From assembly GCF_012843435.1 (NCBI RefSeq), contig NZ_JABAFC010000035.1:1-40317 (forward strand): 40,317 nucleotides of DNA, given 5' to 3'. Position 1 is the first letter of the stretch, and each line of letters begins with the position of its first letter. This document shows positions 1 through 40,317 of the stretch, piece by piece. The notes under the pieces are model-generated. The model searched no databases. It saw only the letters and a program-made list of their open reading frames with translations, and was not told the DNA's origin. The position numbers and the translations under genes are program-made. This DNA comes from Psychrobacillus sp. BL-248-WT-3 (lineage in GTDB: Bacteria > Bacillota > Bacilli > Bacillales_A > Planococcaceae).

Positions 1-17
1 TTTTCGTAATTTTGCAT
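1..17 (-). CDS. 5' end of an off-window gene (unidentified)
   Basis: Reading leftward, a ribosome site (AGGAGATGATC, about 21-35) precedes an ATG at 15-17. The frame reads M-Q-N-Y-E and then runs off the left edge. Five codons are too few to identify a family. The start call rests only on the well-spaced Shine-Dalgarno sequence. If real, this gene points away from the repeat patch at 88-222. Confidence 0.4.
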
Positions 18-87
18 AATGATCATCTCCTATAGGAAAGTTATGGTCATTTACACAAAATTTTATACGTTCTCTAAAGTAGAGCTG

Positions 88-222
88 GATTGTCGTAAAC
101 GAGCAGGTGATTGTTGTAATCCATAGTCGGGAATAGTGTTTGATCATTGATTGTAGTAAAAAACTAGTTGATTGTCGTAAAGTAGAGCTGGATTGTAGTA
201 AACGAGACGCGGATTGTCGTAA
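88..222. repeat. 21-bp-phased short repeat, core GATTGTNGTAA, six copies
   Basis: The core GATTGT(C/T/A)GTAA occurs at 88-98, 109-119, 149-159, 170-180, 191-201 and 212-222. Successive starts are 21 bp apart except one 40-bp step, where one unit seems degraded. Intervening bases are variants of ACGAGCTG, and a larger unit starting AGTAGAGCTG recurs at about 79 and 181. There are no long conserved repeats with unique spacers, so this is not a CRISPR. No ORF crosses it convincingly. The 1-337 stretch otherwise holds only the gene tip at 1-17. Confidence 0.8.
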
Positions 223-337
223 TCCATCTCCAGGAGGAGACTCAGGACGGGAATGGTTTGAAACTATGACTTGCTATGTCAAACCCTCTGAACAGCCTGC
301 CTAATCTTCGCTCAAACTACTACCCGTTCGCGAATCT

Positions 338-1276
338 TTATTTCTTTTGGATGACGTAGTAGCGACTTTTCGTATTATTAATGGGATATAATCTAGAGTT
401 CCTTAATAAATAGGAAGCAGCATGCTTGTCTTTGAGATTTAAAAATTCCATGCACTCTTTGTTGGAGATTGTTTCCTTATACAAATAAAACCAGTCCTCT
501 AATGCTTGCTGTTGCATTGTCTTTTTTAAGGTACCGCATGAGGAGCAGCTCCCTTCTACAAATTGAAAGCATTTTGCGCATAGCAGTCCTCTTTTTATCT
601 CCTTCAAATTTAAAGGATAGATGTGAGATAGTGGTTTTGGTATAAACTCGGTGGCGTTCATTGTGAAATAATTTAGAAGATGTTTAAACTTGTTTACGGG
701 TAGGACGTCCGGGAGAACGTTCAGTGAATTGATATGAGTTGCAATGTCGCAGCCCATGACTGCTCTTACTTGCTTGGGAGGTTGTGCAACAATAGTTTTA
801 GTGGAAGCGAAGACGATAAAGTTTTTCAATGGAAGCTGAATTTTGAGAGAATTTAATAGTGATGTTAGCTTTTGGGCGTTGCGTATGATCTGCTGCTCAG
901 GACATTTAAAGGCAGTGATTTCACCGTCGATTTCACGTATAAGTTGGTCCGGATTTCTTTGGAAGGAGATCTTTCCTCGAATATTTTTGATTTCGAGAAT
1001 GGCAAGGTATTTCGGGGTAAGGATTATCGTATCTAATTGAAGATAACCAGAGTCGGAAATGGGAAGGTGAAGATCCTTTAAAATAGCGTAATGCTTAGAA
1101 AAGGCAATTTGCTTTAAAAAATTGTCGACAAAATTCTCACCAGCATAACCCGCTTCCAGATTGTATATGCGGTCTTCTAAATGAGGTATGAGCGGATGTT
1201 GAGTAGGTAGTCGGTGAAGGAATCGTTTGTATACTTCAATCGGCTTGGGGATGACACGGGGGTGGTCTATAGTAAT
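338..1276 (-). CDS. NERD-domain protein with C-terminal zinc ribbon, non-canonical start
   Basis: The uninterrupted leftward frame gives 312 residues if read from ATT at 1274-1276, or 310 from ATA at 1268-1270. NERD (nuclease-related) domain features are the AGYAGE segment (about residues 42-47), D82 in a buried strand, and an E95-x-K97 pair, the (D/E)xK nuclease pattern. A zinc ribbon follows with Cys233/236/244/247 (CxxC-x7-CxxC). A strong AAAGGAGAG sits directly upstream, but the region homologous to NERD N-termini has no ATG, GTG or TTG. The first NTG is a TTG at 827-829, which would cut off the whole nuclease domain. I infer a DNA- or RNA-related role; the substrate is unknown. Confidence 0.75.
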   Translation of the reverse strand: MTIDHPRVIPKPIEVYKRFLHRLPTQHPLIPHLEDRIYNLEAGYAGENFVDNFLKQIAFSKHYAILKDLHLPISDSGYLQLDTIILTPKYLAILEIKNIRGKISFQRNPDQLIREIDGEITAFKCPEQQIIRNAQKLTSLLNSLKIQLPLKNFIVFASTKTIVAQPPKQVRAVMGCDIATHINSLNVLPDVLPVNKFKHLLNYFTMNATEFIPKPLSHIYPLNLKEIKRGLLCAKCFQFVEGSCSSCGTLKKTMQQQALEDWFYLYKETISNKECMEFLNLKDKHAASYLLRNSRLYPINNTKSRYYVIQKK

Positions 1277-1286
1277 CTCTCCTTTT

Positions 1287-1382
1287 TCTTAAAACATATC
1301 ATCTACTAAAATAGAAAACAAGTATCAGGAGACAGAATTTTCCCATAAATGATATACTCAAATTAAAAAGGGGTGGAGAACA
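1287..1382. promoter_or_regulatory. Divergent promoter region of the NERD and DinB-like genes
   Basis: On the minus strand, TTGTTT (1316-1321) and TATGTT (1293-1298) are 17 bp apart. They would start the transcript only about 10-15 nt before the NERD start. On the plus strand, an extended -10 (TG-A-TATACT, 1350-1358) has a weak GAGACA -35-like element near 1329-1334. It would place the transcript start near 1365, about 18 nt before the DinB-like start. Both leaders are therefore very short, which supports the unusual starts called for the two genes. Confidence 0.5.
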
Positions 1383-1847
1383 ATAGAATCTTTATACCAG
1401 CTAAACTTTGCAAGAATCTATACACTAGGCAGAATCAAACAATGCCGAGAAGATGAATGGGATATAAAGCCTAAAGGATTCTCTAACACCGTTCGTTGGA
1501 ATGTTGGGCACGTTTATGTACAAATGGAAATTTTGGTTCAAAAAGCTATTCCGACTTACAGTATTGTACATCCTGAATGGATACCTTTTTTTGCACCAGG
1601 CACAGATCCGGAAGATTGGCAGGAGATCCCTCCTTCAAAAGAAGAACTAGTAGTTAGTTTAAAAGACCAGTTAGACCGTGTGTTAGCACTTTTAGCACCA
1701 AAACTACAAGATTATTTAATAGATACGTTAGAGATAGGAAATCTACATAGCATGGAAACTGTAGAGGCAATTGTGCAATTTATTGTCTGGCATGAAGGCG
1801 TTCATGCAGGAATCATTCATTCGATCAATCAAGCAAATATGGAGTAA
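1383..1847 (+). CDS. DinB-family metal-dependent protein, apparent ATA start
   Basis: This 154-residue frame covers a full DinB/YfiT-like four-helix fold from its first helix (ESLYQLNFAR...) onward. The three metal-ligand histidines are visible: H43 in WNVGHV, and H137 and H141 in WHEGVHAG. The family is linked to bacillithiol-type thiol transfer and to stress-induced genes; the substrate here is unknown. The first NTG codon is ATG at 1524, which would delete helix 1 and H43. The ATA at 1383-1385 follows GGGGTGGAG at normal spacing and comes right after a promoter, so I take it as the start. The gene ends 3 bp before the next start. Confidence 0.75.
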   Translation: MESLYQLNFARIYTLGRIKQCREDEWDIKPKGFSNTVRWNVGHVYVQMEILVQKAIPTYSIVHPEWIPFFAPGTDPEDWQEIPPSKEELVVSLKDQLDRVLALLAPKLQDYLIDTLEIGNLHSMETVEAIVQFIVWHEGVHAGIIHSINQANME

Positions 1848-1850
1848 CAG

Positions 1851-2348
1851 ATGAAAATTTATATTGTGGGATCAGTAGGAAGTGGGAAAACGACCCTTGC
1901 TCGTCAGCTAGCGAATCACTATAATATTCCTCACTTTGAAACCGATAACTTTGTTTGGACCAGACGCCCTGAGGGAGACATTAGAAATTCTGTGGAAAAA
2001 CGAGATGATTTACTTAAAAGTGCAATTCAATTGGAGCAGTGGGTAATCGAAGGAGTTCATATAGATTGGACGGACCCTGGTTTAGAGGCAGCCGATCATA
2101 TTTTATTTCTAGATGTACCAGTAGCTATAAGACATTGGCGAATTATAAAGAGGTTTACTCGTCAGGCACTTGGATTGGAAAAGGCTAACTACCAGCCAAC
2201 CTTTTCTATATTTCTAAAAATGTTTCAATGGACGAGATACTTTGAAAAACAAATGAAACCTGAATTTCTTAAGAAGTTTAATACGTATGATAAGAAAGTA
2301 GCGCTACTATCAACGAGTGATTTCCGAAAAATAATAGCATTGTTTTAA
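1851..2348 (+). CDS. FlaR-like P-loop ATPase (DNA topology modulation family)
   Basis: A 165-residue AAA/adenylate-kinase-like protein. The Walker A motif GSVGSGKTT lies at residues 7-15. The DNFVW and later IEGVH segments are typical of the 'topology modulation protein' (FlaR) and shikimate/adenylate kinase-like group. Its ribosome site (GGAGTAAC) overlaps the end of the DinB-like gene, so the two are probably cotranscribed and translationally coupled. In this family the FlaR name comes from an effect on DNA supercoiling, but most members are probably small-molecule or nucleotide kinases. The exact substrate cannot be read here. Confidence 0.8.
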   Translation: MKIYIVGSVGSGKTTLARQLANHYNIPHFETDNFVWTRRPEGDIRNSVEKRDDLLKSAIQLEQWVIEGVHIDWTDPGLEAADHILFLDVPVAIRHWRIIKRFTRQALGLEKANYQPTFSIFLKMFQWTRYFEKQMKPEFLKKFNTYDKKVALLSTSDFRKIIALF

Positions 2349-2368
2349 ATACGCTAAAACATCAAAAA

Positions 2369-2405
2369 GAGATGACCCTTAGATGGTTAGGATCATCTCC
2401 TTTTC
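2369..2405. terminator. Bidirectional terminator
   Basis: The arm GAGATGA-CC (2369-) pairs with GGATCATCTC (2390-2399) with one bulge, followed by CTTTTCTTT on the plus strand; A-rich sequence on the other side serves the minus strand. It separates the FlaR-like gene from the convergent small gene, whose stop codon lies inside the hairpin. Confidence 0.65.
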
Positions 2406-2686
2406 TTTAATGCTTCTAGCTCTTTAATCACTTGGTCTAATTTTTTTTCTATTTGAGAGAGCTGCAGTTTCTGATTGTTCTTAGAGTTTTTTTCAGATTT
2501 CTTTTCTTCTAAGGATTCTTGGAGGGTGATACCTTCTCCAATAGTACCAATGAGGAAACCTAATGTGATGACGACAGAGCCCAAGAAGTCCACGGTAGCG
2601 CCAAGGTTAGGTTGCTCACTAGGTTTGTCGTTGTTATTGGGAGTCATATGTTGTCTATCATCCTTTGGCTGTCTTTTCATTAGCAT
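2393..2686 (-). CDS. Small membrane protein with C-terminal coiled coil
   Basis: Up to 97 residues: a polar N-terminus, one glycine-rich hydrophobic segment (VDFLGSVVITLGFLIGTIG, about 32-50), then a charged, heptad-like tail (LSQIEKKLDQVIKELEALKK) that looks like a coiled coil. It begins about 21 bp after liaR on the same strand, so it may be the last gene of the lia transcript. The start is uncertain. No Shine-Dalgarno precedes the first ATGs, and an internal ATG at 2645-2647 has an AAGGAT-like site at long spacing (84 aa). I recognise no family. Confidence 0.6.
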   Translation of the reverse strand: MLMKRQPKDDRQHMTPNNNDKPSEQPNLGATVDFLGSVVITLGFLIGTIGEGITLQESLEEKKSEKNSKNNQKLQLSQIEKKLDQVIKELEALKKRR

Positions 2687-2707
2687 ATGATAGCCGAGGA
2701 GGTTTGG

Positions 2708-3349
2708 TTATTTTTTTGTAGAGACTAACTTATGTTCGTAGGCATAAATGACAGCTTGAGTACGATCATTTACCTCCAGCTTGGACAAAATGTTGCTGAC
2801 ATGGGTTTTTGCTGTTTTGAGCGCAATAAATAAAGTATCGGCAATATCCTGATTTGTTTTGCCTTCGGCTATGAGAAGAAGTACCTCTAGTTCACGATCA
2901 GTCAAATCTTCATGTAATGAACGACCAGATCCTTGTCGCATGCGTAACATCATCTTGTTAGTGACCTCTGGCTCTAAAACAGCATTACCATTTAAAGTTT
3001 TACGAATTGAATCAGCAATATGTGAGGCTTTGGACGTTTTCAAGAGATAGCTGATCGCTCCTGCTTCCAAAGCAGGATACACCTTGTCGTCATCGATAAA
3101 GCTAGTGACTACCATCACTTTGGCTTCAGGCCATTTTTTAATAATTTCCCGAGTAGCCTCTGCCCCGTTCATAATAGGCATGACCATATCCATTAAAATA
3201 ATGTCAGGTCGATGCTTGAGAGCCAATTCGACTGCCTCTAGTCCATTTACTGCCTCAGCTACAACCTCCATATCTGGTTGAGCTTGTAAGTAAGCTGAAA
3301 CGCCGATACGGACCATCTCATGGTCATCGGCTAGCAAAATGCGAATCAT
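2708..3349 (-). CDS. liaR: Response regulator LiaR (NarL/LuxR family)
   Basis: A 213-residue regulator with an N-terminal receiver (acidic pair in ADDHE; phospho-acceptor Asp in LMDMVMP at about residue 54) and a C-terminal LuxR-type helix-turn-helix (LTDRELEVLLLIAEGKTNQDIA...). In B. subtilis LiaR, phosphorylated by LiaS, activates liaIH upon damage to the lipid II cycle. I chose ATG at 3347-3349 over the GTG at 3356-3358 because the GGAGG overlapping the liaS stop is correctly spaced only for the ATG. Gene order and overlap with liaS support the name. Confidence 0.9.
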   Translation of the reverse strand: MIRILLADDHEMVRIGVSAYLQAQPDMEVVAEAVNGLEAVELALKHRPDIILMDMVMPIMNGAEATREIIKKWPEAKVMVVTSFIDDDKVYPALEAGAISYLLKTSKASHIADSIRKTLNGNAVLEPEVTNKMMLRMRQGSGRSLHEDLTDRELEVLLLIAEGKTNQDIADTLFIALKTAKTHVSNILSKLEVNDRTQAVIYAYEHKLVSTKK

Positions 3350-3354
3350 TCTAT

Positions 3355-4422
3355 TCACTCCTCCGTGGCCTTTTTAATATCTATATTTACAGGCTGGACT
3401 ACTGGTCTTTCAATAGGCAGCTTCACTTCTACAATTGTTCCTTGAGAGGGAACGGATACGACTTTGCATGTAGCACCAATCTCGACGGCTCGTTCTCGAA
3501 CACTTTGAATTCCATAAGAGCCATTTTTACCTTCTCCTACTTCAAACCCAACACCATTATCCTGGACACGGAAAATAGCGAGATTGTCTCTTTCAACGAA
3601 GAGAATGTCTACTTCAGTTGCTTTAGCATGTCTTAGTGTATTTGATAAGGTTTCCTGTGCGATTCGGAATAAATGATCCTCGGCGCCCTTAGACAAGGAA
3701 ACCTCTTCTAATCGGTAGTGTATGGTAAAAAACACTTTCTCTTGAAGCTCCTGAAGTAACTCCTCTAAGCCTTCCTTTAAGGTTTTATTGTGTAAAGCTG
3801 CAGGGCGTAGGTGGAGAAGTAGCGCGCGCATTTCTAATTGAGCCTGCTGTACGATTTTTTCTGTTTGCATTAAGGTTTTTGGGACTTCTCCATTTTTAGA
3901 TTCTTCTATTTCTACCATGGTAGATAGAAGCATGGACGCTGCAAAAAGCTGCTGGGATACGGAATCATGGAGCTCTCTAGCCAATCTTTGTCTTTCTTGG
4001 ACTAGTCTTTCCTGAATAATTCTGTCCTGTGTTTCAGCCTTTTCATTTGTTATACGCTGTAATGTTTTTCGTTGGGTCAGGATTAGCTGTTCTAGTTGAG
4101 TAACAGTTGCCTGCATTCTTTTGGTCTGTGTATATTTTTTCTTGCTCGTTTCAAACGTTTCTGCAAGTAATGGTCGTAAGCTCGTTTCTATTTTCTTTTC
4201 TTGACCGCGTACCTTTTGAAGTGTGTTCAATGAAAACCCGAAGCTTATAAAAGCTAGCACAATTATTATCCACACGCCTAGAGGTATTTGTGCATATGTC
4301 TGGTTTAACAATGACCACCAATCTTCGTCATTTGGCCAGCCCCAGACAACATATAAAAGTAACACAATAATACTAACTAGATAGAAAAAGAGGGAGATTC
4401 CTTGCCCTAGAAGTATTTTCAT
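3355..4422 (-). CDS. liaS: Sensor histidine kinase LiaS
   Basis: A 355-residue kinase with two N-terminal membrane helices (about 8-28 and 50-66), a short extracytoplasmic loop and a coiled-coil linker. A HisKA_3 phosphoacceptor follows (LARELHDSVSQQL, His152), then a HATPase domain with the DNGVGF motif. This small-loop 'intramembrane-sensing' layout is typical of LiaS/VraS, which are held in check by LiaF. Its start overlaps the liaF stop (ATGA), consistent with translational coupling. Confidence 0.9.
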   Translation of the reverse strand: MKILLGQGISLFFYLVSIIVLLLYVVWGWPNDEDWWSLLNQTYAQIPLGVWIIIVLAFISFGFSLNTLQKVRGQEKKIETSLRPLLAETFETSKKKYTQTKRMQATVTQLEQLILTQRKTLQRITNEKAETQDRIIQERLVQERQRLARELHDSVSQQLFAASMLLSTMVEIEESKNGEVPKTLMQTEKIVQQAQLEMRALLLHLRPAALHNKTLKEGLEELLQELQEKVFFTIHYRLEEVSLSKGAEDHLFRIAQETLSNTLRHAKATEVDILFVERDNLAIFRVQDNGVGFEVGEGKNGSYGIQSVRERAVEIGATCKVVSVPSQGTIVEVKLPIERPVVQPVNIDIKKATEE

Positions 4423-5120
4423 TTTCGGATCACCTCAACATCACCAATCCATGTGGATACAGTTATGAGTAGCTCTGCTGGATGAGAAACCTCATCGAGG
4501 TAACCGTCCTTTACAAGGACAGTCTGATTCCATAGACGCTGAACTCCGCGGGAAAGAATTCGTGCTTCACCAATTACGGTAGTGTAATGTATGCGGACTG
4601 GAATCTCGTATGGAACATGTATTGTAACCTTCCCTAAAGATTGTCGAATGGAAATAAGGGAAGTGCCTTTTGGTAGCACTGTCTCAGTGACATCAATTAC
4701 ATAGTCTCCGTAAAAGCTTTGCACGTGAACATCCTGCCACTCATAGGCTTGAAATGGCGTTGATTGTGCTGAAAATAGCTTGTTTTGAATAATACTATTT
4801 GGCGTTTCTTCATATACCTTGCCAAACGGTTTAATCACTTGGCTGATCGGTTCGTTTTTCCAAAGCTTATAAAGGGAATAGACAAGGATAGCTACTAAAA
4901 ACAATCGTAGGCTCCACATAGAAAAGATAGCTAAAATCAGAAATATAAATCCTAGCCAGAACATATATTTCGATTGCTTCCGTAAGCTAAAGTACATCAT
5001 TCCTATGCCAAGAAGAACTAATATAATATTGCCGTTCCCAAATATAGTAGCTTCTATAAAAATGAGAAAAACAAAACAAATAAGAAAAAAAGCTAGCTTG
5101 TTTGTTTGGTTTTCTTTCAT
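4419..5120 (-). CDS. liaF: LiaF, inhibitor of LiaRS signalling
   Basis: A 233-residue membrane protein with four N-terminal hydrophobic segments (first about 100 residues) and a C-terminal soluble domain. That domain carries the repeated glycine/valine beta-strand pattern of LiaF/DUF2154 (GTSLISIRQSLGKVTIHVPY; VIGEARI; TWIGDVEVIRK). In B. subtilis LiaF keeps LiaS inactive without envelope stress. The ATG at 5118-5120 follows AAGGGAGAA and is preferred over the longer MRRRENTS start. There is no liaG between liaH and liaF, unlike B. subtilis. Confidence 0.88.
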   Translation of the reverse strand: MKENQTNKLAFFLICFVFLIFIEATIFGNGNIILVLLGIGMMYFSLRKQSKYMFWLGFIFLILAIFSMWSLRLFLVAILVYSLYKLWKNEPISQVIKPFGKVYEETPNSIIQNKLFSAQSTPFQAYEWQDVHVQSFYGDYVIDVTETVLPKGTSLISIRQSLGKVTIHVPYEIPVRIHYTTVIGEARILSRGVQRLWNQTVLVKDGYLDEVSHPAELLITVSTWIGDVEVIRK

Positions 5121-5162
5121 GCTTGTATTCTCCCTTCTTCGCATAGTAATGCATGAGAAGGA

Positions 5163-5203
5163 GAAGGCGTTTGCCTTCCCCTCATTGGTCCTATAAGGAC
5201 AAC
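5163..5203 (-). terminator. Two hairpins between liaH and liaF (possible attenuator)
   Basis: In the liaH-liaF gap the transcript can form GTCCT-tat-AGGAC (5188-5200) and then a perfect GAAGGC-aaac-GCCTTC (5163-5178). Neither has a long U-run after it, so complete termination is unlikely. In B. subtilis most liaIH transcript stops after liaH at a weak terminator with some read-through into the regulatory genes; these hairpins sit at the equivalent place. Confidence 0.45.
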
Positions 5204-5216
5204 CTTTTACTATATA

Positions 5217-5855
5217 TTACACAATTTCAGCCTTTGGTTGTTCATTTTTTTCTAATTGTTCTAAACGTTGCTCCATAGAAGTGATTTCATGCTCTTTTTC
5301 AATTTTTTGTCCAAGGCGTTCGATATATTGTTCCATGTCTTGAAAAGTACCGAATCCTTTCTGCTTTTCTTCAGGCTTTAACAATTGATCCATTTGGTGG
5401 TGGGCACGAGTAACATTTTCTTTGCCCATGAGCTGCAGTTGGCGGACCTTCATATCCTTCACTTTGTGCTTCATCTCTTCATATTTGCGCTCTAACCCGA
5501 AAAGCTCCTCCATCGTTTGGTGAATGCTAGTCTGTAAAGTTGTTGCACGTTCGTTGTAGGCATCAACCTCTGCCTGTGCAAAGGAAATTAAATCTTCTTC
5601 ACCTGAAGCAGTAGCTAGTTCTACTTGGTTTTTGCGTTTTTCAGCCATCTGTAATGTCTCAGCCAATTCTTTTTCCAGCTCTTGCTTTAATTTCCCTTGG
5701 CGCTCTAACCATTTACCGGTTTGCTCTGTTTGCTTCTCGGCTTCTCGAATGTATTGATTGAGCATAGCGATTGGATTCTTTTCTTCTTTTTTATCAAATA
5801 GTTGATGTAAATCTGCCTTAACTGAATACTTTAGTCGTTGTAGTAATGATGTCAT
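5217..5855 (-). CDS. liaH: LiaH, PspA/IM30-family phage-shock protein
   Basis: A 212-residue protein, nearly all coiled coil (MTSLLQRLKYSVKADLHQLFDKKEEKNPI start, then long heptad-rich helices). This is the fold of PspA/Vipp1/LiaH, which forms large rings under the membrane to protect it during antibiotic stress. I set the start at ATG 5853-5855 behind AAGGAGGAAAC; a longer upstream reading has no ribosome site. That Shine-Dalgarno overlaps the liaI stop codon, so liaI and liaH are tightly coupled. Confidence 0.9.
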   Translation of the reverse strand: MTSLLQRLKYSVKADLHQLFDKKEEKNPIAMLNQYIREAEKQTEQTGKWLERQGKLKQELEKELAETLQMAEKRKNQVELATASGEEDLISFAQAEVDAYNERATTLQTSIHQTMEELFGLERKYEEMKHKVKDMKVRQLQLMGKENVTRAHHQMDQLLKPEEKQKGFGTFQDMEQYIERLGQKIEKEHEITSMEQRLEQLEKNEQPKAEIV

Positions 5856-5868
5856 GTTTGTTTCCTCC

Positions 5869-6216
5869 TTATTTATTAAGTTCGTTCCACTGTGTTTCAA
5901 AATTAACGAATGGATCATCTTTTTTTGGTATTGATAGTGAAAGCTCTTCCTTATTCCAAGTTTTCCAGATGAAGTATAAAGCTACGATTGATAAGATACC
6001 AACGAATCCTGGTATATTAGAAATCGCTGTCAATAAACCGATAATACCGACTGTTGCCCAAAAGATTTTTAGTAGGCTTGAATCGCTTTTTAAGTAGAAA
6101 TGTACACCTGCAATGACGAACAATGCGGATATTCCTAATCCTAATAACGGACCAAGATTCACCAATGCTACAATTCCTGCAATTATCCCAAGTGTAACTA
6201 AACCAAATTTTTTCAT
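5869..6216 (-). CDS. liaI: LiaI-like small membrane protein
   Basis: A 115-residue protein with three or four hydrophobic segments (about 5-23, 25-41, 50-66, 68-84) and a charged 30-residue C-terminal tail. LiaI in B. subtilis is a small membrane protein that anchors LiaH. This one is placed first in the operon, directly before the pspA-like gene, and its tail (KKDDPFVNFETQWNELNK) could face the cytoplasm. The name rests on position and topology more than on sequence. RBS: GGAGGAACAAAT. Confidence 0.75.
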   Translation of the reverse strand: MKKFGLVTLGIIAGIVALVNLGPLLGLGISALFVIAGVHFYLKSDSSLLKIFWATVGIIGLLTAISNIPGFVGILSIVALYFIWKTWNKEELSLSIPKKDDPFVNFETQWNELNK

Positions 6217-6241
6217 ATATTTGTTCCTCCTCTCGTCTGTA

Positions 6242-6315
6242 TCTATAGCTTACCAACTCCTTATGTTTTGCTAAACGGGCTTAAACATGATTTTCTCCTC
6301 GGTCTTAAGGCTGAG
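6242..6315. promoter_or_regulatory. lia promoter and candidate LiaR operator
   Basis: A near-palindrome CTCGGTCTTAAGGCTGAG (6298-6315; 7 of 9 pairs are Watson-Crick, the other 2 G/T) lies between liaI and the divergent metallophosphoesterase gene. On the minus strand a -10-like TATAGA (6242-6247) has no recognisable -35, as expected for an activator-dependent promoter. The palindrome centre is about 70 bp upstream of that start. On the plus strand it lies about 45 bp upstream of a start set by TATACT (6340-6345), also with no -35. It could therefore serve either operon or both. Confidence 0.5.
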
Positions 6316-6374
6316 AAGGAGTAAATTACGCAAATCTGCTATACTAATGGGAAAAGACAAAATGGAGAACTCAA

Positions 6375-7457
6375 ATGAAAAAAATTGGCTTTATAACGTT
6401 AGCGATCCTTATTTATTCCGCAATTGTTTTTTATTTTGGTTGGAGTGTGTGGACATGGTTAGAAGCTTTCTTCTCAATTAATCTTGGGATTTTCATGGGG
6501 ATTTGGTTTTTAGTTGCTTATGCAATTATTATTGCAAGACTTGACCACAGACTAAGAACTTTTAGTATAATAGGTTCTTATTGGCTTATAATCATGCAGT
6601 ATGGAATTCTTTTATTCCCGATTGCAAGTATACTCGTGTGGATTTTCCCAGAGTATTTAAAGCTGATTGGTGGAATCGTTTTGCTAATCTTTGTTTTGAT
6701 CATGTTGCTCGGAACATATAATGCCTTCTCGCCAGTAGTCCGAAAACTTACTATTACCATACCTAAAAAAGGAGCGGCAGTGGACAAGCTAAAAGTGGTG
6801 GTTGCATCTGACTTTCACCTTGGTCTGTTATCCAATAAAGTGCATTTACAAAGATTTGTAAAAAAATCAAATGAACAAAATCCAGATTTGGTATTACTAG
6901 TTGGAGATTTAGTGGACGATGACCCAATATGGTTTGTAAAAAAGGGCATGTCCGAGGTGATGAAGCAGCTTCAATCTACGTATGGTAATTATGGGGTGCT
7001 AGGAAACCATGAATACTATGGAAAGAAAATTCCATTACTTGTGGAGGAAATGGAAGCTTCCAATGTAAAGATGCTATTAGATGAAACAATCATGGTGGCA
7101 GACACGTTCTATTTGACAGGACGTGAGGACTTAACGAATAGAAACAGAAAAGAACTATCCGAATTGGCACCAAAACAAAACAATTTGCCATGGTTTGTAA
7201 TGGATCATACACCGTCTAATTTACTCATCCCTGAGAGGGCGAAGGTAGACTTTCACGTGTCGGGTCATACCCATCGTGGTCAAATGTGGCCAAATCATAT
7301 GTTTACCCAAAGAATTTTTGAGCTAGATTACGGGTATAGGAAAAAAGGAAATATGCATGCGATTGTATCTTCCGGATTTGGATTTTGGGGACCACCGATT
7401 CGACTAGGTAGTCAATCAGAGTTATGGTCGGTAGAGATTAAGTTAGAGGATGTGTAA
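6375..7457 (+). CDS. Membrane-anchored calcineurin-like metallophosphoesterase
   Basis: A 360-residue protein with four N-terminal membrane helices (about 5-115) and then a metallophosphoesterase domain. It shows the five usual blocks: D146-x-H148 (SDFHLG), GD178 (VGDLVDD), GN211-H212-E213, a later MDHTP histidine, and SGHTHRGQ. The family hydrolyses phosphomonoesters, phosphodiesters or pyrophosphates with a dimetal centre; YkuE-like members act on the outer membrane face. It is the first gene of a three-gene operon with DedA and UppP, suggesting a lipid-phosphate or envelope substrate (inference). Confidence 0.88.
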   Translation: MKKIGFITLAILIYSAIVFYFGWSVWTWLEAFFSINLGIFMGIWFLVAYAIIIARLDHRLRTFSIIGSYWLIIMQYGILLFPIASILVWIFPEYLKLIGGIVLLIFVLIMLLGTYNAFSPVVRKLTITIPKKGAAVDKLKVVVASDFHLGLLSNKVHLQRFVKKSNEQNPDLVLLVGDLVDDDPIWFVKKGMSEVMKQLQSTYGNYGVLGNHEYYGKKIPLLVEEMEASNVKMLLDETIMVADTFYLTGREDLTNRNRKELSELAPKQNNLPWFVMDHTPSNLLIPERAKVDFHVSGHTHRGQMWPNHMFTQRIFELDYGYRKKGNMHAIVSSGFGFWGPPIRLGSQSELWSVEIKLEDV

Positions 7458-7462
7458 GTATA

Positions 7463-8065
7463 ATGGAAGCATGGGTTACAGACTGGATGAATCAGTTTGG
7501 ATATTTTGGCGTATTTTTATTAATATTGTTAGAGAACGTATTCCCGCCGATACCTTCAGAGGTTATTTTAACGCTTGGAGGATTTATGACAACTACAACT
7601 TCGATGACCAAGGTAGGTGTTATTCTAGCAGCTACTGCGGGGTCGGTAATTGGCGCGGCAATTCTTTATGGGATTGGTCTATTACTAGATGTAGAGCGCT
7701 TAGAAAAGATTGTGAACAAGTACGGTAAATTCTTGAGACTTACTATAAAAGATATTCATAAGGCGGATGCCTGGTTTGACAAATATGGCGTTTGGGCTGT
7801 ATTTTTTGGTCGACTAATTCCATTGGTGAGAAGCCTTATTTCTATTCCAGCAGGGATGTCAAATATGAAATTTTGGCTGTTCCTTCTATTTACTACACTA
7901 GGTACACTTATTTGGAACACGGTTTTAGTTTCAGTAGGTTCTGCAGTAGGTGAAAACTGGGAGGATATCGTAGGGTATATGGATATCTACTCGAACATAG
8001 TGTATGTTCTTATAGCAATAGTAGGGATTGCATTTTTAGTATGGTATTTTAAAAAACGTGACTAA
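7463..8065 (+). CDS. DedA-family membrane protein (possible undecaprenyl-phosphate flippase)
   Basis: A 200-residue DedA/SNARE-associated (VTT) protein with the re-entrant-loop motif E24-NVFPPIP-SE33 and the signature FFGRLIPLVRSLISIPAG (R117, R123), plus several hydrophobic helices. DedA proteins of the UptA (B. subtilis YngC) type return undecaprenyl phosphate across the membrane. It lies 5 bp after the phosphoesterase and 9 bp before uppP, the enzyme that makes undecaprenyl phosphate, which makes the UptA role attractive but unproven. Length (200 aa) fits the UptA group. Confidence 0.88.
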   Translation: MEAWVTDWMNQFGYFGVFLLILLENVFPPIPSEVILTLGGFMTTTTSMTKVGVILAATAGSVIGAAILYGIGLLLDVERLEKIVNKYGKFLRLTIKDIHKADAWFDKYGVWAVFFGRLIPLVRSLISIPAGMSNMKFWLFLLFTTLGTLIWNTVLVSVGSAVGENWEDIVGYMDIYSNIVYVLIAIVGIAFLVWYFKKRD

Positions 8066-8074
8066 GGAGATCTT

Positions 8075-8902
8075 ATGGAAATTCTAGAATTATTTAAAGC
8101 ATTAATATTAGGTTTTGTAGAAGGTATGACGGAGTTTGCTCCGGTTTCATCAACTGGTCATATGATTATCGTGGATGATATGTGGCTGCAAACAAAAGAC
8201 TTTTTAGGAGAATACTCAGCTAATACATTCAAAATTGTTATTCAGCTTGGGTCAATCCTCGCTGTAGTCGTTGTCTTTTGGAAAAGATTATTGAGTTTAA
8301 TAGGCTTATATAAAATAAAGGATGCGCCTAAAGGCGGACAGTTAAAGCTAACTCATGTAATTGTTGGGCTTATACCTGCTGGTGTGCTAGGTGTATTGTT
8401 TGAGGATTACATCGATGAGCATTTATTTACAACAGAGACTGTATTAATAGGATTAGTGCTAGGTGCGATCCTTATGATTGTTGCTGATAAACTTGGACCT
8501 AAACATCCAAAAACGAACACACTAGACAAGATTACATATAAGCAAGCGATTCTTGTAGGTCTTATACAATGTCTATCATTGTGGCCAGGATTTTCTCGTT
8601 CTGGTTCAACGATTTCCGGTGGCGTAATATTAGGGATGAATCATAAAACTGCAGCAGATTTTACGTTTATCATGGCTGTGCCGATTATGGCAGGGGCAAG
8701 CTTTCTATCCCTTTTGAAAAACTGGGAGTACGTGGAGATGAATCATTTTGGCTTTTATGCAGTAGGCTTTGTCAGCGCATTTGTATTTGCTTTAATATCA
8801 ATTCGCTTCTTCTTGAAACTAATTGATAAAGTTAAACTAACACCGTTCGCTATTTATCGAATAGTTTTAGCAGCAGTACTAGCGGTTATTATATTTTTGT
8901 AA
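8075..8902 (+). CDS. uppP: Undecaprenyl-diphosphatase UppP (BacA)
   Basis: A 275-residue polytopic protein with both BacA/UppP signatures: E16-GMT-E20-FAPVSSTGHM at the N-terminus, and P171-GFSRSGST with the catalytic Arg175. It dephosphorylates undecaprenyl pyrophosphate to regenerate the lipid carrier for peptidoglycan, and overproduction gives bacitracin resistance. RBS AAGGAGATCTT. It ends the phosphoesterase-DedA-UppP operon; its 3' end is echoed by a remnant at 12725-12778. Confidence 0.95.
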   Translation: MEILELFKALILGFVEGMTEFAPVSSTGHMIIVDDMWLQTKDFLGEYSANTFKIVIQLGSILAVVVVFWKRLLSLIGLYKIKDAPKGGQLKLTHVIVGLIPAGVLGVLFEDYIDEHLFTTETVLIGLVLGAILMIVADKLGPKHPKTNTLDKITYKQAILVGLIQCLSLWPGFSRSGSTISGGVILGMNHKTAADFTFIMAVPIMAGASFLSLLKNWEYVEMNHFGFYAVGFVSAFVFALISIRFFLKLIDKVKLTPFAIYRIVLAAVLAVIIFL

Positions 8903-8910
8903 AGATACCA

Positions 8911-8942
8911 AAAAGCATTGGGGGAGTTCCCAATGCTTTTTA
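8911..8942. terminator. Bidirectional terminator after uppP
   Basis: A perfect 12-bp stem (AAAAGCATTGGG, 8911-8922, with 8929-8940) around a 6-base loop, with T-runs in both directions. It separates the converging uppP and histidine kinase transcripts. Confidence 0.9.
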
Positions 8943-10598
8943 TTATTCCTTTGGAAGAATAACAGTCACTAGTGTTCCGGTGTTTGATGATTCTACCCTT
9001 ATAGTACCGTTATGTGCTTCTATAAGCTGTTTAGTAATTGCTAAACCAAGACCAGTTCCCGAAGTTTCAGAGGTAGTATTTGTTCCTCTATAGTAACGGT
9101 TAAACAAGTTGTCTAAAACTACCTTTGGAATACCAGGGCCCTCATCTCGAATCGCGAGGCAGGCTAGGCTGTCTTTTTCATAGATTTCCAAGTATATCTT
9201 AGTGCCATTAGGAGTATGTTTTACTGCATTTCCTACAAGATTATCGAGAACCCGTTCAAATAGCTTTGCATCTAAATAGACAGTAAGATCCTTATTCCCT
9301 CTAGGTTCTTGAACATCATTCCAATGACTGGCGATAACATAGGATCTTAAAAATTTTAAGAGATTTAATTTTTCTTTGTTAAGTTGAATTGCATCGTTTT
9401 TCAACTGGTAAGTATAGGTCAAATCCTCGATTAAGGCATTCATGTAAATAGACTTTTCCTGCATGGTTTTAGCAAAGTGTTGTACCTCTTCAGCCGACCA
9501 GGAGTATTCATAGGAAGCTAGCATGGTAGAATATCCATAGATTGAACTGAGAGGGGTTTTTAAATCATGAGAAAGCCCAGTAATCCAGTCCTCTCTTAGT
9601 TTTTCCGTTTCTATTATCTTCTCTTCGTTACTTTTTAATGTATTTGCTAATTTGGCTAGTGACTTATCCACTTCCTCGTATATACGGTATTTTCGTTTAA
9701 ATCTACCGGATTTTGGCGAACGCAATTTTTTATCATTTGGTGATTCGTAGTCTTTTACGCTTAATTTTTCAATTCTATGTAAGAAGTAGAGCAAAGGACG
9801 ACCAAATCGATATCCAAGCCAGATAGAAAAAAGAATAGTAAAAATGAACAGAAAGAGGTGGAATGCTAAAATAGAGAGCACTAGCTTTTTAATAGTGTCT
9901 ACTAAGGCTGGCTCAAAGGGACGATAATTCGTATTAGGCATTCGTACAACTAGGACTTTACCATTTTGCATCGTTTCGTAAGCTGTAATTACTTTTCTTT
10001 CAAAGTAATCCTGACTATTCGTAACTATTTCCATGCTACTTAATGCTTTATGTATATCTCCATAAATGATTTCTTCTCTTATCCCACCGGAGTTGTATAT
10101 TTCAACGGCTGCATCTACAGCTGAAATTTCTTTTTCTAGCTCCTCGTTCATTTGAATTTCATTATTTATGTAAAGCTTATCAAGTAACGACTCTACCGGA
10201 TGGTCTTCTATGAAAATCATGAAAAGCTGGTCTGGTAACTCCCAAACAACATGATCTTTTTTCTGTATGGCAGTCCATTCAATAGAGTGTGAAGACTGTT
10301 TTTCTTGGTCAGTAGCTACAAGAATTTTGCCTACTTCGTCTACAAGGTATACATGGCCGGAGTTTTGCTTAGCTAAATTTACAAAGTCCTCAGATAATAT
10401 ATAACTGCCATCGTTTTGTTTTTTTATATCACTTTCTATTTCAAAGGCATCCAATGCACGAATATCCGAGATAACTTCCTTAGAAAGTAAATCGTAAATG
10501 ATCAAAGCGAACATCCCAAATGTCACTAAAAATAATACAGCATAGAATACAACAAAATAAATTAAAAATCGTAGTGATAGTTTACTCGAAAGTCTCAT
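8943..10598 (-). CDS. Sensor histidine kinase (HisKA/HATPase, extracellular sensor)
   Basis: A 551-residue kinase: TM1 about 11-35, a ~200-residue extracytoplasmic domain (40-235), TM2 about 238-264, a linker/HAMP-like region, the phosphoacceptor GLSHDLKTPLSS (His344), then a HATPase domain with N-box NLVGNAVKH, DEGPGIP and GTGLGLA boxes. It starts 3 bp after the response regulator gene. The signal is unknown, but the neighbourhood (uppP, lia, DUF418) suggests envelope sensing. The large, unannotated sensor domain distinguishes it from LiaS. Confidence 0.9.
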   Translation of the reverse strand: MRLSSKLSLRFLIYFVVFYAVLFLVTFGMFALIIYDLLSKEVISDIRALDAFEIESDIKKQNDGSYILSEDFVNLAKQNSGHVYLVDEVGKILVATDQEKQSSHSIEWTAIQKKDHVVWELPDQLFMIFIEDHPVESLLDKLYINNEIQMNEELEKEISAVDAAVEIYNSGGIREEIIYGDIHKALSSMEIVTNSQDYFERKVITAYETMQNGKVLVVRMPNTNYRPFEPALVDTIKKLVLSILAFHLFLFIFTILFSIWLGYRFGRPLLYFLHRIEKLSVKDYESPNDKKLRSPKSGRFKRKYRIYEEVDKSLAKLANTLKSNEEKIIETEKLREDWITGLSHDLKTPLSSIYGYSTMLASYEYSWSAEEVQHFAKTMQEKSIYMNALIEDLTYTYQLKNDAIQLNKEKLNLLKFLRSYVIASHWNDVQEPRGNKDLTVYLDAKLFERVLDNLVGNAVKHTPNGTKIYLEIYEKDSLACLAIRDEGPGIPKVVLDNLFNRYYRGTNTTSETSGTGLGLAITKQLIEAHNGTIRVESSNTGTLVTVILPKE

Positions 10599-10601
10599 AC
10601 C

Positions 10602-11303
10602 TTATTTCTCCTCATTTACGAGCTTATAGCCAATCCCTCTAATCGTTACCAACTGTTGAGGATTACTAGGATTTTGTTCAATTTTCTCTCGGAGTCTCCG
10701 TATATGTACCATGATAGTGTTGTCATCTATATAGCTGTCTTCTCCCCAAATAGAAAGAAAAATTTGCTCCTTAGATAAAATCTGTCCGGCATTTTCACAA
10801 AAAAGAAGCAGTAAATGAAATAGTTTACCCGTAACAATACTTTTTTCTCCGTTTACAGTTAGCTCTGCGCTACTTTTATTCAACATAAAATTGCCGAATT
10901 TATATATCTTTTCATCAGAAAGTTTAAATCCAGAAGTATAGCGTTTCATATGTGCTTTAACTCGGGCCGCTAACTCCAATGGATTAAAAGGTTTGGTTAT
11001 GTAATCATCAGCTCCATTCATAAATCCTCTTATTTTATCCGCATCGCTTTCTTTTGCTGTTAGAAAAAATATAGGAGCATTGGATTTTAAGCGAATTTGT
11101 TTAGCTAAATCAAGTCCTACTCCATCGGGAAGCATTATGTCGAGTATATATAAATCATAAAGACTAGTGGAAATATAACTACTGGCCTTCTGATAAGTTT
11201 CACAAATATCAATATGACGAAAATCTTCTCTTCTTAATATGATTTCTACCATTTCAGCGATGGCAAGCTCGTCTTCAACTATCAAAATATTAGTATCTTT
11301 CAT
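10602..11303 (-). CDS. OmpR/PhoB-family response regulator
   Basis: A 233-residue protein with a receiver domain (E10-D11 acidic pair, phospho-acceptor Asp55 in LYILDIMLPD, Lys in TKPFNP) and a C-terminal winged helix (DDNTIMVHIRRLREKIEQNP... TIRGIGYKLV). It pairs with the kinase downstream. It is transcribed away from the DUF418 gene across a region that holds two TTTAAG half-sites 11 bp apart, the arrangement bound by OmpR-type dimers. RBS TAGGAGTGAG. Confidence 0.93.
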   Translation of the reverse strand: MKDTNILIVEDELAIAEMVEIILRREDFRHIDICETYQKASSYISTSLYDLYILDIMLPDGVGLDLAKQIRLKSNAPIFFLTAKESDADKIRGFMNGADDYITKPFNPLELAARVKAHMKRYTSGFKLSDEKIYKFGNFMLNKSSAELTVNGEKSIVTGKLFHLLLLFCENAGQILSKEQIFLSIWGEDSYIDDNTIMVHIRRLREKIEQNPSNPQQLVTIRGIGYKLVNEEK

Positions 11304-11325
11304 AATTAACTCACTCCTAAAAATA

Positions 11326-11361
11326 TTTAAGGTTTCTTTAAGGTTGGTTTCAATATATTAT
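11326..11361 (+). promoter_or_regulatory. TTTAAG-N5-TTTAAG direct repeat in front of a -10 box
   Basis: TTTAAGGTT occurs at 11326-11334 and again at 11337-11345, so TTTAAG half-sites are exactly 5 bp apart. A -10-like TATATT (11354-11359) or TATTAT (11356-11361) follows 11-13 bp later on the plus strand, with no separate -35. This is the layout of streptococcal CiaR-activated promoters (NTTAAG-N5-WTTAAG). It probably lets the adjacent response regulator drive the DUF418 gene and perhaps itself (inference). Confidence 0.6.
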
Positions 11362-11415
11362 AAGCTTACCATTTTATACTAATTAAGAAGGCGAAAATTT
11401 TAGGAGGTTATTCAT

Positions 11416-12618
11416 GTGCATACAAAAAGGGTACGCTTTATAGATGCTTTAAGAGGATTAAGCTTGTTGGGTATATTATTGGCCAATCTTTTAATCTTTC
11501 ATTACGGTATTTGGGGAAAAGATGAAATTAGTTATTATTCTTTGTCTAATACAGATATAGGTTTATATTCTTTTCTAAAAATTGTTGTAGAAGGAAGTTT
11601 TATGCCCATTTTTACTTTTTTATTCGGGTATTCGCTAGTTAAACTAGCAGAATCTATCAAAAACAAAAATGGAAAAGTAAAAAGACACCTGTGGAGACGT
11701 TTTTTACTGCTTTTTACATTAGGTTTATTACATTCGACTTACTTGTGGGAAGGAGATATTTTGGCCTTTTACGGAATGATGGGGATCTTCCTATTAATCT
11801 TTCTTAATAGAAAAAAGAAAACGTTAATCATTTGGGGAGTGGTTCTATTCATATTGACTGGGGCAGCCGGTTACGGTGTAGTAGAACAATCAATAGAGGA
11901 AGAGAAAAGAATGTCTGACTACATAGAAAAAACATACGATATCTACAAAAGCGGTTCTTATGAAGAAATAAAGAATCATCGAAATAATGAGAGCCCCTTG
12001 TTTACGGACGATGACTTGGAAACGGCCTTCTTAATACTGTTTATGCTGTTATTTGCACCTCTTTTGACCTCTCCAATGTTTTTGTTCGGAATGGCAGCTG
12101 CAAAAGGTGGGTTATTTCAACATATGGAACAGGAGGAGAAGTGGTATAAGCTTAGTATGGCACTATTACCGATAGGACTTTTGCTAAAATCAGTAGCTAT
12201 ACTTGGGGATGAGTCCAATTGGACGGGCATTTTTCAGCATCTAGGAGCACAGTTTCTTTCCATAGCTTACATTGGTACATTTGCTTTTCTATTTATAAAG
12301 TTTTCTGCGAGCAAAGTATTCCTTGGTTTAGAGAGTGCAGGGAAGCTTTCCTTAACTAATTATATTTCACAAAGCGTAGTATGTACCTTTGTCTTCTATG
12401 GATACGGCTTAGGTCAGTTTGGAACATTGGGAATGCTAAACAGTCTTTTTCTTGTTCTTATACTTTTTGTATTTCAGTGCATAAGCAGCTATTTTTATCT
12501 AAAAAGATTTAAACGAGGTCCTTTAGAGATGATTATTAGAATGGGAACAAATCTATCCTGGAGAGGAAATTTAAAAGCGAAAAAGCAGAAGATAAAGGTA
12601 GAAAAAGTGCTCGAATAA
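11416..12618 (+). CDS. DUF418-family polytopic membrane protein
   Basis: A 400-residue protein with about 9-10 hydrophobic helices. It opens with the family hallmark RFIDALRGLSLLGILLANLLIF (residues 6-27; DALRG and GILLAN), has FGYSL and FLLLFTLGLLHSTYLW segments, and ends with the conserved C-terminal region LTNYISQSV...GLGQFGTLG and GPLEMIIR. The start is GTG at 11416-11418, spaced 6-7 bp from AGGAGGTT; the overlapping ATG is in another frame. The function of DUF418 proteins is unknown; they belong with acyltransferase-3-like or heparan-acetyltransferase-like membrane proteins. Divergence from the two-component system suggests it is its target. Confidence 0.85.
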   Translation: MHTKRVRFIDALRGLSLLGILLANLLIFHYGIWGKDEISYYSLSNTDIGLYSFLKIVVEGSFMPIFTFLFGYSLVKLAESIKNKNGKVKRHLWRRFLLLFTLGLLHSTYLWEGDILAFYGMMGIFLLIFLNRKKKTLIIWGVVLFILTGAAGYGVVEQSIEEEKRMSDYIEKTYDIYKSGSYEEIKNHRNNESPLFTDDDLETAFLILFMLLFAPLLTSPMFLFGMAAAKGGLFQHMEQEEKWYKLSMALLPIGLLLKSVAILGDESNWTGIFQHLGAQFLSIAYIGTFAFLFIKFSASKVFLGLESAGKLSLTNYISQSVVCTFVFYGYGLGQFGTLGMLNSLFLVLILFVFQCISSYFYLKRFKRGPLEMIIRMGTNLSWRGNLKAKKQKIKVEKVLE

Positions 12619-12633
12619 TAATAAGAAGTTAAG

Positions 12634-12656
12634 GTTTTGGATTACGGCTCCAAAAC
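12634..12656. terminator. Hairpin after the DUF418 gene (weak terminator)
   Basis: GTTTTGG (12634-12640) pairs with CCAAAAC (12650-12656) around a 9-base loop, 15 bp after the stop codon. There is no U-run, so termination may be poor. Confidence 0.35.
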
Positions 12657-12724
12657 GAATAAATTAGAGCGAACTTATAATTGCTAAACAGAAATTGCAA
12701 ATTAATTAAATCCTGTAAAAGGTT

Positions 12725-12778
12725 TATCGTATTGTTTTAGTGATAGTACTAGCAGTTATTATATTTTATAAATTATAG
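12725..12778 (+). pseudogene. Remnant of a second uppP 3' end
   Basis: In frame from TAT at 12725 the sequence reads YRIVLVIVLAVIIFYKL and stop, matching the C-terminus of the intact UppP upstream (YRIVLAAVLAVIIFL). At DNA level about 40 of 52 bases agree with 8853-8904. A stop codon (TAA, 12716-12718) lies just upstream in the same frame, so only the last ~17 codons survive. The TCS-DUF418 segment (8.9-12.7 kb) is thus bracketed by direct copies of the uppP 3' end. Confidence 0.7.
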
Positions 12779-12779
12779 A

Positions 12780-12816
12780 GATGACTTCTTTCACAGGGGT
12801 CATCCTTTTGTTTTTG
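12780..12816 (+). terminator. Weak intrinsic terminator after the uppP remnant
   Basis: GATGAC (12780-12785) pairs with GTCATC (12799-12804), followed by CTTTTGTTTTT. It would end transcripts entering from the DUF418 side before the T-box promoter. Confidence 0.5.
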
Positions 12817-12891
12817 GCTACGTTAAAATTAATGGTTTTCTGTCTTTTTCATTAAAGATACCCGTTAATAATGCATTTAAAATAATACATC

Positions 12892-12919
12892 TTGACAGTA
12901 CGGTCAAACATGATAAAAT
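12892..12919 (+). promoter_or_regulatory. Promoter of the T-box/NhaC transcript
   Basis: TTGACA (12892-12897) and TAAAAT (12914-12919) are 16 bp apart, and an extended -10 TG lies at 12911-12912. This near-consensus sigma-A promoter would start transcription about 5 bp before the first T-box helix. Confidence 0.75.
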
Positions 12920-12930
12920 TCTAGTAACTT

Positions 12931-13176
12931 TAGCGATTGAAAGCGTTGAATCGCGAAAGTGGAATATATTCGAGTGATTGTCCTAGTAATCTGCATGTAC
13001 CCAGCAAAAAGAGACTGAACGGTTGGTGAAAGTTCAGGTAAACATGATAGATGAATTACAACAATCAAGTAAACTCGGTTTAATGAAGTGGTTGAACATA
13101 CACAATGTTCGACAAATAGGGTGGTACCGCGGAGATATCCTTCGTCCCTAGCTATAGGGATTGGAAGGTTTTTTTT
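12931..13176 (+). promoter_or_regulatory. T-box riboswitch (probable tyrosine) with terminator
   Basis: The conserved T-box AGGGTGGTACCGCGG is at 13118-13132. The terminator is CCTTC...TAGGG...GAAGG at 13139-13168, then eight T. In Stem I, GATTGT (12976-12981) pairs with ACAATC (13061-13066), and CATGT with ACATG. The AGAGA bulge and the CTGAAC/GTTCAG apical helix are present. The specifier-loop 3' strand GAATTACA reads UAC (Tyr, 13057-13059) followed by the usual A; a UUA (Leu) register at 13056 is the alternative. Uncharged tRNA would favour read-through into the transporter gene. Confidence 0.9.
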
Positions 13177-13209
13177 CATTCCTAAAAACTATTATTAGGA
13201 GGATATACA

Positions 13210-14595
13210 ATGTTTCGTATTCGTTCCACAATCTCCCCCTCATTTTCGGAGGCGGCGCTACTTAGTACTATGATTATCGCTATAATGGCGCTTTGTATCA
13301 TAAAATTTGATTCAGTTCCTCATATGCCTATCTTACTGGCAATTCTATTACTCATAACTTATGGTCTTATGAAGAAAGTACCTTACAAAAAACTAGAAGA
13401 AGGACTAACAGATGGTGCCAAAGCGGGTCTTGGGGCAATTTTCATTTTTTTCTTTATTGGTATATTAATTAGTAGCTTAATGATGAGCGGGACGATTCCA
13501 ACACTTATTCACTTAGGCTTTCAATTTATTACACCACACTTTTTTTATGCTATTGTATTTCTAGTCACTTGTATCGTTGGTTTATCGATAGGAAGTTCCT
13601 TAACAACTGTAGCTACAATTGGAGTTGCTTTTATTGGGATGGCTAGTGCTATGGATATCTCTCTAGCTATTACAGCTGGAGCAATTGTTTCTGGAGCTTT
13701 TTTCGGAGATAAAATGTCTCCACTGTCAGATACTACAAATCTTGCATCTGCTATCGTTCAGGTAGATTTATTTGAACATATTCGGAATATGGGATGGACA
13801 ACGATACCAGCATTCATTATTTCGCTAATTGGATATGGAATTTTATCGCCAAACAAAGAATTACAACAGCTCGAGCAACTAAATGAATTTCAAGCCGGAC
13901 TACTCCAAACAGGGATGATTCATTGGTATACACTGATCCCCCTTGTTTTACTCGTTATACTTTCCATTAAGAAAGTGCCTGCTATATTATCGCTGGCTTT
14001 CACATCAGTTGTTGCTATACTTATTTCCTATTTCCATCACTCTTTTAGTTTTGGGGAAGTATTAAATATACTATTTTACGGTTTTACTTCTAGCACGGGT
14101 ATGGAAGCGATTGACTCCTTACTTTCTAGGGGAGGCATTAATAGCATGATGTTTACGATTGGGCTTGTTCTACTTGCGCTAAGTATGGGTGGGCTTTTGT
14201 TTACGCTGGGGATCGTGCAAAGCTTACTGATGAAAGTGGAAAGCTCGCTAAGGAAGGTGAGTTCTGTTGTTGCAGCAACTGCATTTACCGCAATTGGGGT
14301 TAATACACTTATCGGAGAGCAGTACTTATCGATTTTATTGACTGGAGAAGCATTCCAAGCACAATTTAAAAAAGTTGGCTTGGCCAATAAAAACTTAGCA
14401 CGCGTAATGGAAGATGCTGGTACGGTTGTAAACCCCCTTGTACCATGGAGTGTATGTGGGATTTTCATTACGAATGTATTAGCTGTTACAACACTCGAGT
14501 ACTTACCATTCGCATTTTTCTGTCTGCTTAGCCCGATCCTGACTATATTATTTGGGTTTACTGGAAAAACATTGACTTATATCGAAGAAAAATAG
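13210..14595 (+). CDS. NhaC-family antiporter (probable tyrosine-related transporter)
   Basis: A 461-residue protein with 11-12 hydrophobic helices and NhaC-type motifs (GLSIGSSLTTVATIGVAF; GAFFGDKMSPLSDTTNLA; VVNPLVPWSVCG). NhaC antiporters exchange Na+ for H+ or, in some lineages, for carboxylates such as malate/lactate. Members behind Tyr T-boxes in Bacillales have been proposed to move tyrosine. Because this one lies directly behind a T-box with a likely UAC specifier, I favour an amino-acid role. RBS TAGGAGGATATACA. Confidence 0.88.
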   Translation: MFRIRSTISPSFSEAALLSTMIIAIMALCIIKFDSVPHMPILLAILLLITYGLMKKVPYKKLEEGLTDGAKAGLGAIFIFFFIGILISSLMMSGTIPTLIHLGFQFITPHFFYAIVFLVTCIVGLSIGSSLTTVATIGVAFIGMASAMDISLAITAGAIVSGAFFGDKMSPLSDTTNLASAIVQVDLFEHIRNMGWTTIPAFIISLIGYGILSPNKELQQLEQLNEFQAGLLQTGMIHWYTLIPLVLLVILSIKKVPAILSLAFTSVVAILISYFHHSFSFGEVLNILFYGFTSSTGMEAIDSLLSRGGINSMMFTIGLVLLALSMGGLLFTLGIVQSLLMKVESSLRKVSSVVAATAFTAIGVNTLIGEQYLSILLTGEAFQAQFKKVGLANKNLARVMEDAGTVVNPLVPWSVCGIFITNVLAVTTLEYLPFAFFCLLSPILTILFGFTGKTLTYIEEK

Positions 14596-14599
14596 TTTT

Positions 14600-14647
14600 A
14601 CAGTAAATCCCCATTACTACTTTTATTTAGTAATGGGGATTTACTGT
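14600..14647. terminator. 20-bp perfect hairpin between convergent genes
   Basis: Arms 14600-14619 and 14628-14647 are perfectly complementary over 20 bp around an 8-base loop (cttttatt). A T-tract follows on the minus strand but not on the plus strand (agttacggg). It sits between nhaC and the convergent DUF2569 gene and is much longer than a normal terminator. Confidence 0.75.
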
Positions 14648-14668
14648 AGTTACGGGCTGACTTGTTTT

Positions 14669-15181
14669 TTAATGAATAAATGTATTATGAACTCTTTGAG
14701 ATTCATTGAAATAATTCGCCCATATAAATGTCAAAATAAATGACATCATAGACACTGCAGCGAATTCAAACCGTTCCTCATGATTCACTCCATATAATAG
14801 ATTTGATATGTAAACAAATGCAAAGCCGAAAACAAATTTACACGCAGCAGTGGCAATATAATAAAGGATCATATGCTTTGGTAATGACCTTTTTTTCTTG
14901 AAAAAGTGAAAAATAAGGATTGTTGAGATGACTATTGTTAAAAGTAAAATAAGGGAGTAGACTACTATGGTTACACTTATGAAGATTTGCTGTCCTTTAG
15001 ATACATCTAATTCAATCATCGTCACCCAAATGTTATTCGTAAGGTAGGTTATTATGTGGCTGAAAAATCTAAGTAAATAGTGAAACGGTGCATATAGCAG
15101 ACCAATCAAGGGCAGAATGAGCCAACCATTGATTCCTGAGGGTCCATTATGTGGTTGGACAGATACATTAGTAACAGTCAT
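14669..15181 (-). CDS. DUF2569-family membrane protein (copy 2)
   Basis: A 170-residue protein opening with the DUF2569 hallmark GPSGINGWLILPLIGLLYAP (residues 13-32). Four hydrophobic helices follow, with KKKRSLPK at a cytoplasmic turn, and the tail is a basic YFNESQRVHNTF. It is clearly paralogous to the gene directly upstream: the same opening motif, FFKKK turn and W-x-x-YFxxSxRVxNTF ending. Function is unknown in this family. RBS TAGGAGGTAG; the spacing (24 bp) implies cotranscription with its paralog. Confidence 0.8.
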   Translation of the reverse strand: MTVTNVSVQPHNGPSGINGWLILPLIGLLYAPFHYLLRFFSHIITYLTNNIWVTMIELDVSKGQQIFISVTIVVYSLILLLTIVISTILIFHFFKKKRSLPKHMILYYIATAACKFVFGFAFVYISNLLYGVNHEERFEFAAVSMMSFILTFIWANYFNESQRVHNTFIH

Positions 15182-15205
15182 TGAGAACTACCTCCTATCG
15201 TATGT

Positions 15206-15730
15206 TTACTTTACAAATGTATTCTTTACTCTCTTGGATTTACTAAAATAAGTAATCCAAATCGAGGTACTTATCATAGCCCGTATTACATTAAACATAT
15301 AGTATTGGGATGTTAAAGGATCAGATCCAAACACATTCTCTATGATTTGCAAATTTATATAGCCAATGAGAATATCTATTATTAGCATGATGGTAAGGCA
15401 GGTAATCATTACCTTAGGGAAAAACGTTTTCTTTTTAAAGAAAAGTATGAGTAATACTATTACTGTAGATATTTGAGCAATACAAATGATGAGGTCTGTT
15501 ATTACAAATGGTCCAAATAAAGGATGATAATATTCTCCACTCTTACTAGCTATACTCTCCCAACCTTCAGCCGTCAAAAAAGGGAAAACATCTATCATGA
15601 GATAGGCAATAATAACAAACGGTGAGGTAATTAGCCCGATAAGTGGAAGTATTAGCCAGCCCCCTATACCAACAGGTCCGTGTGGTAATAAGTCCTTAGA
15701 TGTCAACCTAGTGGAATTGCTTGTAATCAT
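15206..15730 (-). CDS. DUF2569-family membrane protein (copy 1)
   Basis: A 174-residue protein with GPVGIGGWLILPLIGLITSP near the N-terminus (about 18-37), four hydrophobic helices, an FFKKKTFFPK turn and an ITYFSKSKRVKNTF tail. It is the first gene of a two-gene leftward unit with the paralog below. RBS AGGAGGTTATAAAT. The upstream 150 bp, shared with the rightward RNR operon, shows no clear minus-strand promoter. Confidence 0.8.
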   Translation of the reverse strand: MITSNSTRLTSKDLLPHGPVGIGGWLILPLIGLITSPFVIIAYLMIDVFPFLTAEGWESIASKSGEYYHPLFGPFVITDLIICIAQISTVIVLLILFFKKKTFFPKVMITCLTIMLIIDILIGYINLQIIENVFGSDPLTSQYYMFNVIRAMISTSIWITYFSKSKRVKNTFVK

Positions 15731-15888
15731 ATTTATAACCTCCTAAATTTAAGATATTTTACCATTTTTATAGGTCGCTACAATTATAATATACAGAAAA
15801 TATTGGATTCGCAATTTTGTAACTGAGTTATTCTGAAAATAAGATGTAAGACCTAACTCATAGTCTTTTTACCTATGTACAAGTTTAA

Positions 15889-15936
15889 ACACAATATGTT
15901 AGGGTATATAAGTAAACAAAACACAATATATAGTAT
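15889..15936 (+). promoter_or_regulatory. Paired NrdR-like boxes at the RNR promoter
   Basis: ACACAATATGTTAGGG (15889-15904) and ACACAATATATAGTAT (15921-15936) both match the left half of the NrdR box consensus (ACACWATATMTWGTGT). They start 32 bp apart, about three helical turns, as in known NrdR operators. The second box contains -10-like TATA sequences, so binding would block the promoter. NrdR represses RNR genes when dATP is high; nrdR itself is not in the window. Confidence 0.7.
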
Positions 15937-15950
15937 ATAAACGATGAAAA

Positions 15951-16097
15951 GGTACCATTATGGTTTAAAAGGGAATTCGGTGAGAAACCGAAGCTGTCCC
16001 CGCAACTGTAAGTGCGGACAACTGTTGATTAAGCCACTGCGAAGTTTCGTGGGAAGGCCAATGGGAGGAAGATGCACGAGCCAGTAGACCTGCCTTT
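15951..16097 (+). promoter_or_regulatory. Cobalamin (B12) riboswitch
   Basis: The conserved blocks appear in order: GGGAA..CGGTGAGAAACCG (15971-15990), the core GCTGTCCCCGCAACTGTAA (15993-16011), AAGCCACTGC (16031-16040), GGGAAGGC (16051-16058), and GATGCACGAGCCAGTAGACC (16071-16090). A GC-rich loop region follows (to about 16145) that can act as the kissing-loop arm. It precedes a terminator and the RNR operon, so cobalamin binding should switch the operon off. Confidence 0.95.
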
Positions 16098-16200
16098 TTG
16101 TCGATGAAGCAACACTTTCTTCGGGGGTTGAGAGGTGGGGGCGAGAGACTCTATCTTAAAACGAACGATATGTCTTGTTGTTTCCTACTTTAAAATCATG

Positions 16201-16241
16201 AGCGATGACTCAGCCGAAGAGGCTAGAGGCATCGCTTTTTT
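16201..16241 (+). terminator. Riboswitch-controlled terminator
   Basis: AGCGATG (16201-16207) pairs with CATCGCT (16230-16236), with an inner AGCC/GGCT helix and a following T6. It stands about 30 bp before the RNR start and is the likely expression platform of the cobalamin riboswitch. Confidence 0.85.
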
Positions 16242-16270
16242 GTATATAAAAGAATAGGGAGGAATTTAAA

Positions 16271-18496
16271 TTGGCAATTATTACGAATACAGAAAAACAG
16301 CAGGTATTACAGCAGTTAATAGTAGAATTTGGTGAAGAAAAGATAGCGCCCTTAGTTAAGTCGCATCACAAGTGGTTACAAAAACACCCAGAAGGTACGA
16401 TTGCTGCTTGGTCTAAAGCTATGTCTCTAGAGGCACTAAGCTTTTTAGATGAACAGGAGCCATTTTGGACATTTGTGGCTGCACGTATTTATTTAGCAGA
16501 AGTATATTCGCAGCAAGCAGAACGGAGAGGTACCACTGCTGATGCCGTCTATACAAAATTTGCAGAGAACGTACGGATCCTTTCTAAAAAGGGAATATAT
16601 AATCCCTCTATTATGGAAAGCTATTCGAATGAGGAGTTAGAGCAGCTAGGAAATCTCCTTGTCGCCAAAAGAGATTCCCTATTTACCTACATAGCCTTAA
16701 AAACTCTTTTAGATCGCTATGTAGCGAAGGATTTTAATAAGGATATTGTAGAGTTGCCACAAGAGCGCTGGCTTGTTATAGCTATGACACTTATGAAGGA
16801 CGAAAAAGAAAACCGTCTTGAAAAAATAAAAGAAGCTTATTGGGCAATGAGCAATTTATATATGACGGTTGCAACTCCAACTTTATCTAATGCTGGGAAG
16901 CCACATGGACAGCTCTCTAGCTGCTTTATTGACACTGTGGATGATAGTCTGCAAGGTATTTACGACAGTAATACAGACGTAGCCACTCTATCTAAATTTG
17001 GAGGGGGTATCGGTGTATACATGGGGAAGGTGCGTAGCCGTGGCTCTTCTATACGAGGATTCGTGGGAGCATCTAGTGGAGTTCTACCTTGGATTAAACA
17101 GTTGAATAATACGGCAGTCAGCGTCGATCAGCTTGGACAACGACAAGGGGCCGTAGCTGTTTATTTGGATGCTTGGCATAAGGACATTTTTACGTTTTTA
17201 GATCTACGCCTGAACAATGGAGATGATCGCCTTCGAGCGCATGATATTTTCACAGGTATATGCTTGCCGGATTTATTCATGGAGAGGGTTGATGCAAGAG
17301 AGGAATGGCATTTGTTTGATCCGCATGAGGTTCGTCAGGTAATGGGTTATTCTTTGGAGGATTTCTATGATGAAAAAAGAGGAGAAGGATCATTCCGGGA
17401 AAAATACGAGGAATGTGTGAATGACCAACGCCTATCGCGAGAAACTGTACAAGCAATCGACTTGATGAAAAGAATTATGCGTTCTCAGTTAGAGACAGGG
17501 GTACCATATATGTTTTACCGAGATGAAGTAAATCGTAGCAACCCAAATAAGCATGAGGGAATGGTCTATAGTAGTAACCTCTGTACAGAAATTTTTCAAA
17601 ATCAGAGCGCAACAACGTTTGAATCGATCCAGTTAGAGGATGATGTCATTGTCACTCGTAGAAAACCTGGGGACTTTGTTGTTTGTAACTTATCCTCTAT
17701 TAACTTGGGGAAGGCAGTACCAGCAAATGTATTAGAAAGACTGATAAATATTCAAGTACGCATGCTAGATAATGTCATCGATTTAAATATGATACCTGTA
17801 CCACAGGCAGAGCGCACAAATGCAAGGTATCGAGGTATTGGCCTTGGAACATTCGGATGGCATCATTTACTCGCACTTAAGCAGATTCGTTGGGAGTCAG
17901 AGGAAGCGGTTGAACTTGCGGATAAACTATATGAAAAAATTGCCTTTTTAACTATTCAGGCATCCGCAAGTCTTGCTAAGGAAAAGGGTGCTTATCCTTT
18001 ATTCGAAGGTTCAGAATGGCAAACCGGTGCTTATTTTGAAAAGCGTCAGTATGAAGGAGACGAATGGAATAAGCTTCGCAGGAAGGTCGCAGAAGTAGGC
18101 CTTCGAAATGGCTATTTAATGGCAGTTGCTCCAAATTCATCTACGTCAATTTTGGCGGGAAGTACCGCTAGTATTGACCCAATTTTTCAAAAGACTTACG
18201 CAGAGGAGAAGAAGGATTATAAAATTCCTGTTACAGTGCCAGATTTAAATTCAGAGACTACGTGGTTTTATAAGTCTGCTTATTTCATTGATCAGCATTG
18301 GACGGTGAAGCAAAACGCTGCACGCCAGCGACATATTGACCAGGGGGTCTCCTTAAATTTATATGTACAAAACACGATAAAGGCAAAGGAATTACTTTCG
18401 TTACATTTAGAAGCTTGGAAAAGTGGGCTAAAAACGACTTATTACGTACGTTCCACCTCGATAGAACTTATCGAATGTGAGTCCTGTTCGAGCTGA
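16271..18496 (+). CDS. nrdE: Class I ribonucleoside-diphosphate reductase, alpha subunit
   Basis: A 741-residue large subunit that reduces NDPs to dNDPs. Visible catalytic parts: the first redox Cys in LSSCF, the N-L-C-T-E-I thiyl/acid cluster, the second redox Cys in VVCNLSSINL, the phosphate-binding APNSSTSILAGST, the TTYYVRS tyrosine pair for radical transfer, and a C-terminal CESCSS dithiol. I see no ATP-cone at the N-terminus, so dATP control at that site is not expected. Start is TTG at 16271, spaced from AGGGAGGAA. NrdA is an equally valid name; the subclass cannot be settled by eye. It overlaps the flavodoxin gene by one base. Confidence 0.93.
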   Translation: MAIITNTEKQQVLQQLIVEFGEEKIAPLVKSHHKWLQKHPEGTIAAWSKAMSLEALSFLDEQEPFWTFVAARIYLAEVYSQQAERRGTTADAVYTKFAENVRILSKKGIYNPSIMESYSNEELEQLGNLLVAKRDSLFTYIALKTLLDRYVAKDFNKDIVELPQERWLVIAMTLMKDEKENRLEKIKEAYWAMSNLYMTVATPTLSNAGKPHGQLSSCFIDTVDDSLQGIYDSNTDVATLSKFGGGIGVYMGKVRSRGSSIRGFVGASSGVLPWIKQLNNTAVSVDQLGQRQGAVAVYLDAWHKDIFTFLDLRLNNGDDRLRAHDIFTGICLPDLFMERVDAREEWHLFDPHEVRQVMGYSLEDFYDEKRGEGSFREKYEECVNDQRLSRETVQAIDLMKRIMRSQLETGVPYMFYRDEVNRSNPNKHEGMVYSSNLCTEIFQNQSATTFESIQLEDDVIVTRRKPGDFVVCNLSSINLGKAVPANVLERLINIQVRMLDNVIDLNMIPVPQAERTNARYRGIGLGTFGWHHLLALKQIRWESEEAVELADKLYEKIAFLTIQASASLAKEKGAYPLFEGSEWQTGAYFEKRQYEGDEWNKLRRKVAEVGLRNGYLMAVAPNSSTSILAGSTASIDPIFQKTYAEEKKDYKIPVTVPDLNSETTWFYKSAYFIDQHWTVKQNAARQRHIDQGVSLNLYVQNTIKAKELLSLHLEAWKSGLKTTYYVRSTSIELIECESCSS

Positions 18497-18969
18497 TGAA
18501 GGCAATTATATGTTATTTGAGCTATAGCGGAAATACTGAAGAAATAGCAGAGCTTTTACAAAATCAGCTGGAGAATTCCGAGTATCAGGTAGAGATATAT
18601 TGTATCGGTATCGGAGTCCTACCAGATTTACAACTATATGACCTAGTATTTCTAGGGACTTTCACCTGGGATCAGGGGGGTATTCCAGATGAAATGAAGG
18701 ATTTTTTAAGAGACTTAGGATATCGACCAGAAAATAGTTATATATTTGGCTCTGGCGATACTCAATTTGGTGGAGACGAGCTATTTTGCGGGGCAGTGGA
18801 TAAACTAGTTTGCTATTGTAACAGTTCCTACCAAGGCTTAAAAATTGAACAGTCACCAAGAGGAAGCCAAGAGAAAATTGTCACTAAATGGCTAGAGGGA
18901 GTATTAAATCATGCAAAAGGCAAAAACATTAGAACCAAGAAATCCAAACAAATCAACAGGAATATTTAA
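18496..18969 (+). CDS. Flavodoxin in the nrdI position
   Basis: A 157-residue short-chain flavodoxin. The FMN phosphate loop is YSGNTEE (about 9-15), followed by LGTFTWDQGGIPDEM around the first FMN loop, and FGSGDTQFGGDELFCGAVD at the 90s loop. This looks more like B. subtilis YkuN/YkuP flavodoxins than NrdI, whose usual GSGNRNFG loop is missing. In class Ib systems NrdI supplies the oxidant for the Mn cofactor of NrdF; here the flavodoxin may do this or reduce the enzyme (inference). Its start overlaps the nrdE stop (TGATG), and its 3' end overlaps nrdF by 59 bp. Confidence 0.85.
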   Translation: MKAIICYLSYSGNTEEIAELLQNQLENSEYQVEIYCIGIGVLPDLQLYDLVFLGTFTWDQGGIPDEMKDFLRDLGYRPENSYIFGSGDTQFGGDELFCGAVDKLVCYCNSSYQGLKIEQSPRGSQEKIVTKWLEGVLNHAKGKNIRTKKSKQINRNI

Positions 18970-19942
18970 TGGGCAATCAAGCGGTATACTGAATTGGAAT
19001 GATATTGCGTATCCACATTGGCATAAGATGTACAAGCGTCTGCTAGGGAACTACTGGCAAGCTGATGAAGTTAATATGTCTAATGACATAAAGCAATTTG
19101 GTAGCTTGAGTGAATCGGAGCAGGATGCATACTTAAAAATTATTGGACTGCTAGCGACATTAGATGCACCTCAAACTCGTACAGCTCTATTGCTTTCGCT
19201 ATATGCAACAGATCCATCGGTACAATCCATTATGGCGGTCATTGCACAGCAAGAAGCCGTACATAATGAAAGCTATTCCTATGTTTTATCATCCATTGTA
19301 TCGCTGGATAAGCAAAACAAGGCATTTGATTTTGGCAGAACCGATGAAGTGCTAATTAAGCGCAATCAAAACATTGCCAAGTACTACAATGAATTTGTAG
19401 AGAACCCAACGACGGAAAACATATTAAAGACGCTTACTTATACAACATTATTGGAAGGGCTATTTTTCTATTCTGGCTTTGCCTTCTTTTATAATCTTGC
19501 TCGTTATAACAAAATGGTAGGTACTTCTACGATGATTAGCTACATCAACCGAGATGAGCTAGAGCATGGGCGATTTATATCAGAGTTATTCAGAGCAACG
19601 CTAGCTGAAAATCCAGAGCTAAATAACGATGAATTTATAGGGTGGGTCTATGAGCAATTTAAAGAATCTGTCCAACTAGAAATAGAATGGTCCAATTATG
19701 TACTACATGATATCGATGGAATCGATAGAGAAGATATGCAAGGGTATATTAAATACCGCGCCAATAAAATGCTACGACTAATTGGGCTAAATGAGATTTA
19801 TCCTGAGTATGTAGAAAATCCAATGAAATGGATTCGAGCATACGCAGACAACATAGACGGCACTAAAACAGATTTCTTCGAACAAAAGTCTCGCCAGTAT
19901 GTAAAGGTGAATGCAATAGACAACGGTTTTGATGATCTATAA
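18911..19942 (+). CDS. nrdF: Class I ribonucleoside-diphosphate reductase, beta subunit
   Basis: A 343-residue radical-generating subunit. The dimetal ligands and radical Tyr can be placed: D85, E115, H118, E182, E216 and H219, with Y122 four residues after H118, the same spacing as the tyrosyl-radical enzymes. It therefore has the ligands for a metal-tyrosyl cofactor rather than a Tyr-less variant. Start ATG 18911 follows AGAGGGAGT and lies inside the flavodoxin reading frame (59 bp overlap), implying strong translational coupling. Confidence 0.93.
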   Translation: MQKAKTLEPRNPNKSTGIFNGQSSGILNWNDIAYPHWHKMYKRLLGNYWQADEVNMSNDIKQFGSLSESEQDAYLKIIGLLATLDAPQTRTALLLSLYATDPSVQSIMAVIAQQEAVHNESYSYVLSSIVSLDKQNKAFDFGRTDEVLIKRNQNIAKYYNEFVENPTTENILKTLTYTTLLEGLFFYSGFAFFYNLARYNKMVGTSTMISYINRDELEHGRFISELFRATLAENPELNNDEFIGWVYEQFKESVQLEIEWSNYVLHDIDGIDREDMQGYIKYRANKMLRLIGLNEIYPEYVENPMKWIRAYADNIDGTKTDFFEQKSRQYVKVNAIDNGFDDL

Positions 19943-20001
19943 TATAGAAGAAATACCAACCTGTTAGAGTAATGTAAGTTAATAGCTTAAAATCTTAGGT
20001 A

Positions 20002-20034
20002 AATACCATGGACCAAGTGTTCATGGTATTTTAT
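20002..20034 (+). terminator. Terminator after the RNR operon
   Basis: AATACCATG (20002-20010) pairs with CATGGTATT (20022-20030) around an 11-base loop, followed by TTATT. It is AT-rich and moderate in strength. Confidence 0.65.
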
Positions 20035-20145
20035 TATATAAATTAAAATATGAAGGATCCAATGCACCTAAGTCAGTTGTATATTAAAGGATTAATATTG
20101 TTATGATAGAAAGTAATGAAGTCAATTAATTTTAGGGGGGATAAG

Positions 20146-20679
20146 ATGAACAATAAACGAGATTTAGTATTATATATTGCGGCTAGCTTAGACGGATATA
20201 TAGCTACGGAAGATGATTCTTTAGATTGGCTATTTAATGTAGAGGGTGAGGGTGATAATGGAATATCAGAGTTTTATGAGACGGTAGATACCGTTTTAAT
20301 GGGTAAAAAAACATATGACTGGATAGTAAAACATGAATCAGGAGAATTCCCATATAAAAATAAAGAATGTTACGTATTTACAAGATCCACTATGGAAGAT
20401 ACCGAAGATGTTAAATTTACTAATAAAAACGTCGTGGGTTTAACCAACGAACTGAAGAGTCAAGAAGGAAGTAACATATGGCTTGTAGGCGGAGGCAAAT
20501 TACTACAATCATTTTTAAAAGAAAAGCTAGTAGATGAAATTATTTTAACAGTAGCCCCAACTATCATCGGAAAAGGAATTCCATTATTCAATAAAGGAGA
20601 TTATCAGTTAGACCTTATATTGAAAGGAACTAGAACCTTCAACCAGTTTGTAGAACTACATTATGAAGTTAAAAAGTAA
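20146..20679 (+). CDS. RibD C-terminal/dihydrofolate reductase-like protein
   Basis: A 177-residue protein with the RibD_C/DHFR-fold pattern YIAASLDGYIATEDDSLDWL at the N-terminus (about 9-28), VLMGKKTYDWI, then NIWLVGGGKLLQSFLKEKLVDEIILTVAPTIIGKGIPLF. These small proteins (B. subtilis YwjB/YyaP group) are probable NADPH-dependent reductases with unknown substrates. The ATG at 20146 follows AGGGGGGA; a longer reading from 20116 has no ribosome site. An extended -10 (TG-T-TATGAT, 20099-20107) precedes it, so it is probably a single-gene unit. Confidence 0.85.
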   Translation: MNNKRDLVLYIAASLDGYIATEDDSLDWLFNVEGEGDNGISEFYETVDTVLMGKKTYDWIVKHESGEFPYKNKECYVFTRSTMEDTEDVKFTNKNVVGLTNELKSQEGSNIWLVGGGKLLQSFLKEKLVDEIILTVAPTIIGKGIPLFNKGDYQLDLILKGTRTFNQFVELHYEVKK

Positions 20680-20703
20680 ATGCATGTATAAGGTGTGAAT
20701 GAA

Positions 20704-21144
20704 ATGCGACTCCCCATGAATATTACAGGCTTAGCAAATAGTATGATTGAAATGAATGAGATGGATGGAAACCTATTTAAAAAGCTAGGATACGAAATTG
20801 CTAGAAAGATTAATGGTAAAATAATTGGTTTTTTTTCACCTAGCTACCCATTGAATTATTTTCGTATGGACATTGAGGTAGATAAAAAAGTGGTGTCGAT
20901 TCTACTGCATCAATATTTTCCATATGCAGCCATTGTATTATATGAAAATGAACTCCAGCTACAATTTATAGAATATGATAATTTGTTCACTGAGCTGATT
21001 CCATATTATACAGTTTTAGAAGCAGCTTTTTTAAATGAGCAGTTTAATCCTAACGCTCATGATTTATCAGAGGTTGAATTAAAAAATGTGAAGCACTGGC
21101 GTCCAAATACTAATGGAGAGGTTATTTTTAATTGTTGGGATTAA
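20704..21144 (+). CDS. Hypothetical cytoplasmic protein
   Basis: A 146-residue soluble protein (MRLPMNITGLANSMIEMNEMDG...) with a probable alpha/beta pattern, no signal peptide, and a closing NCWD. I do not recognise a family. The ATG at 20704 follows AAGGTG at good spacing; the in-frame GTG at 20695 has no ribosome site. It lies 24 bp after the RibD-like gene and may share its transcript. The gap to the next gene (21145-21368) shows no feature I can support. Confidence 0.6.
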   Translation: MRLPMNITGLANSMIEMNEMDGNLFKKLGYEIARKINGKIIGFFSPSYPLNYFRMDIEVDKKVVSILLHQYFPYAAIVLYENELQLQFIEYDNLFTELIPYYTVLEAAFLNEQFNPNAHDLSEVELKNVKHWRPNTNGEVIFNCWD

Positions 21145-21368
21145 CCGTGTTCAATCCCTTGATGCTTGTACTATCCTTGATTAATCGTAGAGAACGGGTG
21201 ATAAATGTCGTTGAGTGAAAGAGAAATTCTACTGAAACGATAGATAAACACCTTGAAATAGTAGTAACAGTCTAATTTCTGTCTCCCTCAAAAGCAGGTA
21301 GCGAAGAATTTTTATGATAAAATTATAAAGATAAACTGTTAATAATAGGTATATGAGGTGGGAAGAGG

Positions 21369-21836
21369 ATGAAGAAGATAATGTTAATGGTATTTTGCAT
21401 TTCATTTTTAGTTGGATGTGTAGGTGCAAAAGAAACCGTTTATGAATTTGATGGAATATCTATGTCGCCTACTATAAAAGACGAGCAAAAGGTATTAGTT
21501 GATAAGGGTTACTATAAAGAAAATGAAATTAATCGTGACGATATCGTGCTTTTTTATCTCGAAGAAAATGAGCATTTTAAAAGAGTAATAGGCTTGCCTA
21601 ATGAATTAATCCAAATTCAAGATGGTACCATTTATATAGATAGCAAACCATTAGAAAGTGAATATAGCTTTACAGACGTATGGGAAGGAGAAATCCCTAT
21701 AGATGGTATTCAATTAAAGAATGACGAGTATTTTGTAATTGGAGATAGCCTAGTTCCTTTAACAAGTAAGGATAGCAGATTGGTCGGTCCAATAGCGAAA
21801 GAAGATATTTTGGGGAAAGTGGTAGAGATTAAATAG
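21369..21836 (+). CDS. Signal peptidase I-like protein with a lipoprotein signal
   Basis: A 155-residue S26-family protein. The box around the catalytic serine is GISMSPT (Ser31), the lysine box is FKRVIGLPNE (Lys71), and the third conserved box appears as GDSLVPLTSKDSRLVGP, so the Ser-Lys dyad is intact. Instead of the usual N-terminal membrane anchor it has a short signal sequence ending in a lipobox (LVGC, Cys17), so it is probably lipid-anchored outside the membrane. Substrate unknown; it stands alone with its own GAGGTGGGAAGAGG ribosome site. Confidence 0.8.
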   Translation: MKKIMLMVFCISFLVGCVGAKETVYEFDGISMSPTIKDEQKVLVDKGYYKENEINRDDIVLFYLEENEHFKRVIGLPNELIQIQDGTIYIDSKPLESEYSFTDVWEGEIPIDGIQLKNDEYFVIGDSLVPLTSKDSRLVGPIAKEDILGKVVEIK

Positions 21837-21879
21837 CTTGGGGAAAACTCAATGAAATCTGTCTAGAAAGGGTGTTGAA

Positions 21880-22230
21880 GTGAAGGTCAATCATATAATT
21901 CGCCTCGAAAACGGATTAGCTTTCGGGATTTCCTTTTTTATTTATATGCAGCTGGACTTTCCAATCTGGTTGTTTTTTTTACTATTATTCGTTCCTGATA
22001 TTACGATGATCGGTTATACAATTAATAATAAAATTGGTGCAACCATTTATAATGTTGGTCACAGTTTTATTTTTCCTATACTTTTAACATTAGGTTACTT
22101 CTACTTTTTAAAAGATTATTTGCTTATAATTTCTATTATTTGGGTAGCCCATATTTTTATGGATAGACTTTTTGGCTTTGGATTAAAGTACCAAGAATCT
22201 TTTAAAGAAACTCATATGCAAAGGCTTTAA
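21880..22230 (+). CDS. DUF4260-family membrane protein
   Basis: A 116-residue protein with four hydrophobic helices and the DUF4260 pattern RLENGLAFGISFFIYMQ..., LFVPDITMIGY, GHSFIFPI, and a closing HIFMDRLFGFGLKY. Function unknown. The start is GTG at 21880 behind AGAAAGGGTG. It ends close to a strong bidirectional terminator that it shares with the TetR gene. Confidence 0.75.
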   Translation: MKVNHIIRLENGLAFGISFFIYMQLDFPIWLFFLLLFVPDITMIGYTINNKIGATIYNVGHSFIFPILLTLGYFYFLKDYLLIISIIWVAHIFMDRLFGFGLKYQESFKETHMQRL

Positions 22231-22260
22231 AATTAAAGTGAGATTTTTTATAGTCATATA

Positions 22261-22304
22261 AAAAGCGTCTAATCAGTCACACAACTGGTCAGACGCTTTT
22301 TTTT
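22261..22304. terminator. Bidirectional terminator
   Basis: AAAAGCGTCT (22261-22270) pairs with AGACGCTTTT (22291-22300), with an inner CAGT/ACTG helix, and there are T-runs on both strands. It lies between the DUF4260 and TetR genes. Confidence 0.88.
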
Positions 22305-23136
22305 AAAGCTTATACTGTTCTCTAATCAAGTAGGAAACCCACTTGCATTGAGGGTGGTTTTTAATATTCTCTAAAAGACCTTTTATAAGTGCGAGACTCG
22401 GAGTTTCGGTTAGGAGGTGATTTTTTAAAATTTGAAGCGTTTCCTTTTCGATTGGCTCTTCTATTTCTAGTAGAATCTGATTGATTAACTCAAGTATTTG
22501 CATATCTTTATCGGTGTTTTCTTTTATAACCTTTTGCATAATTTGAGCACTATCTGTTGAGATTAAAGGAATCGTTGAATGTTTTGCTAATACTTTCGTC
22601 TTTTCTACAAGTGACTTAGTTAGCGTGTCTATATCAATTGGTAATTCAAAGAATAGATAGAGGTCGATATATATTTTCATAAAGCCTTTTATGCAAATAA
22701 GTAAGTCATATTTTGTTTCTTCATAAGTTAAATCTAACTTGTCTACCATATAAAGAATAATTTCATTTAATAGATTGTCATAATAAGTTAGTTTTTTTAA
22801 TAAATCATCGTTTACCGTATGTGTCTGTTCCTTGAAGAAGATTTTAGCAAAAGTAGAGTTTTCTTGAAATGCCTTGTTGGCAGTGTAGAAAAAGGTATAT
22901 AGCATATCGTCAGAATGTGAACATTCTTTGACCGAGTAGTCAATTTCTGAAATAATCTGCTTCATAAAGCAATCTACCAAAGAAGTGATGAGCTCATCTT
23001 TGGATTTATAGGAAAGGTAGAAAGCACCTTTAGAAATGCCGCAATGGTCAGTGATTTGTTGGACTGAGGTAGCCTCAAAACCTTGCTTTGCAAAAAGTTC
23101 TAATGCTTTATCCATTATTAATTGTTTCTTTACCAT
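22303..23136 (-). CDS. TetR-family repressor, probably of the RND exporter
   Basis: A 277-residue regulator with a TetR helix-turn-helix at the N-terminus (MDKALELFAKQGFEATSVQQITDHCGISKGAFYLSYKSKDEL, about 8-49). It is longer than most TetR proteins (about 190-220), with a C-terminal extension rich in helices and leucine. It is divergent from the RND gene, and an 18-bp near-palindrome sits inside the shared promoter, so autoregulated repression of the pump is the simplest reading. Confidence 0.85.
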   Translation of the reverse strand: MVKKQLIMDKALELFAKQGFEATSVQQITDHCGISKGAFYLSYKSKDELITSLVDCFMKQIISEIDYSVKECSHSDDMLYTFFYTANKAFQENSTFAKIFFKEQTHTVNDDLLKKLTYYDNLLNEIILYMVDKLDLTYEETKYDLLICIKGFMKIYIDLYLFFELPIDIDTLTKSLVEKTKVLAKHSTIPLISTDSAQIMQKVIKENTDKDMQILELINQILLEIEEPIEKETLQILKNHLLTETPSLALIKGLLENIKNHPQCKWVSYLIREQYKL

Positions 23137-23161
23137 ATCTTATCGCTCCCAATGGTTATTG

Positions 23162-23190
23162 TTGACAAATGACCAATTAGTCATTATTAT
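23162..23190 (+). promoter_or_regulatory. RND promoter with embedded palindromic operator
   Basis: TTGACA (23162-23167) and TATTAT (23185-23190) are 17 bp apart. The spacer is filled by AATGACCAATTAGTCATT (23168-23185), palindromic in 8 of 9 pairs. This is a textbook position for a repressor, here most likely the divergent TetR protein. The predicted start falls near 23197, only about 36 bp before the GTG start chosen for the pump. Confidence 0.75.
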
Positions 23191-23232
23191 AAATAAATGA
23201 GTTTGATAAGTCAAATGAGGGTAGGTGCAAGT

Positions 23233-26200
23233 GTGAAAGGTTTAGTGAATTTTGTACTAAAAAATAAGTTAGCGGTATGGTTATTGACTATTATCATTAC
23301 TGTTTCCGGTATTTATTCAGGTACAAGAATGAAGATGGAGACCATTCCAGATATTTCGATCCCATTCTTAATGGTGATGGATGTTTATCCAGGTGCGACT
23401 CCTGAAAAAGTTATGGAAGATATCTCGATGCCTTTTGAGAAAGCGTTAGAAGGACTAGAGGATGTTAAATCGGTATATTCCAATTCCTATTCGAATATGT
23501 CTAATATTCAAGTAGAGTACGAATATGGCACAGACATGGATGAAGCAAAACGCGCATTGGAGTCTGCATTGGATACGATCTCCTTACCTGAAGGAGCAAT
23601 GGAGCCAACTATTACGGCAATAAGCATGAATATGATGCCGGTAGCAGCCCTAAGCGTAAGTAGCACAGAAGAAGATATCGTAGAGCTAACATCGACAGTA
23701 GAAGAAATTTTACTACCGAAAATTGAAAAAATAGATGGTGTTGGGTCTGCTACTATAACAGGCCAGCATATTGAAGAAGTAGAGCTTACATATGACGAAG
23801 CAAAAATGGCCGAACTAGATGTAACTCAAGATACAGTAAAACAAATGATCCAAGCAAGTGATATGGCAGTATCCTTAGGATTGTTTGAATTTGAAGAAGG
23901 CGAGCAGGCAGTAGCGGTTGACGGTAAGTTCATGACAGCCGACGAACTGAAAGAAATGCTTATCCCTGTTACACCTTCTGCTACAAACCCATCTCCTTTT
24001 GTGAAACTTGGAGATATTGCTTCTATAGAAGTAGTTGGTAAAGTAGAATCGGTTTCCCGTACAAATGGGAAAGATGCAATTGCAATCCAAATTGTAAAAA
24101 ATCCAGATGCTAACACTGTAACAGTAGTAAATGCAGTGAAAGATTTAATCGCAGAAGAAGAAAAGAACATTGATGGTTTAGTGATTGACGTTTCCTTAGA
24201 CCAAGGTGCTCCTATTGAAGATTCAGTATTTACAATGGTTGAAAAAGCATTGTTTGGTGGATTAATCGCCGTGCTGATTATTCTATTGTTCTTACGTGAT
24301 TTTAAATCTACAATTATTTCTATTGTGTCTATACCAGTTTCTATTTTTATGGCATTACTGCTATTAAATTGGTTAGATATTACGTTAAATATTATGACAC
24401 TTGGAGCCGTTACCGTAGCAATTGGACGTGTAATCGATGACTCGATTGTTGTTGTAGAGAACATTTATAGACGCCTTCACTTAAAAGGCGAACCATTAAC
24501 AGGCCGTGCCCTTGTTCGTGAAGCAACGATTGAGATGTTCAAACCAATCCTTTCTTCTACATTGGTAACGGTAGCGGTATTTGCTCCATTAATCTTTGTA
24601 GGTGGTATGGTTGGAGAATTGTTCATGCCATTCGCATTAACAATGACATTTGCTCTTGGTGCATCACTGTTAGTAGCAATTACAATTGTACCTGCAATGT
24701 CTCACTTCTTATTTAAGAAGAAATTGTACGCTGAAAAAACAGAGAGTAATCATAAAGAGCAAGGTAAGTTAGCTGGTAGCTATAAAAAAGTTCTAGAGTG
24801 GACATTAAACCACAAAATTATTACTTCCCTTGTATCGGTTGCATTACTAGTAGGTAGCTTGATGCTTACGCCGTTAATCGGTTTCAGTTTCTTGGGTAGT
24901 GAAGAAGAAAAAGTAATGTATTTAACTTACACTCCAAAAGCTGGTGAGCTAAAAGAAGACACATTGGCAAACGTCACTAAAGTTGAAGAAGAGATGCTTA
25001 AACGTAAGGATATTGATATCACTCAAGTATCTATCAACGGTGACGGCGCAAATGACATGACTGCAATGATGGGCGGAGGTTCAGGCGGCGCATTAATGTA
25101 CTTGATCTTTGATGAGGATATGGAAGATTTCCCAGGTGCTCGTGAGGAAATCGAGGAATATGTGTTCAACATTGGTCAAACTGGCGAATGGAAGAGCCAA
25201 AACTTCTCAAGTATGTCCATGTCGACAAATGAAATTAGCTATACATTCTATAGTGAAGATTTAGATAAGTTGAACGAAGCTGTTGCAATGGTTGAAGAAG
25301 TAATGGGAGAAACAAAAGGATTAGAAGATGTTTCTTCGAGTGCTGAAGACAGCTACGTAGAGTATACATTCCAAGTAGCTCAAGATGAATTATTGCAGTA
25401 CGGTTTAACAACTGGTCAAATCGTTGGGATGTTGAGTCCTTCCACTACGGAGGAAGTATTAACGACAGTTGAAAAAGAAGGAAATGATTTAGAGGTTATT
25501 GTACAGCAAGAACAAACAGCAACACCTAAATCGATTGATGATATTTTAGCTAGAGAAGTACCGACAGCAATGGGAACTACAATGCCATTGTCTGAATTAG
25601 TAACAGTAGAAGAGGGTTACGCTCTAAATACGCTTGCTCGTAGTAAAGGTGAATACTATGCTTCTGTATCCGCTACAATTCAAGATGATGATATTTCAAA
25701 AGCATCTGCAGATGTAGATAAAGCGATTGAAAAGCTAGATTTACCTAAAGGCGTTACAGTTGGTGTTGCCGGTGTAACTGCAGATATGAATGAAACATTC
25801 ACTCAGCTTGGAGTAGCAATGCTTGCAGCAATTGCGATTGTTTACTTTATATTAGTAGTAACATTTGGTGAAGGTATTGCACCATTAGCTATCCTATTCT
25901 CATTACCATTCGCAGTAATTGGTTCATTTGCAGGTCTATGGATTGCAAACGAAACAATATCCGTATCTGTTATGATGGGTCTTCTCATGTTGATTGGTAT
26001 CGTTGTCACGAATGCCATTGTATTAGTTGACCGAATCATTCATATGGAACGCGAAGGTATGAATATGCGTGAAGCGATCCTTGAAGCTGGTGCAACTCGC
26101 TTACGTCCTATTCTGATGACAGCTATTGCAACCATTGGGGCACTTGCACCACTTGCAGTTGGATCAGGTGGTGGTGGTTTAATCTCGAAAGGATTAGGTA

Positions 26201-26319
26201 TCACGGTTATTGGTGGTCTAGCAAGTTCTACGCTACTAACATTAATCATCGTTCCAATCGTTTACGAGGTTCTATCGAAGCTATTTAAGAAAAAACGTAA
26301 CGAAGTACAAGATAATTAA
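23233..26319 (+). CDS. RND-family (AcrB/SwrC-like) exporter
   Basis: A 1028-residue RND permease: TM1 near the N-terminus (LAVWLLTIIITVSGIYSG), a large periplasm-type loop, TM2-6 with the proton-relay GRVIDDSIVVVENIYRR in TM4, a second large loop, TM8-12 with a glycine-rich GSGGGGLISKGLG segment, and a basic C-terminus. SwrC/YerP of B. subtilis, a single-membrane RND pump for surfactin-like lipopeptides, is the nearest known type. No adaptor or outer-membrane partner is present, as expected in Firmicutes. GTG at 23233 behind AGGGTAGGTG fits RND N-termini; an ATG at 23197 lies at the predicted transcript start. Confidence 0.9.
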   Translation: MKGLVNFVLKNKLAVWLLTIIITVSGIYSGTRMKMETIPDISIPFLMVMDVYPGATPEKVMEDISMPFEKALEGLEDVKSVYSNSYSNMSNIQVEYEYGTDMDEAKRALESALDTISLPEGAMEPTITAISMNMMPVAALSVSSTEEDIVELTSTVEEILLPKIEKIDGVGSATITGQHIEEVELTYDEAKMAELDVTQDTVKQMIQASDMAVSLGLFEFEEGEQAVAVDGKFMTADELKEMLIPVTPSATNPSPFVKLGDIASIEVVGKVESVSRTNGKDAIAIQIVKNPDANTVTVVNAVKDLIAEEEKNIDGLVIDVSLDQGAPIEDSVFTMVEKALFGGLIAVLIILLFLRDFKSTIISIVSIPVSIFMALLLLNWLDITLNIMTLGAVTVAIGRVIDDSIVVVENIYRRLHLKGEPLTGRALVREATIEMFKPILSSTLVTVAVFAPLIFVGGMVGELFMPFALTMTFALGASLLVAITIVPAMSHFLFKKKLYAEKTESNHKEQGKLAGSYKKVLEWTLNHKIITSLVSVALLVGSLMLTPLIGFSFLGSEEEKVMYLTYTPKAGELKEDTLANVTKVEEEMLKRKDIDITQVSINGDGANDMTAMMGGGSGGALMYLIFDEDMEDFPGAREEIEEYVFNIGQTGEWKSQNFSSMSMSTNEISYTFYSEDLDKLNEAVAMVEEVMGETKGLEDVSSSAEDSYVEYTFQVAQDELLQYGLTTGQIVGMLSPSTTEEVLTTVEKEGNDLEVIVQQEQTATPKSIDDILAREVPTAMGTTMPLSELVTVEEGYALNTLARSKGEYYASVSATIQDDDISKASADVDKAIEKLDLPKGVTVGVAGVTADMNETFTQLGVAMLAAIAIVYFILVVTFGEGIAPLAILFSLPFAVIGSFAGLWIANETISVSVMMGLLMLIGIVVTNAIVLVDRIIHMEREGMNMREAILEAGATRLRPILMTAIATIGALAPLAVGSGGGGLISKGLGITVIGGLASSTLLTLIIVPIVYEVLSKLFKKKRNEVQDN

Positions 26320-26326
26320 ATAAGAG

Positions 26327-26366
26327 AAACGCCTGTGGGATTAAATTCCCACAGGCGTTTTTTTTA
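26327..26366. terminator. Bidirectional terminator after the RND gene
   Basis: A 14-bp stem (AAACGCCTGTGGGA at 26327-26340 with TCCCACAGGCGTTT) around a 6-base loop, with a T8 run on the plus strand and an A-rich flank for the minus strand. Confidence 0.9.
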
Positions 26367-26386
26367 AAACTTAGTTTATCCTTTTC

Positions 26387-26755
26387 TTAAATCCATTCTA
26401 ATATCTCGATACGATTACCAAATGGATCGTTAATATATATGCGATTAGCCCCTGGTAGTTCTGTATCTACTTTAAAGCTTACCTGTTGATCGGTTAAATG
26501 CATTTTTAGCGCTTCAAGGTCTTCAACTTCAAAAGCCGGATGTGCCTTCTTTGCTGGAGAGAAAGGCTCTTCAACTCCGATATGAATTTGATAGCTTCCC
26601 AGCTCGAACCATACGCCACCCTTCTTTTTTAGAAGTGGTGGTTTTTCTATTTCTTTTAATCTTAATATTCCCGTGAAGAAGCTGCGTGCCTCTTCCTCAC
26701 AGCCCTTTGGAGCAGCTAATTGAATGTGATCAATTCTTTTAAATGTAAATGACAT
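26387..26755 (-). CDS. VOC-superfamily (glyoxalase-like) protein
   Basis: A 122-residue VOC/glyoxalase-fold protein: RIDHIQLAAPKGCEEEARSFF at the N-terminus (candidate metal His), VWFELGSYQIHIGVEEPF in the middle, and GANRIYINDPFGNRIEILEWI at the end (Glu candidate). The family covers glyoxalases, dioxygenases and thiol transferases; the substrate cannot be told. The ATG at 26753-26755 follows AAGGGGGTAT; a longer reading to 26827 lacks a ribosome site. Confidence 0.83.
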   Translation of the reverse strand: MSFTFKRIDHIQLAAPKGCEEEARSFFTGILRLKEIEKPPLLKKKGGVWFELGSYQIHIGVEEPFSPAKKAHPAFEVEDLEALKMHLTDQQVSFKVDTELPGANRIYINDPFGNRIEILEWI

Positions 26756-26860
26756 GGTCCATACCCCCTTATGAATTAACTTAATTATAATGTGAATTTT
26801 TTGATAATAAAAATTTATATAAATCATGAAAAGGCATAAGTAATTCTTATGTTAAAAAGG

Positions 26861-27361
26861 TTACATTCGCTCCAATATTTTATTTACCGTATTTTTATTT
26901 CTAGCTGTAGATACCATTTGAAGCTTCTTTTCAAAGAAGGTGTTTGTATATTTAGTTTGATGATAATTTTTAGTATGGTGGATGATCAAGTTTCGATTAT
27001 GTAGGACAATAAAATCATCCTCTACAATTCCCTTTAAAATAGAAAGCTCATCGTTTGTAATTTCTTTTCTTAGAAACATGACGAAGGTTTGGTCATTTAA
27101 GAAAAGTGGATTTTTACTTATTTCCTCCAGTTCTGCTTTGGACCTCACTACAACAGGGATTTCGAAACCATAGGTATTCCTTAATGCTTCTTCTAGTTTT
27201 TCCTCGCTACAACCTTCACTATCAAAAATAACATTTCCCGTTTGAATATACGTACGCACATTTTGAAAGCCTAACTCTTCAAAAAGAAGCTTTAGCGATT
27301 TCATATCTACTTTGTTGAGCTTTCCTAAGTTGATCCCTCTTAATAGAGCTACTGACGACAT
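26861..27361 (-). CDS. DUF1697-family protein
   Basis: A 166-residue protein with the DUF1697 hallmark VALLRGINLGKLNKVDMKSLKLLFEELGFQNVRTYIQTGNVIF (residues 4-46) and a basic closing segment TARNKNTVNKILE. Function is unknown. RBS TGGAGGTCGTAAC. It is divergent from the XRE operon and may share the AT-rich promoter region between them. Confidence 0.85.
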   Translation of the reverse strand: MSSVALLRGINLGKLNKVDMKSLKLLFEELGFQNVRTYIQTGNVIFDSEGCSEEKLEEALRNTYGFEIPVVVRSKAELEEISKNPLFLNDQTFVMFLRKEITNDELSILKGIVEDDFIVLHNRNLIIHHTKNYHQTKYTNTFFEKKLQMVSTARNKNTVNKILERM

Positions 27362-27452
27362 GTTACGACCTCCACTATTTTTACATTAATCATACCTATA
27401 TTTTCTGATTAGTGAAATATGTAATATAATTCTAACAAAATGTAAAAAATAG

Positions 27453-27481
27453 TTTACTTTAAGTAAAAAATATATTACAAT
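27453..27481 (+). promoter_or_regulatory. Promoter with a 15-bp palindrome over the -35
   Basis: TTTACTTTAAGTAAA (27453-27467) is a perfect palindrome around one central base. Its left half is also the -35 (TTTACT), 17 bp from a -10 TACAAT (27476-27481). The transcript would begin about 13 bp before the XRE start codon. A repressor bound here would shut the promoter, most simply the XRE protein itself. Confidence 0.7.
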
Positions 27482-27500
27482 TTGTTTGAGGTGACAGAAC

Positions 27501-27722
27501 ATGGAAAGTAAGAGACGAATAACCAATAGAATTTTAGTATTAAGAGCTGAAAAGGGTCTTTCCCAAAAAGAAGTTGCTGATTTATTGGGAGTAAGCCGGC
27601 AAACAATTATTTCGCTTGAGAAGAACAAGTACAATCCATCGTTAAAGCTAGCCTTTGACATTGCATTGCTATTTGAAGTGGATTTAACGGATGTATTTCA
27701 ATATAAGAAAGAGGGGGAATAG
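27501..27722 (+). CDS. Small XRE-family DNA-binding protein
   Basis: A 73-residue protein, almost only a Cro/C1-type helix-turn-helix (ILVLRAEKGLSQKEVADLLGVSRQTIISLEKNKYNPSLKLAFDIALLFEVDLTDVF). It is of the short type often paired with a membrane protein in Bacillales. It heads a three-gene operon and probably binds the palindrome that covers its own promoter (inference). RBS GAGGTGACAG. Confidence 0.88.
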   Translation: MESKRRITNRILVLRAEKGLSQKEVADLLGVSRQTIISLEKNKYNPSLKLAFDIALLFEVDLTDVFQYKKEGE

Positions 27723-27725
27723 AAA

Positions 27726-28031
27726 GTGACGGAGGTTGTATTTGGTATATTAAGGCTTGTTTATGTAATTATCTTTTTTGGTGCTTGCTATATAAGCTTC
27801 AAATTTGAATGGAGTAGTGAAGGAAAAGATGAAAGGGGTAACGCAATCGCTCACAAATCCTACAGCATCATATTTCCGTTTGCACCCTTTGGATGGTTCA
27901 TGATTGAGCTATATGACTCATATATAAGCGAAATAGGCTATGAATCATATAAGCTAGCAATATGGTTTCTACTCACGGGGTTAATGATTTGGCACGCCAT
28001 TAACATAATCGTTTTAAAAAGAAAGTATTAG
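27726..28031 (+). CDS. Small three-helix membrane protein
   Basis: A 101-residue protein with three hydrophobic segments (about 4-24, 46-62, 76-96) and a polar loop EWSSEGKDERGNAIAHKSY between the first two. It starts at GTG 27726, three bases after the XRE stop. Small membrane proteins with an 'E-x-KDERG' loop commonly follow XRE regulators of this type. I do not recognise a characterised homologue; it may transmit a membrane signal to the regulator (inference). Confidence 0.75.
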   Translation: MTEVVFGILRLVYVIIFFGACYISFKFEWSSEGKDERGNAIAHKSYSIIFPFAPFGWFMIELYDSYISEIGYESYKLAIWFLLTGLMIWHAINIIVLKRKY

Positions 28032-28040
28032 GAGGATACG

Positions 28041-29339
28041 ATGAGCATTTATACGTGGATTGGTATTGGAATTTATGCATTCTTCACCCTACTTCCTCTA
28101 AAGGATGCAAAAAACATAGGCAAATGGGAAATTACATCTATTATTATAAATATGATAGTATTGTTGGCGATTATCCTTGCACATTTATTTTATAGTTTTA
28201 ATATATGGATAGGGATTTTCCTCCTTATAATTCTTGGAATTTTTTTGGACAAAAAAACCTATACGAAAAAAAGGTTAATCATATATGCTTCTATTTTTGT
28301 TGTTATAGGGGGAGTACTATATTGGCTATTAAACGATATTTTGGGAAGTCCTGAGTCTAATACTGTTTTAGAGCATCTTATAGAATATCCCGATACTTCA
28401 TCTCTGTATTTTTCAAAGGATGGTAATGTCCTCATTAGTCACAATGTAGAGGAGGCCAGGCCCCTCGCTAGTGTCGTGAAAATTGTGGTTGCGATGGAAT
28501 ATGCCTTCCAAGTAGAAGAGGGAAAGGTTGATCCTACAACTAGCATAGGTTTAGAGGATTTAGATGTTTATTATATTCCAAAAACCGATGGGGGAGCCCA
28601 TGAAGCCTGGTTAGATAGCTTAGAAACAGAAAAACCAACGCTACAGGAAGTGGCAAAAGGAATGATTAAGTTCAGCTCGAACGCTAACACGGAATATCTC
28701 ATGGAACTGCTCGGGCTAGACGCAATTAACAATAGGCTGGAAGTGTTGGATATTGAGAATCATGAAGAAATCTATCCGATTGTAGGCGCTTTAGCTATAT
28801 CCAGTTACCTTAAGGAAAAGGAAAATCTAAGCAAAAAGGCATTAATAAATAGATTGAATAATATGTCCATGGAAGAATATCGTTCATTAGCTAAAGAAGT
28901 CAGTCAACTGTTAAAATCTAAACAATTCGCAGTAACGGATGTTTCTGATATTTCTATGGACATTCAACGCATATGGTCAGATCGGTTGACTGGAGCTTCT
29001 GCAGAGGCCTACGGAGAAATTGTTTCTCGTATATCGAACAATGAGTTTTCATCAAATGTCACTAGTACTTTAAGAGACATATTGGAGTGGCCTCTCGCCT
29101 ATGAAAGTAATCAGGAAAAGTTTGATCATATCGGTGCCAAGGGAGGTTCGACAGCCTTTGTTTTAAATCAAGTTATTTATGTTGAGACAAAGCAAGGGGA
29201 GCGGATGGAGATGGTAATCATGCTAGATGATTTATCGTTGTTACAAAGCCTTTCTCTGCAAAAAAGTATAGATCACTTCCTATTTAAATTAATAGATGAC
29301 CAGGACTATATAGAGTTAGTGGAAAGCGAGTTGCCATAA
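28041..29339 (+). CDS. Membrane-anchored serine hydrolase, class A beta-lactamase-like
   Basis: A 432-residue protein with four hydrophobic helices in the first 100 residues and then a penicillin-recognising-type domain. All three active-site elements are visible: S144-V-V-K147 (SxxK), S212-S-N214 (SxN), and K367-GGS370 (KTG equivalent). The acyl-enzyme machinery of class A beta-lactamases is therefore intact, though a Glu166 equivalent was not placed. The membrane-embedded N-terminus is unlike secreted beta-lactamases. RBS AGGAGGATAC, 9 bp after the preceding gene. Substrate unknown: beta-lactams, peptidoglycan peptides or D-amino esters are possible. Confidence 0.83.
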   Translation: MSIYTWIGIGIYAFFTLLPLKDAKNIGKWEITSIIINMIVLLAIILAHLFYSFNIWIGIFLLIILGIFLDKKTYTKKRLIIYASIFVVIGGVLYWLLNDILGSPESNTVLEHLIEYPDTSSLYFSKDGNVLISHNVEEARPLASVVKIVVAMEYAFQVEEGKVDPTTSIGLEDLDVYYIPKTDGGAHEAWLDSLETEKPTLQEVAKGMIKFSSNANTEYLMELLGLDAINNRLEVLDIENHEEIYPIVGALAISSYLKEKENLSKKALINRLNNMSMEEYRSLAKEVSQLLKSKQFAVTDVSDISMDIQRIWSDRLTGASAEAYGEIVSRISNNEFSSNVTSTLRDILEWPLAYESNQEKFDHIGAKGGSTAFVLNQVIYVETKQGERMEMVIMLDDLSLLQSLSLQKSIDHFLFKLIDDQDYIELVESELP

Positions 29340-29346
29340 ATGAAAG

Positions 29347-29380
29347 AAGAGTGTCATCCAGGTCTGGAGACACTCTTTTT
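29347..29380. terminator. Bidirectional terminator
   Basis: AAGAGTGTC (29347-29355) pairs with GACACTCTT (29369-29377), with an inner CCAG/CTGG helix and T-rich flanks. It separates the serine hydrolase operon from the converging ykoFEDC operon. Confidence 0.88.
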
Positions 29381-29382
29381 CT

Positions 29383-30138
29383 TTACGGTAGCCACATACT
29401 AGTGCTACAACTAATTAGTAAAACACAAATAAACAAGAACGCTAGTATAAAATCCTTCTTTTCAATAGGCACTTCATGATAAAAGACTTTTCTAGGTTCC
29501 CCCGTAAAGCCTCTTGCTTCCATTGCGAACGCCACTCTTTCAGCCTTACGAACAGCCCCAGAAAGCATAGGGATCAATACGCGACGTAAACCAATCAGTC
29601 TTTTAAAAACATTGGAGTCGTCGCTTAGTCCTCTCAGTTTCTGTACTTGTTGAACTTGTATAAACTCGTCCTTTAAAAGCGGTAAAAATTGATAACCAAC
29701 CATAATACCATAAGCAATTTTAGGAGACAGCTTCAACTGCTGCATTAGACTCCGTATAAATATAATTGGGTCGGTTGTTAGAGCAAATAATAGGCTTAGA
29801 CTAGAAAAGGCCAACACCCGAAAGCTTAAGGATAAGGCGTGGTTCAATTGGCTTTCCGTTATATCGACAGAACCGATGGACCAAAGAACAGTTCCAGTCC
29901 CGCTCTCTGCAAATAGAAGAGTGGTCCAAAGGTAACCAAAAGCTGCGATTACGAAAGGAAGCATCAGCAAGGTCCAGTTTTTCCAGGATATATTGCTTAA
30001 GAATATTTGCATCACCATAATGCTGAACCAAAAAACTAGTGGTGTCCATGGATCGAAAAAGAATGCTAGTGAAAGCATGCAAATCATTACGATCACAAAC
30101 TTAACGGACGGATTCATCCTATGAAGGCTAGCACGCAT
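29383..30138 (-). CDS. ykoC: ECF transporter T component YkoC
   Basis: A 251-residue CbiQ/EcfT-family transmembrane subunit with five hydrophobic helices. It has the two cytoplasmic coupling-helix motifs with an Ala-Arg-Gly type signature (KLRGLSDDS and AMEARGFTGEPR near residues 160-220) that dock to the ATPase. It overlaps ykoD by 11 bp and closes the operon. With YkoE and YkoD it should form the importer for hydroxymethylpyrimidine or thiamine. Confidence 0.9.
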   Translation of the reverse strand: MRASLHRMNPSVKFVIVMICMLSLAFFFDPWTPLVFWFSIMVMQIFLSNISWKNWTLLMLPFVIAAFGYLWTTLLFAESGTGTVLWSIGSVDITESQLNHALSLSFRVLAFSSLSLLFALTTDPIIFIRSLMQQLKLSPKIAYGIMVGYQFLPLLKDEFIQVQQVQKLRGLSDDSNVFKRLIGLRRVLIPMLSGAVRKAERVAFAMEARGFTGEPRKVFYHEVPIEKKDFILAFLFICVLLISCSTSMWLP

Positions 30139-31501
30139 AGACAGGACCTCGCTTAGGAGGAAGTAATTGATGTTCTAGCATTAAATCTTTCTTATCCCAG
30201 AAGCTGGTCGCACTATATTTCCCTGTCACTCCTCCGTTCCTCATCAATAAGATGGAATCAGCTACCTTATACGCAAATTCCATATCGTGGGTAACGATTA
30301 GAAAAGTAGTACCTGCCCTAGAACGCTCATCTACGACTTTTAAAAGTTCTGTCAGATTAGCAGAGTCCTGACCAGAAGTTGGTTCATCCATCAAAATCAC
30401 TTCCCGGTTCTGGCAAAGCATAACGGCTATAGCTAGGCGACGTTTTTGTCCATGGCTGATAGAAAATGGATGGGCCTCAGAGATGCTAGATAAATCAAGT
30501 CGTTCCAGCAATTCTTCTGTGTTTGATCCTCCGCCAAAAGAGACCTCCTCTTTTACTCTTCCTGTAACAAACAAAAATTCTGGTGACTGTGGTACATAGC
30601 CTAACAAGCTTGGCAGGACGTTGCCTTCAGCTGGCAGAACCCCTGAAAGAGCCTTTAATAATGTGGATTTTCCACTGCCGTTTGGTCCCGCTAGTACTGC
30701 GACCTCTCCTTTGTGTAAAGAAAACGAGCTTGGTTGAAGAAAACTATGGGTGCTAACTCCTTCTACTTGTAGGGATAGTTCCTGTTGGACCCTGTTATCC
30801 CGTTTAACATCGTCTATAAGCGAATTTCTGTCTTCTTTTAATCTAATTCGACGATGAAAGAAATCTTCCCAAAGGTCTAGCTTGTGTTCAATTGCTAATA
30901 TCGTTAATCCAGAGCTTTGCTGCAGTGTATCCAACCATTCAATATATTGTTTTGCAGTATAAGGATCTAAGTGCGTAATCGGCTCATCTAACAATAAAAC
31001 CTCTGGCTTCATAATGAGCGCACAAGCCGTGGCGACTCTTTGTTTCATTCCTCCAGAAAGTGACTGAATGATGGAATGTCGATAAGCGGTTAACCTGGTT
31101 GCCTCCAATACTTCTGAAATTCTTGAATCCATGTCCTCTCGCGCCACTAGTAAATTCTCTAAAGTAAAGGCAAGCTCCTCCTCAACGGTTGGCATACAAA
31201 ACTGCGCATCCGGATCCTGAAAGACGGTAGCGATACGATGATTGACCTCGCCTGGTCGATAAGAATCGCTGTCCTTTCCAAAAAGCTCTATTTTCCCGGA
31301 AACTATTCCATCGCAATTGTCAGGGTAGAGGCGGTTACACAAATATAGCAATGTACTTTTCCCACAGCCACTTGGACCGGTAATCACAACACGCTCTCCT
31401 TGTTCAATAGACATCGAAAAATTTGATAATACAGGAACCTCTTCATCAGGAAATGAAAAAGAAACATTTTCGAGACGGATAACATTAGACACGTGCGTCA
31501 C
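30128..31501 (-). CDS. ykoD: ECF transporter ATPase YkoD (two fused ATP-binding domains)
   Basis: A 457-residue protein with two ABC domains in one chain. Domain 1: GPSGCGKST (about 42-50), LSGGMKQRVATACAL, LLLDEPITHLDP. Domain 2: GPNGSGKST, ISHGQKRRLAIAVML, ILMDEPTSGQD (HGQ in place of GGQ in the signature). The duplicated arrangement is typical of YkoD. It overlaps ykoE by 17 bp and ykoC by 11 bp. Confidence 0.92.
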   Translation of the reverse strand: MTHVSNVIRLENVSFSFPDEEVPVLSNFSMSIEQGERVVITGPSGCGKSTLLYLCNRLYPDNCDGIVSGKIELFGKDSDSYRPGEVNHRIATVFQDPDAQFCMPTVEEELAFTLENLLVAREDMDSRISEVLEATRLTAYRHSIIQSLSGGMKQRVATACALIMKPEVLLLDEPITHLDPYTAKQYIEWLDTLQQSSGLTILAIEHKLDLWEDFFHRRIRLKEDRNSLIDDVKRDNRVQQELSLQVEGVSTHSFLQPSSFSLHKGEVAVLAGPNGSGKSTLLKALSGVLPAEGNVLPSLLGYVPQSPEFLFVTGRVKEEVSFGGGSNTEELLERLDLSSISEAHPFSISHGQKRRLAIAVMLCQNREVILMDEPTSGQDSANLTELLKVVDERSRAGTTFLIVTHDMEFAYKVADSILLMRNGGVTGKYSATSFWDKKDLMLEHQLLPPKRGPVYAC

Positions 31502-32066
31502 CTTTTTTAGAGCGTGAAATAGAATATCCTCTTAATGAACCCGTTGCAAGCAAGCCATCAGCTATGGCTTTGCCGCCTACACCAGCAATCAGTGTCCCGC
31601 TAAAAATCCGAACGACAAGCATAAAAAGGACGTACCCAGTAGTATAAACTGTAAATCCTCCTAAAAAATATCCATACACAAAGCTAAAAACTGCAGACCC
31701 TGCACCAGCAAGCATTAATACCCAAAGGTCAAATCGTTTATAGCGGGTAGCTGCGAATACTGCCTCTGCACCCAATCCTTGAATGACACCCGAAAGGATA
31801 AGTCGTGGTCCAACAGCATTACCTAAAAGCACCTCTATTGCGGCTGCAATAGTTTCAGAGATTACAGCAGCTCCTGGTTTGCGAATGATATACATACAGA
31901 TGATAGAAACGATAAACCATACTCCAAAAATCCATTCATATGCGATTGGGCCAATAAACCCTGACCAAATATTTCCTACGTGAAGGAATAGTAAATACAC
32001 AATCCCAAATACTACCGCAAAGATAGACATTAAAATAATCTCTTTTAGCTTCCATGATTTAAGCAT
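31485..32066 (-). CDS. ykoE: ECF substrate-binding S component YkoE
   Basis: A 193-residue membrane protein with about six hydrophobic helices, opening MLKSWKLKEIILMSIFAVVFGIVYLLF, the YkoE pattern. A glycine-rich middle (VLLGNAVGPRLILSGVIQGLGAEAVF) probably lines the substrate site. It is the vitamin-specificity subunit for thiamine or its pyrimidine precursor, and overlaps the YkoF gene by 8 bp. Confidence 0.9.
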   Translation of the reverse strand: MLKSWKLKEIILMSIFAVVFGIVYLLFLHVGNIWSGFIGPIAYEWIFGVWFIVSIICMYIIRKPGAAVISETIAAAIEVLLGNAVGPRLILSGVIQGLGAEAVFAATRYKRFDLWVLMLAGAGSAVFSFVYGYFLGGFTVYTTGYVLFMLVVRIFSGTLIAGVGGKAIADGLLATGSLRGYSISRSKKGDARV

Positions 32067-32649
32067 GAAGATTATCTCCGTGAGAAGGACTGTTAATGCT
32101 CATCGATAAAGTCATTACTAAATGCTTGTGCTCCTCTGATCTGGCTCTGCTAAAGGTAGCTTCGTAGAAGGCAAATACATCATGGATATCTCCATGGATA
32201 CCGCTTGCATAATGCATGGATTCATTGAATACACCAGCGTCTTTCGCATGCTGAATCTCTTTGTAGATAACATCCATATAGTTTGGATTGTTCATTGGAT
32301 ATAAGGCGAATTGAGAGGACACATATTGTTTAGTTGCATCCATATTAGCAACTTCATCCCCTCTTTCTAAATAAACGTCAGCTGCTGTGTCACCTGGACA
32401 GCCCGCTGAAAATGTTCCTGATAGAGCCACGTGTACCCCAGTTTTTGCTGCATTTAAAGCTATTGATTTTGCCACATTAAATACATGAGCTTGTTTTCCC
32501 CTTATCACAGTCGATACGTCATCCGTATGCATCCACACATTGGATGTGTCTGTATCCTGTAACGCCCCCTTAATAATACTGATAAACTCATTGCTCATTG
32601 GATGTAGGGAGAAACGAAACCCTACAATCGGACTTAAACCACATTCCAT
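32059..32649 (-). CDS. ykoF: Thiamine/HMP-binding protein YkoF
   Basis: A 196-residue protein made of two repeats of the YkoF/Hmp fold, opening CGLSPIVGFRFSLHPMSNEFISIIK (residues 3-27), then VHVALSGTFSAGCPGD and SSQFALYPMNN...MDVIYKEIQ in the second repeat. B. subtilis YkoF binds thiamine and is thought to sense or hand over the vitamin. It is first in the operon behind a TPP riboswitch. RBS TAAGGAGGGTTTTGA. Confidence 0.93.
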   Translation of the reverse strand: MECGLSPIVGFRFSLHPMSNEFISIIKGALQDTDTSNVWMHTDDVSTVIRGKQAHVFNVAKSIALNAAKTGVHVALSGTFSAGCPGDTAADVYLERGDEVANMDATKQYVSSQFALYPMNNPNYMDVIYKEIQHAKDAGVFNESMHYASGIHGDIHDVFAFYEATFSRARSEEHKHLVMTLSMSINSPSHGDNLHA

Positions 32650-32675
32650 TCAAAACCCTCCTTAAAATTTTTCAT

Positions 32676-32705
32676 AAAAAAAAGCTACATCCGTGAAGAT
32701 GCAGC
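32676..32705 (-). terminator. Terminator of the TPP riboswitch
   Basis: Reading leftward, GCTGCATC (32698-32705) pairs with GATGTAGC (32684-32691), with one G/U pair, followed by an eight-base U-run (32676-32683). It stands about 27 bp before ykoF and is the probable expression platform. Confidence 0.88.
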
Positions 32706-32737
32706 CACTAACCTTATGAAAAAAAGGAAAGTCACCG

Positions 32738-32832
32738 CACTTCCTCACGCAGGTATTATCCTGATCGAGTAATAAGGGATCGGAGCTTAAAAAGCTCTCA
32801 TCACAGCCAAAGTGGGCACCCCTAGTGCAGAA
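32738..32832 (-). promoter_or_regulatory. TPP riboswitch (THI element)
   Basis: Reading leftward the THI-box blocks appear in order: CTAGGGGTGCCC, GGCTGTGATGAGAGC (an expanded form of the usual CTGAGA block), CCCTTATTACTCGATCAGGATAATACCTGCG and GAGGAAGTGC. It precedes a terminator and ykoF, so TPP should switch off uptake. 32833-32986, which must hold the promoters for this transcript and for the rightward dehydrogenase gene, shows no promoter I would defend. Confidence 0.93.
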
Positions 32833-32986
32833 ACGGTATGTAGTTTTCCAATTATGTAAGATTTACACAATCTGTTTTTTTATGTGACCACAGTATAGCG
32901 TATAAAAATATTATTGTAAATACAGTTGAATTCTTTTCTCAAATCAGCGATGCTTAAATTATCAGAAAATCATTAGGGGGAATTGG

Positions 32987-33946
32987 ATGTATAAAATATT
33001 TATTACTAGAAAGTTACCGGAAGAGATTGTACAACCACTAAGAGAAAAATTTGAAGTCATTATGTGGCATAGCGATGAAATTCCAATGAAGTACGAGGAT
33101 ATCAAAAAAGAGGCAAAGGATTGTAATGCTTTGTGGACCGTTCTCTCGGATAAAGTGGACCGGGAACTGATAGAAAGCCTACCAAATCTAAGAATTATAT
33201 CTAATCTTGCGGTCGGCTATAATAACATTGATATCGAGGCTGCAAAAGAAAAAGGGATTATTGTAACCAATACACCAGGTGTGTTAACGGAAACTACAGC
33301 AGATTTAACATTTGCCTTATTACTAGCAACTGCCCGTCGTATTACAGAAGCGGAGCAGGATATTCGTGCAGGGAAATGGAAGTCTTGGACGCCAATGCAA
33401 CTGACCGGCATGGACGTTTATGGGTCAACCTTAGGAATTATAGGCATGGGGAGAATCGGTGAAGCAGTCGCACGGCGTGCAAAAGGGTTTGATATGAAGG
33501 TCTTATACCATAATCGAACAAGAAAATTAGAATCTGAGCAACAGTATAACTTTACATATGTGGAGCTTGAGACACTACTAAAGGAGTCAGATTTTGTTGT
33601 AATATTGACTCCTCTCACTCCAGAAACTAGAGGCTTAATTGGGAAAAAAGAACTGGAAATGATGAAGGAAACCTCAGCTCTTATTAATGTGGCACGAGGA
33701 GGAATAGTTGATGAGCAGGCGCTTTATGATGCCCTAGTCAACAAATGCATTTGGGCTGCGGGTCTAGACGTTTTTGAAACGGAGCCAGTCCCATTAGATC
33801 ATCCACTTTTAACCTTACCTAACGTGACTGTCCTACCCCATATCGGTAGTGCCAGTATCTATACAAGACTTGCTATGATGCAGATCAATGCTACGGCCAT
33901 TGAAGATGCATTAGAGGAACGGGTACCAGAAAACAGAGTGGTTTAA
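32987..33946 (+). CDS. D-isomer-specific 2-hydroxyacid dehydrogenase (glyoxylate/hydroxypyruvate reductase type)
   Basis: A 319-residue NAD(P)-dependent dehydrogenase. The dinucleotide-binding loop is GMGRIG (153-158), and the catalytic triad can be placed at Arg237 (NVARGGIVDE), Glu266 (DVFETEP) and His285 (LPHIGSAS). Length and motifs fit the GyaR/YvcT-type glyoxylate/hydroxypyruvate reductases, but exact substrate is not readable. RBS TAGGGGGAATTGG; its own terminator follows, so it is a single-gene unit. Confidence 0.9.
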   Translation: MYKIFITRKLPEEIVQPLREKFEVIMWHSDEIPMKYEDIKKEAKDCNALWTVLSDKVDRELIESLPNLRIISNLAVGYNNIDIEAAKEKGIIVTNTPGVLTETTADLTFALLLATARRITEAEQDIRAGKWKSWTPMQLTGMDVYGSTLGIIGMGRIGEAVARRAKGFDMKVLYHNRTRKLESEQQYNFTYVELETLLKESDFVVILTPLTPETRGLIGKKELEMMKETSALINVARGGIVDEQALYDALVNKCIWAAGLDVFETEPVPLDHPLLTLPNVTVLPHIGSASIYTRLAMMQINATAIEDALEERVPENRVV

Positions 33947-34083
33947 AGTGTAAGAGATGCCATGAACATATCGTTCATGGTTTTTTTAGTTTTATAATAA
34001 AATCCCATGAACAGTGCTAAAACCTTAATGACGTTATAAATCGCTACGAATGGTGTTAATCCCCCGAATGGTGATAAATTCAA
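33943..34083 (-). CDS. Possible small membrane peptide (low confidence)
   Basis: A 46-codon leftward frame starting TTG (34081-34083) behind AGAGGAG, reading LNLSPFGGLTPFVAIYNVIK and then a hydrophobic ALFMGFYY stretch before a Lys-rich turn. An extended -10 (TG-T-GATAAT, about 34145-34153) lies some 60 bp upstream. Against it: the spacing is short, and the last third runs backward through the dehydrogenase terminator. It may be a small or decayed gene; I know no homologue. Confidence 0.3.
   Translation of the reverse strand: MNLSPFGGLTPFVAIYNVIKVLALFMGFYYKTKKTMNDMFMASLTL
33959..33987 (+). terminator. Terminator after the hydroxyacid dehydrogenase
   Basis: CCATGAAC (33960-33967) pairs with GTTCATGG (33973-33980), followed by seven T. 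Confidence 0.88.
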
Positions 34084-34290
34084 AATCTCCTCTATTTATC
34101 TGCTTACTTTCTCCTAGAGAAAGCCCCCCTCGAACAAAAAAAGAATTATCACAAATAATTAATAATTACGTCGTTATTTATATGAATAGATTGTCTAGGC
34201 TTTACTATTTACTTAATGATAAATAACTAGAAATATGATACAAAATATTCAGATAAAGATAGAATAATAACAATCATTTATTAAGTGAAT

Positions 34291-34319
34291 TTGCAATATA
34301 CAAATTTTTTTAGTAATAT
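34291..34319 (+). promoter_or_regulatory. Probable promoter of the betaine transporter operon
   Basis: TTGCAA (34291-34296) and TAATAT (34314-34319) with a 17-bp spacer make a good sigma-A promoter. Transcription would start near 34326, exactly where the left arm of the leader's inverted repeat begins. In the rest of 33988-34290 I see a CGAATGGTG direct repeat (34047-34055, 34065-34073) and a CTTTCTC/GAGAAAG hairpin (34107-34123), neither with a clear role. Confidence 0.6.
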
Positions 34320-34325
34320 TAGTAG

Positions 34326-34436
34326 TTATAAATTAGACGTCCTTTAATTTCCAAATTCAGGGAAGTTTAATTGTTTAGGATTTTAGCAATTATTTATAGA
34401 TTTTGAAGGAGGAGCGATCGAACGTCTAATTTATAA
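34326..34436 (+). promoter_or_regulatory. Structured mRNA leader with 15-bp closing stem (unclassified)
   Basis: TTATAAATTAGACGT (34326-34340) is perfectly complementary to ACGTCTAATTTATAA (34422-34436). The enclosed 81 nt can form a hairpin TTAATTTCC/GGAAGTTTAA (34344-34376, one bulge) and a smaller AATTG/CAATT helix. They also hold a perfect but start-less Shine-Dalgarno (GAAGGAGGAG, 34405-34414). The true ribosome site of the binding-protein gene lies just after the closing stem. It does not match the c-di-AMP, SAM, glycine or guanidine riboswitch cores I know. Confidence 0.55.
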
Positions 34437-34463
34437 ACTGAATGAAAAGAGGTAGTCAAACTA

Positions 34464-35459
34464 ATGAAAAAGATTATGTTATTTTTTTCACTTTGCATGC
34501 TTTTAGTACTTGCAGCCTGTGGCAGTGAGACAAGCAAGGACAGTATTGAGGTGATTAAGTTTGCTGATGCGGGGTGGGATAGTATTCGCCTACACAATAG
34601 CATAGCTCAAACAATCGTCGAAGAAGGTTATGGTTATGAAACCGAAGTAACAAGTGGAACAACGGCAGCAACCATGCAGTCACTTGAAAAGGGCGACATA
34701 AATGTCTATATGGAAGTATGGACCGATAACATTAAAGATGTCTATGAAAAAGCAATTGAAAGTGGAGATATCATAAAGGTAGCTACTAATTTCGCTGACA
34801 ACGCGCAAGGATTATATGTTCCAACTTACGTGATAGAAGGAGATCCAGAACGAGGTATTGAACCAATCGCTCCAGATTTAAAAACAGTTCAAGACTTAGA
34901 GAAGTATCCAGAAATTTTCCAAGATCCCGAAGATAGCAGTAAAGGCCGAGTGGTCGGTGCTCCATCCAGTTGGGTAGTAAGTGAGTATTTGGGGACGAAA
35001 CTTGAAACATATGGCCTTGACGAACAATATAACTATCTAGCACCTGGCTCTGATTCTGCCATTGTTGCAGATTTAGCTGGCGCATATAAAAAAGGCGAGC
35101 CGTGGGTAGGTTATTATTGGTCACCAACGTGGGTAACAGCAAGCTACGATTTAACTCTATTAGAAGACGCACCATACGATGAAGCAACATGGAATGATTC
35201 GAAGGGAACTGAATTTCCTCCGAATGATGTAGTGGTTGCTGTTCATAAAGATTTACCAACACAAGCTAAGGAAGTAGTAGACTTTTTAAGTAACTATGAA
35301 ACTAGCAATGATTTAACAGAAAGTGCTTTAGATTACATGCAAGAAAATGATGTGGAAGCAGATGAAGCCGCTATTTGGTGGATGAAAGAGTATGAAGATA
35401 TTTGGACAGCTTGGGTGTCAGAAGAAGTGGCAGAAAAAGTTAAAGCTTCTTTAAAATAA
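34464..35459 (+). CDS. opuAC: Glycine betaine/proline-type ABC transporter, substrate-binding lipoprotein
   Basis: A 331-residue OpuAC/ProX-family lipoprotein: signal peptide with lipobox LAAC (Cys19), then FADAGWDSIRLHNSIAQTI (about 34-52), MEVWTDNIKDVYEK and GEPWVGYYWSPTWVT, the aromatic-rich segments that cage quaternary ammonium groups in this family. It captures osmoprotectants such as glycine betaine outside the membrane. RBS AAAGAGGTAG. Gene order here (binding protein, permease, ATPase) is the reverse of B. subtilis opuAA-AB-AC, so the symbol is by homology only. Confidence 0.88.
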   Translation: MKKIMLFFSLCMLLVLAACGSETSKDSIEVIKFADAGWDSIRLHNSIAQTIVEEGYGYETEVTSGTTAATMQSLEKGDINVYMEVWTDNIKDVYEKAIESGDIIKVATNFADNAQGLYVPTYVIEGDPERGIEPIAPDLKTVQDLEKYPEIFQDPEDSSKGRVVGAPSSWVVSEYLGTKLETYGLDEQYNYLAPGSDSAIVADLAGAYKKGEPWVGYYWSPTWVTASYDLTLLEDAPYDEATWNDSKGTEFPPNDVVVAVHKDLPTQAKEVVDFLSNYETSNDLTESALDYMQENDVEADEAAIWWMKEYEDIWTAWVSEEVAEKVKASLK

Positions 35460-35507
35460 TTCATAACTCAATCTAACTAAAAGAGAGGTGACCTGCGACT
35501 GTATGTT

Positions 35508-36383
35508 TTGCAGTCCTACTATATGACAGAATTTCCAGATGTACGTTTTCCAATCGGGGATGTAGTAGAAAAATTCGTGGATTTTTTAGCCGCGAACTTT
35601 GATGCATTCTTTGATTTTATCTTTATTATTTCTTCCTCTATGATTAAAGGCTTAGAGGCAGGTCTATTAGCAATACCTTGGTGGTTATTTATTGTTATCA
35701 TCTTTTTAATAGGGTGGTATTTTAATAATATTTATGGAGGATTGCTTTATGGGGCATTTATCTTTTTAATAGGCTCCTTTGATTTGTGGCCGGAAACGAT
35801 GACCACGATTTCCATCGTTCTAATCTCCGTAATTTTGTCTCTTGTAATAGGCATTCCGCTAGGCGTTGGAATGGCTTTTAGTAAGTCCATGTCCAGAATC
35901 ATGCGCCCAATATTAGACGCAATGCAGACAATGCCGAGCTTTGTCTACTTAATACCAGTAATTTTCTTCTTTCCACTAGGAAATGTACCAGCAGTTATTG
36001 CGACAATCATTTATGCTTTACCACCAGTAATCCGTTTAACAGAATTAGGGATCCGAAGTGTAGATAAAGAAATTGTAGAGTCTGCACAATCATTTGGTTC
36101 CTCTTCCTCTCAAATGCTCATGAAAGTACAACTACCACAAGCCTTACCTACAATTATGGCTGGTATCAATCAAACAACGATGATGGCTCTTGCAATGGCT
36201 GTTGTTGGTTCTATGGTTGGGGCACAGGGACTTGGAGAGCGAGTACTCTTTGCGATTAACCGAATTGACATATCCCTTGGTTTTGAAGCCGGAATTAGTA
36301 TCGTCTTTCTAGCGATCATCATCGACCGAGTTACCGGAGGAATTGCAAATCGCCTTCAGAAACATAGGAGGGATGTAGCATGA
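35508..36383 (+). CDS. opuAB: Glycine betaine/proline-type ABC transporter, permease
   Basis: A protein of up to 291 residues with an OpuAB/ProW-like N-terminal tail, FPIGDVVEKFVDFLAANFDAFFDFI, about six to seven hydrophobic helices, and the EAA-type coupling loop ESAQSFGSSSSQMLMKVQLPQALPTIMAGINQT. The start is not clear: TTG at 35508 (291 aa) and ATG at 35523 (286 aa) both lie further than usual from the AGAGGTGACC upstream. It overlaps the ATPase gene by 4 bp. Confidence 0.88.
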   Translation: MQSYYMTEFPDVRFPIGDVVEKFVDFLAANFDAFFDFIFIISSSMIKGLEAGLLAIPWWLFIVIIFLIGWYFNNIYGGLLYGAFIFLIGSFDLWPETMTTISIVLISVILSLVIGIPLGVGMAFSKSMSRIMRPILDAMQTMPSFVYLIPVIFFFPLGNVPAVIATIIYALPPVIRLTELGIRSVDKEIVESAQSFGSSSSQMLMKVQLPQALPTIMAGINQTTMMALAMAVVGSMVGAQGLGERVLFAINRIDISLGFEAGISIVFLAIIIDRVTGGIANRLQKHRRDVA

Positions 36384-37582
36384 CAGTAAAATTAAGACTA
36401 GAAAATGTCTCCAAAATATTTGGACCACGCCCTAAAAAAATTATCCCAATGGTAGAGAAGAGTGTACCAAAGGAAGAGATATTAGCTAAGACAGGGCATA
36501 CTGTTGGAGTGTACAATGCTTCTATGGAAATCATGGAAGGAGAGACCTTCGTCATCATGGGACTGTCTGGAAGTGGCAAATCTACCCTAATCCGTTGCTT
36601 GAATTTATTAAATAGACCTACCTCAGGTGCTATTTATGTCGATGGGGAAAATGTGGTCGATTACAATAAGACACAGTTAAAATTCTATCGTCAAAAGAAA
36701 ATAGCAATGGTATTTCAACACTTTGGACTGTTTAGTCATCGTACAGTATTAGAAAATATTGAGTATGGATTAGAAATTAGAGGTATGTCCAAGAAGGAGC
36801 GTCAGGAAATTGCTCAGAAGCATTTAGAGACGGTCGGTCTTAAAGGATATGAAAACCAATATCCAGATGAGCTTTCTGGCGGTATGCGTCAGCGAGTAGG
36901 CATCGCAAGAGCGCTTGCGAACGATCCAGACATCCTATTAATGGACGAGCCCTTCAGTGCACTTGACCCACTAATCCGTAGAGAAATGCAGCTAGAGCTT
37001 TTAGATATCCAAAATCGTCTGCAAAAAACAATTATTTTCATTACACATGACGTTAACGAAGCATTTAAAATTGGTGACCGTGTGGCTGTTATGAAAAACG
37101 GGAAAGTAGAGCAAATTGGTACGCCAGAAGAGATTCTGGAAAATCCAGCAAGCAGCTATATTTCGGAATTCATACGCGATATCGACCGCACTAAAATTCT
37201 TCAGGCTGAACACATTATGTCTAAGCCTAATGGATTAGTATCCTTAAAGGATGGACTAAATGTTGCAATCCAGGTAATGAGAGAGAATGGTAACTCGAGT
37301 GCGTTTGTAGTTGACAGAAAGCGACAGCTACAAGGTATTATTACCATCGACCAGGCTATTGAAGGGATGAAACAAAAGAAAACCTTGCAAGAAGCAATGT
37401 CGAAGGAAGTAAAAACTGTACATCCAGAAGAATATGTACAAGATTTAATACAACAGGTACTTGATTCCAAGTATCCTCTCGTTGTTACAGACGAGGAAGG
37501 TACGATGAAAGGAATTATTTTACGAGTGCATGTATTGGCAAGTTTAATAAGTGATCCTATCGAAGAAACGGAAGAAATATAA
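36380..37582 (+). CDS. opuAA: Glycine betaine/proline-type ABC transporter, ATPase with CBS domains
   Basis: A 400-residue ATPase: Walker A GLSGSGKST, signature LSGGMRQRVGIARAL, Walker B ILLMDEPFSALDP, H-loop FITHD, then two C-terminal CBS domains (about 270-400). In OpuA-type systems the CBS pair senses ionic strength or binds c-di-AMP to control uptake. The N-terminal extension FGPRPKKIIPMVEKSVPKEEILAKTG is also typical of OpuAA/GbuA. It is coupled to the permease gene by an ATGA overlap. Confidence 0.92.
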   Translation: MTVKLRLENVSKIFGPRPKKIIPMVEKSVPKEEILAKTGHTVGVYNASMEIMEGETFVIMGLSGSGKSTLIRCLNLLNRPTSGAIYVDGENVVDYNKTQLKFYRQKKIAMVFQHFGLFSHRTVLENIEYGLEIRGMSKKERQEIAQKHLETVGLKGYENQYPDELSGGMRQRVGIARALANDPDILLMDEPFSALDPLIRREMQLELLDIQNRLQKTIIFITHDVNEAFKIGDRVAVMKNGKVEQIGTPEEILENPASSYISEFIRDIDRTKILQAEHIMSKPNGLVSLKDGLNVAIQVMRENGNSSAFVVDRKRQLQGIITIDQAIEGMKQKKTLQEAMSKEVKTVHPEEYVQDLIQQVLDSKYPLVVTDEEGTMKGIILRVHVLASLISDPIEETEEI

Positions 37583-37591
37583 ATTTCAAGG

Positions 37592-37630
37592 AAGCCCAAA
37601 GACAATTACATGTCTTTGGGCTTTTTATTT
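37592..37630 (+). terminator. Terminator of the betaine transporter operon
   Basis: AAGCCCAAAGACA (37592-37604) pairs with TGTCTTTGGGCTT around a 6-base loop, then TTTATTTT. Confidence 0.9.
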
Positions 37631-37756
37631 TGACCATTTAAAGATGAAAAATGAAAACAACATGTGTAATAAATAGAATAGTATTTGTTTAATTATGTTA
37701 AAATTTAACATGTAAACATAGTGTTGTTTGAGAATTGGTCAGAAGGAGAGTTATCC

Positions 37757-37954
37757 ATGAATAAAAGCCTGAAAAAAATAGTAAGGAACTACATCAGAAC
37801 AATATTGGCTTTCATTGCCTTCTACTTTGGCATATTTGCTTGGCTAGTATTTAGTAGTGAAAATGTAGTTTCAATAGAGATTATTCTGTTATCCTTCTTT
37901 TTAACTGGGCTGTTTAGCTTTTGTTCATGGAGTATGGGATTTAACTCGAGATAA
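37757..37954 (+). CDS. Small two-helix membrane protein
   Basis: A 65-residue protein (MNKSLKKIVRNYIRTILAFIAF...) with a basic N-terminus and two hydrophobic helices (about 12-32 and 39-58). The ATG at 37757 follows AGAAGGAGAG; a longer frame from 37721 has no ribosome site. No family recognised. Confidence 0.65.
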   Translation: MNKSLKKIVRNYIRTILAFIAFYFGIFAWLVFSSENVVSIEIILLSFFLTGLFSFCSWSMGFNSR

Positions 37955-38021
37955 TTAAAAAAATGACTATATATTTTGGTGAATACAATAGAATTATCAT
38001 TCATATTAAAGGAGAGTTTAG

Positions 38022-38501
38022 GTGAAAAAGAAATTACTTATTTGGATTCCAGTTCCTTTATTAATAATAGTTTTAATAACAGTGAATTGGAATTATATTT
38101 CCCAATATACCGAATGGAAGTTGAATTGGGAGATAGGAATCCCAAGGCCAATCAAGATAGAAACAGTCTTTCATACAAGAAATGGATTTCCTAGCGAGGG
38201 AGAAGTATTTCATGTACTTCATTATAAGTCTATTGAAAAGAAATTAGAGGACAAAGATGGTTGGATTTCAATTAATGAAGATTCCTTTGACACTGTATCT
38301 GGACACCTTAAAAAATTTCAAAAAGATGTGGCTAATATTAATAAGGATACACAGCAGTTTAATATGTTATTTCAAGAGAATCCTGTGACTTTTGAAGAAG
38401 AGGATAAATATTTTTATAAATTGGAAGAGGATAATAGTTATATACTGGCTATTTCAAATGCGAAAGAACAAAAATTGTTTGTGATGGAATGGATCCAATA
38501 G
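38022..38501 (+). CDS. Hypothetical protein with an N-terminal membrane anchor
   Basis: A 159-residue protein: a basic start, one membrane helix or uncleaved signal (LLIWIPVPLLIIVLITVNW, about 5-23), and a soluble, probably extracytoplasmic domain with many charged residues. Start is GTG at 38022 behind AAAGGAGAG. I recognise no family; similar small secreted/anchored proteins are common in Bacillales. Confidence 0.65.
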   Translation: MKKKLLIWIPVPLLIIVLITVNWNYISQYTEWKLNWEIGIPRPIKIETVFHTRNGFPSEGEVFHVLHYKSIEKKLEDKDGWISINEDSFDTVSGHLKKFQKDVANINKDTQQFNMLFQENPVTFEEEDKYFYKLEEDNSYILAISNAKEQKLFVMEWIQ

Positions 38502-38607
38502 TGGTACTAGAAACAGGGCGCATTTCATGTTTAAGGTCTGAATTTGGGTGTTTATGGGACACTATAACTTATTTAGAAGTCATTTTAAGTCTTTAGGAGA
38601 TGAAAAA

Positions 38608-38952
38608 ATGAAGAGAATGTCACTCTATTGCCTATGTATATTGTTCTTATGCTCCTGTAGTCAATTCAATGAATCATTATTAAATGGTGAGATGGTTAAA
38701 CTTACAATTAAATGTAAAGAAGGTGAAATAATAGAAATTGAAAACGAAAAAACCATTAATAAAGTGGTTAGGGAAATCAACGAATCAAAAAGAGAAGGTA
38801 CACAAGAGATGGAGTTTGATGATTTTGAGCATCTCTCTACACTCGAAAATAATGAAGGTGAGACAAAATCTTTCAATTTATTTAGTAACGGAAAAATCAC
38901 CATGGCTGGATACTACATCCACTCAAATATAGATAATTTTTGTGAAGAATAG
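38608..38952 (+). CDS. Small lipoprotein
   Basis: A 114-residue protein with a signal peptide and a lipobox-like LFLCSC (lipid Cys at about 15 or 17), then a hydrophilic domain (VKLTIKCKEGEIIEIENEKTINKVVREINESKRE...) with two later cysteines. The ATG at 38608 follows TAGGAGATG; an upstream ATG at 38548 has no ribosome site. Function unknown. Confidence 0.7.
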   Translation: MKRMSLYCLCILFLCSCSQFNESLLNGEMVKLTIKCKEGEIIEIENEKTINKVVREINESKREGTQEMEFDDFEHLSTLENNEGETKSFNLFSNGKITMAGYYIHSNIDNFCEE

Positions 38953-38975
38953 TTTTATGTTTAAGGAGGTATTAT

Positions 38976-39446
38976 ATGCTACACCCTAAGATCAAAATTA
39001 TTCCGTATAACCCTAAGTACGCCGTACAAACAGTGGATATGTGGCGGAAAAGTAAGGAACAGGCTATTGGCCAAAAAGAAATTCACGACTTCGAAAGACA
39101 CGTTTATTTTTTAAATCATATTTTAACGGAACAATTTCAAATAGAGTTAGCTTTAATGGATGAAGAAGTAGTTGGGATGATCGCCTATAATGACAGGGAA
39201 ATAAGCCAACTATATATTCACATAGAGTATCAAGGAATCGGTATAGGTCGAGCATTACTAGATAAAGCAAAAGTGAAATCTAGTGGGAAATTAACATTGT
39301 ACACATTTGCGGTAAATAAAAATGCACAGCAGTTTTATGAAAAACATGGCTTTGAAGTGATAAGTAGAGGACATGAAAACGAAGAAAATTTACCTGACAT
39401 TCAATACGAATGGGTATCCAAAATAAATGGAGACATACAAACTTGA
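38976..39446 (+). CDS. GNAT-family N-acetyltransferase
   Basis: A 156-residue GNAT protein: the acetyl-CoA pyrophosphate loop is EYQGIGIGRALLDKAK (about 88-103), followed by LTLYTFAVNKNAQQFYEKHGFEVISRG, the usual motif-B region. The substrate is not readable. RBS TTAAGGAGGTATTAT. A terminator (AAGGGTAAC/GTTGCTCTT, 39464-39489, with T6) closes the unit. Confidence 0.88.
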   Translation: MLHPKIKIIPYNPKYAVQTVDMWRKSKEQAIGQKEIHDFERHVYFLNHILTEQFQIELALMDEEVVGMIAYNDREISQLYIHIEYQGIGIGRALLDKAKVKSSGKLTLYTFAVNKNAQQFYEKHGFEVISRGHENEENLPDIQYEWVSKINGDIQT

Positions 39447-39463
39447 ATTATTATTTCTATTAG

Positions 39464-39492
39464 AAGGGTAACTCTACATTGTTGCTCTTTTT
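39464..39492 (+). terminator. Terminator after the acetyltransferase gene
   Basis: AAGGGTAAC (39464-39472) pairs with GTTGCTCTT (39481-39489), with two G/U pairs and an 8-base loop, followed by a T-run. Confidence 0.7.
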
Positions 39493-39553
39493 TATTTTGT
39501 AAAATAAAGCTAAAAATTCAGAAAATAAACTTTTATTTTGGAGGAATTAATCA

Positions 39554-39578
39554 TACAATAAAATTAGAACGGTCGTTC
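39554..39578 (+). promoter_or_regulatory. TetR promoter with palindromic operator at +1
   Basis: A -10-like TACAAT (39554-39559) would start transcription near 39566, exactly where the palindrome GAACG-GT-CGTTC (39567-39578) begins. That position fits an operator for autorepression by the TetR protein encoded downstream. No convincing -35 is present. Confidence 0.55.
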
Positions 39579-39605
39579 AAATTGACGAAAGGAGATTATT
39601 TTGTA

Positions 39606-40199
39606 GTGAGTAGGCGTTATGACAGCAAAGAGGCAAAACGTATCATTAAGGAAAAGGCTTTTGAATTGTTTTCATTACATGGCTACAATCAGACCTCAAT
39701 CGCAGATGTTTCTAAAGCTTCTGGATTTAGTAAAGGTCACATTTACTATCATTTTGAAAACAAAGAGAAGTTGTTTGTCCTATTAGCACAGAATTCCATG
39801 CATGATTGGTATTCAAAATGGACGGATGTCGAACAAAATTATTCATCAGCCACTGAAAAATGGTACGGAATGGCCAAGCATGTTTTGTACAATTATCAAA
39901 CTCCATTGCTTAAGGCTGGAGAGGAGTTAGCAGCTAATCCTAAATCATCATTGGAATCGGTCCGAAAGTTATATGAACTTGCGGTAGTGCCGATGAGCTC
40001 TTATCGTTCAATCTTTATAGAAGGAATTGAATGTGATGAGTTCGAAAAAGGCAATGTTGATGAATGGACTGCTCTGTTAGGAACTTGGCTCGGGGGATTA
40101 TGTCAATTGACCAATACACAGCCATTACAGTCACTTGAGCCTTTATTTGAACAAGCAATCACTATATTTTTAAGTTCAATAAAGAAAAGGGGAAACTGA
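39606..40199 (+). CDS. TetR-family transcriptional regulator
   Basis: A 197-residue regulator with a TetR helix-turn-helix (AFELFSLHGYNQTSIADVSKASGFSKGHIYYHFENKEKLF, about 18-57) and a ligand-binding domain of normal length. GTG at 39606 behind AAAGGAGATT is preferred; the longer TTG reading from 39582 has no ribosome site. The operator-like palindrome lies just upstream. The stop codon is one base before the ATG of a truncated GDSL-hydrolase stub, suggesting the two were once one operon. Confidence 0.85.
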   Translation: MSRRYDSKEAKRIIKEKAFELFSLHGYNQTSIADVSKASGFSKGHIYYHFENKEKLFVLLAQNSMHDWYSKWTDVEQNYSSATEKWYGMAKHVLYNYQTPLLKAGEELAANPKSSLESVRKLYELAVVPMSSYRSIFIEGIECDEFEKGNVDEWTALLGTWLGGLCQLTNTQPLQSLEPLFEQAITIFLSSIKKRGN

Positions 40200-40200
40200 T

Positions 40201-40266
40201 ATGAAAGTTGCATTAATTGGTGACAGCTTAACTGAGGGACGAGGGAATGTAAAATATTTTGTGTAA
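40201..40266 (+). pseudogene. N-terminal stub of a GDSL/SGNH hydrolase
   Basis: The frame reads MKVALIGDSLTEGRGNVKYF, V, stop. IGDSLTEG is block I of SGNH esterases, with the catalytic serine, and the following residues still resemble the family. Reading then ends at codon 22, where ~180 residues would be expected. The remaining 50 bases of the window do not continue the protein in any frame I checked. I read it as a truncated gene, translationally coupled to the TetR gene. Confidence 0.65.
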
Positions 40267-40317
40267 ATGTATTACTATCTTTATTCTAAACACATACTTA
40301 CTTTATCCGTTAAGGGG

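Follow-up and report, generated by a model that had tools for sequence, protein, structure and literature searches.

Stems located at the very 5' end of a message act as stabilizers, as in the ompA and aprE leaders. In E. coli, RppH and RNase E are described as needing single-stranded 5' termini, and the stabilizing effect of 5' structures is explained in this way (PMC3997798). STAB-SD sequences are reported to bind the 30S subunit without directing initiation, and to block RNase J1 (PMC4113751). As regards osmoprotectant uptake, OpuD and OpuE of B. subtilis are listed as being under SigB control (PMC7522486), and a sigma-B consensus is given as GTTTAA and GGGTAT separated by 15 +/- 2 nt, the published search having covered N12-N17 and a spacing of 14 being apparently optimal (PMC9847131). 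A candidate proX riboswitch motif is known in Spiribacter (PMC8632094), and cleavage of osmoprotectant transporter mRNAs by RNase III is described in E. coli (PMC4067347).

The leader studied here lies in a 40,317-nt stretch of Psychrobacillus sp. BL-248-WT-3 DNA, analyzed as a whole and called the window below. A search of the open-licence PMC literature at listing level found no earlier description of it. It stands directly 5' of a betaine/choline-family uptake operon with the order substrate-binding protein, permease, ATPase; the PF04069, permease and CBS-domain ATPase matches agree with the betaine ABC transporter proposed in the preliminary description. The features are collected in Table 1.

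Table 1. Leader and operon features in the window (position 1 is the first letter of the 40,317-nt stretch).
Feature	Position	Strand	Remarks
Sigma-A-type promoter TTGCAA-N17-TAATAT	34291..34319	+	-35 34291-34296, -10 34314-34319; predicted +1 near 34325-34327
Stem P1, 5' arm	34326..34340	+	perfect 15-nt inverted repeat; covariation
Variable loop	34341..34404	+	two hairpins in the fold predicted for the window
Putative decayed counterpart of sigma-B-type promoter	34380..34404	+	ATTTTA-N13-GATTTT, 7/12 (by eye)
Inner Shine-Dalgarno GAAGGAGG	34405..34412	+	STAB-SD-like; stronger than the gene's own site
12-codon frame, ATC to TAG	34417..34455	+	read from the sequence; weak
Stem P1, 3' arm	34422..34436	+	perfect 15-nt inverted repeat; covariation
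AAGAGG, ribosome site serving the opuAC-type gene	34447..34452	+	0.84 unpaired at 37 C in predicted ensemble
OpuAC-type betaine/choline-family substrate-binding protein	34464..35459	+	PF04069, 190 bits
ProW/ChoW-like permease	35508..36383	+	PF00528; TIGR03416 below cut-off
ProV-type ATPase with CBS domains	36380..37582	+	TIGR01186 above cut-off; PF00005, PF00571

The stem of the window's leader is real and evolutionarily conserved. Its two arms form a perfect 15-bp inverted repeat with 81 nt separating them, which is the sole inverted repeat of at least 10 nt reported within 34150-34480. The longest perfect stem in shuffles was 12, 12 and 13 for upstream regions of 138, 190 and 260 nt, and 15 bp was reached by none of 1000 shuffles at each of these three lengths; the perfect pairing of the arms first noticed by inspection is therefore confirmed by both the repeat scan and the shuffles. 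The folding energy of the leader (-27.6 kcal/mol) is by itself just mildly unusual, since its z value is -1.98 and 8 of 200 shuffles were equally good. As for the two helices expected inside P1, they are predicted for the window, but the minimum-energy folds of other Psychrobacillus leaders give different ones.

Comparison among homologues provides the main evidence for the stem. In an alignment of 10 leaders, 7 of 18 pairs are changed on both sides, an extent reached by 7/500 shuffles, and mean column identity rises from 0.62-0.68 in the loop through 0.73 at the inner site to 0.85-0.86 in the arms. A 16-row set was formed with these rows, L003, L009 (its arm placed by hand) and four leaders from other genera of the same family (L041, L043, L045 and L047), leaving out L008, which lacks the 5' arm. 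Over the 13 pairs considered, pairing is kept in 87.5% of the cells, and double changes that preserve it are seen in 15 cells, distributed over 6 pairs. Column shuffles equaled the double-changed cells in 0/500 cases, the cells paired in 1/500 and the covariation score in 1/500; the number of further pair types was not above the shuffles (125/500 equal to that observed). Because column shuffles ignore relatedness, a tree-based null was added, in which the arms were simulated without structure on a tree of opuAC coding DNA, starting from the commonest letter of each site and keeping its parsimony change number as observed. The observed values were attained in 0/2000 simulations for cells paired, 2/2000 for double-changed cells and 3/2000 for double-changed pairs. 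The preliminary description had set beforehand a lack of covariation in the 15-bp stem across homologues as its refutation; covariation is present against the shuffles and the tree-based null alike. Hence, comparison shows that the predicted sigma-A transcript begins with ~15 nt that have been selected to pair with the segment 28-42 nt before the start codon. Exceptions exist: L009 is mostly unpaired and keeps fragments of the stem, and L006, L041 and L043 have lost inner pairs.

Regarding its spread, the closest protein relative is that of P. faecigallinarum (97% identical), and proteins 81-97% identical are found in five named Psychrobacillus species and one Psychrobacillus sp. A covariance model, R1, was built from the 10 leaders, omitting L003 (a near-duplicate), L008 and L009. 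It matches 13 of 19 Psychrobacillus genomes with one copy each, precisely the 13 that carry the opuAC-type gene; ten of these matches are the model's own rows and hence occur by construction, the others being G011 (of the same species as the window), G007 (L009) and G010 (L008). An opuAC-type protein is present in 23 further genomes of the family. Over 261 family genomes R1 gave 15 matches, of which the two outside Psychrobacillus (2/242) are marginal; these, L028 and L029 (E 0.046 and 0.058), show no opuAC gene in the 350 bases inspected and were taken as chance. Over 83 other loci, R1 gave 22 matches up to E 10, none under 0.0076, among which L041, L043/L067, L045/L073, L047 and L050 are located in the opuAC leader. 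The L067 leader, from a record titled Arthrobacter beigongshangensis, is identical to L043, from a genome of the window's family, which is probably an oddity of naming.

Upstream regions of opuAC were also scanned for stems of any kind, with 60 shuffles per row, and p <=0.05 was reached in 18 rows, 12 of them from Psychrobacillus (duplicate leader copies included) and the rest being L085, L052, L083, L109, L053 and L089. The best stem differs from P1 in L006/L065 and L061, and most single sequences from genera outside Psychrobacillus yielded no significant stem. L046, L049, L050 and L048 have, by eye only, a stem of other sequence with similar layout, to which the per-sequence scan gives no support. 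Twelve leaders of the Sporosarcina ureae type (L077, L079-L083, L089, L052, L053, L055, L057 and L059; three duplicate copies removed) are predicted to fold into a long, imperfect rod that begins close to +1 and extends as far as the ribosome site. Its covariation appears modest, with 3 of 26 pairs double-changed, matched by 87/500 shuffles, and a covariation score matched by 2/500; the inner Shine-Dalgarno is absent in all 12. In Bacillus/Lederbergia leaders (L069-L071, L074, L075 and L100), a CGTACCATTA..TATAGGC-like stretch is conserved, by eye, ~130 nt before opuAC, and it may be just a promoter -10 region.

The promoter placed ahead of P1 agrees with the sigma-A consensus in 8 of 12 positions by hand count and is not listed by the consensus promoter scan. 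The good promoter of the preliminary description, with a start at about 34326, is to be corrected accordingly. Its support is that most relatives have, by eye, a similar promoter ahead of the 5' arm; it is unclear in L009 and deleted in L008. A second promoter seems to be nested in the loop. In Psychrobacillus, each of the 10 leaders that do not belong to the window's clade has there a sigma-B-type promoter that scores 11-12/12, formed by a GTTTAA-like hexamer, exactly 13 bases and a GGGTAT-like hexamer, and 19/19 Psychrobacillus genomes have a sigma B match above the family cut-off. At the homologous place P. faecigallinarum has ATTTTA-N13-AGGTAT (9/12, by eye). Both this site and that of the window were left unlisted by the scan because it demanded GG at -10; in the window's clade it gave just one 9/12 site elsewhere in L002/L003 and none in L004. 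We infer that the sigma-B box has decayed in this clade.

The sigma-B reading is helped by genome-wide enrichment. Exact GTTTAA-N12..15-GGGTAT occurs at 14 sites in the window's genome against one reversed-control site, and GWTTAA-N13-GGGTAT has 77 matches across the genus against 26 for the control (summed by hand), 7 of the 77 being opuAC leaders. It is not helped by the upstream region of sigB itself (1.5 kb), in which boxes are sparse: a box of at least 10/12 was found at just 3 of 19 loci and none at the other 16. The leader spacing of 13 is at the short end of that published (PMC9847131). Judging from spacing, sigma-B transcripts are predicted to start about 6-9 nt past the -10 hexamer, which in most such leaders, though not in L006, would be at the inner Shine-Dalgarno.

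This inner site is stronger than the one that serves the gene. Hybridization with the 16S tail gives -12.4 kcal/mol for the inner site of the window versus -8.5 kcal/mol for the real one, and 0/60 shuffles were as strong. Among the 21 leaders of this type, all except L008 (20 of 21) have an inner site stronger than that of the gene. Against 60 shuffles of the sequence around it, the inner site is unusual (<=5%) in 16 of the 21, among them the window's; in L005, L007, L008, L009 and L011 it is not unusual, and its edge there is small or absent. Comparison thus shows that a ribosome-binding sequence surpassing the gene's own is usually kept in the loop, immediately 5' of the P1 3' arm. As in a STAB-SD, a strong Shine-Dalgarno is present in the 5' UTR, remote from the gene start. 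An ATG, GTG or TTG lies 3-11 nt past it in 12 of the 21 leaders (opening, for example, MRLI, MCLF or VFSH) and in none of the three leaders of the window's clade, so that the perfect Shine-Dalgarno with no start codon nearby, pointed out earlier, stands as described. The 12-codon ATC frame exists as well, but its TAG, read from the sequence, is at 34453-34455 and not at 34452-34454; it is possibly, on weak grounds, a relic of the mini-ORF (MRLI etc.) present in some relatives.

L008, the leader of G010, is a degenerate R1 match (E 0.0056). By eye over 700 bases upstream, its sigma-A region and 5' arm are lost, and a terminator-like hairpin of the upstream gene is near the loop. It is a natural deletion that keeps the sigma-B box and has a weakened inner Shine-Dalgarno, and it offers a ready opportunity to examine how stem and inner site are linked.

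Folding of 18 leaders at 37 and 15 C, as RNAs ending 12 nt into the gene and excluding L003, L008 and L009, leaves the real Shine-Dalgarno 0.42-0.97 unpaired, so the stem does not act by simply covering the gene's ribosome site. The start codon is predicted less than 0.5 unpaired in 6/18 leaders at 37 C and 10/18 at 15 C. P1 is predicted at both temperatures in 15/18, which makes a melting thermosensor, one of the functions suggested at the outset, unlikely; at 37 C it has 0.5 expected pairs in L006 and 1.4 in L043, and it is not favored in these two. The failure to match the leader to a known RNA class is corroborated by Rfam 15, which at the gathering threshold gives only Cobalamin and TPP over the whole window, both outside the leader, and in a relaxed search (33950-34600, E up to 10) three sub-threshold matches, all on the minus strand with E 1.3-6.5.

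The cobalamin riboswitch (RF00174, 15933-16111, plus strand, 130.9 bits) precedes a 741-aa ORF that we take to be a class I ribonucleotide reductase subunit, presumably followed by an NrdI-like ORF. An exact sigma-B-type box, GTTTAA-N13-GGGTAT, is found at 15883-15907 (plus strand), 25 nt upstream of this riboswitch; the same 25 bases are present in G002 and G011, and with one letter different in G009. The TPP riboswitch (32725-32833, minus strand, 63.1 bits) lies upstream of a minus-strand cluster that looks to us like an ECF-type thiamine-precursor transporter.

We think that these data point, although tentatively and with somewhat less than an even chance of being right, to a clade-specific leader that seals the 5' end of the message, carries a STAB-SD-like ribosome site and, in relatives, nests a sigma-B-type promoter; the mechanism is inferred. 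P1 would seal the 5' end against entry of a pyrophosphohydrolase and an RNase J-type 5'-3' exonuclease, and the inner site would bind the 30S subunit without productive initiation, in the STAB-SD mode, the expected outcome being a long-lived message. P1 might additionally cover the stretch from which a mini-ORF would be translated. In other Psychrobacillus, the sigma-B promoter in the loop would produce a second, short, stress-induced message beginning at the inner Shine-Dalgarno and therefore devoid of the 5' arm, whereas the window would have retained stem and inner site and let the sigma-B box decay. A stabilizing leader is favored because a stem at the extreme 5' end and a strong ribosome site heading no gene are what a stabilizer needs. 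Among the observations that count against it are the start codon past the inner site in 12 leaders, as a pure STAB-SD needs none; the start codon of the gene, which several folds show partly paired; and the inner site, which beats shuffles in 16 leaders and not in all. The last two lower our confidence in this reading and slightly raise that in a riboswitch. A two-message device, in which the sigma-A transcript would lock an over-strong ribosome site and the sigma-B transcript would start there unlocked, seems to us possible yet doubtful; the species without the lock also has a weakened inner site, which is one species (L008). If true, one transporter gene would be served by two sigma factors through messages differing in ribosome loading and lifetime.

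Next to the stabilizing leader we rank a switch based on a mini-ORF, which we nevertheless consider unlikely. The inner Shine-Dalgarno would drive a short ORF (MRLI, MCLF, VHLIRK, VFSH) starting at or in the P1 3' arm; P1 would shut it, and melting would lead to translation followed by re-initiation at the transporter gene or by loss before it. The 12 leaders with a start codon suit this proposal, six of them (L005, L007, L010, L012, L013 and L014) at a homologous position in our own alignment, but around one third of leaders would have one by chance (hand estimate from base composition) and nine have none: L002, L003 and L004 of the window's clade, L006, L008, L043, L045, L047 and L048. Besides, the peptide differs between genera, and the same letters are already constrained by the stem. 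Appreciably less probable is a new riboswitch for a metabolite, ion or second messenger (betaine, choline, Na+, c-di-AMP), even if a conserved stem closing from near +1 to near the ribosome site ahead of an osmoprotectant operon invites the thought, the Spiribacter candidate offers a precedent, and the partly paired start codons could be read in its favor. No aptamer core common to the clades was found in the loop, which diverges among the window's clade, other Psychrobacillus, Ureibacillus and Sporosarcina (alignment and by eye); the leader has no Rfam match at gathering score, the scan reported no terminator in it, the real Shine-Dalgarno is inconsistently covered, and the 13 Psychrobacillus genomes have a single copy each. 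Its most regular loop letters in other Psychrobacillus are those of the sigma-B-type promoter. What remains of the preliminary description is then a genuine, covarying and Rfam-unclassified structured RNA, but not its riboswitch-like character: on the basis of sequence comparison, a ligand-binding riboswitch in the usual sense is not supported.

Two further explanations appear to us very improbable, and to a similar degree. Osmotic processing of the RNase III type, as for the proU and betT mRNAs of E. coli, would concern a target gene of the same type, but the 15-bp stem of the window is shorter than the 22-bp minimum stated for cleavage (PMC4067347), and the arms have mismatches in most homologues. 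Alternatively, the inverted repeat might function in the DNA, as an operator whose two half-sites a GbsR/OpcR-like repressor would bind. This would fit arms that abut the promoter and exceed the rest of the 10-row alignment in conservation (0.85 and 0.86 vs 0.62-0.73); however, arm letters change on both sides with complementarity kept, some Sporosarcina leaders show, by eye, a similar layout with other arm sequences, and the half-sites would be separated by 96 bp.

In our opinion, osmoprotectant uptake in Psychrobacillus and in some of the related Planococcaceae would gain, with this leader, a covarying structured element without Rfam match. About 120 nt would connect the sigma factors A and B with ribosome binding or mRNA stability. 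The natural variants, i.e., the clade with the decayed sigma-B box and the species without the 5' arm, make its parts separable by reporter assays. It also illustrates that a regular loop motif can resemble an aptamer when a nested promoter is likelier.

Compared with known systems, the leader shares with stabilizers of the ompA/aprE type a stem at the very 5' end, which here is long-range and closes about 77-92 nt. The proX motif (SRC-29-1) of Spiribacter, also a structured leader before a betaine transporter gene, is the nearest one described; it belongs to other taxa and is described as having a ribosome site that can be occluded by P2 sequence (PMC8632094), whereas predicted occlusion is inconsistent in Psychrobacillus. 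With E. coli proU and betT mRNAs the leader would have in common the post-transcriptional control of an osmoprotectant transporter, which for Psychrobacillus is a proposal, and it differs in a stem under the 22-bp minimum stated there (PMC4067347). The promoter in the loop resembles the sigma-B osmoprotectant promoters of Bacillus in that it is of the GTTTAA-N13-GGGTAT type, within the N12-N17 range (PMC9847131), and stands before a betaine-family transporter; it differs in being nested in the loop of a structured sigma-A leader and appears decayed in the window's clade. Finally, cry3A of Bacillus thuringiensis has, like the window, a Shine-Dalgarno-like sequence in the 5' UTR apart from the gene's own site (PMC4113751), and the likeness extends to the window having no start codon 3-11 nt past it; unlike the cry3A STAB-SD, the site described here is enclosed in a covarying stem that begins at the predicted +1, and a start codon follows it in 12 of 21 leaders.
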